A stretch of 42,568 nt of DNA from the IMG/VR virus record IMGVR_UViG_3300033050_000049, positions 1 through 42,568 of that record. One strand, 5' to 3'. This DNA comes from a virus. Below, in pieces: positions 1 through 42,568 of this stretch; within the stretch, counting starts at the first letter, position 1; each line of letters opens with the position of its first letter. Both the position numbers and the translations under genes were made by a program. The notes beneath the pieces were generated by a model, which was not told the origin of the DNA, made no database searches, and saw nothing but the letters and a program-made list of their open reading frames with translations.

Positions 1-16
1 CACGAGTGCTGGCCAT
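1..16 (-). CDS. Tail fibre gene, 5' end only (cut by window edge)
   Basis: The first 16 bases encode, on the minus strand, the start codon and first codons (MASTR) of the glycine-rich tail fibre seen complete at 39984-41186. The ATG overlaps the TAA stop of the DUF2612 gene, exactly as in the second copy. The window therefore opens just inside the fibre gene, and the rest of the gene is recovered at the other end of the sequence. Confidence 0.8.
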
Positions 17-732
17 TATGTAAACTCACTTAGTTGTTGTGTTGTAAACCCCACGCTAAAACGTGAGGTATCAAAATGTCGCTGGTCACCATCAAACCCA
101 AACCCACCCGCAGGTGAGGATAATATTTTAGTTATTCGCGCAGTGACTGGTAACGGTAAAATGGTGCGCTGCTCAATAAAACCATCAGACTCGTCAATCA
201 ATAAAGTAGTTAGTTGACCAAGTGTGATATCAGTTGGTACGGTCATGCACAATTCCATCGGCCCCACCCTCACAAAGCTAACGTCAAGACCATTAAATAA
301 TTGTACAAATCTTATCAGCTCAGGGACGCTTGCGGGGTGTACGTGGTTTTTAAAAATCTTTGAAAATATTAACCGTCGAAATTCGCTATCCAGTGCAGGC
401 AAGTCCCCGAATAATGCGGCGCCGTCCGAGAACCATGGTGTAGAATCAAAACGCCCACGATTATCAAACCCAAAAAATACCCGTTGCTCGGCATTTAACG
501 AAATCCGTGGTTGACCTACAATTCGACCCCACACATCCAAATTTATGTTAGTCGCATTATCAAGTTGGAAAACATCTAACGCATTAATAACTGCGTTATG
601 TAACTCTTGCTCTTCTTCGATCACCGCGGAAAGAAAGCAATTAACTAAAAGTGAACGACTGAACTGAAACATCAGACGTGAGCCGCCTTGAGCTACTAAG
701 TCTTTGTTAAGCGGTGTGACATCAACTAACAT
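16..732 (-). CDS. Baseplate protein, DUF2612 family
   Basis: The 238-residue protein matches the DUF2612 family of phage baseplate proteins. It follows baseplate J in contractile-tail phages and is thought to link the wedge to the fibres. The N-terminal helical part carries the family-typical pattern LDVWGRIVGQPR (about residues 66-77), and the rest is beta-rich. It overlaps the baseplate J gene upstream by 11 bases, and its stop overlaps the start of the tail fibre, so the three genes are probably translationally coupled. A second copy with about seven substitutions lies at 41186-41902. I recognise the family from sequence pattern and position; the detailed role is inferred. Confidence 0.8.
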   Translation of the reverse strand: MLVDVTPLNKDLVAQGGSRLMFQFSRSLLVNCFLSAVIEEEQELHNAVINALDVFQLDNATNINLDVWGRIVGQPRISLNAEQRVFFGFDNRGRFDSTPWFSDGAALFGDLPALDSEFRRLIFSKIFKNHVHPASVPELIRFVQLFNGLDVSFVRVGPMELCMTVPTDITLGQLTTLLIDESDGFIEQRTILPLPVTARITKILSSPAGGFGFDGDQRHFDTSRFSVGFTTQQLSEFT

Positions 733-1948
733 TTATAAAGATACGGCTACTATCGAGCGCTGCAATCTGATCAAAATTAATAGGTAGGTCTGAACTATTA
801 ATAGTTAGTGAGGACAACCCAACCGTTATATTAGTGACTACATGACCGGGAATGCTATTAACGGGTGTGTATAACCTTGACACATTTATATTACCCCCGG
901 GTAAGAATCCGGTCTGTCTAAAGCCTGTTGTCACACCTAACGCGGCAGCACCGTTTTGAGCGTATGCAAGTATTGCCTCGATTATACGATCTACACCGTC
1001 TGCGCCGAATTGACGCATGTCATTAATTGTGAGGTTGATTGCAATAAATACAGATATTGGGGTAGGTCTAATCCAACGCACTTGATTATCGATACCCTGT
1101 CTATCTGTTATCACGCGCGCGGTATTACCAAAATATCCAACACCTGTGGCCGTCCGTAGAAATAAAGTTTCAGCGATCAACTGATCGTCACCACCCTGCA
1201 ACACTGCGGCAATTGATTTTCCGGGTATCCCACGCGAGTCTGTAGCGAGTGTGTTATTGACCAACAGTCTCACAAATTCAGCGCCTGGGATATTAGAAAG
1301 TGCACTAAAGATAGCTTCACTTGTGCTCTGACTCGGTGCTTCGGTAGTTCGTGCACGTCGTGCACGCAATATTGAGTCAGATTCTTCCAGCTCGCCGGGG
1401 GTTGCATCCTGCAAATTAACGACACTAGCCCAGCCAGATACAGGGGTGAGAATATTAGTTAGGGTGCCAGTTTGGGCAGGGATAGGGCCGGTCAATTCGG
1501 CTAACGCGGGAACGACTCCGACCCCTACACCACCAAGAGTAATGGGTGCGGTGGTCACAAATGTGACAACCTGCATGGGGTCTGACACTCGTTGACCTAA
1601 CTGAATTATAGTACCCGGGGTGCCGGTCAATTGTAAGTCAACGCGCGATGCTGTGGCCGCCCGTCGATTGATACCATTGATCTGAACACTTGCGGATTGC
1701 ACCACACCTGTTGCGGCATCCGGGTCTAAAAAGCGTACTACATTTTCTAACTGCATCCATGCTTCTGCGTTCGCCTCAATCGTGGCGTCGAGTATTTGGA
1801 CAATTGGGTCGTTTTCGTCAAAATCGGTGTTTAATGATTCACCGCTATCCGGGTCGGTGATCAATGACAGTCGAGCGTAAATACTAGCGCGGATGTCGGC
1901 TAGTCGTTTGAGTCTAAAACCATCTGACATTAATCCAAAATCGCCCAT
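722..1948 (-). CDS. Baseplate wedge protein, J/gp47 family
   Basis: The 408-residue protein has the composition and layout of the baseplate J (Mu gp47, P2 gpJ) family, which forms the peripheral wedge of the contractile baseplate. The N-terminus (about residues 1-90) is helical and acidic, with DPDSGESLNTD. The central region is beta-rich with many G, T and V residues. The C-terminus contains INLTINDMRQFG and a VSRLYTPVNSIPGH segment typical of these proteins. It is preceded on the other strand by a small helix-turn-helix island, so it needs read-through or its own promoter. The C-terminal half occurs again, truncated, at 41892-42447. Confidence 0.88.
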   Translation of the reverse strand: MGDFGLMSDGFRLKRLADIRASIYARLSLITDPDSGESLNTDFDENDPIVQILDATIEANAEAWMQLENVVRFLDPDAATGVVQSASVQINGINRRAATASRVDLQLTGTPGTIIQLGQRVSDPMQVVTFVTTAPITLGGVGVGVVPALAELTGPIPAQTGTLTNILTPVSGWASVVNLQDATPGELEESDSILRARRARTTEAPSQSTSEAIFSALSNIPGAEFVRLLVNNTLATDSRGIPGKSIAAVLQGGDDQLIAETLFLRTATGVGYFGNTARVITDRQGIDNQVRWIRPTPISVFIAINLTINDMRQFGADGVDRIIEAILAYAQNGAAALGVTTGFRQTGFLPGGNINVSRLYTPVNSIPGHVVTNITVGLSSLTINSSDLPINFDQIAALDSSRIFINVS

Positions 1949-1998
1949 TTTGTAAGTTGTGCCTCATATGCTCGATGACCGAGTATAACATTAAATAA

Positions 1999-2036
1999 TT
2001 GTTAATTTGTATAGTGTGATACTATACTTACAAGGT
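1999..2036 (+). promoter_or_regulatory. Promoter with dyad operator, copy 1
   Basis: A -10-like TATACT (2023-2028) has a -35-like TTGTTA 18 bases upstream (1999-2004). Across the -10 lies an inverted repeat, TATAGT-N5-ACTATA (2010-2026). The 25 bases 2012-2036 match 25379-25403 at 22 of 25 positions, and that second copy stands before another plus-strand gene. The small helix-turn-helix protein encoded just downstream is the obvious candidate to bind it. Promoter function is inferred from the hexamers and the conservation. Confidence 0.6.
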
Positions 2037-2055
2037 TTACATGCAGGGGAGTAAA

Positions 2056-2247
2056 ATGGATAAAGGTGTGAAGGTACTCACATTACGGAATTACATCATC
2101 GAGCATCATAGTGGTGTACAAACTAAATTTGCAAAAGCTAATAACATTGACCCCCCACAGGTTACACAATGGATCAACGGTCAATTTTTAGTGATCGACA
2201 ATGTGCTGTATAGCAAACGCAGAGTGTTAGCGGGCGGTCGCACATGA
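2056..2247 (+). CDS. Small Cro-like helix-turn-helix protein
   Basis: The 63-residue protein has the pattern of phage Cro/YdaS-type DNA-binding proteins. The sequence LRNYIIEHHSGVQTKFAKAN is followed by a recognition-helix-like segment, PPQVTQWINGQFL, and a short basic C-terminus (YSKRRVL). I chose the ATG at 2056 because AGGGGAG lies at 2045-2051; an ATG at 2041 is also in frame but has no such site. It is transcribed against the late unit. Its stop overlaps the start of the next gene (ATGA). It likely represses or tunes the promoter with the dyad just upstream, and perhaps the related element at 25379-25403. The DNA target is inference. Confidence 0.7.
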   Translation: MDKGVKVLTLRNYIIEHHSGVQTKFAKANNIDPPQVTQWINGQFLVIDNVLYSKRRVLAGGRT

Positions 2248-2477
2248 TTATAACTATATCACACGTGTGCTGTCGTGCATTTCATGCGGATGACAAGGTT
2301 TTCGGTGAGACAAGACTGAATTGTCTCACAAGTTCACGGGCGGGCGTCAGGGCGGCAATTGAAGCGTGGGTGAATAGCTGGGAGGGTATTGGTCACGTTG
2401 AGATCATCGCTATCAGCACGCCGTACGCGGACGATGAGCAACACTGTGATATCGACATAAATTTTAAAGAGGTATAG
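2244..2477 (+). CDS. Hypothetical 77-residue protein, partner of the Cro-like gene
   Basis: I do not recognise this family. The protein has 77 residues with three cysteines near the N-terminal half (VCCRAFH and RLNC), a helical middle (AAIEAWVNSW) and an acidic C-terminus (DDEQHCDIDINF). The ATG overlaps the stop of the helix-turn-helix gene, so the pair is coupled. The 3' end overlaps the 3' end of the convergent minus-strand gene at 2464-2829 by 14 bases. A helix-turn-helix gene followed by a small acidic gene recurs at 22985-23345, which suggests the two make a functional pair, but the sequences are only vaguely alike. Confidence 0.6.
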   Translation: MIITISHVCCRAFHADDKVFGETRLNCLTSSRAGVRAAIEAWVNSWEGIGHVEIIAISTPYADDEQHCDIDINFKEV

Positions 2478-2829
2478 TTAGGTCGACCTCAATGACCCCA
2501 TCGCTCGTTTGCACCGACATTGTAATCGAGTATGCACGGGTGGTATTGTCAAAGTCAGCTTCGAAACTGTTAATACGCAGTACTCCGGGCACTGACAATA
2601 CCCTTGACCTAAGTACTAAATTTACTTCTGCAATAGCACTTTTTGAACCCAACAGGTCGGTGTACCACGGTGTGCCGTCTTGAATATCAAGAAAATACTC
2701 GCCTTGCAAATGACGGAGTGTGACATTGATTCGCTGGTTTATTTCATCAACGCCACTTATTAGTGCAAATCGACCGTTTACAATTGACAGGTCGTGTGTA
2801 GCTGTGTTAAGCAATAAGGTAAAACTCAT
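2464..2829 (-). CDS. Baseplate wedge protein, gp25/DUF2634-like
   Basis: The 121-residue protein fits the T4 gp25 / XkdS-like lysozyme-fold wedge proteins that anchor the sheath to the baseplate. Visible family features are GVDEINQRINVTLRHLQGEYFLD (split as an arginine-rich helix and a GEYFLD turn, about residues 26-48), a DGTPWYTDLLG segment (about 51-61), and a beta hairpin at the C-terminus. Its start overlaps the stop of the spike gene (TAATG), and the baseplate J gene follows across the small plus-strand island. Family placement rests on motif pattern and gene order. Confidence 0.75.
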   Translation of the reverse strand: MSFTLLLNTATHDLSIVNGRFALISGVDEINQRINVTLRHLQGEYFLDIQDGTPWYTDLLGSKSAIAEVNLVLRSRVLSVPGVLRINSFEADFDNTTRAYSITMSVQTSDGVIEVDLTIPL

Positions 2830-3602
2830 TAAATCGGCCCATCTGTAGTTTGTGTGCCTCGATCAACTCCCGTATGTCGATGCGTTGAAAATGTTAGTCC
2901 GGCACTAGTTGACAATTCCAAAGCTGTAAGGGCTTGGCTCACATTTACAACCCCTTGTATTTCCACATCCCCGTTAATATTAAGCCCGCCCGGCGCGTCG
3001 ATTGTGACACCACCTGATGCGTTGATTGTCATACTTGCACTACCGGTAGTAAGCCTTATTGTACCATTGTCAACAATTATCACACTATCACCTACAGCGA
3101 TAACCGCATTACTATCTGTAATTGACATCCGTACGCTGCGGTCACGATTACGCAATTCGAGGCCTTGACTGAAATAGTTAGCCAGTGCAACCGGTGCTGG
3201 GTTCGCCCCCACAATTGCTAAACTGTCAGTAATGTGATGTGAGCGCGATTGCACGGGCTGCGCTGGAGACTGTACACCACTGTCATCAACCCAATTATCG
3301 ATTGACCGATCACACACGGCTAATAGTACTTGATCACCGGGGCGAACAGGCAAAGTGAGTGCAAACCCAGCGCCGTGCGCATACGGCATAACTAATGGCA
3401 CACGTACAACCTCAGGCATGTCTACAGTTATGCGTTCATCGTCAATAGTGATATAGCGTCTGATATTAGGTCGTATGACTGCCAACTGATTTACGCTGTC
3501 AAAGCTTACAACTGTACCCGGGGTATGGGTATAAGCTCTTGATATCTCACGTCGCACGGTTTCCAACAGTGCGCCTGATTCGGATTGGGCGCGTAAATCC
3601 AT
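2829..3602 (-). CDS. Baseplate central spike, gp138/gpV-like
   Basis: The 257-residue protein has an N-terminal OB-like domain (about residues 25-120) of the Gp138-N type, with the typical GTVVSFD, VPLVMPYAHG and RPGDQVLLAVCDRSID pieces. A repetitive beta-helix follows (about 165-225), and a terminal HRH motif lies at residues 241-243 within STHRHTG. In P2 gpV and phi92 gp138 an HxH motif near the tip binds an iron ion that sharpens the membrane-piercing spike. The same is likely here. The gene overlaps the hub gene upstream by one base and gp25 downstream. Confidence 0.85.
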   Translation of the reverse strand: MDLRAQSESGALLETVRREISRAYTHTPGTVVSFDSVNQLAVIRPNIRRYITIDDERITVDMPEVVRVPLVMPYAHGAGFALTLPVRPGDQVLLAVCDRSIDNWVDDSGVQSPAQPVQSRSHHITDSLAIVGANPAPVALANYFSQGLELRNRDRSVRMSITDSNAVIAVGDSVIIVDNGTIRLTTGSASMTINASGGVTIDAPGGLNINGDVEIQGVVNVSQALTALELSTSAGLTFSTHRHTGVDRGTQTTDGPI

Positions 3603-4504
3603 TACACGACTTCCAGTATTTTAAATGCGCGTGTAGTCATAACCCAATCATTATTGTATGTGGCGCCGGAAAATTCAATACTGAAAACTTTATATATACC
3701 ATCAAGCATGGGGTTACTAATACTGGTTACGCGCATTTGGTCACCTGGTCGTATTTCGGGATTTAATATTGACTCAATAGTCACACCATTATTATGTTGC
3801 ATTGCGCCAGCTAAGGTGGGGGTGATGTTAATTAGGTTTTGGTTCTCTTCGTTAATTTCGAAGACTCGATCAAATGCACGATTGTCTGAAATTGCCTGAA
3901 ACCGACCATCTTGAATAGACCACGTGAAACCATATTGACTTGCCAAATTGTCAAGTTCATTGCTTGATCGATCCAATACAGTTAGGCCACCGCTCGACAA
4001 TATACCATCAATATCAATTCGCCCCAATTCAACACCAGGCATGTCAGCAGCAATGGAACGCACTACAGTTTCCACACTTTGCCCACCTAAAAAAGTTCTG
4101 TTGGTAACACCTTTTGTGATACCCCCAAATCCATCTAATACAGTTAGTTTTGTGACATACTCCGCTCCATCCTTGGGGGTTCTCACATTTAGCACACCCC
4201 CCTGCATCAGCAAACTCAAACCCGTGTTTGCCCAACCTACACGCATTCGTACGCGTGACAAGGTGGCCCGGATGCGTTCACGGGTTTCGGCACGCATATT
4301 ATAGATGGTAATATCTGCGGCATTAGCTGATGATTGTAAGTATTTTTTAATGTTAAACTCAATAGCTAAATCTTCTCGCCCCCCATCACTAAAAATGCGC
4401 AAAGCTTCTGAACTATTTCCGCCACCCACATCATCCGCCAGCGGTCCAATGAGCAGCTCGATATTGCGTATAAATGGGTTATTGGGTGATTGCATTGAGG
4501 TCAA
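3602..4504 (-). CDS. Baseplate hub protein, gp27/gpD-like
   Basis: The 300-residue protein lies immediately before the spike gene, where contractile-tail phages encode the hub that joins the tube to the spike. It has beta-rich segments typical of hub proteins, including a long central domain (about residues 110-220, with QSVETVVRSIAADMPG) and a C-terminal ending with MRVTSISNPMLDGIYKVFS, characteristic of the gp27/gp44 group. The start overlaps the end of the upstream PKD-like gene by 26 bases. Assignment is by position plus the GDQMRVTSI/YKVFSIEF pattern. Confidence 0.75.
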   Translation of the reverse strand: MTSMQSPNNPFIRNIELLIGPLADDVGGGNSSEALRIFSDGGREDLAIEFNIKKYLQSSANAADITIYNMRAETRERIRATLSRVRMRVGWANTGLSLLMQGGVLNVRTPKDGAEYVTKLTVLDGFGGITKGVTNRTFLGGQSVETVVRSIAADMPGVELGRIDIDGILSSGGLTVLDRSSNELDNLASQYGFTWSIQDGRFQAISDNRAFDRVFEINEENQNLINITPTLAGAMQHNNGVTIESILNPEIRPGDQMRVTSISNPMLDGIYKVFSIEFSGATYNNDWVMTTRAFKILEVV

Positions 4505-4991
4505 TAGAGTAGATTAGACCTTGGTCGACGCGCGATGGTGGGAATATAAATTGTAAATTCTCACCACTAACACCGGTTAGTGGATCACCATCAATCACAT
4601 CGGTCAACGAACCACTAATCACATTAAGTACACTAGTGGGGATTGCACTTATAGTAACGCCTACGGTTACTATATTTGAAGACTGTATTGAATCTAACAC
4701 ACGGCATGAAGCTGTGAAAATACCGGGTGGGTAGAGATAATTAATAATTGGAGCAGGTGATTGTATTTCAACCGACCCGTCCCCCGGTAATACAACATAA
4801 GTTAGAACCTCATCCTCAGGGTCGGTTGATGCTGACAGGTCAAAAGTGACCGCTATGTCATTACGTGAAACCTCAACATTTGACGCGACCACACAAGTCG
4901 GCACCTGATTGACAACGTCACCGACTTGGAAAAATAATCCATCAGCGAATAACCCGTCAGCGAATAACCCATTAGCGAATAGATCAATCAT
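4479..4991 (-). CDS. PKD/Ig-like virion protein with GLFADGLF repeats
   Basis: The 170-residue protein starts with a short tandem repeat (NGLFADGLFADGLFF, residues 7-21), encoded by a 12-15 base DNA repeat at about 4935-4982. A PKD-like beta-sandwich of about 80 residues follows (DLSASTDPEDEV, then a Y-YPPGIFTASCRVLDS segment). PKD and Ig-like domains decorate many phage tails and can bind carbohydrate or host surface. It belongs to the adhesin block between the DUF6983 gene and the hub gene, and its start overlaps the preceding fibre gene by one base. Virion location is inferred from context. Confidence 0.6.
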   Translation of the reverse strand: MIDLFANGLFADGLFADGLFFQVGDVVNQVPTCVVASNVEVSRNDIAVTFDLSASTDPEDEVLTYVVLPGDGSVEIQSPAPIINYLYPPGIFTASCRVLDSIQSSNIVTVGVTISAIPTSVLNVISGSLTDVIDGDPLTGVSGENLQFIFPPSRVDQGLIYSIDLNAITQ

Positions 4992-6919
4992 TATGGGGCT
5001 GTACGAATTGGGTTAGTAATACCGTCACCCGTCACCACATTATCATTAAAAGCCTTGGGGTTACTATCGATAATTCCCGGTAATGTAAAGACCATTTGAT
5101 CAGTCTGAGCTTGTATAGTTGCAATGGCTGTAGGATCAAAACTCACATTGTCAATTGAGTATCGCGAGGTATCAACAATTGTGACCACCCCACCAGAATT
5201 ATCTTCTAAATCAAAAAAACCAGCAATCACAATTGTTCCGCCGGTGCAGTTAGCATTAACTGTAATTAACCTACCTGCGCCGTCAATGCTGACATTGTCA
5301 CCTATCTTGAGATTGAGAATTTCAACTGAACCAGCATATCGGTGCATGTTTAAATTCTTGACACCCACACCAACAAAATTTATAAAAGGGTGCGTCAACC
5401 CAGAATCAGTAGAGCGGGTGTCAATATAATCATAAGTCCCGGCATCACTCAAATTGATGGTACCTCCAATCCCACAGGCCACAAGTGAGTGTAAGCCGAG
5501 CGTATGGTCTGTGAGTCTACACCCCTCGTAACACGTTAATATCGCATTATCAGCTAGGTCATTACCCACAATTTGTGCACCGTGTATAAGTGACCCGGCC
5601 ACACTCCGGCCCCCCAGCGCAACAGTGTAATCGTGACCAAAAAACTCAAAACCACTATAATCTTGGTCGAGTGTAAAAGTAGACCCCGGCAATGAGTGCA
5701 ATAGGGTACTGTTTAGCGCGTCCATAATCACCCGCGCAGAGGTTAACACGCTAACTGGGTTATCAAAAGTACCATCATTATACAACACCGTTCCGGTATT
5801 ATTACGGTTAGTGTCAATCCACACTTGCCCACCAACATAACCGATAATTTGCTGCGATGCCACACCTTCTGCGAGCAACTCATCAACCGTCAGTGTTGCG
5901 CCGGTCAACCCAGACCCATCAAGTCGTACAAATACTAACCCGATATCATCACCGGTTCCGGTGTGCCTAGAGAGTAAATTTAGAACTCTAACTGTATTAG
6001 TATTACCCGCTTGGCCTGATAGTTCACCGTATGCATCCCAAGTTGCACCATTCCAAACTGAAAAATTCAAGGTATCGTTGCTACCATTCAATCGACCCGT
6101 AAAAGTTATTGATCTTGCGGTTCGCGAACCACCCACTGAGATTTGATAAACGATATCAATAGCACCACCAGTATCAGTAATTATATGGTCATTCCCGCCA
6201 ATAAAATGGGTGTCCACAAATGTATTGGTTTGAGTTCCGACAAAACTAACCGCATTTAGTGCGCCCCCGGTATTGTCAGCATTGACCTCAAAATTAAGCC
6301 CACCCCCGGAACCACCAACCGGAGTACCGACATTTTCAGTAGCTAGTATAACCCTAATACTATCACCAACTGCAATAACAAATGGTGTTGGGTTACTACT
6401 TAGTGTTATTTGACCCGAGCTAGCAACGTATGAAGCTAAAGAACCGATGCTGATATCCTCAGGGAAATTAGAGTTAGCTATAATAACATCACTACCCGTT
6501 GGATAGGACGCATCAAACGTACTACCATTAGTGAGTGCGACAACGGTGGGGCTTATCACTGCGGAAACCACGGTGTTTATCAATACAACACCCTGCTCTA
6601 CATTTGCCGCGGTCAATTCAAATTCGGCGGCAATTCCCACCGGGTTGAGTGCCGAAATGGTTATCGAACAGTAGGCTGTGTACTCACCCACAGTGTACCC
6701 CACGTCAGTGGGAACTAACACTTCGTATGCGCCGTTAGGGTATGCAACATTAGTTAGTAAAAATGGTGTCAGTATTGCGATAGGTGAGGTGGTTGCCGCA
6801 TCCCCTTTTCGTCGGATATAAATAAGAGGTGATGCGCCATCACCTTGGTCACCGTCAGCTGTATTTGAGGCAAATGCTAGAGCCACCACCTCACCCAATT
6901 CTCTGATTTTATCCGTCAT
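4991..6919 (-). CDS. Large tail fibre or tailspike with beta-helix
   Basis: The 642-residue protein has an N-terminal beta-rich domain (about residues 1-110) resembling baseplate-attachment domains of receptor-binding proteins. A second beta-sandwich region follows (about 205-345, with SFVGTQTNTFVD and SVWNGATWDAYG). The C-terminal part, from about residue 365, starts with VWIDTNRNNTGT and DNPVSVLTSA, a common entry to phage right-handed beta-helices. I see no obvious catalytic residues, so binding rather than cleavage is the safer reading. Start and stop both overlap neighbours, so it is part of a coupled operon. Confidence 0.65.
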   Translation of the reverse strand: MTDKIRELGEVVALAFASNTADGDQGDGASPLIYIRRKGDAATTSPIAILTPFLLTNVAYPNGAYEVLVPTDVGYTVGEYTAYCSITISALNPVGIAAEFELTAANVEQGVVLINTVVSAVISPTVVALTNGSTFDASYPTGSDVIIANSNFPEDISIGSLASYVASSGQITLSSNPTPFVIAVGDSIRVILATENVGTPVGGSGGGLNFEVNADNTGGALNAVSFVGTQTNTFVDTHFIGGNDHIITDTGGAIDIVYQISVGGSRTARSITFTGRLNGSNDTLNFSVWNGATWDAYGELSGQAGNTNTVRVLNLLSRHTGTGDDIGLVFVRLDGSGLTGATLTVDELLAEGVASQQIIGYVGGQVWIDTNRNNTGTVLYNDGTFDNPVSVLTSARVIMDALNSTLLHSLPGSTFTLDQDYSGFEFFGHDYTVALGGRSVAGSLIHGAQIVGNDLADNAILTCYEGCRLTDHTLGLHSLVACGIGGTINLSDAGTYDYIDTRSTDSGLTHPFINFVGVGVKNLNMHRYAGSVEILNLKIGDNVSIDGAGRLITVNANCTGGTIVIAGFFDLEDNSGGVVTIVDTSRYSIDNVSFDPTAIATIQAQTDQMVFTLPGIIDSNPKAFNDNVVTGDGITNPIRTAP

Positions 6920-8058
6920 AGTGTCTGAGCCTTAAATAAATTATGCCCCATTATATTAGTTTTAAATAATGGAGTCGAGCGGGTTATGGGTGGGGCAACC
7001 CCGGAAAATTCGAATGCACCAATTGTACCGATTGTATCCCGATTGGTATTTAACATGTCCACCATTAAGTCAACGCGCGGGTCGGTGGCTGACGGGATGG
7101 TAGAACCGTCTTGTGTAATAGTAAATGCGTTTTCACCAGCGATTGAAAAGTCCTGATTATCAAATTCAGTGAAAAACACGTTAGCGCCAGAATTGGGTTC
7201 CACACTTACACCACTGACATTACCAAAACTACCTGCTCCGAATTTACCCACTGCTGATGGGTCACCGCTAACATTACCACCGCCTGTAAAACTGACAACA
7301 CCCGGGGATGCATCCGGGCCTGAAGTGCGCCAATCCAACGCAGATGGGTCAACCGCATTCATAGCTAATTGTGTTGATCTTGTATCTTGATTAATAACTA
7401 TATTATTGTAAGCATTGACAATTGCAGTTGAGGCGTTAGTCAACGATACGGAAAACCCACCGTTCAGGGTTTCGGTCGGAAATCGCCCGCAGTTAACGAT
7501 CGTGTTGTGATACAGGTTATATTGATAAGTGTTACTGAGTGAAAACCGCTGAATGTGAACCCCTGCGCGAGCAAACCCTACTATAGCACAATTAACTATT
7601 GTCGCGGTTTGAGACGTTACACCCCCAAAATAAAACCCATCTTGACCGCTTTGATTATTCGCAGCACGGATAAAACATTGCTGCGCTAAAAAGTCACCAG
7701 CGTTGAGTCTAAATGCCTCATCTGAGTCGCCAGCAACTGTATCAAGTGTCACTGCTATACCCTGATACCACACAAACGCACCGTTTATGGTATTGGCGTG
7801 GCCACCAGTATTTCCCAGGATATGCGCACCTGCCCCCCCCCCAAAATCAGTTGCTGCGTTACCTGAAGTGTGGGTTATCTTTATACAGTTAGTAAATGAC
7901 TCACCGGCACGGGAAGGAATAACGAGATCACCGACGTATGTACCGGGCACTAACTGTATTTCGTAGACCTCAGTTAGAGTGGTCGGTGCTGCGTCAATAG
8001 CAGTCTGTAAATCGGTAAAGTCGGCACCACCAGCCTGATTAACAACAACAATTGTCAT
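6916..8058 (-). CDS. Right-handed beta-helix protein (adhesin or polysaccharide-binding)
   Basis: The 380-residue protein begins MTIVVVNQAGGADFTDLQ and AIDAAP, the classic opening of a pectate-lyase-like beta-helix. It continues with repeated beta-turns (for example NCAIVGFARAGVHIQR, then NNIVINQ) to about residue 300. The start at 8058 is preferred over an in-frame codon at 8091 because its ATG overlaps the stop of the CBM6 gene (TAATG), like the other junctions here. It may bind or cleave capsular polysaccharide, but no lyase motif is evident. It has no signal peptide, unlike the gene before it. Confidence 0.65.
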   Translation of the reverse strand: MTIVVVNQAGGADFTDLQTAIDAAPTTLTEVYEIQLVPGTYVGDLVIPSRAGESFTNCIKITHTSGNAATDFGGGAGAHILGNTGGHANTINGAFVWYQGIAVTLDTVAGDSDEAFRLNAGDFLAQQCFIRAANNQSGQDGFYFGGVTSQTATIVNCAIVGFARAGVHIQRFSLSNTYQYNLYHNTIVNCGRFPTETLNGGFSVSLTNASTAIVNAYNNIVINQDTRSTQLAMNAVDPSALDWRTSGPDASPGVVSFTGGGNVSGDPSAVGKFGAGSFGNVSGVSVEPNSGANVFFTEFDNQDFSIAGENAFTITQDGSTIPSATDPRVDLMVDMLNTNRDTIGTIGAFEFSGVAPPITRSTPLFKTNIMGHNLFKAQTL

Positions 8059-8831
8059 TATGAAATAGCTATAACGTTTATTGTCAACCACTGAACTGGA
8101 GTTAACTCAAACCAGTCTAATCGGATAGAACCACTATCTATAGTTAGTCGAAACGTATACCCCCCAGCGGGTAAAAAGAGCACCCCCACATCTTCAATAC
8201 CCCAAATGTCCAGCCCACCGGTGCCCAGAATACCCGTTGGTTGAGACACATAGACCTGCTGGCTGTCAATAGCTAGGCTCAAACGAAAAGGTGCACCTGG
8301 GATTTCAACCCGAGCATATCGAGCAGACACTTGATATAACCCAGAGGTCTCGACCTCAACTTCGTATTCTAACCACTCACCCTCCGCCAGTGCACTAACA
8401 CTAAACGCATTTGGTTCACCCCCCACACTTTCAATATCAACACCAAAATCATCACGGTAGACACCCCCCTGATTCGTTTCCGGTGTCGAGTCATGTGCAA
8501 CAGTGTAATCTTCAAATTCAATTCTACCCGGGACTAACTGCAAATAGGAATTTTCAATTTCTGTAGGAACCTGAGTAACCATTTCCACACAAATTACATG
8601 ACCTGTAAGTCCGCTGCTGTTTGTGTGCTGATAATAACGAAATCGACCACCACGCCCGGTTGCATGACTAAATGCACCACACGCATCACCCACATTAGTC
8701 GTGCCTATCACTGCACCGCTTACCATCGACCTTAGGGGTATGGTTTCAAATGAGCGATTAGGTGCCACCACTGCGTTAGCAGACACTAATATAGGTGATA
8801 AAATTAATAATATAAAATAAAATACTCTCAT
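8058..8831 (-). CDS. CBM6-type carbohydrate-binding protein with signal peptide
   Basis: The 257-residue protein starts with a clear Sec signal peptide (MRVFYFILLILSP, cleavage likely after ANA at residue 20). A beta-rich region with two cysteines (C51 and C81) comes next, and then, from about residue 103, a family 6 carbohydrate-binding module. The CBM6 marks are RIEFEDY, a GGVYRDDFGVDIES turn, EWLEYEV, YQVSARYA and a late LDWFEL. CBM6 domains bind beta-glucans, xylan or agar-like polymers. A signal peptide is unexpected in a tail operon: the product should be exported from the infected cell or membrane-anchored. The start overlaps the stop of the CRP-like gene (ATGA). Confidence 0.75.
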   Translation of the reverse strand: MRVFYFILLILSPILVSANAVVAPNRSFETIPLRSMVSGAVIGTTNVGDACGAFSHATGRGGRFRYYQHTNSSGLTGHVICVEMVTQVPTEIENSYLQLVPGRIEFEDYTVAHDSTPETNQGGVYRDDFGVDIESVGGEPNAFSVSALAEGEWLEYEVEVETSGLYQVSARYARVEIPGAPFRLSLAIDSQQVYVSQPTGILGTGGLDIWGIEDVGVLFLPAGGYTFRLTIDSGSIRLDWFELTPVQWLTINVIAIS

Positions 8832-9439
8832 GTGATCATCTCGTAAGTTGTGGGGTGGTATTTAACTTTTACCTTTTTAAGCCCCCCATTTTTTATAAGT
8901 ATGGCAACCGCCCCACCTACCATTTCACGACTGAGCCCGAGCGTAGTTGCTAGTGCAGTAATGCATAAAACAAAATGGCGGTCATCCGACATCGCACTCA
9001 ACCGTTGACATAACCATTTTACTTGATCATAACAATTATACGTTTTTAATCTGCTAGTAAATTCCATCTGATCTGATATAAAAGTGTGGATTTGATTTTC
9101 GTCCGGTGTGCACTTTGTCAACACTGATTTAATGATAGCACGGATGTAAAAATCTTTTGGGACAAAGACCACCCCCCCCCTTTCAACCATGCACGAACCA
9201 CCGGTTGCACCATTTAAAATTGCCGAAACTGCCCCTTTTTCGACGAAATAAGTGCCTGTTTCTAATTTTATCCCGTTTTTTTTAATCACCAGTTTACCTA
9301 GTGTACTTTTAAAATCTTGCGAGTTTGGTATTATTTTAGGTTTGATCTCTTTGAGCATACCAACCTTTCTTGTGCATAATTGCAACTGTGATATTGCGTC
9401 ATCACACATTCTTTCAACTTCGCTGTAATCTAGTTTCAT
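8828..9439 (-). CDS. CRP/FNR-like regulator embedded in the tail operon
   Basis: The 203-residue protein is about the length of a CRP/FNR regulator and shows a compatible layout. A beta-roll-like region spans about residues 48-108 (TGTYFVEKGAVSAIL, then a glycine pair and VVFVPKDFY). A long helix follows (about 112-150), and then a winged helix-turn-helix (161-189) with TTLGLSREMVGGAVAILIKN, close to the CRP recognition helix pattern SRETV. The residues that bind cAMP in CRP are not obvious, so a ligand cannot be named. ATGA overlaps on both sides couple it to tail genes. It could also be a repurposed structural protein. Confidence 0.5.
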   Translation of the reverse strand: MKLDYSEVERMCDDAISQLQLCTRKVGMLKEIKPKIIPNSQDFKSTLGKLVIKKNGIKLETGTYFVEKGAVSAILNGATGGSCMVERGGVVFVPKDFYIRAIIKSVLTKCTPDENQIHTFISDQMEFTSRLKTYNCYDQVKWLCQRLSAMSDDRHFVLCITALATTLGLSREMVGGAVAILIKNGGLKKVKVKYHPTTYEMIT

Positions 9440-10017
9440 GATAAAAATGGCTCTCCTGTAATTTCGCTCACCGAACTATTACCTGGTATTTCAACACCAA
9501 TAATGTCTGTGCTCAATATCCCAGCAGTCGGTCTGCTTATTACTATACGCGGGTTAGATGTGGATTGTGTAAATGTTTGAGTACTTATCACCACACCCCC
9601 TTGAGTTATATTTATCAAATTAACTGAAAATGTAGCTATCGGTGGTGCCAACTCACCGATATCGGTGAGAGTCACACTGAGTTCAGGGATTCGGTCGATT
9701 ATCACAACTTCAGAGTCTAAAAACTGTACAACATCTGCAACGCTGCCGAGTGTATCTGTACCCCGGTTTTCCGCGGTCATTCGAATCTGCTGAAACAGCC
9801 GAGTTAGGTGTGGGTATGCACTAATTATATTTATGCGATCTAATAAGCTTAACCCGACAATCAACACTCGACCATCACTGTCAAGAATGTCAACCAACCA
9901 TTTGCTTATTGCACTGTTAAATGAGGTACGAAACTGGTATTCTCCGACACCCTCGATAAAACTGACCGTGACTAATCGCGCCCCATCATCAGTTAACGGT
10001 ATGACTTGCAACGTCAT
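9436..10017 (-). CDS. Baseplate plug-like protein, DUF6983 type
   Basis: The 193-residue protein has an N-terminal domain of about 100 residues with the DUF6983 pattern: YQFRTSFNSAISKWLVDILD, then VLIVGLSLL. In related phages this small protein sits between the Dit-like protein and the hub. Its C-terminal half (about residues 105-193) is a beta-rich extension that I do not recognise and that is not usual for this small family. In this genome it is followed not by the hub but by the adhesin block. Confidence 0.6.
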   Translation of the reverse strand: MTLQVIPLTDDGARLVTVSFIEGVGEYQFRTSFNSAISKWLVDILDSDGRVLIVGLSLLDRINIISAYPHLTRLFQQIRMTAENRGTDTLGSVADVVQFLDSEVVIIDRIPELSVTLTDIGELAPPIATFSVNLINITQGGVVISTQTFTQSTSNPRIVISRPTAGILSTDIIGVEIPGNSSVSEITGEPFLS

Positions 10018-10569
10018 CTAGAAAAGCAACCTGTTTAATATTGATTCATTGACCCGATCCGGGGCGTCACCCTCGGTCACACTGTTTTGTCGACCACCAA
10101 CTAACTCGCTCGACGCACTGCGGTTAACGGATGGGTCAAGGTCTTCGCGTGGGATTAATATCACACTTGTTTGAGTTAGATTCACTTCGGTAAATGTGAG
10201 CAGTAAATTTAGTCGACCATTAAATGGTGCTGAGTTTTCGCCGGTGAGCGCGGTGAGTGCGTAGTTTTCGTAAACCTCATGCGCTGTGACTACTGTGTAT
10301 AGTTCACGCATATCTAGTTGTGAGCGGAATTCTTCCCAGCTTTCCGCCGGTTGTGCACCTAACGAGTTTGATATTTCTGCCTCAATTGTCACCGTGTTAG
10401 GATGACGAATGATGTGGTCGGATATAACCGCACCACTTTCTATGGGTAATTGCGTCAATTCGGCGTCGCCGGTATGAGTCTCACGCAGGCGTAAGTCTAT
10501 GCGGGTGCTAATAAGTGTGCGACTTCCACGAAATAACCCTATGACTACGCCTATTAACCCTATCGGCAT
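10018..10569 (-). CDS. Dit-like baseplate/tail protein
   Basis: The 183-residue protein carries the N-terminal pattern of Dit-like phage tail proteins: RLRETHTGDAELTQLPIESG, then ISDHIIRHPNTVTIEAEIS (about residues 27-70). Such proteins form a ring at the distal end of the tail tube. The middle holds YTVVTAHEVYENYALTAL and LLLTFTEVNL, again family-typical, and the C-terminal 45 residues are polar and probably disordered. The stop is adjacent to the DUF6983 start, and the start directly follows the tape measure stop. Confidence 0.7.
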   Translation of the reverse strand: MPIGLIGVVIGLFRGSRTLISTRIDLRLRETHTGDAELTQLPIESGAVISDHIIRHPNTVTIEAEISNSLGAQPAESWEEFRSQLDMRELYTVVTAHEVYENYALTALTGENSAPFNGRLNLLLTFTEVNLTQTSVILIPREDLDPSVNRSASSELVGGRQNSVTEGDAPDRVNESILNRLLF

Positions 10570-12297
10570 TTAGTTAACCACCACCGCATTAAGTCCAGGG
10601 CTATTAACCTGCTGCGATTGCGCTAGTGACAACTCACGCTTGATAATATCAGCAGTCCTACCCGGGCTAGTGGCACCGCTGACATTAATAACTATATTAG
10701 TATTGTTAACAGCGCCTTGGGTGCTACTGGGATTGCGCGCAGCTTGTGAACCGATATTACCGGTTATCGGGTTCACAGGCTCCAGACCAATAGTGTCGGT
10801 TGACTCGGCAGACAATAGAAAATCAGGTATGGGTAGACTATCAATTAAGCCTTGCCATTTTGTAGTCACAAGTGTTACGGCGCGATCAATCATCGCACTC
10901 AGTGCGTCAAGCCCTATAATATCGGTTATCGGTTTGACAGCCCCCAGACCAACCGCACCGGTTGACTCGTTACCCGATGTGTCAGTAGATAATAGAAAGT
11001 CAGGTATGGGCAAACCATCAATTAAGCTTTGCCATTTTGTAGCCACGATTGTTACGGCACGATCAATCATCGCACCGAGTGCATCAAGCCCTATAATTTT
11101 AGACCAATTAAGTTTCGGTAGATTGAGTAAATATTCACCCATCGACTTAAGTTTATCAATAATTTTATCAATGCTAAATTTTACAAGCGCAGCCAACAAT
11201 ATAAAGTACCACTTCATTAGTGCAATCGCTTTCCCGGTGACGCTTTCCCCGCCCCGAAAGGCAACAACCATGTCCTCAATTATCAGGATCACCGCTGTAA
11301 TAGCGGCAACTATTATCAAAAACGGAGCCGAGGCTATCAATACTTTTACGGCTATCACACCTAGAATTGTCGACAGCGCTAAAAGTGCGACAGTGACCAG
11401 TCTACTTATATTATCAACAGTAAATAAGCCATCCGTAAACCCGCTGAGATTGGGGGTTACGGACAATAGATTATCGGCAAGACTCCCCACTGTCCGTGCA
11501 AAATTCTGGAATCCAAAAACGACACCTTGAATAAAGGTGGCCAGCCCGCTTACCGTTATCTCTTTATTTGCTACCACTAATTCCGTTAGTGTGTCAACCA
11601 GTGGGGTGAGTATGGGTAATAGCGACACCGCCACGACTGTGGCCAAGCCTGTCAGTGCTGTACGCATTTTTACAAGTTGTAAATTGTAGGCAGCAGCCTG
11701 AGTCGAGTCAGCAGTGGACACAACCCCACCTAACCGTCTAGCCTCAGCACGCAGCGCTTGAATATTGCCACGTCCTTTTTGTAATAATAGAATAGTGTCT
11801 TGACCGAACCCTAATTTACTTGCCAAATCACGACCTGTAAGCGTATCAAATTTAGTTAGACCGTCTGCAACATCGAGAAATAGTTCTTCAAACCCTTTAA
11901 GATTCCCTTGTGCGTCGCTGATTGACACACCTAATCGTGCTAATTCTTCACTCGGTTGACCGAGTCGTATACCGCCAACGGTCGACGCAAATGATTCAAA
12001 GTCAGACCGCAATGAACCAACCGACCCACCAGCCGCTTTGATCCCAAATTCGAACTCTTGCAGGGCTTCGAAACCCAGATCAATACTTCTTGCAAATTTA
12101 GCACCACTATCAACTTGCCCAGCAACTTTATCAGTAAATGCAACAACGGCAACTGTGATTACAGTTAATGCTGCACCGGCGGCCAGTGCGATATTTTTGA
12201 CTTTGTCGAGACCCGCTGACAACTTGCGAGACGTGCCATCATTACCACTATCACTCTTAAGTGTAAGCAGCGTGACTAACTCATCAACTATCGCCAT
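10570..12297 (-). CDS. Tape measure protein
   Basis: The 575-residue protein lies between the tail chaperone and the distal tail genes, the invariant place of the tape measure, which sets tail length and passes through the tube during DNA ejection. It begins with a helical domain followed by a hydrophobic segment (IALAAGAALTVITVAVVAF, about residues 31-49). More membrane-like segments lie at about 220-235, 300-345 and 365-380. The C-terminal third contains two tandem copies of a 59-residue module (see the repeat entry). The protein is short for a tape measure, implying a tail of modest length. Its ATG lies inside the 3' end of the frameshifted chaperone extension. Confidence 0.85.
   Translation of the reverse strand: MAIVDELVTLLTLKSDSGNDGTSRKLSAGLDKVKNIALAAGAALTVITVAVVAFTDKVAGQVDSGAKFARSIDLGFEALQEFEFGIKAAGGSVGSLRSDFESFASTVGGIRLGQPSEELARLGVSISDAQGNLKGFEELFLDVADGLTKFDTLTGRDLASKLGFGQDTILLLQKGRGNIQALRAEARRLGGVVSTADSTQAAAYNLQLVKMRTALTGLATVVAVSLLPILTPLVDTLTELVVANKEITVSGLATFIQGVVFGFQNFARTVGSLADNLLSVTPNLSGFTDGLFTVDNISRLVTVALLALSTILGVIAVKVLIASAPFLIIVAAITAVILIIEDMVVAFRGGESVTGKAIALMKWYFILLAALVKFSIDKIIDKLKSMGEYLLNLPKLNWSKIIGLDALGAMIDRAVTIVATKWQSLIDGLPIPDFLLSTDTSGNESTGAVGLGAVKPITDIIGLDALSAMIDRAVTLVTTKWQGLIDSLPIPDFLLSAESTDTIGLEPVNPITGNIGSQAARNPSSTQGAVNNTNIVINVSGATSPGRTADIIKRELSLAQSQQVNSPGLNAVVVN
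10803..11097 (-). repeat. Tandem 177-base repeat inside the tape measure gene
   Basis: Two copies of a module, ending at 10920 and 11097 on the plus strand, are offset by exactly 177 bases (59 codons). Each encodes IIGLDAL-AMIDRAVT, TKWQ and PIPDFLLS with scattered substitutions. The copies have drifted at many synonymous sites, so the duplication is not very recent. In-frame tandem duplication of a tape measure segment would be expected to lengthen the tail slightly. Confidence 0.85.
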
Positions 12298-12514
12298 TTC
12301 TATTCTGCTCCGACTCTAACCAATCGCTGAATTCTAACAATTCCAGCATGTGCATAAATTGCGGCATACTAACTGTATTATCGCACAGCTCCACGTACGT
12401 GCAAAACCCAGACTTAATAACTCGACTCACTAAGTAGTCGTTTCTCCAATCTTCTGGGATTGTGATCCCGCGCCCGCCGCTAGCAATGACTGGAAGTTCT
12501 CGACGTTCTCTAGC
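12284..12514 (-). CDS. -1 frame extension of the tail assembly chaperone (gpGT-like)
   Basis: A second open frame of 76 codons, in the -1 frame relative to the chaperone, runs from the slippery site at 12514-12520 to a TGA at 12284-12286. It contains ITIPEDWRNDYLVSRVIKSG and ELCDNTVSMPQF, resembling the small conserved protein (DUF6889-like) that follows the tail chaperone in related myophages. It has no ATG or GTG before the conserved DWRND segment, so expression by frameshifting is the natural explanation. The fusion would have 118 + 76 = 194 residues, and its end overlaps the tape measure start. Confidence 0.65.
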   Translation of the reverse strand, partial: ARERRELPVIASGGRGITIPEDWRNDYLVSRVIKSGFCTYVELCDNTVSMPQFMHMLELLEFSDWLESEQNRNGDS

Positions 12515-12867
12515 AAAAAATCTTTGCTATTTTCCCATATTGCCCACAGTCCCACCTGTATCATATCCGCGGGGTATTGCGTAAAGTGGTGGTCAAATGT
12601 AGGCGTGTCCGCCAGTGTTTTACCCTCAGCGGTTTTAATAGTAGTTTTGAAAACTAACTTTAATAAATCAGTGACCGTGTCCGAATCGAGATTACCAATC
12701 ACCCTCATTATTTTAACACTGTCTAAACTGGTTAGGTCAACACGACCAAGGCTCCCAACTACAGCCTTGATAACTTTTGGTGCAAAATCAAGAGCCAGCA
12801 TAGGCGCCATGGGTAACAACGCATACTCACGTCCATTAATCTCTTTTTTTCGATATGGATTATCCAA
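12430..12867 (-). CDS. Tail assembly chaperone (gpG-like)
   Basis: The 145-residue protein follows the tube gene and precedes the tape measure, where phages encode the chaperone that coats the tape measure before tube assembly. It begins MDNPYRKKEINGREYALLPM, the pattern of the DUF3277-linked chaperone family. The rest is helical with a conserved-looking GLWAIWENSKDFLL region near residue 110. The sequence TTTTTTG (12520-12514) in that region, read T TTT TTG, is a canonical -1 slippery heptamer. Normal termination is at 12430, and slippage would give the longer form. The start overlaps the tube stop by 8 bases. Confidence 0.75.
   Translation of the reverse strand: MDNPYRKKEINGREYALLPMAPMLALDFAPKVIKAVVGSLGRVDLTSLDSVKIMRVIGNLDSDTVTDLLKLVFKTTIKTAEGKTLADTPTFDHHFTQYPADMIQVGLWAIWENSKDFLLENVENFQSLLAAGAGSQSQKIGETTT
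12514..12520 (-). promoter_or_regulatory. Candidate -1 ribosomal frameshift site
   Basis: On the minus strand the heptamer TTTTTTG is read in frame as T TTT TTG, matching the X XXY YYZ rule for tandem slippage. The -1 frame is closed just upstream (TAG inside GGAAAATAG) and stays open for 76 codons downstream of the site. Programmed frameshifting between tail chaperone frames is well established in tailed phages (lambda G/GT). I cannot assess a stimulatory RNA structure by eye. Confidence 0.65.
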
Positions 12868-13291
12868 TTAAACCACCTGTCTCAATCAGAGCATAGTTAG
12901 ACGCCGTGAGGGTAAATGTGCGAGCCTGCATAGTCGGTCCACCGGTTTGAAAAGATGTGTCACTCACCGCGCAATTAAATAGGGTTAGGGTGTCGTCGAC
13001 CCCAGTGGTCACAAGGGCCTGACTTAAAATTGGCACCCCCACATGAGCAAGCTGTGATAACTCAAAAAGAAATTGAAGAGATGAGCTTGTCGGCTTAAAT
13101 TTAAGTGTGAGTACCCCGGGTCTTGGTGACCCAAAACTAATGGCATTACGATCTAGTCCACGAGTGACAACAATATTATCACCCTGCGGCTCAAAAGAGA
13201 TGACATCTTCACCCTCATAAAAATCCCTCATCACAATGCCGTTAATAATAACGCTGTGTGAGTTTTGGTCATAAAACTGTGATCGTGGCAT
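12860..13291 (-). CDS. Tail tube protein, DUF3277 family
   Basis: The 143-residue protein matches the DUF3277 tube family. It has a beta-rich fold with SVIINGIVMRDFYEGEDVISFE at the start, then RGLDRNAISFG and PRPGVLTLKF. The tube proteins of contractile tails polymerise into the hexameric rings inside the sheath. The gene lies directly after the sheath (12-base gap) and overlaps the chaperone gene, which is the standard order. Confidence 0.85.
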   Translation of the reverse strand: MPRSQFYDQNSHSVIINGIVMRDFYEGEDVISFEPQGDNIVVTRGLDRNAISFGSPRPGVLTLKFKPTSSSLQFLFELSQLAHVGVPILSQALVTTGVDDTLTLFNCAVSDTSFQTGGPTMQARTFTLTASNYALIETGGLIG

Positions 13292-13303
13292 TATCTAATC
13301 CCC

Positions 13304-14806
13304 TTAAGGTAGTGCTTGTACGTTAAATGCAACGCTATGAATAGCACCGGCAAATCGAATGGTCATCACAAACGGTGGGCCTTGTCGTGCGGCACGCTCT
13401 GATGCGGTAACTAACCGCAAAGGTGTAAACGCAATGTCATATGATGGTAGGACGCGCTCACCGGTTTGCAACTCAGGTGCATTAACCATTCTTGGTGATA
13501 GTGCACCGTTAAACACATATCTCTCACCGATAAGCGAAGCCGCTGCTTGTAGCAATGCAGCACCAGGCGCTGTAAATGGCACTTTACCTTCGCGCAAAAA
13601 AACATTAAAAAGCGCCACTTGTAACTCTTCACTAAAATTATCAATGATCAATCGCTCATCGATAAACCACGTATCCGCCGCCATCACACCTTCTCGGATA
13701 GTCCGAGCAACCGTACCGATCCGAGTTAATGTGTTGTACCTTTTATTAGTTAGCACTGCTAATTCAGATTCGTTAATACCGACGGGGGTGATGCCCACTA
13801 AATTTTTAAACTTGAGTGTGACTGTACTGTCAACCGCCGCGTAGTTAACGCTGAGTGCTAGTGCTAACATTGCGACATCGGGGTACTCGTCCGGTACGTC
13901 ACTGTACCAGTTGACTGTCCGCTCTTGACCGTTAGTGCTGGTTAGAGCACCAATATCGGTAGTGCTGGCAGCATTAAGTGCATTTGCCGAATTGCTCAAT
14001 GCCACAAATATATTGTTGTGAGCTTGAATATCGCTAGCAACTAGGAATTGATCAGGGGTATCGCGGAAACTACGCTCTAGCGCATAACCATAAATAAATC
14101 GACCAGACTGTAATGCCGCCTCACGTACGATCACCAATTCATTTACAATTCCGGTCGGTAAATAGCCCATCGTCGAGATTGCATCACCAGATTCAATGCT
14201 CAACAACCCCGAAACACCAATGTCCACCCCTGCGGCGGGTATGACTGAGCTGTTAATAACTGCTGATAAATCACCGATTGTGCCGCTAGTTATGCGCACT
14301 ATACCGTTATTAATAACTACGGTCGCGCCTACAGCACCCGAAACCACCAAGGCCGCTTGAATACGTGTGGCTACTGCATCAAGTGTAGAATCAGTGCTAA
14401 AATCTAAACTAGTTAGTGATCGCAATACACCATTAACCTCAATATTTAATGACCCATTCGCGATTGCATTAAAATCAGCCAGACCCCCGACTGTATCGCC
14501 GGTTAAAAAACCAGCCTGAGCTGTATCGAAAACCTGAGCAATGGCCAGTGTCAATGAGCGTACAGGTTGGGCGAAAAAGTCACGAGCCATTGCAGCAGCT
14601 TCACTATTTGTGTCAAAAATATCGAGTACTGACACAAAACTATTAAAAAATCGGATTCGATTCGCGCCGTGATCTAATGGACCGGTCCGAACAATAGCGA
14701 CCACGACGCTCAAGTCTGTAGTTAGCTCAGTTTGCGGTCGACTAACATTGATCATCACATCGATATTGCGTGACAGCGCTCGGTCATTACCACTAATTAT
14801 TGCCAT
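13304..14806 (-). CDS. Tail sheath protein, DUF3383 family
   Basis: The 500-residue protein belongs to the DUF3383 sheath family that contracts around the tube. The N-terminus reads ALSRNIDVMINVSRPQ. The middle contains a YGYALERSFRD segment and a QEHNIFVALSNS-like stretch, then RTVNWYSDVPDEYPDVAM. The C-terminal domain (about residues 380-500) has IREGVMAADTWFIDERL, which mediates sheath-tube contacts in this family. It overlaps the upstream neck gene by one base. Confidence 0.88.
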   Translation of the reverse strand: MAIISGNDRALSRNIDVMINVSRPQTELTTDLSVVVAIVRTGPLDHGANRIRFFNSFVSVLDIFDTNSEAAAMARDFFAQPVRSLTLAIAQVFDTAQAGFLTGDTVGGLADFNAIANGSLNIEVNGVLRSLTSLDFSTDSTLDAVATRIQAALVVSGAVGATVVINNGIVRITSGTIGDLSAVINSSVIPAAGVDIGVSGLLSIESGDAISTMGYLPTGIVNELVIVREAALQSGRFIYGYALERSFRDTPDQFLVASDIQAHNNIFVALSNSANALNAASTTDIGALTSTNGQERTVNWYSDVPDEYPDVAMLALALSVNYAAVDSTVTLKFKNLVGITPVGINESELAVLTNKRYNTLTRIGTVARTIREGVMAADTWFIDERLIIDNFSEELQVALFNVFLREGKVPFTAPGAALLQAAASLIGERYVFNGALSPRMVNAPELQTGERVLPSYDIAFTPLRLVTASERAARQGPPFVMTIRFAGAIHSVAFNVQALP

Positions 14807-15285
14807 TATTTATCATCCTCAATTGTATAATCAACACTGTCAAAACAATCCGCAGCAAACGTTTCTGACAGTGTAGCATACCCGCTTACCGAAAATTCAG
14901 CGCGGGGCCTTAATCGCCCTAAATATTCGTTAGTCAAATCTAAAACATTAGTTACTTGAGCACGCCCCATATTGGCCCACAAGTCCAATAGTCGATTATC
15001 TGATTCCACACTTGTCTTAAGTCGTGAGGCATCTATCATTGCTGCACCATCCCATATCGATAATTTAATTGTTAACAATGATAGATTACGCAAAGTTTGA
15101 GTGCCTGCATCGGCATCATAAGTTGAGACATCGTAAGGCATTGCCGATATCTCGCTAAATAAAATAGTGGCATAAGGTGACTCGGGGGGTCGACTATTTT
15201 GATTCTCGAATTGCACAACTCTATCCGGCAATACATTACTGACCCATAAAAATACGTCATCTTGTATGTTACTAAAAATACTCAC
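14806..15285 (-). CDS. Neck/tail terminator-like protein (LIC_12616 type)
   Basis: The 159-residue protein lies just before the sheath gene and matches the small neck terminator proteins of Mu- and DUF3383-type phages. Typical features are FLWVSNVLPDRVVQFENQNS at the N-terminus, then SPYATILF and a C-terminal RAEFSVSGYATLSE. Such proteins cap the tail end and join it to the head. It overlaps the preceding gene by 4 bases. Confidence 0.65.
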   Translation of the reverse strand: MSIFSNIQDDVFLWVSNVLPDRVVQFENQNSRPPESPYATILFSEISAMPYDVSTYDADAGTQTLRNLSLLTIKLSIWDGAAMIDASRLKTSVESDNRLLDLWANMGRAQVTNVLDLTNEYLGRLRPRAEFSVSGYATLSETFAADCFDSVDYTIEDDK

Positions 15286-15644
15286 AGTCGCTCGATATAT
15301 AATGTTGCTAAATATTTATTATAGCTGCCCTGCAATGCCCAATCTTTTTGAGCCACCACCCGCCACACACGGTCGTATGCAGTTATAAAAGTTTGCAATT
15401 GTGGAGTCTCGTTTAAATAATTGAGCAGTTGACGCGTGCGAATAACCAAGCCTGAGTTGGTCTCAAGACCCTGGGGTAAAAACTGCAATTGCTTATCGGT
15501 CATCGGCTGTACCGAACCAATGAGAGTAAAATTGTTGTTAGGTAGCTTGACCGCACGACCGTTGACAATTTCCACACGCGCATTAAATGCTGGAAATGAT
15601 ACGGTAAATAAGTCAATCGCGACAGCAACCGGCAGCGGTAACAT
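15282..15644 (-). CDS. Head-tail joining or minor tail protein, function uncertain
   Basis: The 120-residue protein is encoded between a gp10-like neck protein and the tail terminator. It has a beta-rich N-terminus (VSFPAFNARVEIVNGR), an LPQGLETNSGLVIRT segment and a C-terminal helix. Its location suggests a head-closure or tail-completion role. I do not recognise specific residues. Confidence 0.5.
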   Translation of the reverse strand: MLPLPVAVAIDLFTVSFPAFNARVEIVNGRAVKLPNNNFTLIGSVQPMTDKQLQFLPQGLETNSGLVIRTRQLLNYLNETPQLQTFITAYDRVWRVVAQKDWALQGSYNKYLATLYIERL

Positions 15645-15646
15645 AA

Positions 15647-16123
15647 CTAACTGTCTCGCACACTATGCATGGTTGATCCTGACAATAAACCACTGTCAAC
15701 CAACGGGTTAGAGCTACCCTTCGCCGCAATAGTTACCGCCGAGTTTGCAGGCTCACGTAAGTCAACAATAGTCTGCTTGATTGCGCTTGCCCCCACAAGG
15801 CCCATAGTCTCCAGGACTATGGATATGGTTGTAGTGCCGGCGTTAACCCCTTTCATACCATCCTTAGCAATTTGCTTGGTCTTTTCGACCGCCAACGCAC
15901 CACCCGGTGTCATAAAATCTCGACGTGGGTGATTTTCAGTGCCAAAATTATTGGCGACGGCCACGTCGAGTAATGGCATGCCGTCCGGGTAAGTTAACCC
16001 CGCACTTTCAGTGCCAACGGGAAACCCGATTGCAACAGTTTTATTAGACTTATAGCGCTTTAACAATTTACTAATATAATTAGGGTTGCGCTGTTTGACT
16101 GTCGCGACCATTACCATTACCAA
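15647..16123 (-). CDS. Neck protein, HK97 gp10-like / virion morphogenesis
   Basis: The 158-residue protein has the marks of gp10-like connectors: VAVANNFGTENHPRRDFM (residues about 55-72) and, near the C-terminus, ITAAKGSSNPLVDSGLL-type wording. These rings join the portal-adaptor to the tail. The start is ambiguous: methionines repeat as MVMVMV, and 16123, 16117 or 16111 are equally possible. The gene overlaps the upstream DUF4054 gene by 44 bases. Confidence 0.65.
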   Translation of the reverse strand: MVMVMVATVKQRNPNYISKLLKRYKSNKTVAIGFPVGTESAGLTYPDGMPLLDVAVANNFGTENHPRRDFMTPGGALAVEKTKQIAKDGMKGVNAGTTTISIVLETMGLVGASAIKQTIVDLREPANSAVTIAAKGSSNPLVDSGLLSGSTMHSVRDS

Positions 16124-16508
16124 TTAGTACACCGCCCGATACGCACACCTCACGTAAGGCCAAAAAGTCTTGCCCGTAAACTGTGCGGGCAAGTGCAATT
16201 TCCTCTTTCATACCGTTAACTAAATAATCGGGCGTAGCAAAGGAAGCCGACACCCCATCAACACTACTCGACGATATCGCCCCGACCCCAACTTGACCAC
16301 CCACTACACCAACGCTAGCGCGCTGTGCGATCAACCCAATCTGATGCGCAGATAAATAGATCACCGCATCATTAAAACAGACACCCCAAGCACCCGGTGT
16401 TAATTGCAGGGTCGAGTGGTCTAACCAGAATTGTACGGTGTCATCATCGGTGACTGACTCAGTAAATTCTGGCAATAACCCTCTGAACTCGGCAATAGTC
16501 GGCATCAT
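16080..16508 (-). CDS. Head-tail connector/adaptor, DUF4054 family
   Basis: The 142-residue protein is a DUF4054-type connector that binds under the portal. It starts with FRGLLPEFTESVTDDDTVQF and has WLDHSTLQLTPGAWGVCFNDAVIYLSAHQIG (split here only for description), a helical region typical of gp6-like adaptors. The C-terminus is glycine-rich (GGVLIGNGNG). It lies between the capsid and gp10-like genes as expected. Confidence 0.75.
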   Translation of the reverse strand: MMPTIAEFRGLLPEFTESVTDDDTVQFWLDHSTLQLTPGAWGVCFNDAVIYLSAHQIGLIAQRASVGVVGGQVGVGAISSSSVDGVSASFATPDYLVNGMKEEIALARTVYGQDFLALREVCVSGGVLIGNGNGRDSQTAQP

Positions 16509-16898
16509 CTATTTAGACTTAGCACGTTTAGGTTCTGGAGCAATACCCGGTGCGCTTTCCACACTTTTTACTTCATGCTTAATTTTGTCAGTGTCCGATG
16601 CTTCAGGCATCAATGACTCAGGCTTAACCGCGTCAGTGTTGTCAGCCCGAGTTGGCTCAGAAGGTGTTAGTGCACTCTCAGAGATTGTAATACGACCGAC
16701 CATCAAATGCCCTCGCAGTGCTGCATTACCTTTTTGCATCTTTTCCCAGACGTCTTTGTCGACTGACCCAACGCCACCCGGTGATAATGTCAACCGTGCG
16801 GTAGTGTCAGATGCCTTAGGTTTCCCGCGACCGTCAATAACCATAGGTAAGTGTAAAGTTAGAGGTGACAACATGTGATTTTTAATTGTGATTTTCAT
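16509..16898 (-). CDS. Hypothetical capsid-linked protein with disordered tail
   Basis: The 129-residue protein follows the major capsid gene by three bases. The first 75 residues are beta-rich (LPMVIDGRGKPKASDTTARL, then LSPGGVGSVDKDVW), and the last 50 are charged, low-complexity and probably disordered, ending RAKSK. It may be a minor head or decoration protein, but I do not recognise the family. Confidence 0.5.
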   Translation of the reverse strand: MKITIKNHMLSPLTLHLPMVIDGRGKPKASDTTARLTLSPGGVGSVDKDVWEKMQKGNAALRGHLMVGRITISESALTPSEPTRADNTDAVKPESLMPEASDTDKIKHEVKSVESAPGIAPEPKRAKSK

Positions 16899-16901
16899 AA
16901 C

Positions 16902-17864
16902 TTAAATCCCGTCGGTGTAACTCATTGATGCTGGGTAAGGCATATGATAAGACCCGATTTTATATTCGGCATAAATATTAACATCATAACCGTGCTCTTG
17001 AGGCTCCAACAATTGAAAAGGCAGTGGCCAAGGCACCATGATATTATCAGAGTCTTTATACTCAGCAACAACTAATCGTGCGGTGCCACCACTACCTGCT
17101 TCATCGAGATATCGAATAGGTTTAATATCCAACGGCTGACCCGTACGAGCGGTGTACACATTTGCCATCTTGATGTACTCAAGAATTGATTTACCCGCAG
17201 CATCATTAATCGTCTGCGAGCTGATAAATGCAAATTGATCACCTGGGATAAATACGGTATCAGGTAAATGCACAAAACGACTATTAACCCATGTCGTTGA
17301 TATCGCACTGTTAATATCAAATTGGATTTCATCCGGGGTCTTATTAACCCACAACGATGATGCACCTGCACCAATTGCCGCAGTACCGACCGGTACACCT
17401 GGATAATTTAACCAACCGTCAAACCCCACGTTTTCATCACCGTAAAACATTAAACCTTCAACGTGACGCTCGCACGCCATGCGCATATGCTTAGGTAAAT
17501 CGGTAAGCAAACTCTCATTATAGCCAAACTGTACTTGACGCGCATCTTCGCGATCAAAAATAGCCGCAACACCCGCCACTTCAATCGGGATTCGGTTTTT
17601 GCCGATAGTACGACCGACAGTCGGGATTGACTGATCGTGACGACCACGAAACGAACCCTGGCCGCGCCAATCACGCACACGATATGAGCGCTCAGTTGCA
17701 CCCGGATTAACTGCCGTGTCAACAGATGCCTCCGGGATCACTTCGCGCCATTGCAATTCACCGTATTTGACATCTCGAAAGGCTACGCTGATGTCCTCAA
17801 AAGCACCATAAACTAACTCCAACGCGCTGGTGCGCGAAGGGTCTGAACCAAATGTAAAAGGCAT
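16902..17864 (-). CDS. Major capsid protein, DUF2184 family
   Basis: The 320-residue protein fits the DUF2184 major capsid family (HK97 fold). It carries RSYRVRDWRGQGSF and ARQVQFGYNESLLTD, then ERHVEGLMFYGDENVGFDGWLN, the usual P-domain and spine landmarks, and a C-terminal LLEPQEHGYDVNIYAE. I start it at 17864, three bases after the cement gene; a longer reading to 17921 would overlap that gene and has no support. Confidence 0.85.
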   Translation of the reverse strand: MPFTFGSDPSRTSALELVYGAFEDISVAFRDVKYGELQWREVIPEASVDTAVNPGATERSYRVRDWRGQGSFRGRHDQSIPTVGRTIGKNRIPIEVAGVAAIFDREDARQVQFGYNESLLTDLPKHMRMACERHVEGLMFYGDENVGFDGWLNYPGVPVGTAAIGAGASSLWVNKTPDEIQFDINSAISTTWVNSRFVHLPDTVFIPGDQFAFISSQTINDAAGKSILEYIKMANVYTARTGQPLDIKPIRYLDEAGSGGTARLVVAEYKDSDNIMVPWPLPFQLLEPQEHGYDVNIYAEYKIGSYHMPYPASMSYTDGI

Positions 17865-17866
17865 GA

Positions 17867-18427
17867 TTAGTATCCTATTTCGATAATTGCAATGGAGTTT
17901 GCGACCGTGCTGTCGTACCACCTAATATTAGTTAGCTCGAGAGTGTCAATGCCTGCGGCCGCATTAGTAAATGACCCAATCGGGTTACCGTGACCAGTCG
18001 TGTCTTGACGGTACATAAAGACCCCGTCACCCGCTGTGATTGCAACCGGGGCTAACACAAATATTCGCCCTTGTCGCATGACCGGGGTCATGTTGCCCGG
18101 TGACCAAATTGGGTTACCTGTATCATCATTTTCTTGTGCACTGTCACGAACTACAATACCCACAAAGTTTGCGACAACACTTGCAGCAATCGGTGACATA
18201 ACTGAAAACGGTGCAGGTCGGTCAGCATAAACCCCCGCAGGGATAGTTAGAGCTGTGTCTTGCACCACCCCCACCCCCACGCTGATAACACTGGCATCAC
18301 TAACCGGGTAACTGTCAATCAACTGAGGGTCACCCTGCGTTGCAATTTGACCCGGGAAACCGCGGCTCGGATGATCAAAATAATCAGTTTGTACACTGCC
18401 TTGGATTGTACCTCGGAAACCACTCAT
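17867..18427 (-). CDS. Structural cement protein (gp24-like)
   Basis: The 186-residue beta-rich protein has the pattern of head-stabilising cement proteins next to DUF2184 capsids: PSRGFPGQIATQGDPQLIDSY at the start (about residues 20-41), FVGIVVRDS in the middle and FVLAPVAITAGDGVFMY towards the end. Such proteins bind the outside of the capsid at three-fold positions. It lies between the protease/scaffold and capsid genes, with touching ends on both sides. Confidence 0.65.
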   Translation of the reverse strand: MSGFRGTIQGSVQTDYFDHPSRGFPGQIATQGDPQLIDSYPVSDASVISVGVGVVQDTALTIPAGVYADRPAPFSVMSPIAASVVANFVGIVVRDSAQENDDTGNPIWSPGNMTPVMRQGRIFVLAPVAITAGDGVFMYRQDTTGHGNPIGSFTNAAAGIDTLELTNIRWYDSTVANSIAIIEIGY

Positions 18428-19605
18428 TATTTACCTCCGGTTTTATATTCGTTATAAGCACTGTAACCTAACGAATCTTTGTTAGTCACTTTTGCTCGAT
18501 CACTATTAAAAACCTCAGAACCCGCAACCTTGGATTTAGATTTCGGCGTGAGTTCGCGAATGGTGTTAAATACACCCTTTACAAATGATTCGTCTTTCGC
18601 GAAATCATCACTTAACGGCTCTTTACGGATTGCGTTAACTACATGTAGTCGCAACTTGTGACCTCGTAGACCCTTAATAGAGTTATTTGCTTTTTCTTTA
18701 TCCTCGTAAGCGTCATTGTCAACGAGAGCATCGACTGAATTCATTTGCTCCTCAGCCATTTCCTCAGCCATATTTTCGAGCGAATCACCTGACGTAAGCT
18801 CTTCAATACGATCTTTTAGCTGGTTAATGACACCCATTGCTTCTGCCAATTTTTCCTCAGCATTAGTCATTTCAACCTTGGCTTCATCCGCGCTGTTCAT
18901 AGCCGCTTCGATTGCCTGAGCACTTAAAGCTTCATTGTGCACATGCATTGCAAGCGCACCACTCAGTACCGCTGCATCCGCATTAACTACGCGGATCGCA
19001 CGCTTATCTGCCAACTCTATTGTTGTTACTTCCATCGATTCCGCTCCAGTTTGTTTATTTAAGATTCGCACTTCACGACCGCCACGACCTTCGCCGGGTG
19101 GTAGCAGGGCAACGTGGTTAAAACGTATTGCATTTTGTGCAACGTCATAACCCACCCCTTCATACTCACCAGGTTCCACAGTGTATTGCGCTGTGTAAGC
19201 ACTTGATATTTCAGTAAATTCACCTGACTTGATTTTTGCAATAGCCTCCGGGTCTCTAATTGATAGATCAACTTCGAGATACGGCCCAGACCTACGCGCT
19301 TCACCTGCAACACTACCCACTTCATGATTCTTGCGTTCATTATCCACTTCGATCCACTCGTGATAGCCACCGATGACTGGCATGCCCTCGATGCTTTGCA
19401 TAGCGTGCGGGTTAAATATGGCATCTGGTGGTACATTGACACTAACAACATCTGGTAGCCCATCAAGTTTTGGGTCATCACCCAACTCCCCCCGACCATA
19501 CCCCATAACGCCACAGCTAATCAAGCGTATCGTAATTCTCAAAAAGCCATTGTCATCTATCTGCCAATCTCGACCAACTTGTGTACGTTCATAAAGCATT
19601 TCCAA
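18427..19605 (-). CDS. DUF2213 head maturation protein with scaffold-like C-terminus
   Basis: The 392-residue protein has an N-terminal DUF2213 domain (about residues 1-170), with RLISCGVMGYGRGELG, PVIGGYHEWIEV, DLSIRDPEAIAKIKSGEFTEIS and NHVALLPPGEGRGG, as in phage prohead proteases of this class. The C-terminal half is acidic and coiled-coil-like (NAEEKLAEAMGVINQLKDRIEEL), a scaffold signature. A single polypeptide probably supplies both protease and scaffold. It overlaps the head morphogenesis gene by 17 bases. Confidence 0.75.
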   Translation of the reverse strand: MEMLYERTQVGRDWQIDDNGFLRITIRLISCGVMGYGRGELGDDPKLDGLPDVVSVNVPPDAIFNPHAMQSIEGMPVIGGYHEWIEVDNERKNHEVGSVAGEARRSGPYLEVDLSIRDPEAIAKIKSGEFTEISSAYTAQYTVEPGEYEGVGYDVAQNAIRFNHVALLPPGEGRGGREVRILNKQTGAESMEVTTIELADKRAIRVVNADAAVLSGALAMHVHNEALSAQAIEAAMNSADEAKVEMTNAEEKLAEAMGVINQLKDRIEELTSGDSLENMAEEMAEEQMNSVDALVDNDAYEDKEKANNSIKGLRGHKLRLHVVNAIRKEPLSDDFAKDESFVKGVFNTIRELTPKSKSKVAGSEVFNSDRAKVTNKDSLGYSAYNEYKTGGK

Positions 19606-20425
19606 TCACCTTTTCTAACTCAATTAGAGGTTCAGCAAAGCACCGACATTGTATTGCTTCACCTGGCCCGCCGTCGGCTGGCAGTGTATCCCACCGATAA
19701 ACTCGACCTTCGCGGGAAAAATGATCACCGTGAGATCGGGAAGGGTCGTTAGGTCCACCGGGGGCACCGGTCACCCTGATATCTTGCACCGTCCGCCAAA
19801 TAAATCGCTCAATCCCGACATCCCGCTGCCTAACAGAATTTAGTGCACCAATAAATTTGGCGGTCTGGTCACGAGCAATCAACCTAGCTCTTTGATCGGT
19901 TTGTGATCCTAGTGCACGCAATCGGTTAGTTAATGACCCTTCTTTAAAACCCTTACCCTCAAAATTATCAAGAATTGCACGCTGTACATTTTTAAAGTGC
20001 TCAGCGGGGATACTCGATATCAAGCTGACATTTTCGGCTAACGCTTTGTCGATGACACCGGCGACCGCCTTACTTGATAATATCTCAGCACTACTAACAC
20101 CTAGCGTCTTACGCAATATTTTTTCAACCTTTCGGCGATTAGCATCATCCATTTTAACAATACTCGATGCTGCTACATTGGCTGCCGCTGAATCAAACCT
20201 TAAGTTAGCTTGACGTAATTCAGATTGTACCCTAGATTGAATTGTGGTCATTGACTCACCTGCTGAAACTGCACGAGCTATCAACATGGTCTGTCGCTTG
20301 AGCATTACAGTCAGTCCGAGTAATGCCTTACGATATTCGACCTCATGTGATTTAGTAACTTTAGCCGCCACCCCCCGCTTTGACCCTTTCCCGCCGCGCG
20401 CATCACTACCGAGAATTAGAGGCAT
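19589..20425 (-). CDS. Head morphogenesis protein, Mu gpF-like
   Basis: The 278-residue protein is mainly helical, with a C-terminal domain of the Mu F/SPP1 gp7 type. Typical pieces are RLIARDQTAKFIGALNSVRQR, FIWRTVQDIRVT, then RSHGDHFSREGRVYRWD and PGEAIQCRCFAEP. It is a minor head protein that associates with the portal and probably with DNA. Its position between portal and protease genes agrees. Confidence 0.8.
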   Translation of the reverse strand: MPLILGSDARGGKGSKRGVAAKVTKSHEVEYRKALLGLTVMLKRQTMLIARAVSAGESMTTIQSRVQSELRQANLRFDSAAANVAASSIVKMDDANRRKVEKILRKTLGVSSAEILSSKAVAGVIDKALAENVSLISSIPAEHFKNVQRAILDNFEGKGFKEGSLTNRLRALGSQTDQRARLIARDQTAKFIGALNSVRQRDVGIERFIWRTVQDIRVTGAPGGPNDPSRSHGDHFSREGRVYRWDTLPADGGPGEAIQCRCFAEPLIELEKVIGNAL

Positions 20426-21732
20426 TAGTTAGTACCCTCAAAGTCATAATGCCCCAACGCACTTAGAGCCTCGAGAGCTTGCTCGGGGGTAATCACATCG
20501 TGTAATACTAAGTTAGTTAGTGCGGTCGAGTCGGCACCACGAGTCGTAGCGGCATCGCTTTCGGAAGGTGACCACATTGGTGGGAATTCTATCTCGACAC
20601 TTTCGGGGTTAACCTCAGGTAGTATAGAGGGTAGTGCGACCCTTAAAAACTTTTCAAGCTGCGGGCGCAAACGTGACTCTCGACCGTCATCAATCGCATT
20701 ATAATAATTTTCTAAATCCGACTTACCAGTGGCATTAAGCCCGCCCGGTGCCTCACCTAAAAATCGAGTAGCCGGGATATCGCTAGCAGCACTGATAATC
20801 TGTAAAAACTGTTGCAATAATTCAGGGACGCCGCCGAATGATGCAGACCACTGATCAATATTAATTTCCTTGCCGTCGATCATAGCCGCTTGATACATGC
20901 TCATTTGATCTGTCATTGTTTGTAATGCGGCAATAGCATCAGTACCACCGGTCGTGCTCAGTTGTGCTTTAAGACTGCCGTTATTTATGAGCACTATACT
21001 TGCACGCTGTATTAGCTGCATAGCAGACTGTCGAGCGCTCACACTGCGTATTATATCGTCATAAATTGCAGCGAGTACTGACACACCAAAACCGTCATAA
21101 CTACCTTTTATAAACCCAATATCTGTGGCTTCGTTGTCAGTCAGCGGATCACCATCAAATATTAACAATCGACTATGATGCACAGCTTGCCCAATAACAT
21201 GATAAGTTTCCGGCTTGCCGAAGCGCGCACTAAGCGGGTTAGTGTCATACTCAAGCTGAGATACACGACTGCGCGGAATAACGTTGGTAAATATTAAATT
21301 ACCTTCTGAAATTGCAGAGTGCTCAACCGGTTTGCTTGCGTCGTCATCACTGCGCAAACCCATCACAATCACTGCCCCGCCAACTAATCTCTCTAATTTA
21401 AGAGCTTGTCGAAGTGCACGATTAAATTGTAATTTAGATAATGCCGAGGTGAGTGTGCAAGTTTGGTCATCACCAAGACCACTGTACGTCCAGCCTTTGC
21501 GCAAAATGTCCTGGACCGGAATATCAACAATTTTGCGAGCTGTCCACTCTTTATAGTATAACTCACCCCATTCGCGCGACTGTAGGCTTGCCGACCGAGT
21601 GCGGTCGAGTGGGTGTGAGCTTGATCGCTGTATCCGCGCATTATTACCATGATCTTGAGCTTGACCTTGACCTGCACTTGACACTACACGACTATTAGTA
21701 GTCTTTGTACGCTTGCGATTGCGACGAGACAT
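20425..21732 (-). CDS. Portal protein, DUF1073 type
   Basis: The 435-residue protein is a portal of the DUF1073 class. It forms the dodecameric channel at one capsid vertex. Seen in the sequence are LYYKEWTARKIVDIPVQDILRKGW-like wording near residue 57, LKLERLVGGAVIVMGL, SDIPATRFLGEAPGGLNATG (about residues 320-339) and LENYYNAIDDGRES. The last of these is a hallmark of these portals. Its 3' end overlaps the Mu F-like gene by one base. Confidence 0.82.
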   Translation of the reverse strand: MSRRNRKRTKTTNSRVVSSAGQGQAQDHGNNARIQRSSSHPLDRTRSASLQSREWGELYYKEWTARKIVDIPVQDILRKGWTYSGLGDDQTCTLTSALSKLQFNRALRQALKLERLVGGAVIVMGLRSDDDASKPVEHSAISEGNLIFTNVIPRSRVSQLEYDTNPLSARFGKPETYHVIGQAVHHSRLLIFDGDPLTDNEATDIGFIKGSYDGFGVSVLAAIYDDIIRSVSARQSAMQLIQRASIVLINNGSLKAQLSTTGGTDAIAALQTMTDQMSMYQAAMIDGKEINIDQWSASFGGVPELLQQFLQIISAASDIPATRFLGEAPGGLNATGKSDLENYYNAIDDGRESRLRPQLEKFLRVALPSILPEVNPESVEIEFPPMWSPSESDAATTRGADSTALTNLVLHDVITPEQALEALSALGHYDFEGTN

Positions 21733-21734
21733 AA

Positions 21735-22088
21735 CTAAATATGCACCCCAAAGATTTTAAATATGAGCGGGGCACCCGCCCAAGACAATAATAAAGTACC
21801 GGCAATGATCATGCCGATCTGTTTGTAACGCCATTTATCAATCCCGTCTAACCTATCGACCACTTTGTTTTGTTTAATTGTCAACGCATTGATCTGATCT
21901 TTGAGCGATACAATAGCAACTAATTCTAAAGAGTGATTGATAGTTGTCCGCTCAACTTGCAAAAACCTAGAATTTACGTCAACTCGCAGCTCCTTAATCT
22001 CATTTTGCATATTGTCTAAACTATTTGCGATATTAGTCAAAGTAGCCTCAATTTGTCCAATCAATCTATCATTTATGTCATCAGTCAT
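21735..22088 (-). CDS. Coiled-coil protein with C-terminal membrane segment (XhlA-like)
   Basis: The 117-residue protein has a long heptad-rich helix (about residues 5-85) and a single C-terminal hydrophobic segment (IGMIIAGTLLLSWAGAPLIF). That layout recalls XhlA-type hemolysin/holin-associated proteins, but placement beside the portal rather than the lysis genes is unusual. The start at 22088 (MTDDIND) is my choice; 22106 is also possible and neither has a strong ribosome-binding site. Function not established. Confidence 0.55.
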   Translation of the reverse strand: MTDDINDRLIGQIEATLTNIANSLDNMQNEIKELRVDVNSRFLQVERTTINHSLELVAIVSLKDQINALTIKQNKVVDRLDGIDKWRYKQIGMIIAGTLLLSWAGAPLIFKIFGVHI

Positions 22089-22140
22089 CTTGCAATTATA
22101 TATCATCTAAAAAGCAATGACAAACCGAGTGTTGATAGTT

Positions 22141-22214
22141 AATTATAGTTTCTATTTTTAGAGACAAGTGTTATACTGCACTCACACACTAGCAAACAAT
22201 AGAGAGATTAAATT
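22141..22214 (+). promoter_or_regulatory. Duplicated leader/promoter, copy 1
   Basis: The leader contains GTTTCTA-TTTT-TAGAGAC (an imperfect 7-base hairpin), followed by an extended -10, TGTTATACT, and the shared string CACACACTAGCAAACAATAG before the start codon. A near-identical leader lies at 22563-22638. A bound regulator at the hairpin word could control both genes. Promoter function is inferred. Confidence 0.55.
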
Positions 22215-22568
22215 ATGCAAATATCAATCGAAAATGGTGTATACAACGAAAGACGTTACAGTAAACCTTGGATTGCTAAAGTTGACTTTATAGATAATAA
22301 AAAAGGTAATTTTAGTTTTGGTGATTTTATAGGTGAGCACGGTTATGGGGGTGTTTGCGAACTCGAAAATATTAAACAGGGTGATATCATTGCAGTTGGA
22401 CAAAAAGATTTCCGCAAACCCGGTAATTCGACACCTCGTTTTTATATTGTCGAAGCATCAATTGATATCACAATCGCAGAGGGGGCATGCGAAAATGACT
22501 ACGAAGAGCAAGGATTAAGAGGAGTGTCAAAACGGGAAGTGTACAGACATGCTAAAAAGTCTAATTAA
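22215..22568 (+). CDS. Hypothetical 117-residue early protein (cassette A)
   Basis: I do not recognise this family. The protein is beta-rich: VYNERRYSKPWIAKVDF at the N-terminus, then a GDFIGEHGYGGV turn and GDIIAVGQKDFR in the middle. It ends HAKKSN, the same six residues that end the next gene's product. That shared end is encoded by a 22-base repeat which also holds the first codons of the helix-turn-helix gene in the second copy. The gene looks like the occupant of an exchangeable slot. Confidence 0.6.
   Translation: MQISIENGVYNERRYSKPWIAKVDFIDNKKGNFSFGDFIGEHGYGGVCELENIKQGDIIAVGQKDFRKPGNSTPRFYIVEASIDITIAEGACENDYEEQGLRGVSKREVYRHAKKSN
22547..22568 (+). repeat. 22-base 3' cassette tag, copy 1 (copy 2 at 22983-23004)
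   Basis: Identical 22-base strings beginning ACATGCTAAAAAG and ending with the TAA stop close both cassette genes. In copy 2 the internal ATG opens the helix-turn-helix gene (MLKSLI...). In copy 1 the same reading gives MLKSLI and then a stop soon after, a relic start. This marks the duplication boundary. Confidence 0.85.
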
Positions 22569-22638
22569 TAGTTTCTATTTTTAGAAACGAGTGTTATGCT
22601 GAACCCACACACTAGCAAACAATAGAGAGATTAAGATT
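22563..22638 (+). promoter_or_regulatory. Duplicated leader/promoter, copy 2
   Basis: This second copy has a perfect hairpin word, GTTTCTA-TTTT-TAGAAAC (22571-22588), a weaker extended -10 (TGTTATGCT), and the same CACACACTAGCAAACAATAG leader with AGAGAG as the ribosome-binding region. Apart from a few substitutions and one inserted base it matches 22141-22214. Confidence 0.55.
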
Positions 22639-23004
22639 ATGAATACAGTAATAATAGATCAAAGCAAAAAGATTTTATTAAACATAAAAGAAGTGTTTAT
22701 CCACTTTGATAACTCAGCCATCAGCGATGATGCACAATCAACAATAAAGGTTCTGCTGGGGGTGGTTGTGAATGAAAAGGCGGACAAAGGTCAAGATGTG
22801 TCGGGTCTATTAGACTCAGTTTGCCGCCTGAACACTCAGCTTCAACCATCTTTCACTGACCAACTGCAACGAAGTGTAAAGCTTTATTCTAAAGAACAGA
22901 CAGACGAAACCGCAGCAATTTGCGGTCTGATTACTGCGAGAATAAACACTTTAATAATGATACTGGCAGCTAGACTTGAAACACATGCTAAAAAGTCTAA
23001 TTAA
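22639..23004 (+). CDS. Hypothetical 121-residue helical protein (cassette B)
   Basis: The protein is almost all helical, with no recognised motif. Segments include KILLNIKEVFIHFDNSA, LLDSVCRLNTQLQPSF and ICGLITARINTLIMILAARL. It ends HAKKSN like cassette A, because the 3' tag is shared. Its 3' end overlaps the helix-turn-helix gene by 20 bases. The unrelated body between conserved ends suggests gene exchange at this position. Confidence 0.6.
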   Translation: MNTVIIDQSKKILLNIKEVFIHFDNSAISDDAQSTIKVLLGVVVNEKADKGQDVSGLLDSVCRLNTQLQPSFTDQLQRSVKLYSKEQTDETAAICGLITARINTLIMILAARLETHAKKSN

Positions 23005-23182
23005 ATCATTACCTGGGGAAACTTGGGATAACAAAGTTGTTGAGTGTGCGAGAATTATTGGCCGGTCACGCTCAACAATCTACCAGTGGTTGAGTGATAA
23101 TCCACCAATCCCGGAAATCACACTCGACGCGCTCATATATCGAATAGGAGATAAACAACATGTACACACTAACCGTAAGTAG
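22985..23182 (+). CDS. Helix-turn-helix regulator in the 22-kb island
   Basis: The 65-residue protein contains a clear Cro-like helix-turn-helix: ECARIIGRSRSTIYQWLSDN, then PPIPEITLDALIYRIGD, the common phage pattern. The start at 22985 lies inside the cassette tag. A TTG at 22976 in frame is the alternative. It overlaps the next gene by 23 bases. It is a candidate to bind the GTTTCTA hairpin word in the two leaders upstream. Confidence 0.65.
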   Translation: MLKSLIKSLPGETWDNKVVECARIIGRSRSTIYQWLSDNPPIPEITLDALIYRIGDKQHVHTNRK

Positions 23183-23345
23183 AGACCCCACTGACGATGA
23201 CTACTACATAGCGCGCTATACTGGTAGCACCTCCGGTAAGGTTTGGTATCTTGCGCATGAGGGGACTTTATGTGACGCAATTAATGAGGCACTCGAATAT
23301 TGGGGTTTGGACGAAGATGACTTAATCATCGAAGCATCTAACTAG
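23160..23345 (+). CDS. Hypothetical 61-residue acidic protein
   Basis: The small protein (MYTLTVSRDPTDDDYY at the start, DAINEALEYWGLDEDD near the end) has no family I recognise. AGGAG lies about 10 bases before the ATG. It overlaps the helix-turn-helix gene and stops four bases short of the convergent large terminase gene. It repeats the arrangement of 2244-2477, where a small acidic product follows a helix-turn-helix gene. Confidence 0.6.
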   Translation: MYTLTVSRDPTDDDYYIARYTGSTSGKVWYLAHEGTLCDAINEALEYWGLDEDDLIIEASN

Positions 23346-23349
23346 TACT

Positions 23350-24741
23350 TTACTTAATGATAGACCAAGTCAGCACGGCCATTGTCATCGTGTCGACTTG
23401 GTCATCATGCGTATGTGACATATCGGCCTGAAATCCTGTGCATTCATCCACAAACCCGGTGACCCACGGTGCCGTTTCAGCGCCAGGCAACCACACTTTA
23501 CCCTCATAAATCGACCAACTGGCCGCCTTAACTCGTGATACCTTATCGTCGCCCTGCAATTCAAAATCACTCGGCAACCACGGGATTACCTTAATTTCGG
23601 TATATTCTTCAAGTACTTGGATAAGACTTGTCCCACTCACTTTATCCTCAATAAACATACCGACCGGCGCAATCCCGTGCACCAAGTCCGAGTGCTTATC
23701 CCAAAACACTTTAGCGTGCCTAACTAAATCGGGAAATGCCCAGCGGCCCCGCACTTGGTCTAACAAATACAGTCGTTTATCATCCTCGGCACCCCAGAAC
23801 TGAAATACAGTAGGGTCGTTAGCGTCTTTGGTTTTCATCGAGGTGTCTGCTGTGATGAAAGTCAAGCGGCAACGCTTCTTGACTTCTTCCAAATCACTAT
23901 AATACTGCCACCACTCCTCTTTTATAACACTACCCGTGGGGTGGCGCGGTTCTTGCTGATACTGTGACCAGTATGTAAATTCATCCACTTGTTCAAGTTT
24001 TTTAAGATAACCTAATGATGCGGTCGATTCCCAAGTTGCAACATCAGCAACGCGGTCATGTCCGGGTATTTTTACCTGATACCACAGTTCCGGCTCATTC
24101 GCAAGCACCCAACCTGATAAGTCACCCGGGTGGGTGCGTTGTGCTATTAAAATATAAGGGGTGTCGGTCTTATTTCGTCGGTTTTGCGCGGTGCCCGTAT
24201 ACCAATCAATATTTTTCTTACGCATGATCTCACTGCGTGAATCACCAGGTTTGATGGGGTCATCAATCCCAAAAAAGCCGGCAAATCCTTTACGCTTTTG
24301 CCCTGCACCAAAACCAGTTATAGCACCGCCCACACCCGCCGCTCGTAGCCCCCCGCGCATGGTAGTATGGAACTCATCCATGCGATCCGAGCGAGCCCTA
24401 TCGAGGTTAGCAGCGGGAAACATCGAGCGATACCATTCTTCGCGCATTGTATTGCGAATTTTATCAGAACTTTCCTTGGCTCTCTCTTTGACATATGCGC
24501 TAAGTATATATAGTGAGTCCGGCAAGTGCCCAATCGACCATTCAACCGCCGCTTCCAGCAAATCCGTTTTACCGAATCGTGGGGGTAAATTAATAACTAA
24601 ATTACGCTTACCATCAGGCAGTTCACCGGCAATGCACAATTCGATTGCGCGACAAATAGTGGTGACATGTGGTAACACTAAAAATAAACTGTTACGTGAT
24701 TTTGCCTTGGCTCTCACATAATCAACTAGTCTCAGCATCAA
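23350..24741 (-). CDS. terL: Large terminase subunit
   Basis: The 463-residue protein is the DNA-packaging motor. The ATPase shows a Walker A, PPRFGKT, at residues 53-59 and a Walker B-like FFGIDDPIK at about 156-164. A QRTHPGDLSGW segment follows (201-211), and QQEPR lies at about 262-266. The nuclease domain has TADTS (D299), IEDKVSG about 70 residues further on and a C-terminal HDDQVDTM, the three metal-binding acidic sites. It overlaps the small subunit by 20 bases. Confidence 0.92.
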   Translation of the reverse strand: MMLRLVDYVRAKAKSRNSLFLVLPHVTTICRAIELCIAGELPDGKRNLVINLPPRFGKTDLLEAAVEWSIGHLPDSLYILSAYVKERAKESSDKIRNTMREEWYRSMFPAANLDRARSDRMDEFHTTMRGGLRAAGVGGAITGFGAGQKRKGFAGFFGIDDPIKPGDSRSEIMRKKNIDWYTGTAQNRRNKTDTPYILIAQRTHPGDLSGWVLANEPELWYQVKIPGHDRVADVATWESTASLGYLKKLEQVDEFTYWSQYQQEPRHPTGSVIKEEWWQYYSDLEEVKKRCRLTFITADTSMKTKDANDPTVFQFWGAEDDKRLYLLDQVRGRWAFPDLVRHAKVFWDKHSDLVHGIAPVGMFIEDKVSGTSLIQVLEEYTEIKVIPWLPSDFELQGDDKVSRVKAASWSIYEGKVWLPGAETAPWVTGFVDECTGFQADMSHTHDDQVDTMTMAVLTWSIIK

Positions 24742-25267
24742 TAATACTCGCTGCGAATTGTTCTGCTATTAATATTGGATTGTCAAGTACCGGAGGCGTG
24801 ATGTTTTTAATCTCGCTAATCTCTTTAAATGCTTGGACGTCTATATGCTTGCCAATTAATTCCAACGCTTTGACTCGATCGTGAATTTTAGGTGTCACCA
24901 TCATCTCACCACCCATTTCCTTAATTTCATACCCCGTAATCATGCGCTGCTGTGAGTAAGTTAACTCGTGTATAGGTTTAGGGTGCCCCTGCTCGTCAAA
25001 TAATTGACGGATGTCACCCAGTCCGATCATCATTAACTCACGCAACACTACCGTTGCGGTTATGTGCAACTCTTCAGCGACCGCAGTCATTAGTGTCTGT
25101 ACATAACCTTGCAAAAGCGTATCGCTGTCAAAATGCGACATACATGCCCTTGCCGTCGACTCACTGTAGCCACACATTTGCCCCGCTCGGTAACCATTAT
25201 TGCATGCGACATAAAATTGCGCCCATAGTCTGCGCCGAGGAATTATTGATAAATATTGATCATCCAT
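24722..25267 (-). CDS. terS: Small terminase subunit
   Basis: The 181-residue protein precedes the large subunit and recognises the packaging site. It has an N-terminal helix-turn-helix (GYRAGQMCGYSESTARACMSH), typical of small terminases, followed by helices for ring assembly (IHELTYSQQRMITGYEIK region) and a C-terminal tail. I start it at 25267 (MDDQYL); an in-frame GTG at 25288 is possible, and neither has a clear ribosome-binding site. The palindrome at 25284-25295 lies immediately upstream. Confidence 0.82.
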   Translation of the reverse strand: MDDQYLSIIPRRRLWAQFYVACNNGYRAGQMCGYSESTARACMSHFDSDTLLQGYVQTLMTAVAEELHITATVVLRELMMIGLGDIRQLFDEQGHPKPIHELTYSQQRMITGYEIKEMGGEMMVTPKIHDRVKALELIGKHIDVQAFKEISEIKNITPPVLDNPILIAEQFAASIIDAETS

Positions 25268-25283
25268 AGTTGACTGACAGAAT

Positions 25284-25295
25284 ACCACATGTGGT
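25284..25295. promoter_or_regulatory. Palindrome ACCACATGTGGT before terS
   Basis: A perfect 12-base palindrome sits at the upstream edge of the terminase gene, in the 178-base region between the divergent late and early units. It could be an operator for the late unit or part of the packaging recognition site. The position is suggestive; nothing more can be seen. Confidence 0.4.
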
Positions 25296-25378
25296 CAAGC
25301 TTTGCAGTTTGAAGGTATCCAAGATTTACTGTCTCAGATGATACAATAAATATAGTAAAATACTTTACATTGTAGATG

Positions 25379-25403
25379 TAGTGCGGTACTATACTTATAA
25401 GGT
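25379..25403 (+). promoter_or_regulatory. Promoter with dyad operator, copy 2
   Basis: The element matches 2012-2036 at 22 of 25 positions, including the -10-like TATACT (25390-25395) and the following TTATAAGGT. The dyad is one base short of perfect here (TGTAGT against ACTATA). A good -35 at the right distance is not evident; TTTACA is 20 bases upstream. It stands 64 bases before the small gene at 25467 and is likely the first early promoter. Confidence 0.55.
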
Positions 25404-25466
25404 CGACAAACAAGTCGGCTACCGTGCCTCGGGGCTGGGGCACAAAATCTCAAAAGGAGATATGAA

Positions 25467-25724
25467 ATGACTATACAAGTAATCACACAAGAAGGGTACA
25501 CATGCGATCTATTTGGTGCGCAAGTTATACATAGAGACGATAGTCTTTTAATTATCGCTGTACCAGAAGAGTTCTTGCCAAGCGACGATGACAAAAAATT
25601 CTGGACAGAAGAGCCTGTTTCTGTAGCGCTTACCGAAGATTTGACATTTGGAGTCAACGCTTGGTATTACACTCACAAATTGGGTGCAGTTGCAATAATT
25701 AAATATTACGTTGCCATAGAATAA
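25467..25724 (+). CDS. Hypothetical 85-residue early leader protein
   Basis: This is the first gene of the plus-strand unit, with a strong AGGAG ribosome-binding site about 7 bases before the ATG. The product has no family I recognise. It has a beta-rich start (MTIQVITQEGYTCDLFGAQV) and a middle with PSDDDKKFWTEEP. A terminator-like hairpin follows 72 bases after the stop, so it may be expressed alone, early and strongly. Confidence 0.65.
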   Translation: MTIQVITQEGYTCDLFGAQVIHRDDSLLIIAVPEEFLPSDDDKKFWTEEPVSVALTEDLTFGVNAWYYTHKLGAVAIIKYYVAIE

Positions 25725-25796
25725 CGAGAGGGAACTGGCACCTCTCAAAGTTTAGACCTTTTGTCACTAATTTTAGAAACCAATAATCACGCTCAA

Positions 25797-25837
25797 CTCT
25801 AATTTTAGGAATTTTAGCTAAAATTAGAGAGTTTTTT
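25797..25837 (+). terminator. Rho-independent terminator after the leader gene
   Basis: A perfect 12-base stem (CTCTAATTTTAG, 25797-25808, with CTAAAATTAGAG, 25818-25829) and a 9-base loop are followed by AGTTTTTT. The stem is AT-rich, so it is only moderately stable, but the geometry and T-run are right. A smaller hairpin (GAGAGG/CCTCTC, 25726-25746) sits directly after the stop codon of the gene. Confidence 0.65.
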
Positions 25838-26388
25838 GGTCCAAAATGACTAGTTTAATTAGTAGTTCCCTAACTAATATTATGTGCTGAGTTCCCTAAA
25901 ATTTCTAAAGTTACATATTTCAAATACATCTTATAACGTCAAAATAATGACGAAAGTCACATCACAGGGCATTTGTTGTACTGAGTACCCTAACCCACCC
26001 TAACTTTAAGCCCCATACCCAGACTTTTTTTCGCATACTCGGGGTGGCTACAGGCCACATAGCTACTCACTTCTGGGGGTCGATAATCACACTTTTACTC
26101 TAACTTTCCGTAGATTTCTAAAAAGTTACAAGTCCTAGCCTATATTATAGTGTTATATATTGTAGTATTATAGATGAGTATTATCTATATTTAGTTAGGG
26201 TTTATGTATATTTATATACCTTACTTATATACTTATATTACTAATAGTTAGAGTAGTTAGAGTAAACATGTAAAAAACCAGCATTTATGCGACCTGGGGG
26301 ACATCTGACATATTAGATCGATAAGGGGTTGGTCTGTGTAAACTAAAACTGTGGTAGACTAAAAATCTTGCGAGAGAGGTGAGAAACC
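25838..26388. other. Non-coding repeat-rich AT-rich region, candidate origin or control region
   Basis: I see no convincing gene in these 551 bases. They hold AGTTCCCTAA twice (25864, 25890), ATTTCTAAA-AGTTACA-type words twice (25901, about 26115), an ATAATCAC word at 26083 that repeats one at 25783 exactly 300 bases earlier, and ACTCTAACT (26097) with its complement AGTTAGAGT in tandem (26246-26263). Positions about 26140-26245 are almost pure A/T. Iteron-like words beside an easily melted stretch, directly upstream of a helicase gene, resemble a replication origin. This is inference. Confidence 0.45.
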
Positions 26389-28002
26389 ATGCAGTTATAT
26401 TCTGATCAAATCACCCTGGAATCCGATATTTTTAATGCTTGGAATTCGGGCGCAAAAGATGTGTTAGCAGTCCTGCCAACCGGCGGTGGGAAAACAATAC
26501 TCAACGCCTCGATCATAAAAAAAATGAATGTGGCAACCGCTGTGATGGCACATCGCATTGAGCTAGTTGTGCAACTATCGCACGCACTTGCGCAATTCGG
26601 GATCCCGCATGATCTCATTGCGCCACGGTCAGTTATCTCAACAATCACGCACAATTATTACGACCCGGCAAGCATGGTCAAAGTAGGCAGCGTCCAAACA
26701 CTCAGATCACGCACACATCTGTACGCCGGGTGGATCAGACAGGTGTTATTATATTGCACAGACGAGGCACATCATTTATGCAAAAAGAATCAATGGGGGG
26801 AGTGTCGAGAGCTATTTATTAACGCTAGAGGGTTGGGTTGGACTGCCACACCTTCTAGAATGGATGGAAAGGGCCTCGGACGACACGTAGACGGTTATTT
26901 TGATACTATGGTACAGGGTAAAACTTTAAGAGCACTAATCGACACTGGGCGGCTTTGTGACTATCGACTTATTGCACCCCCGTCTGACATAAATCTCAAT
27001 AATCTCAAAGTCGGAACGTCCGGTGAGTACACACCGAAAACGGTCAAAGAAGAGGTTAAATCAAGTCACATAATCGGTGATATTGTTCAACATTACATGA
27101 CGTTTGCTAGCGGTAAATTGGCATTTGTATTTGCTGATTGCGTCGAAAATGGTGCAGATATTGCATTAGATTTTAATCGTGCGGGAATTCGTGCTGAATT
27201 GTTGACTGCAAAGACACCGACTGTTGCGCGCGTTGAAACCCTCAAAAAGTTTAAAGCTCGTGAAATCATGGTAATTGTAAATGTGGATTTATTCGGCGAG
27301 GGGGTCGATGTCCCCGCGCTCGAAGTTGTTATCATGGCTCGACCGACTAACTCACTCAATCTCTATATTCAACAATTCGGTCGAGCGTTACGAGTGTCGC
27401 CGGGAAAAACCCACGGAATTATTATCGATCACGTTAATAATTGGCAGCGTCATAACTTACCGGATTCGCCGCGGGAATGGTCGTTAGATCGCCGCGAAAA
27501 GCGAGCAAAGCACGATAAAGACGCTGATTTAATACCCCTTAGAGACTGTAGTGGCTGTTACCAACCTTATGAAGCATATCGCACCCGTTGCCCTTATTGC
27601 AATTTAAAACCCACACCTGCACCGCGCGGTGGCCCCCAGCTTGTTGCTGGGAATTTGTTAGAATTTTCGGATGATGTGCTAAAAAAATTACGCGGTGAGA
27701 TAGACCGCGTGGAAATGAGTGACGATCATCTCAAAGTTAAGATGTTAAGTGCCGGAGCCAGCCCGCTGGTTGCTAACAGCGCTGCTAAGTTACATAGAGC
27801 ACGTGCAACGAGTCTTGATAATCTCAAACACTCAATTGCGTGCTGGGGGTCACTGCAACGATCAAAAGGTCTTGATGATGCTGAGAGTTATCGACTGTTT
27901 TATTTAACTTACGGTGTAGATGTGATGACCGCGCAGACACTTAATGCAAAAGAGAGTGAGAGTTTAAATAATAAATTAATAAACAAAGCTTGCACCGTGT
28001 AA
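26389..28002 (+). CDS. SF2 DNA helicase, RadD-like
   Basis: The 537-residue protein has a full superfamily 2 helicase core: Walker A LPTGGGKT (29-36), DEAH (125-128), WTATPSR (151-157), EGVDVPAL (304-311) and motif VI QFGRALR (329-335). The C-terminal part has a four-cysteine zinc site (C387, C390, C401, C404), as in RadD/YejH-type helicases. Such enzymes process branched DNA during replication and repair. GAGAGAGGTGAG precedes the ATG. It is the first replication gene after the candidate origin. Confidence 0.85.
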   Translation: MQLYSDQITLESDIFNAWNSGAKDVLAVLPTGGGKTILNASIIKKMNVATAVMAHRIELVVQLSHALAQFGIPHDLIAPRSVISTITHNYYDPASMVKVGSVQTLRSRTHLYAGWIRQVLLYCTDEAHHLCKKNQWGECRELFINARGLGWTATPSRMDGKGLGRHVDGYFDTMVQGKTLRALIDTGRLCDYRLIAPPSDINLNNLKVGTSGEYTPKTVKEEVKSSHIIGDIVQHYMTFASGKLAFVFADCVENGADIALDFNRAGIRAELLTAKTPTVARVETLKKFKAREIMVIVNVDLFGEGVDVPALEVVIMARPTNSLNLYIQQFGRALRVSPGKTHGIIIDHVNNWQRHNLPDSPREWSLDRREKRAKHDKDADLIPLRDCSGCYQPYEAYRTRCPYCNLKPTPAPRGGPQLVAGNLLEFSDDVLKKLRGEIDRVEMSDDHLKVKMLSAGASPLVANSAAKLHRARATSLDNLKHSIACWGSLQRSKGLDDAESYRLFYLTYGVDVMTAQTLNAKESESLNNKLINKACTV

Positions 28003-28053
28003 ATATTGATGATAGTATCAACTCAAGATCAACAACCGACGAGAGATACTAAA

Positions 28054-28425
28054 ATGAAATGTAGCATTGGTCAAATTTTAGCAATGACAACCAAACTAGT
28101 ATTAGCGAGTGTAGCGTTTTGGGTGATTATTATTTCGGGTGTTTTGATATCAACGGAGGCCACGGCCTCGGAACTATCGGTGCGCGGTGGGATAGGGTAT
28201 ATCCGCGCAAATGTGACATCAAGTAATGATTGGGGTACCGCACCGCCGGCTGGCTTAATAGCGCTTAAGTATACTGATGATTTATTTAAAAGTGATAAAT
28301 GGGGTTATGGTGCCGAACTGATCCACTTATCAAACGCATTTGAGGGTGCACCGTTTAATAACAATCGCGAAAGCAACCTGAATTATGCAGGTGCGTACAT
28401 AGAATACAAATTTTGGAGTAAGTGA
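28054..28425 (+). CDS. Small exported outer-membrane-like protein (PagL-like motif)
   Basis: The 123-residue protein has a long signal sequence (hydrophobic residues about 13-33, cleavage near ATASE) and a beta-strand-like mature part of about 83 residues ending in F-W-S-K. The segment HLSNAFEG (H91, S93) with a downstream glutamate (E106) resembles the active site of PagL lipid A deacylases. The mature chain is too short for a full eight-stranded barrel, so it may instead be a small surface-exclusion protein. The start at 28054 is supported by GAGAGA upstream. Confidence 0.5.
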   Translation: MKCSIGQILAMTTKLVLASVAFWVIIISGVLISTEATASELSVRGGIGYIRANVTSSNDWGTAPPAGLIALKYTDDLFKSDKWGYGAELIHLSNAFEGAPFNNNRESNLNYAGAYIEYKFWSK

Positions 28426-29036
28426 TGAATGACTTGCGAAATATACCCAAACTGGCATCAAGTAATAAACGAAGAAAGCTTACGAAGCATGCGTGCTTTA
28501 ATGTTCTACTCGATATGATCAGAGATAAAAACACGGTGGCACCCGACGGTCATTTAGCTGATTTATACAATTATTTTATTCCGTCTTTGCCAAAAAAACC
28601 AAAAACGCCCGTGGGTTGGGTTGCTTTAGCGGCGGCCAATAACCGTCACCACCGAGTCGCGCTGAGTTATATATGTTCAAATGGCAAATACATAGCAGCG
28701 ACGGATGGCGAGAGGTTGCATATGCACTTAACAGATAAGTATAGCGATGGGCTTTATGATCACATGATGTCACCGATCGGACCTAGTCTCTCGTACCCTG
28801 ACGTTGACCGGTTACTATTTACCAAAAATGAGGTAGAGTGTTCCACGGACGGTTTAGAAATAATCACACTTAATAATGTCGGTTTTGCATATAAAATTGG
28901 CGAGTGGGGGTATCGAAAAGAACATCTTGACTGCGCTTTATCTGTGATGACCGACCATACTGCGATAATAGATTATAACAGGTTAATAATTAGAGATAAA
29001 CATCATGTTGCGATTATCATAGGCACCCGAATATAA
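28425..29036 (+). CDS. Sliding-clamp-like protein (beta-clamp motifs)
   Basis: The 203-residue protein contains ICSNGKYIAATDGERLH (residues 83-99), close to the ATDGHRL signature of bacterial beta clamps. About 25 residues on it has YPDVDRLL (124-131), resembling the clamp FPDYRRVL. It is about half of a normal clamp, so it could form another oligomer or be a clamp competitor. The ATG at 28425 has GGAG six bases upstream and overlaps the previous stop. Its presence in a replication unit with its own polymerase fits a clamp role, but this is inference. Confidence 0.5.
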   Translation: MNDLRNIPKLASSNKRRKLTKHACFNVLLDMIRDKNTVAPDGHLADLYNYFIPSLPKKPKTPVGWVALAAANNRHHRVALSYICSNGKYIAATDGERLHMHLTDKYSDGLYDHMMSPIGPSLSYPDVDRLLFTKNEVECSTDGLEIITLNNVGFAYKIGEWGYRKEHLDCALSVMTDHTAIIDYNRLIIRDKHHVAIIIGTRI

Positions 29037-29041
29037 AGTAT

Positions 29042-29078
29042 TAGCATCAAAGCTTGCATAGTATGAGATTTGATGCTA
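29042..29078 (+). promoter_or_regulatory. Inverted repeat and possible promoter
   Basis: A perfect 10-base inverted repeat (TAGCATCAAA, 29042-29051, and TTTGATGCTA, 29069-29078) lies in the gap between genes. A TTGCAT and TATTGT pair with 17-base spacing overlaps it, so it may be a promoter with an operator. The absence of a T-run after the stem argues against a terminator. Confidence 0.4.
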
Positions 29079-29112
29079 TTGTAGTGACAACATTAACTCA
29101 GGGCTACAACTT

Positions 29113-29430
29113 ATGACTGCTTATACCCTCAATATACAAAATCGTGATCATGATCTGATCATACCTTCCGACACCGACACTGACAATAAACTAGAGTTGA
29201 TCAGTGATGATAACAATGTGTTGACAGACCGCGAATTTCCCGGATGGTGGGGTAACGCAGACGATGGCGACACTTATATATCGCAGTGGGTTTGTGATGC
29301 GGTGGGTCACGACAGGTGTAACTACCAAATTATATTTGAATTTCCGGCGGTGAAGGGTGACGAGCCGGATGATGACGGCTGGCCTTGGGGTGACGCATCT
29401 TTTATAGTTGAAGTGTGGGAAACTTATTAG
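29113..29430 (+). CDS. Hypothetical acidic 105-residue protein
   Basis: The product is rich in D and E and tryptophan (FPGWWGNADDGDTY, then DEPDDDGWPWGDASF), with no recognised domain. Strongly acidic small phage proteins sometimes mimic DNA, but nothing specific shows that here. It follows the inverted repeat and is preceded by a weak CAGGG ribosome-binding site. Confidence 0.6.
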   Translation: MTAYTLNIQNRDHDLIIPSDTDTDNKLELISDDNNVLTDREFPGWWGNADDGDTYISQWVCDAVGHDRCNYQIIFEFPAVKGDEPDDDGWPWGDASFIVEVWETY

Positions 29431-29457
29431 AAAACAATCAAATAGAGGAAACATAAA

Positions 29458-29652
29458 ATGATATATATGGGTGATTTAACAGTTGAGTCGGATTCAGATT
29501 ATAGTCACCTGACAGAAGTGACTGGCTATATCGATTGCAGTGGAGCAGATGCTCAAGATTCATTTTCTAAGTTTAAAAATCGGAGGTTACAAAATGAAAA
29601 ATACAATATTAGGAATGTCCGCATTATTGTTAGTGACAATCGGCTCGAGTGA
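29458..29652 (+). CDS. Short beta-repeat-like protein, probably truncated
   Basis: The 64-residue frame has a good GAGG site before its ATG and contains HLTEVTGYIDCSGADAQDSF, resembling one unit of a leucine-rich-like phage repeat (L--V-GYI-CSGAD--D-F-KL). Only one unit is present, and the rest (from about residue 40) is basic and unrelated, overlapping the next gene in another frame. It looks like a shortened relic or a minimal single-repeat protein. Confidence 0.4.
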   Translation: MIYMGDLTVESDSDYSHLTEVTGYIDCSGADAQDSFSKFKNRRLQNEKYNIRNVRIIVSDNRLE

Positions 29653-30256
29653 TGCTTTTGCGTCGAGATATGGGTATCATAACAATTATAACAGTAACAA
29701 CGTTAACTCTCGTAGTGGCGCTTACAGTGATTCTACAAGCTCAAGCGCGGCCACCGGGGGGAGTGCAGTCAGTGCGGCGACAGGTGGTCGAGCAAACGCC
29801 GGGGGTGGGAGCGCTGATAATCAAGTGAGCATCGGCGGAGACACAACCACTTTTCGTTTCCCTGTTTCGTCCGCATTTGCACCGCAATCAATCAATAATG
29901 CGGGGTGCGGTCAGGCCGTTGGTATTGCAGGACAGCTAAGAAGTTTTGGTACAAGCCTTGGGCTGCCAATTGGTAACAACTTAGACTGTGATGCTGACAA
30001 CGATGCGAACTGGTTGAGAACGCTGGGTTACGTCGACGAAGCAATAAAATCAAAATGCCAAAAAAAATCAATGCGACGCGCGCACGGAGGTAAAGCGCGT
30101 GGTCGGAAAGCACGTGCAGCAGAGTGCTATAATGATCTAAAGACACGCCCAGTCTTACAAGCTGTGTCAATTCCTGAAAACTTTAGCAAAGCCCACAATC
30201 ACCCTGAAATTGACACAAAAATAAATCGTGCATTTGCAGCAGCACAGGGGAAATGA
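29594..30256 (+). CDS. Exported low-complexity protein of a phage family of unknown function
   Basis: The 220-residue protein has a signal peptide (MKNTILGMSALLLVTIG, cleavage after AFA at about residue 23), a serine/glycine/alanine-rich region (about 25-75), then TTTFRFPVSSAFAPQ and a cysteine pair around a glycine-rich stretch (GCGQAVG, later LDCDADND). This layout recurs in phage genomes, but no role is known to me. The C-terminal part is basic (KKSMRRAHGGKARGRK). The start at 29594 has GGAGG upstream. Confidence 0.6.
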   Translation: MKNTILGMSALLLVTIGSSDAFASRYGYHNNYNSNNVNSRSGAYSDSTSSSAATGGSAVSAATGGRANAGGGSADNQVSIGGDTTTFRFPVSSAFAPQSINNAGCGQAVGIAGQLRSFGTSLGLPIGNNLDCDADNDANWLRTLGYVDEAIKSKCQKKSMRRAHGGKARGRKARAAECYNDLKTRPVLQAVSIPENFSKAHNHPEIDTKINRAFAAAQGK

Positions 30257-30333
30257 CCTCATGCCGCAAAAGTAGGTGATGAATTCTATCCGTGCAAACT
30301 AGATACTTACAAGTTTGTAAGAGGGGGCTAAAA

Positions 30334-30516
30334 ATGAATCAAATTTATACAGGTAAAAAAGGGTTAGGCCATGGAAAATATAATGGTATGGCACGGGTCG
30401 GTGACTGGGTTGGGTTAAAAATAAAATCGAGCAGGGTGATATCTAACAATGGGGGGACTGTGCGCCGGCAGGGACGTCAGGGGTGGTTAATTCTGCTCAG
30501 CGCTTATTATCAGTGA
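30334..30516 (+). CDS. Hypothetical 60-residue basic protein
   Basis: The protein starts MNQIYTGKKGLGHGKYNG and is basic and glycine-rich, with no recognised fold. AGAGGGGG precedes the ATG, and a 7-base inverted repeat (CTTACAA, 30306-30312, and TTGTAAG, 30315-30321) lies just before that. Its stop overlaps the start of the next mini-gene. An upstream in-frame start at 30292 is less likely. Confidence 0.5.
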   Translation: MNQIYTGKKGLGHGKYNGMARVGDWVGLKIKSSRVISNNGGTVRRQGRQGWLILLSAYYQ

Positions 30517-30596
30517 CGTTCGACAAGTGTTGCCACTGCGGGACCGTGTTGCACGTTAACGACCTGGACTATTATTCAATTGAACTTTTCGAATGA
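30513..30596 (+). CDS. 27-residue mini-protein with a CxxC motif
   Basis: A GTG at 30513 overlaps the previous stop (GTGA) and opens a 27-residue frame with KCCHCGT near its start and an acidic end (ELFE). The ATGA-type overlap with the following frame is the main support. One CxxC alone is too little for a zinc finger, unless it dimerises. Confidence 0.35.
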   Translation: MTFDKCCHCGTVLHVNDLDYYSIELFE

Positions 30597-30670
30597 ATGA
30601 GATGGTGTGTGACGTTGGTTATCACCCATGTGCAAAACCCACAATCACACAAAAAGGAAGCGGAAAATGA
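30593..30670 (+). CDS. 25-residue mini-protein in a coupled chain
   Basis: The ATG overlaps the stop of the previous mini-gene, and the stop overlaps the ATG of the next gene at 30667. The product is MNEMV... and ends KGSGK. It may be a real peptide or a device that couples translation. Its opening word, GAATGAATGAGATGG, recurs at about 31000. Confidence 0.3.
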   Translation: MNEMVCDVGYHPCAKPTITQKGSGK

Positions 30671-31002
30671 GCGAGTACCCGGAATGTTATCAGGAAAAAA
30701 GCAGGCGTGCTAGGAAGGAACACAAATGTTGTGAATGTCAGAGTAAAATAAACCCCGGTGACAGGTATAAATATATTTCTGGTGTGTGGAATAGACGAGG
30801 TCAGAGTTTTAAGCTGTGCCTAGAATGCCACACAATCAGAGGCATAGTTTCAAGCTTGGCCGATGAATTTCACTTTGATCCGACCGAGGATGGTCCGGCG
30901 TTTGGTGACTTGCATCAATGGATTGGTGAATTTGGTGAAGAAGGGGGCAATGAGATGGTGGATGCTATCACCATCTCAAAATCTAAGGTCACCCTCGAAT
31001 GA
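30667..31002 (+). CDS. Cysteine-rich zinc-binding phage protein
   Basis: The 111-residue protein has two cysteine pairs, KCCECQ and LCLECH, separated by a GDRYKYISGVW segment, a common small phage zinc-binding layout. The C-terminal half is acidic with GDLHQWIGEFGEEGG. The ATG at 30667 overlaps the preceding stop and has AGGAAG upstream. A role in DNA or protein binding is likely but unspecified. Confidence 0.6.
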   Translation: MSEYPECYQEKSRRARKEHKCCECQSKINPGDRYKYISGVWNRRGQSFKLCLECHTIRGIVSSLADEFHFDPTEDGPAFGDLHQWIGEFGEEGGNEMVDAITISKSKVTLE

Positions 31003-31036
31003 ATGAGATGGGTCATATCGAAATCTAACGTTAGTT

Positions 31037-31046
31037 AGTGTACACT
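31037..31046. promoter_or_regulatory. Palindrome AGTGTACACT before the DUF3850 gene
   Basis: A perfect 10-base palindrome follows the AT-rich word AACGTTAGTTA in the 64-base gap between genes. It is a candidate operator for the small operon that begins at 31067. I see no clear paired hexamers. Confidence 0.3.
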
Positions 31047-31066
31047 CACTTTGAGAGGTTAGGACA

Positions 31067-31330
31067 ATGCATCACGAGCTAAAAATATATAAAGAGCATT
31101 ATCAGAATATAGATAATGCTACGAAGAAAGCAGAGATTAGAATTAATGATAGAGATTATAAAACAGGTGACACCGCTCTATTTTATAATCCACTTACATC
31201 CTCTGACGTTGAGTTATTGTTTAGAATAACTCATGTACACTCCGAGTATGGCATGGCGGAGGGGTTTGTGTGTTTATCTTTAGAACGAATAGTCGAAATA
31301 CCCAGATCAAATAAGCCCAACCTAAAATGA
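31067..31330 (+). CDS. DUF3850 (ASCH/PUA-like) protein
   Basis: The 87-residue protein matches DUF3850. It starts with HELKIYKEHYQNI, then KKAEIRINDRDYKTGDTALF (about residues 23-42), the classic signature of this PUA-like fold, which usually binds RNA or a modified base. It overlaps the VRR-NUC gene by 4 bases. GAGAGG lies just upstream. Confidence 0.8.
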   Translation: MHHELKIYKEHYQNIDNATKKAEIRINDRDYKTGDTALFYNPLTSSDVELLFRITHVHSEYGMAEGFVCLSLERIVEIPRSNKPNLK

Positions 31331-31731
31331 ATGAGTCCGCAATACAAAACAAACTACGACTGGCTGCTGCTGCGAATGGTCAGATATTATGGCGCAATAA
31401 CTCTGGTGCGTATATAGATCGTCGCGGTGCATTAGTTAGGTACGGGTTATGTAATACCTCAAAATCTATAAATAAAACACTAAAGTCAAGCGATCTAATC
31501 GGCATCACTCAAATTGAGATAAAACCGCATCATGTCGGGCGAACTATGGGTATATTTACAGCCATCGAGGTTAAACCGTCGGGTTGGGATTATCAATCAC
31601 AAATGTCAAAAGTAACCGCTCAGATCAATTATATAAATTTGGTAAAGTCAAGTGGCGGTATAGGTGGCTTTTGTACTGATGAGAATGATATGGTGAAGGC
31701 GTTAATTGAATTTATAAATAAACCCTGCTAA
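31327..31731 (+). CDS. VRR-NUC family nuclease
   Basis: The 134-residue protein has the compact VRR-NUC layout. It opens ESAIQNKLRL, followed by RNNSGAYID, then SSDLIGI (catalytic aspartate), and FTAIEVKPS (E-x-K). A QINYINLV segment follows. These nucleases cut branched DNA such as Holliday junctions. The position between DUF3850 and the primase fits a replication/repair role. The hairpin at 31722-31756 overlaps its stop codon. Confidence 0.85.
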   Translation: MNESAIQNKLRLAAAANGQILWRNNSGAYIDRRGALVRYGLCNTSKSINKTLKSSDLIGITQIEIKPHHVGRTMGIFTAIEVKPSGWDYQSQMSKVTAQINYINLVKSSGGIGGFCTDENDMVKALIEFINKPC

Positions 31732-31756
31732 CACTAGAAGCTAATGTTAGCAGGGT
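31722..31756 (+). terminator. Strong hairpin over the VRR-NUC stop codon
   Basis: A perfect 12-base stem (ACCCTGCTAACA, 31722-31733; TGTTAGCAGGGT, 31745-31756) with an 11-base loop spans the end of the nuclease gene. No T-run follows, so it may act as an attenuator, an RNA-processing or mRNA-stabilising hairpin rather than a classic terminator. The primase gene starts 78 bases later with its own AAGGA site. Confidence 0.5.
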
Positions 31757-31833
31757 AACACATCGGCGAGCAGGAGAGAGGCTGAACGCGAAACCATAAT
31801 AACCCGGTTCGTCAGCACTTACAAGGACTAATT

Positions 31834-34170
31834 ATGCACCCTGAAAAATTGATAGAGTATCACCAGTTTGTTAACTGGTCTTATTTGCCGGATAAAAATG
31901 GCGAATTACAAAAAGTGCCTATCGATCTGGCTACTCTACTACCTGTAAACGCCCACAACTCTGCAAACTGGATGTCTTATGACAAAGCAAGTGCATTATC
32001 CGGCAACGTGGCATTTGTACTATCAGATGATGACCCATTTTGGTGTTTAGATATTGATCATTGTATAAACCCAACAACTGGGTCTATTGACGAGAGAGTG
32101 AAACTCTGGGCGCATGATCGATTTTCCGGTGCTTACGTTGAGACGTCGACATCCGGTGAGGGCATACATATTTGGGGATGTGGTGATCCACCGCTGAATC
32201 ATAAGTGTCGATTTGATAATGTTGAGTTTTACACTCGATTACGCGCTATGGCTCTCGGTACACCAATATCTGGCAACATCTGGTTAGATTGGACCAAGGC
32301 GTTAAAACAACACATACCTGAAAAACCCACAAACGAATCGAGCTTTTCGGGTGAAGTAGATGACACATTACACCCTGACGCTGTACCCCCTGAAACTGAC
32401 ACTAGATTAATGGAATTATTATTTCGCGAAAATATGCTGAATCAAGCGCTTTACGAAGGTAATAGTGAAATACTGGGTGCACGCTATTTAAAGCAAAAGG
32501 ATAGTATAAAATGTGGATTCGACCACTCGGCTGCTCGATTGGCATTACTCGGGAAATTGGCGTTTTATACAGGTAATAACCGAGCACGTATGCAACATTT
32601 ATTTTTACAATCCCCGTTAGTGCAACGTTGGCAACATTGGCCACAACACTTACGATTAAAAGAGCTTAACCGTGCGTGTGGGTCGACGGTCTACAGTCGT
32701 GGGGGAGTCCAGGGACAAAGTGAAGGATTAGAAGCACCACGTGTTGAGTCAGCGACCTGGTCTAATAATGAGGTTACAGATAAGGGGGTTATAATGAGCG
32801 GGCGAGCATGGTTAACTAACGAGATTTACCCCAACCGACTATCCGAATTTTTTGATGATTTTAGATTGATGACTGAATCGGGGAAAGTGCTAGAAGTATC
32901 TACGGGCAATGTTTATAACCGCACAACTTTTAATGATAGTTTTAATACTAACGGTTTTGTTTTTATATTGAGTGTTAACCCCCGCAAAGTGACTGACAAA
33001 CCTTTCGAAGCTTTTAGTCGTACACCGTTGCCGTCACACAAGGCGATGTATGCTGATTTACAACCTCTCACTATTTCCGGCTCAATAAGTAAGAGAGATA
33101 ATATTAGTTATTGTAATGTATATCAACGACCCGCAATGGTGAAAGGTGATGTAACTAAGTTTCTTAATTTAGTTAGCACACTTTATGTTAAAGATCAGGA
33201 CATGTTGCTTGATTATATGGCCCATGTGATACAACATCCTGACGTAAAAATGGGGTGGGTGCCAATATTACAAGGCCCGGAGGGGTGTGGTAAATCAATC
33301 ATTTTAACTGTACTTAGGCGGTGCGTTGGTGCCAAATACTCAACACCTATCGCTAATGAACAATTGGGTGAGGATAAAAATGGGTGGATAGAAAATATAT
33401 TAGTGGGGACTGTCGATGAATTTAAGATTGATGACCCCAAGGCGCTAAGTAGACTGATGAACTATATTGGTGACCCTGAAATTCAACTACGCGCAATGTA
33501 TCAAGACGCGCGCGCAATTAAGAATTCTGTCAACTTTCTGCTGGCCACAAATCACAAAAACTCGGTAAAAATCAATACTAATTCACGTCGTTGGGCACCT
33601 CTATTTGCTAGAGTACAAACGTTTAATGAGATGTTAGATGCCGGACTTAATGCTAATTATTATGTGGCATTGGGGGCTTGGCTGCAAGATACGGGGTATT
33701 CTAATATTAATTATTATTTAATGAATCGGGATGTGCCCAATTTGGACATCACCCGCGCACCGCGCACCAGTTCTACCCCGCTTGCAATTATCGAATCTTA
33801 CACCAGTTTCCAACGCGCTGTAATGGACGCGATAGACTGTAAGCAGTTAGGTTTCACGGATGGTGTGATTGTAAGTCACGAGCTAAGGCGGTTAGTCAAT
33901 GAGAGCACAGGCAAGCCTGTTTGCCCCTATCTCACAACTAAACCTCTTGAAATGTTAGGTTACAGACTGCACCCTAGTCTACTAAACGGTCGTGCAAATA
34001 ACAAACTAAAGTTAGACGGGAGTTTAGGTGTGTCAGCACCAACGTTATATTTTAAAATTGGTCATCAACTACTGGCGGTGACCGATGCCAGTGTGATATC
34101 AACCCGTGTTGAAACAATTTGGCAGTCGGCACTTGACGAAACATCAAATGTTGTATATCCCAAATTTTGA
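31834..34170 (+). CDS. Primase-polymerase with SF3-like helicase domain
   Basis: The 778-residue protein has two parts. The N-terminal archaeo-eukaryotic primase domain shows CLDIDHC (acidic pair D73 and D75) and SGEGIHIWG (108-116). A middle segment, ARLALLGKLAFYTGNN, is typical of these proteins. The C-terminal DUF5906-type helicase has Walker A GPEGCGKS (481-488), Walker B ILVGTVDEF (522-530), a sensor LLATNHKN (569-576) and SRRW (584-587). It resembles the NrS-1-type primase-helicases and should unwind and prime the phage origin. Confidence 0.85.
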   Translation: MHPEKLIEYHQFVNWSYLPDKNGELQKVPIDLATLLPVNAHNSANWMSYDKASALSGNVAFVLSDDDPFWCLDIDHCINPTTGSIDERVKLWAHDRFSGAYVETSTSGEGIHIWGCGDPPLNHKCRFDNVEFYTRLRAMALGTPISGNIWLDWTKALKQHIPEKPTNESSFSGEVDDTLHPDAVPPETDTRLMELLFRENMLNQALYEGNSEILGARYLKQKDSIKCGFDHSAARLALLGKLAFYTGNNRARMQHLFLQSPLVQRWQHWPQHLRLKELNRACGSTVYSRGGVQGQSEGLEAPRVESATWSNNEVTDKGVIMSGRAWLTNEIYPNRLSEFFDDFRLMTESGKVLEVSTGNVYNRTTFNDSFNTNGFVFILSVNPRKVTDKPFEAFSRTPLPSHKAMYADLQPLTISGSISKRDNISYCNVYQRPAMVKGDVTKFLNLVSTLYVKDQDMLLDYMAHVIQHPDVKMGWVPILQGPEGCGKSIILTVLRRCVGAKYSTPIANEQLGEDKNGWIENILVGTVDEFKIDDPKALSRLMNYIGDPEIQLRAMYQDARAIKNSVNFLLATNHKNSVKINTNSRRWAPLFARVQTFNEMLDAGLNANYYVALGAWLQDTGYSNINYYLMNRDVPNLDITRAPRTSSTPLAIIESYTSFQRAVMDAIDCKQLGFTDGVIVSHELRRLVNESTGKPVCPYLTTKPLEMLGYRLHPSLLNGRANNKLKLDGSLGVSAPTLYFKIGHQLLAVTDASVISTRVETIWQSALDETSNVVYPKF

Positions 34171-34179
34171 TGATATAAT
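34151..34179 (+). promoter_or_regulatory. Sigma70-type promoter inside the primase 3' end
   Basis: TTGTAT (34151-34156) and a perfect TATAAT (34174-34179) are separated by 17 bases, and a small palindrome, ATTAC-A-GTAAT (34182-34192), follows. It stands 34 bases before the start of the helix-turn-helix gene, which may control itself here. Confidence 0.6.
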
Positions 34180-34213
34180 AAATTACAGTAATGAATGTTG
34201 GGGGGTATACGAA

Positions 34214-34408
34214 ATGAAAAAACTTTTTAAAAACTTAGAAGCGCGATGCACAACGGTGGCGGCAACCAGTAAATTGTTGGGCATTTCGGCGTCCGGGTAT
34301 TTTCAAATGCGAAAAGGCACCACCCCTGTTCCGCGTTACATAAAAAAATCAGTAAAAGCTCACTTGGCATTGAGTGAGCTAGAATTTTTAAAATTACTCG
34401 ATCATTAA
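34214..34408 (+). CDS. Small helix-turn-helix regulator
   Basis: The 64-residue protein has a YdaS/Cro-like fold: ARCTTVAATSKLLGISASGY, then FQMRKGTTPVPRYI. The start at 34214 is chosen because GGGGGG lies just upstream and a promoter precedes it; the longer reading would lie inside the primase gene. It is the third such regulator in the genome and may set the switch to the downstream replication genes. Confidence 0.6.
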   Translation: MKKLFKNLEARCTTVAATSKLLGISASGYFQMRKGTTPVPRYIKKSVKAHLALSELEFLKLLDH

Positions 34409-34436
34409 ACACAACCAAATAAAGAGAGGATTTGAT

Positions 34437-34955
34437 ATGTATCAATTAACGGTTAGTTTTGACTCAATCGCACAATTGCAAAAATTTATTAACGATAGTA
34501 GTTTTGATCCACAAGCTGTTAACACACCCGCACCGGTTATTATCCCCGCACTCGACGTTAACAATACCCCGTGGGATATACGGATACATAGCAGCGGCAG
34601 GAGTGTCACCGCTGCTGGTGTGTGGGTTAAACGGCGAGGGGTAGATAAAGAAGTCTATGATCAAGTGATGCTTGATATCGCAACGGTGATACCTGAACCC
34701 GCGGCACCCGAACCGCTTGCACCCGAACCGCTTGCACCTGAACCCGCGCAAGCGGTAATACGTTACGAAAACATGCAAGAAGCACTTGCACAGTTAGCAA
34801 ATGTGGTATCTAAGGTTATTGGTGAAGGTGCAGTGTTACCTCAGGATATTATGGGTGAGTATAAAAAATGCGGGGTGGACAATCTTGATCAACTTAATAG
34901 TGACCTGACACTGGTTAATAATGCTATTGAGCATTTTGGGTCTAAAAGTGCATAA
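34437..34955 (+). CDS. Conserved phage protein of unknown function with PEP linker
   Basis: The 172-residue protein has the recurring pattern NTPWDIRIHSSGRS and AGVWVKRRGVD (about residues 43-71), found in a widespread phage family of unknown function. A proline/glutamate linker with repeats (EPLAPEPLAPEP) follows at about 85-105, then a helical C-terminal part. AGAGAGGA precedes the ATG. It is encoded just before the DUF2800 gene and is probably part of the recombination/replication set. Confidence 0.65.
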   Translation: MYQLTVSFDSIAQLQKFINDSSFDPQAVNTPAPVIIPALDVNNTPWDIRIHSSGRSVTAAGVWVKRRGVDKEVYDQVMLDIATVIPEPAAPEPLAPEPLAPEPAQAVIRYENMQEALAQLANVVSKVIGEGAVLPQDIMGEYKKCGVDNLDQLNSDLTLVNNAIEHFGSKSA

Positions 34956-36009
34956 GTTACGTATGTCAGCGGCACCGCGATGGACAATGTGTGCGGCTAG
35001 TGCGTCGATGGAATGGGGTGAACCCAACATTAGCAATGATGCAGCACGGGAAGAGACCGCGGCACATTGGGTGCTGGAATCGGATGGTGATGTTGATGGT
35101 TGTGCGCCCAACGGGTTTGTGATTGATGATGAAATGATCAGACATGCAAGAGATGCTTTGGTATATTTAAAGGGGTTAGTGAATCGCGGAAAAATAGAGA
35201 AAGAGCAAGTGGTATCGGTGGTGACCCCAGGCGGCTGCACTATAACTGACACTTGTGATATCCGCATGCAAACCTCTGGGTATTTACTTATTGCGGATTA
35301 TAACTACGGTTGGCGGTTAATTGATAGTTGGACTCAAGCTTTAGGTTACGCGGTTGCATCACTGCGTGGGAGGTCCATACCTAACTATATCGAGTTGATG
35401 ATTTTACAACCCAGACCCTGGCACCCTGAGGGGTCGTATCGAAGTAAGATAATGACTGCACGGGAATTTACACTCGAGCGAGATAAATTCTTGAAATCCG
35501 CGGATGATACTTACTTACAAAACCCGGAAATGGTGACGGGGAAGCATTGTAAAATGTGTAAAGCAGCGCATAAGTGCCCGGCATTGCGCAGCGCGGGTTT
35601 GTCAGCTATTGATACATACTCCGGTTTGTCAATACTCGAAGATTTGCCGGCGGTCGACTTAAGTCGGGAGTACGATCAAACGGTCAAAATCTCAGACATT
35701 ATTAGTAAACGTAAAGATGTCCTAGCTCGTCAAATTAAGGATCGTATGTCAAAAGGTGAGTATATACCTGACTATTCGCTTGTTGAAAAATTAAGTAATC
35801 GAGCTTGGTCGGACGCTGAGCAAGCAAAAACATTATCTGCACTAATTGGGATTGATATCACAACCCAGTCATTATTAACACCGGCGCAAGCGATTAAAAA
35901 GGGTGTACCAAAAGCAGTGGTGTCAGAATTAACTGTTCGCAAATTATCAAGTCGTCAACTTGTAAGAGTTGACGTGTCTAAAAAAGCAAGAGAGGTATTT
36001 AAAAAATGA
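34948..36009 (+). CDS. DUF2800 (RecB/Cas4-like) nuclease-fold protein, Lys replaced
   Basis: The 353-residue protein begins at a GTG overlapping the previous stop region and reads VHKLRMSAAPRWTMCAAS, the usual DUF2800 opening. The RecB-like core shows EETAAHW, then ITDTCD and LLIADYNYGW, where family members normally have D-x-K; here the lysine position is asparagine. WTQALGYA supplies the Q-x-x-x-Y region, and HCKMCKAAHKC is the metal or Fe-S cysteine site. It may have lost nuclease activity and act as a DNA-binding partner of the next protein. Confidence 0.75.
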   Translation: MHKLRMSAAPRWTMCAASASMEWGEPNISNDAAREETAAHWVLESDGDVDGCAPNGFVIDDEMIRHARDALVYLKGLVNRGKIEKEQVVSVVTPGGCTITDTCDIRMQTSGYLLIADYNYGWRLIDSWTQALGYAVASLRGRSIPNYIELMILQPRPWHPEGSYRSKIMTAREFTLERDKFLKSADDTYLQNPEMVTGKHCKMCKAAHKCPALRSAGLSAIDTYSGLSILEDLPAVDLSREYDQTVKISDIISKRKDVLARQIKDRMSKGEYIPDYSLVEKLSNRAWSDAEQAKTLSALIGIDITTQSLLTPAQAIKKGVPKAVVSELTVRKLSSRQLVRVDVSKKAREVFKK

Positions 36010-36785
36010 GTGAAAAATTATATATAATCACACCGGTCGGCCGTATTGTACAAGGTCATCCCATGGAGCCAAACACAAAAGGATATAACGGTAATGTAGC
36101 GGTTAACAAAAATGGAGACCCTAAAACTAGTTATTTCTTTTCGCTTGCAATCGAAAAAGTAAACCCCGATTGGCTTAACTTTTGGCAACAAATAATTGAT
36201 TATACTCACCAGGTCTACCCGGGTGGTGAATCAAATGCGGTAACATTTAAATGGAAGTATTTGGATGGTGATTCGCTGGATCACGCAGGGAAGGATGGGT
36301 TTGCGGGGTGTCATGTCCTTAAATTATCACAGGGGTTTGTACCGACTCTCGTTGATAAGACAGGCAATGGCATGGATGGTACACAGTTAAATCGTGGGGA
36401 TTTTGTGAGAGCACAAATTAGTGTTGGGCCGAACCGTGAGAATGCACCAAATACGGGTATATTTTTGAACCCCTCGATGGTGCAACATGTTGCGTTTGGT
36501 ACAGCAATATCGGCGGGGCCGGATGCGGGGGAAGTTTTTGGTAATGCGCAAATAGGCTATGTGCCCGCTAGTGCGAGTCAATCCCCGGTTGCGCCGGTGC
36601 AAGGATTACCGGGTATGCCGGCGCCGGTTGCTCAGGTTGCGCCGGTGCAAGGATTACCGGGTATGCCAGCGCCGGTTGCACCGGTTGCTCAGGTTGCGCC
36701 GGTGCAAGGATTACCGGGTATGCCAGCACCCGCATATGATTATCTAACCCCAAATACAGTGTATGATGACGACATACCTTTTTAA
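36006..36785 (+). CDS. ssDNA-binding protein, DUF2815 family, with SSB-like tail
   Basis: The 259-residue protein has an N-terminal DUF2815-type OB-like domain (about residues 1-185), with PKTSYFFSLAIEKVNPDWL, then GCHVLKLSQGF and GIFLNPSMVQHVAFG. A repeated proline/glycine linker follows (about 195-242). The C-terminus ends YDDDIPF, the same tip as E. coli SSB. In SSB that tip docks helicases, nucleases and polymerase subunits. The gene overlaps the DUF2800 gene (ATGA), and the two are a known pair. Confidence 0.85.
   Translation: MSEKLYIITPVGRIVQGHPMEPNTKGYNGNVAVNKNGDPKTSYFFSLAIEKVNPDWLNFWQQIIDYTHQVYPGGESNAVTFKWKYLDGDSLDHAGKDGFAGCHVLKLSQGFVPTLVDKTGNGMDGTQLNRGDFVRAQISVGPNRENAPNTGIFLNPSMVQHVAFGTAISAGPDAGEVFGNAQIGYVPASASQSPVAPVQGLPGMPAPVAQVAPVQGLPGMPAPVAPVAQVAPVQGLPGMPAPAYDYLTPNTVYDDDIPF
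36588..36729 (+). repeat. Tandem repeat in the ssDNA-binding protein linker
   Basis: Three copies of a unit beginning GTTGCGCCGGTGCAAGG start at 36588, 36636 and 36693. The spacing is 48 bases, then 57, because the middle unit has nine extra bases. Each encodes VAPVQGLPGMPAP. Synonymous sites are nearly unchanged, so the expansion is recent. Confidence 0.9.
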
Positions 36786-36793
36786 CAACTCTG

Positions 36794-36819
36794 TAACCAC
36801 CCTGAAATTGGGGTGGTTA
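36794..36819 (+). terminator. Terminator between the DUF2815 gene and polymerase
   Basis: A 9-base stem (TAACCACCC, 36794-36802, and GGGTGGTTA, 36811-36819) with an 8-base loop lies in the 56-base gap, followed by the short T-rich TTTACC. It may be a partial terminator or an attenuator that lowers polymerase expression. No promoter is obvious after it. Confidence 0.6.
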
Positions 36820-36841
36820 TTTACCGAGAGGGGATATTAAA

Positions 36842-38770
36842 GTGTATGAAATTTATGATATAGAAACATACCCGAATTGTTTTACGTCAACACACTACAA
36901 CGTGCAAACCGGTAAATGTGTGACGTTCGAAATATCGGGGCGGCGCAATGATCTGTGGGATCTTATCGCACATTTACGTGGGTTAGTCCTAACTAACACT
37001 TACCTAGTTGGGTTTAACAATGTGCATTTTGACTGGCCGGTTCTTTCGCGGGTGTTGCAAAATGATACGATTGGGGTTAGTGAGCTTTATGTCCGCGCAC
37101 AAGCTATAATTGATAGCGATAACTCATACGAGTTTGTGGATTGGGAACCACAGGTTTCCCAAATAGACCTGTATAAAATACATCATTTTGATAACCAAGC
37201 GAAGCGTACATCACTTAAATCACTCGAAATTAATATGATGATGCAAAGCATTCAAGACATGCCGATAGCGCCAGGGACGACGCTATCGTTCGAGCAAATG
37301 GATGAGCTGCGCGAGTATAATCAACACGATGTGTTAGCCACATCGATATTTTTCGAATACTCCCGACCTCAAATTGAATTCAGATTGTCGTTAGGTAAAC
37401 ACACGCTTAATAGCAATGATACTAAAATAGGTAAGGACTATTTTATAAAAAGGCTGGAGTTAGAGAAACCCTATAAGCAATCACCCCGCGACTCAATACC
37501 GCTGGGTGATGTGATATTTTCTTATATTGACTTTGCAACACCCGATCTTAAGCGAATGCTCGAATATTTAAAGACGATTGAAATTGTTGGTACAAAAGAC
37601 AGCTTTAAACCACTTACACCTACAATCGGCAATCTTACAGTGACAATTAGACAGGGGGGTATACACGGGTCTGTGAGTAGCGAGACAATACGCGCAACTG
37701 ACACTCATGCGATTATAGACATCGATGTGGCGAGTTATTACCCGAGTTTGTCAATATCTAACGACTTATACCCTGGTCATTTGGGTCACCGCTTTTGCGA
37801 TATTTACAGGGAAGCTAAAAAAAATAGGCAATCGTACGATAAAAAAGACCCACGAAATGGGATGCTAAAGTTGGCACTAAATGGCGTTGGTGGTGACAGT
37901 GGGAGTCCTTATAGTCCATTTTATGACCCGCAGTACACAATGAGCATAACAATCAACGGTCAATTACTGTTGTGTAAATTAGCCGAGATATTGACCATGC
38001 ATATCGCTGATCTGCGGCTTTTACAAATTAATACAGATGGTATGACCGTACTGGTTAATCGTAATGACCTCACACGTATGCGGGAAATGATGCGGCAATG
38101 GGAAAGGTGGGCGCGAGGATTAGAATTAGAAGAAGTCGAGTACTCATCCATGTTTATCCGTGATGTCAATAATTATACGGCTGTTAAAGTTAGTGGTGGT
38201 GTTAAACGCATCGGTGAGTTTTGTCATGAAACCGCGAGAGAAAACCCCGCAACACGAGAAGTGTTGTGGTATAAAGATCACAGTGCGCTGGTTATACCTA
38301 AAGCCGTTGAGGCTTATTTGCTGCGTGGAGTAGACCCGGTTAAGTTTATAACTAATCACACACAGGGTTTTGATTTTATGCTAAAGGCCAAGGTACCTAA
38401 GAATAGTTATTTATTACTAGGTGGAGATAAAATTCAGAACACATCACGGTATTATGTCAGCAAGGTTGGTGATCAACTAACTAAAGTTAGTCCGCCAACA
38501 ACTGGGTATGAAATTGGTTGGTTTAAAAAAGCGAACGGTGTTAGTGAATGTGATTACTTTAGTGTGTCACCCACTGACCATGACCCTCGATATCACACTA
38601 AAAACAAATCAAAATACACCCAGCGCTCAACTGACTTTGAAGCCGGTTGGTTTGTGAGTTTGTGCAATGATGCACAAGATTTTAACCCGCTTAACATTAA
38701 TATCGAATATTACGCTAAACGGGCTTGGACATTAATTAATAACGTTAATCCTCACCAATCGCATCAATAG
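36842..38770 (+). CDS. DNA polymerase, family B, with proofreading domain
   Basis: The 642-residue protein has a DEDDy exonuclease: YDIETY (D6, E8), GFNNVHFDWPVL (D64) and YNQHD (Y159, D163). The polymerase part has motif A DIDVASYYPS (293-302), motif B KLALNGVGGDSG (about 343-354) and motif C INTDGM (396-401), where the first usual aspartate is asparagine. It starts at a GTG (36842) after GAGAGGGGA. Its 3' end overlaps a small minus-strand gene by 26 bases, where the two units converge. Confidence 0.85.
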   Translation: MYEIYDIETYPNCFTSTHYNVQTGKCVTFEISGRRNDLWDLIAHLRGLVLTNTYLVGFNNVHFDWPVLSRVLQNDTIGVSELYVRAQAIIDSDNSYEFVDWEPQVSQIDLYKIHHFDNQAKRTSLKSLEINMMMQSIQDMPIAPGTTLSFEQMDELREYNQHDVLATSIFFEYSRPQIEFRLSLGKHTLNSNDTKIGKDYFIKRLELEKPYKQSPRDSIPLGDVIFSYIDFATPDLKRMLEYLKTIEIVGTKDSFKPLTPTIGNLTVTIRQGGIHGSVSSETIRATDTHAIIDIDVASYYPSLSISNDLYPGHLGHRFCDIYREAKKNRQSYDKKDPRNGMLKLALNGVGGDSGSPYSPFYDPQYTMSITINGQLLLCKLAEILTMHIADLRLLQINTDGMTVLVNRNDLTRMREMMRQWERWARGLELEEVEYSSMFIRDVNNYTAVKVSGGVKRIGEFCHETARENPATREVLWYKDHSALVIPKAVEAYLLRGVDPVKFITNHTQGFDFMLKAKVPKNSYLLLGGDKIQNTSRYYVSKVGDQLTKVSPPTTGYEIGWFKKANGVSECDYFSVSPTDHDPRYHTKNKSKYTQRSTDFEAGWFVSLCNDAQDFNPLNINIEYYAKRAWTLINNVNPHQSHQ

Positions 38771-38921
38771 CACTTTGGGTTTCATCACGCAACTCAAGCA
38801 ATCGCTCAGGCGTGATGGGACCGCGTTCGCGCGCTTGTGCAAATCGGGTGGCACTGATATTGTAAGATTCTAATAGACGTAAACCAGCCTCAGCTACCGC
38901 CAATATTGCTATTGCATTCAT
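38745..38921 (-). CDS. 58-residue protein at the end of the lysis cassette
   Basis: A short frame starting at an ATG that overlaps the lipoprotein stop (ATGA) encodes 58 residues: a helical, alanine-rich start (MNAIAILAVAEAGLRLLE) and TRFAQARERGPITPERLLE, then an acidic end. It has no family I recognise. The tight overlap and the length of the open frame support a real gene. It converges with the polymerase gene, overlapping its 3' end. Confidence 0.6.
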   Translation of the reverse strand: MNAIAILAVAEAGLRLLESYNISATRFAQARERGPITPERLLELRDETQSAIDAIGED

Positions 38922-39262
38922 TCTGACACCTCGTTTCTAATCAGCTGCGTGATCGACAGCGCGCGGGAAACTTTAGATTGCGCACCCTCGGCATCAATAA
39001 CACACGGGGGGTTGACGGTAACAACGCACATCAATGCTTCAGCTTGTCGCACCGAATTGGTAGCAATTTGTAGTTTACTTTTAACTGCCAGCGCCTGCGC
39101 GAGTGTGATGCCGCCACCCCGTCTTGCCAACTCTGTTTGTTTTGCAGTTTCGGTGATTTGGATATAAGCGAAGGTGATACTGTCAATCGGGCTGTTGATT
39201 TGAGGCGCTGACCCACATGCCACAACCAACAGTAACGCGGCGGTCAGTATTAGTTTATACAT
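38918..39262 (-). CDS. Lysis-cassette lipoprotein
   Basis: The 114-residue protein has a lipoprotein signal, MYKLILTAALLLVVAC, with the acylated cysteine at residue 16. A helical, polar body and a cysteine pair near the C-terminus (LMCVVTVNPPC) follow. Similar small lipoproteins occur beside phage lysis genes and may act as an outer spanin-type or lysis-timing factor. It starts at 39262, inside the end of the holin gene; the longer upstream reading is not supported. Confidence 0.65.
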   Translation of the reverse strand: MYKLILTAALLLVVACGSAPQINSPIDSITFAYIQITETAKQTELARRGGGITLAQALAVKSKLQIATNSVRQAEALMCVVTVNPPCVIDAEGAQSKVSRALSITQLIRNEVSE

Positions 39263-39428
39263 TTTTCTTGTCCGGGGAAAATGCGCCGAGAAGACCAACA
39301 CCAGCCAATCCAATAACCACGATTGATTCAATTTGATCGGGCGAAAGCATCACACCAAATGACATAACTAATGCGATAATGCCACGCCACGTTGAAGCTT
39401 CGCTTGCTCGTTCCAGTAAATAGTTCAT
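39255..39428 (-). CDS. Small holin
   Basis: The 57-residue protein has an amphipathic start (MNYLLERASEASTWRG) followed by two hydrophobic segments (about 17-32 and 37-51) and a charged C-terminus (SPDKKNV), the usual layout of small phage holins that make pores for the lysozyme. It begins 4 bases after the lysozyme stop (start at 39428 rather than the longer 39506 reading) and overlaps the lipoprotein start. Confidence 0.7.
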   Translation of the reverse strand: MNYLLERASEASTWRGIIALVMSFGVMLSPDQIESIVVIGLAGVGLLGAFSPDKKNV

Positions 39429-39432
39429 AATT

Positions 39433-39984
39433 TTAACCCTCATTATCATCGTATGCACGGCGATACCATCCGCGCTTGTATTTAGCCAACATTGGCTTTC
39501 TAGCAATAATTATTCGATAGACCGCTGCTTGTTCAGACCTAAATGCAATTAGTAACTGCTTGGGGTCTGCCTTGTTAATCGCCTTTAAACTTTTAGGGCC
39601 GAACTTCCCGTCTGAGACCAGATAAGCGCCAGTCGCTCTAACCGCACGCTGCATACATCGAGTGGCTTGTGACGCCCCCATGTTTACAGCGGTGTCAAAA
39701 AGTTTATTAATAACAGTCTGACTAACTATATGATTATAGTTAGTATTTTTAAAAAAGTACCGATAATAAAAATCATATGCATCACCGCGACTTAGTGATT
39801 TAACATCATCTATGTCAATGTCACCATCTCGGTCAATATCAAACCGCAAGTCATTAATTTTAGCTAATGTGCGTAAGGATATCCCCCACTTTGTAGCACC
39901 GCCGGGATCATCACCATCATTAGTAAATGTGTGGCCACCCTCGCGAGGGAGCATAAAATTAAATGCAGGCTGAAATTTAACCAT
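39433..39984 (-). CDS. GH108 endolysin with EF-hand-like insert
   Basis: The 183-residue protein is a glycoside hydrolase 108-type lysozyme. The catalytic glutamate is E15 in REGGH, followed by DDPGGATKWGIS (25-36). An EF-hand/dockerin-like calcium loop (DIDRDGDIDIDD, 49-60) sits next, as in many phage members. A C-terminal peptidoglycan-binding part (about 110-170) has GKFGPKSLKAIN. It cuts the cell wall at lysis. The TAA/ATG junction with the fibre gene suggests coupling. Confidence 0.85.
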   Translation of the reverse strand: MVKFQPAFNFMLPREGGHTFTNDGDDPGGATKWGISLRTLAKINDLRFDIDRDGDIDIDDVKSLSRGDAYDFYYRYFFKNTNYNHIVSQTVINKLFDTAVNMGASQATRCMQRAVRATGAYLVSDGKFGPKSLKAINKADPKQLLIAFRSEQAAVYRIIIARKPMLAKYKRGWYRRAYDDNEG

Positions 39985-41186
39985 TAGAAAAATTCCTCAA
40001 TTAGAATAAAGCCGTCGCCACCACCACCACCGGCCCTTGCTGGGCCTGAAGCCCCACTGCCACCGCCACCGAGCACACCATCCATATCAGCCCCCGCGAT
40101 CTGTCCAGCCAATCCACCGCGGCCGAACATTGCCGGCGAACCACCCGCACCAAATTGGATAGGAGCAGTAGTGCTACCAATACTATCTGAGCCTGACTGC
40201 CCGGGTATGTTAAAGTCACCACCTGTAGCATTGCCGCCAACGCCCCCAGAGGCAGCGGTAGTCAAAAAAGGGTTGCCGATTCCACCACCGCCACCATTGC
40301 CAAATATCACTGACCCACCATCAATTGCAATTGACGAAAACCCCCCGGGCCCACCGTTAGTTCCAGTGTTATTACCACCACCACCCCCAGCACCAACGGT
40401 AAGGCTGAACACAGTTTCAGTCGGGTCGGAACTCACAATTATGCTCACCCCACCGGCACCACCACCCCCTGCAAGACCGCCTGCAATAGCCCCATCAAGC
40501 CCCGTCCCACCACCGCCGGCACCACCACCGACTACTGTAAATTTAACTGATCTGACGGATGTTGGACGAGTATACACAGTGTTTGTCACTACCGTGATTA
40601 AATTAACCGCAACCGGGCTCGAACTAACTGCATTTAGTCTAGCCTGATCCGCTGCACTGATCACACCCGCTTGAGTTATTGATGCCGATGGAATTGTAGC
40701 GTTAGAGCCTGTACTCGATTGTATTGTAACTTCAGTGCTTGTGCGTGCTACAGTCAGATCGGTGGTGCCTACACCGGCACCACCGCCAATAAAGTCAACA
40801 AGTGTCCTCCAGTGCGACGGAACATTTGCGCCATTTGCCGGGTCGCGCACACCATCAACTGCGCCCGGCCCGCTTAACTCAGTTGACACATAAAACGTGC
40901 CATCCGAACCCCTTACTACACCGTTGAGCGTTGTGTAATCGACGGTTTCCGACCAGCCCAAAATGCCCGATCGGTCGACCTCAGTTGCTAACTCATATAA
41001 GATATGCAAGACTTCATTGATATCTGCGCTGTCAGCGAGGGTATCAAAACCAAAACCACTTAACAGGGTTGCTGGGGTCAATGCCGTATTGCGATACGCT
41101 ACACCCTGTGCGGGGATAGTGGGTATAGTAGTGTTGGCATCATCGCCAAAAATTGCAGGTATGTTATTATCACGAGTGCTGGCCAT
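39984..41186 (-). CDS. Tail fibre with glycine-rich receptor-binding end
   Basis: The 400-residue protein starts with a baseplate-attachment region (about residues 1-140, with GWSETVDYTTLNGVVRG and GSDGTFYVS). A short linker is followed, from about residue 210, by a glycine-rich domain of repeated GGGAGG-type turns, of the kind found at adhesin tips (polyglycine-II-like packing). Its hydrophobic end reads GFILIEEFF. Such tips often choose the receptor. No separate chaperone gene follows. The first 16 bases of the window are the repeated start of this gene. Confidence 0.7.
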   Translation of the reverse strand: MASTRDNNIPAIFGDDANTTIPTIPAQGVAYRNTALTPATLLSGFGFDTLADSADINEVLHILYELATEVDRSGILGWSETVDYTTLNGVVRGSDGTFYVSTELSGPGAVDGVRDPANGANVPSHWRTLVDFIGGGAGVGTTDLTVARTSTEVTIQSSTGSNATIPSASITQAGVISAADQARLNAVSSSPVAVNLITVVTNTVYTRPTSVRSVKFTVVGGGAGGGGTGLDGAIAGGLAGGGGAGGVSIIVSSDPTETVFSLTVGAGGGGGNNTGTNGGPGGFSSIAIDGGSVIFGNGGGGGIGNPFLTTAASGGVGGNATGGDFNIPGQSGSDSIGSTTAPIQFGAGGSPAMFGRGGLAGQIAGADMDGVLGGGGSGASGPARAGGGGGDGFILIEEFF

Positions 41187-41902
41187 TATGTAAACTCACT
41201 TAGTTGTTGTGTTGTAAACCCCACGCTAAAACGTGAGGTGTCAAAATGTCGCTGGTCACCATCAAATCCAAACCCGCCCGCAGGTGAGGACAATATTTTA
41301 GTTATTCGCGCAGTGACTGGTAACGGCAAAATAGTGCGCTGCTCAATAAAACCATCAGACTCGTCAATCAATAAAGTGGTTAGTTGACCGAGTGTGATAT
41401 CAGTTAGTACTGTCATGCACAATTCCATCGGCCCCACTCTCACAAAGCTGACGTCAAGGCCATTAAATAATTGTACAAACCTTATTAACTCAGGTGTGCT
41501 TGCCGGATGTACGTGGTTTTTAAAAATCTTTGAAAATATTAACCGTCGAAATTCACTATCCAGTGCGGGCAAATCCCCGAATAATGCTGCACCGGTTGAG
41601 AACCACGAGGTGGAATCAAAACGCCCACGATTATCAAACCCAAAAAATACCCGCTGCTCGGCATTTAATGAAATTCGTGGTTGGCCTACAATTCGACCCC
41701 ACACATCCAAATTTATGTCAGCAGCATTATCAAGCTGGAAAACATCTAACGCATTAATAACTGCGTTATGTAACTCTTGCTCTTCTTCGATCACCGCGGA
41801 AAGAAAGCAATTAACTAAAAATGAACGACTGAATTGAAACATCAGACGTGAACCACCTTGGGCTACTAAGTCTTTGTTAAGCGGTGTGACATCAACTAAC
41901 AT
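41186..41902 (-). CDS. DUF2612 baseplate protein, second variant
   Basis: This is a full-length 238-residue copy of the protein at 16-732, with about 7 substitutions (for example TPWFSDG against TSWFSTG) and otherwise identical length and overlaps. Purifying selection appears to act on both copies. A true phage would not normally need two, so the copies probably represent the same locus. Confidence 0.85.
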   Translation of the reverse strand: MLVDVTPLNKDLVAQGGSRLMFQFSRSFLVNCFLSAVIEEEQELHNAVINALDVFQLDNAADINLDVWGRIVGQPRISLNAEQRVFFGFDNRGRFDSTSWFSTGAALFGDLPALDSEFRRLIFSKIFKNHVHPASTPELIRFVQLFNGLDVSFVRVGPMELCMTVLTDITLGQLTTLLIDESDGFIEQRTILPLPVTARITKILSSPAGGFGFDGDQRHFDTSRFSVGFTTQQLSEFT

Positions 41903-42447
41903 TTATAAAGATGCGACTACTATCGAGCGCTGCAATCTGATCAAAATTAATAGGTAGGTCTGAACTATTAATAGTTAGTGAAGACAACCCAACCATTATA
42001 TTAGTGACTATATGACCGGGGATGCTGTTAAGGGGTGTGTATAACCTCGACACATTTATATTATCCCCGGGTAAGAATCCAGTCTGTCTAAAGCCTGTTG
42101 TCACACCTAGCGTAGCAGCACCATTTTGAGCATACACAAGTATTGCCTCGATTATACGGTCTACACCGTCTGCACCAAATTGACGCATGTCATTAATTGT
42201 GAGGTTGATTGCAATAAATACGGGTACTGGGGTGGGTCTAATCCAACGCACTTGATTATCAATACCCTGTCTGTCGGTTATCACGCGCGCGGTATTACCA
42301 AAATACCCAACACCTGTGGCCGTCCGTAGAAATAAAGTTTCAGCGATCAACTGGTCGTCACCACCTTGCAACACCGCCGCAATTGATTTTCCGGGTATCC
42401 CACGCGCGTCCGTAGTGAACGTGCTATTGACCAGCAGTCTCACAAAT
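41892..42447 (-). pseudogene. Baseplate J gene, truncated at the chimeric junction
   Basis: Only the C-terminal 185 or so residues are present (from the VRLLVN segment onward), with about 12 changes from the left copy. The reading frame breaks at 42447, where the upstream part is replaced by unrelated DNA in another frame. A short TTG-initiated reading is not believable as a gene. Confidence 0.8.
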
Positions 42448-42567
42448 CTCAACGTTATCTGCCCCTGCTTTTTCTAGCTGGGCTTTTACTAGTTCAGCAC
42501 ACTTTCTAACTTCCCCTTTAAAAGCAGGATCAGCACTAACAGATGGTATTTTCAATAAATCAATGAG
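42436..42567 (-). pseudogene. Fragment of a bacterial M20-type peptidase gene
   Basis: Translated on the minus strand, the last 130 bases give LIDLLKIPSVSADPAFKG, then EVRKCAELVKAQLEKAG and VEICET. That is the N-terminal pattern of M20 family dipeptidases (IPSVSADP followed by a helix and CET). It runs off the window at its 5' end. The frame then enters phage DNA and stops after a few codons. It is probably host or contaminating DNA joined to the phage. Confidence 0.7.
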
Positions 42568-42568
42568 C

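Follow-up and report, generated by a model that had tools for sequence, protein, structure and literature searches.

Three consecutive genes in a 42.6 kb virus record, coding for a CRP/FNR-fold regulator, a CBM protein predicted to be exported and a fibre-like protein, very probably form a portable unit, judged from their recurrence as a block in other phages. The explanation that we prefer as a whole, with a probability of about 0.5, is that this portable trio would combine a virion adhesin, an exported CBM protein on the envelope of the infected cell and a regulator blind to cAMP. On its minus strand, the window, that is, the whole stretch of 42,568 nucleotides that was analyzed, has a contractile-tail module. 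Its genes for Dit, plug, hub, spike and wedge follow the order of Pam3/E217-type contractile tail baseplates, from which the window differs in that five further genes separate plug and hub. The block and its flanks are as follows:

9436-10017, minus strand: baseplate plug, Pam3 gp18-like (Pfam Pam3_gp18, PF22479, E 1e-6, residues 5-86); left flank of the cassette
8828-9439, minus strand: cassette gene 1, predicted CRP/FNR-fold regulator, 203 aa (AlphaFold model with Foldseek against PDB; Crp HTH Pfam domains)
8058-8831, minus strand: cassette gene 2, CBM protein, predicted to be exported, 257 aa (Pfam; PDB CBM6 profile; signal-type N-terminus)
6916-8058, minus strand: cassette gene 3, fibre-like protein, 380 aa (alignment and segment identity matrix)
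4991-6919, minus strand: fib642, presumed tail or fibre protein, fixed in the lineage and outside the portable unit
4479-4991, minus strand: PKD-like protein with N-terminal LFADG repeats, fixed in the lineage and outside the portable unit
3602-4504, minus strand: baseplate hub, E217 gp41-like (Pfam E217_GP41, PF22759, E 3.7e-10; phrog_196, E 2e-53); right flank

The initial annotation had described five genes with short overlaps, and all five open reading frames were found on the minus strand at 4479-9439. The measured overlaps are 4 bp for plug/CRP, 4 bp for CRP/CBM, 1 bp for CBM/fibre, 4 bp for fibre/fib642, 1 bp for fib642/PKD and about 26 bp for PKD/hub, the hub having a TTG start. The fibre gene was taken to begin at the ATG at 8058 (MTIVVVNQAGG..., 380 aa), and the upstream GTG at 8091 was dropped, because the former start is nearly invariant in the alignment and common to all copies, which have MTIVVVNQAGGADF in common from that ATG. 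Compared with plugs of roughly 103-119 aa in cultured relatives, the plug at 9436-10017 has about 90 extra C-terminal aa (residues 100-193). Within the phage collection the hub had 397 matches, all of them distant, each below 60% identity. As had also been proposed, plug and hub are neighbors in related phages: they adjoin directly in three of the inspected regions, those of Vibrio phage 1.052.A, Psychrobacter pOW20-A and Burkholderia BgManors32, and no comparable block precedes the hub in the inspected regions of Proteus ZX7, Rosemountvirus KE25 and Jedunavirus JD001. In a distant viral contig (L007), the spacing between Dit and hub is only about 0.4 kb.

Several repeats were observed elsewhere in the window. 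Its two ends (1-1280 and 41171-42451, baseplate wedge and DUF2612 genes) form a direct repeat of 93% identity; probably, then, two strain variants are joined in a record that closes on itself, and the true genome would be about 41 kb. An 84-bp direct repeat (90%) at 22137-22217 and 22558-22641 precedes two consecutive small plus-strand genes, 22215-22568 and 22639-23004, and is possibly duplicated regulatory DNA. The tape measure gene, whose product has 575 aa compared with 518 aa in L004, contains an internal 111-bp repeat (88%) at 10810-10920 and 10987-11097.

The CRP-like, CBM and fibre genes were found in the same order on contigs G001 (L025/L026), G002 (L023/L028) and G003 (L024/L029), and in all five copies the stop of the CBM gene meets the start of the fibre gene (gap of 0 or -1). 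When whole contigs were compared (for G003, the 20 kb locus), the window had nothing but the trio in common with G002 and G003, and with G001 it shared, besides the trio, a single small gene at 25401-25721 (49-57% identity), the only non-cassette sequence in common. The trio is also all that G003 shares with G001 or with G002, while G001 and G002 have in common the trio, a lysis-region module and another gene. The same block in otherwise unrelated phages, the mark of a shared host-recognition module, is thus what was found for the trio. Its context varies, as it follows a tail gene in G002, precedes head-tail genes in G003 and comes after the early region in G001. Integrases and repressor-like genes are present in G001 and G002, which by their gene content are temperate phages. 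Just upstream of the G003 cassette (L029, 6614-9595) is a surface-modification type gene for a 993-aa glycosyltransferase-methyltransferase fusion.

Every CRP-bearing contig with enough flank has an adjoining CBM gene. The arrangement of G002 was seen again in L027, from an independent data set (3300004833), and in L030 as far as the contig end within the CRP-like gene. Whether the search was made with the CRP, the CBM or the fibre alignment, the contigs returned were largely the same, an indication that the list is near complete for the collection at that sensitivity. No member of the trio was found in 50,697 phage records and, as regards the host, the CRP and fibre alignments gave no relative among the contigs of 84,980 species genomes; the trio proteins had no convincing match in PHROGs. 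The trio contains no mobility gene, so that its transfer would have taken place by recombination.

The initial annotation had read all five genes as one self-contained cassette for surface interaction, including a regulator, within a structural operon. A unit does move, but its boundary encloses three genes: the first three recur together elsewhere, while fib642 and the PKD-like gene were found only in the window lineage. There they occupy the same place in each close relative covering that stretch, and for them the cassette idea fails. A mobile unit of five genes was accordingly ruled out, as these two are fixed in the lineage and absent from the other phages with the trio; they look like lineage-specific tail genes. 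Among the close relatives, the viral contigs L002, L004 and L009 contain the block whole or as far as the contig end, contigs L003, L005 and L006 begin within fib642, and PKD adjoins the hub throughout L002-L006. The fib642 gene is present in all of them, including L022, which is without the CRP-like and CBM genes. Its product had no Pfam or PHROG match, and the PKD-like protein matched PKD_4 at E 3e-4, under the curated cut-off. The LFADG repeats span residues 1-22 of the latter protein and resemble an LF..GHNLFK motif at the C-terminus of the cassette fibre, possibly a docking element common to both.

Contig L022 has 89-92% identity with the window on either side of an altered stretch from which the CRP-like and CBM genes are missing. 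After the plug come ATGAAACTAGATTACAGTGAG, equivalent to the opening 7 codons of the CRP-like gene, a short stretch, ATGGGGATATCAAAA, which is the end of the CBM gene with a mutated stop, and then the fibre ATG. A mini-ORF of 17 codons was left, still overlapping the fibre start. Because remnants of both genes are present, the pair appears to have been deleted from an ancestor that had both and, since the fibre was kept, to be dispensable, on the basis of this one contig. Between the window and L004, the structural genes have 76-97% protein identity, with the exception of fib400 (68%); the CRP-like and CBM proteins have 51% and 61%. The dN/dS ratio was about 0.1 or less for the CRP-like gene, the fibre and other tail genes, so these frames are under purifying selection; for the CBM gene it could not be estimated, synonymous sites being saturated. 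Contig L009 is 100% L004-like up to window position 9654 and 100% window-like from 9657 on, with the switch inside the plug gene. Two origins are conceivable for this contig, a recent crossover in register and an artefact of template switching; it was set aside as evidence for recent cassette exchange, as a chimera could also give this pattern.

Two explanations would do away with a portable unit altogether. Five ordinary lineage-specific tail genes inherited vertically would account well for fib642 and PKD, which are in every covering close relative. For the trio this is contradicted by its presence in three contigs otherwise nearly unrelated to the window and by a fibre body that is swapped across phages, which makes the explanation very improbable. 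Chimeric contigs could likewise have produced an apparent sharing, and the switch in L009 is what in-vitro template switching might give. We consider this still less credible, since the other copies differ by 20-70% at the protein level and therefore are no chimeras of known contigs, the arrangement of G002 came up again in L027 and, up to the contig end, in L030, and the scar in L022 has diverged flanks and a mutated stop.

The first cassette protein had been called CRP-like, and its predicted structure agrees. The AlphaFold model (pLDDT 77) has, in the right order, a beta-roll effector domain, a long dimerization helix and a C-terminal winged HTH, and CRP/FNR structures were all of the 50 best PDB matches listed (E about 1e-8 to 5e-7, TM about 0.3-0.6). 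The window copy alone had no match in Pfam, while Crp HTH domains matched three of the five family members (the window, L004, L026, L028 and L029; best HTH_Crp_2, E 1e-4) and the family profile matched the Vfr HTH at E 0.004 in a comparison with Vfr/CRP HTH domains. The recognition helix keeps an SRE motif, with invariant Arg-Glu, and the protein probably binds DNA. In cAMP-binding members of the CRP/FNR family, the cyclic-nucleotide pocket contains a GE...RSA phosphate-binding motif. This canonical pocket motif is absent from the five aligned copies, which have GDVIF[VI]P-GFY-HA in its place. The cassette protein thus shares the predicted fold and the SRE-motif HTH with CRP/FNR regulators, from which it differs in being phage-borne and without GE...RSA. 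Only one viral protein in BFVD matched the model at E < 0.001; among predicted viral structures, full-length CRP folds are rare.

A CRP/FNR regulon was considered and dropped. The window contains 34 loose CRP sites, compared with 24 expected, and its sole perfect canonical site, TGTGAAGGTACTCACA at 2067-2082, is a palindrome in the coding region where the 2041 gene starts; L002/L003 have it and L004 lacks it. The two small genes at 2041-2477 (plus strand), one for a Cro/YdaS-like HTH protein and one for a 77-aa protein, lie inside the minus-strand baseplate operon and are a second accessory insertion; they are kept in L004 (71% and 52% identity), and a palindrome of the TATAGT...ACTATA type precedes them.

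The second protein consists of a signal peptide (about 1-20), a small domain of 65 residues (21-85) with two invariant Cys, and a CBM6/35 domain (about 98-245). Its annotation as a CBM6 protein with a signal peptide was confirmed, as it matched CBM_35_2 (E 2e-8, 34.6 bits compared with a curated cut-off of 23) and CBM_6 (E 3.5e-7, 31 compared with 28.9 bits) and the PDB CBM6 profile at E 1e-23, and the Pfam match was seen in all five copies. All five also have a hydrophobic signal-type N-terminus, even though those residues are only 10-25% identical, and we predict with high confidence that the protein is exported. The conserved signal speaks for a site of action of gene 2 outside the cytoplasm in which its product is made, and it sets the protein apart from an ordinary virion part assembled in the cytoplasm and thus from the fibres with which it had been grouped. 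No known relative of the small domain was found, the best PDB match being T4 internal protein I (E 0.13, not significant), and an SH3-like reading had no support in the searches. The window copy has Leu and Arg at the positions of the Trp of TGxW and the Asn of NLDWF, both kept in the other four copies; its binding of sugar may therefore be altered or missing. The predicted structure was put aside (pLDDT 45).

The fibre is mosaic. Its residues 1-100 are 73-97% identical among all copies, and its body falls into three types, found in the window and L004, in L022, L026 and L029 (78-91% identity across different phages), and in L028. The C-terminal 22 residues have 86-91% identity in the window lineage and differ from those of other copies, and in L022 the body type of another phage is joined to the lineage C-terminus (91% window-like). 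At the DNA level, a stretch of 1070 bp that begins with the last bases of the CBM gene is 85% identical between L022 and L024, and one of 705 bp spanning the CBM-fibre junction is 79% identical between L004 and L025. The CBM domain of L004 is 80% identical to that of L026 and 66% to that of the window, while the fibre bodies of L004 and L026 differ; CBM and fibre types have therefore been shuffled independently. Co-variation of the two, expected with a shared receptor, was not seen in the segment identity matrix, and a common glycan target is not supported. That the two genes are coupled in all five copies, and that L022 has an analogous overlap, speaks for a fibre dependent on translation from upstream. 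Neither the fibre, including its shared part, nor fib642 matched a protein family in the window; both are putatively beta-rich, and the cassette fibre is probably a right-handed beta-helix. Its position, its modularity and the C-terminal Ig-like/fn3 domains of the L028 copy make it likely to be a virion protein.

Taken together, the trio would be exchanged by recombination between phages with a common host pool. The fibre would act as a swappable virion adhesin, its C-terminus attaching to the particle of its own phage and its body contacting the host surface. The CBM protein would be made in the infected cell, exported by its signal peptide and bound to the envelope glycan of that cell, where it would most likely make sibling phages less prone to re-adsorb, and progeny less prone to bind debris, as T5 Llp does. 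For an exported protein that binds glycans and has its gene next to that of an adhesin, such receptor masking is the most parsimonious role, and we keep it, tentatively, at about one in three because CBM and fibre types do not co-vary. The CRP-fold protein would be a DNA-binding regulator without the usual cAMP response that sets the timing of cassette expression or else changes genes for the host surface. The bolder version, in which a module mobile among the phages of one habitat has a cAMP-blind CRP homologue that reprograms surface genes of the infected cell while the exported sugar binder and the swappable fibre manage receptor access, seems doubtful.

Other roles for the trio deserve consideration. 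CBM domains are known from virion proteins, and both genes lie in the tail operon with translational coupling in every copy, so the CBM protein and the fibre might both decorate the virion, the former joining the particle at or after lysis and the CRP-like gene being an unrelated passenger. This is unlikely, as the signal peptide, kept in every copy despite sequence turnover, would remove the protein from the cytoplasm in which tails are assembled; moreover, L022 lost the regulator and the CBM gene together and kept the fibre. Somewhat less unlikely is a conversion (moron-type) cassette, in which the regulator and the exported CBM protein would alter the surface, biofilm or gene expression of the infected or lysogenic host to the benefit of the phage, the fibre being linked only through its conserved 5' end acting as a recombination site. 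The temperate nature of G001 and G002 favors it, as do the uncoupled CBM and fibre types, the glycosyltransferase-methyltransferase fusion near the G003 trio and the position of the G001 trio, behind a promoter-like/terminator-like stretch after the early region instead of a tail gene. The window phage, however, has no integrase among the genes scanned, and its lineage has the trio within the tail operon, where no promoter clearly belonging to the trio was seen; promoter-like matches are frequent throughout.

The members of the portable trio are also marker families for viruses of the subseafloor aquifer. The source data sets of L002, L025/L026, L030 and L024/L029 have a deep-sea habitat in common, which makes a shared host pool plausible, and phages of this habitat seem to exchange the trio as a unit for handling the host surface. 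If the functions hold, one transferable unit would join the regulation of host genes to the masking and the binding of receptors, and would allow the question of why these genes stay together to be tested directly.

For the CBM protein, we tentatively propose, by analogy, a function like that of T5 Llp, an exported exclusion protein whose gene is beside the receptor-binding gene (PMC9586334). The T5 Llp and Cor lipoproteins, which mediate superinfection exclusion, are exported and encoded beside a receptor-binding gene (PMC9586334), as the cassette protein would be if its predicted export and the putative role of the fibre hold. Llp, however, is a small lipoprotein acting on FhuA, whereas the cassette protein has 257 aa and no evident lipobox. 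A parallel for the exchange itself is the host-recognition module common to the distantly related Alteromonas phages A5 and V22 (PMC10579305), a receptor-binding block that phages of different families with one host group share by recombination, as would be the case for the trio. That module consists of a tail fibre and a chaperone, whereas the trio joins the fibre to an exported CBM protein and a CRP-fold regulator, with no chaperone seen, and differs also in that its portable fibre end is the N-terminus. The trio would be an instance of the adhesin exchange already known between phages, set apart by the CRP/FNR-fold regulator and the predicted exported glycan-binding protein that travel along.
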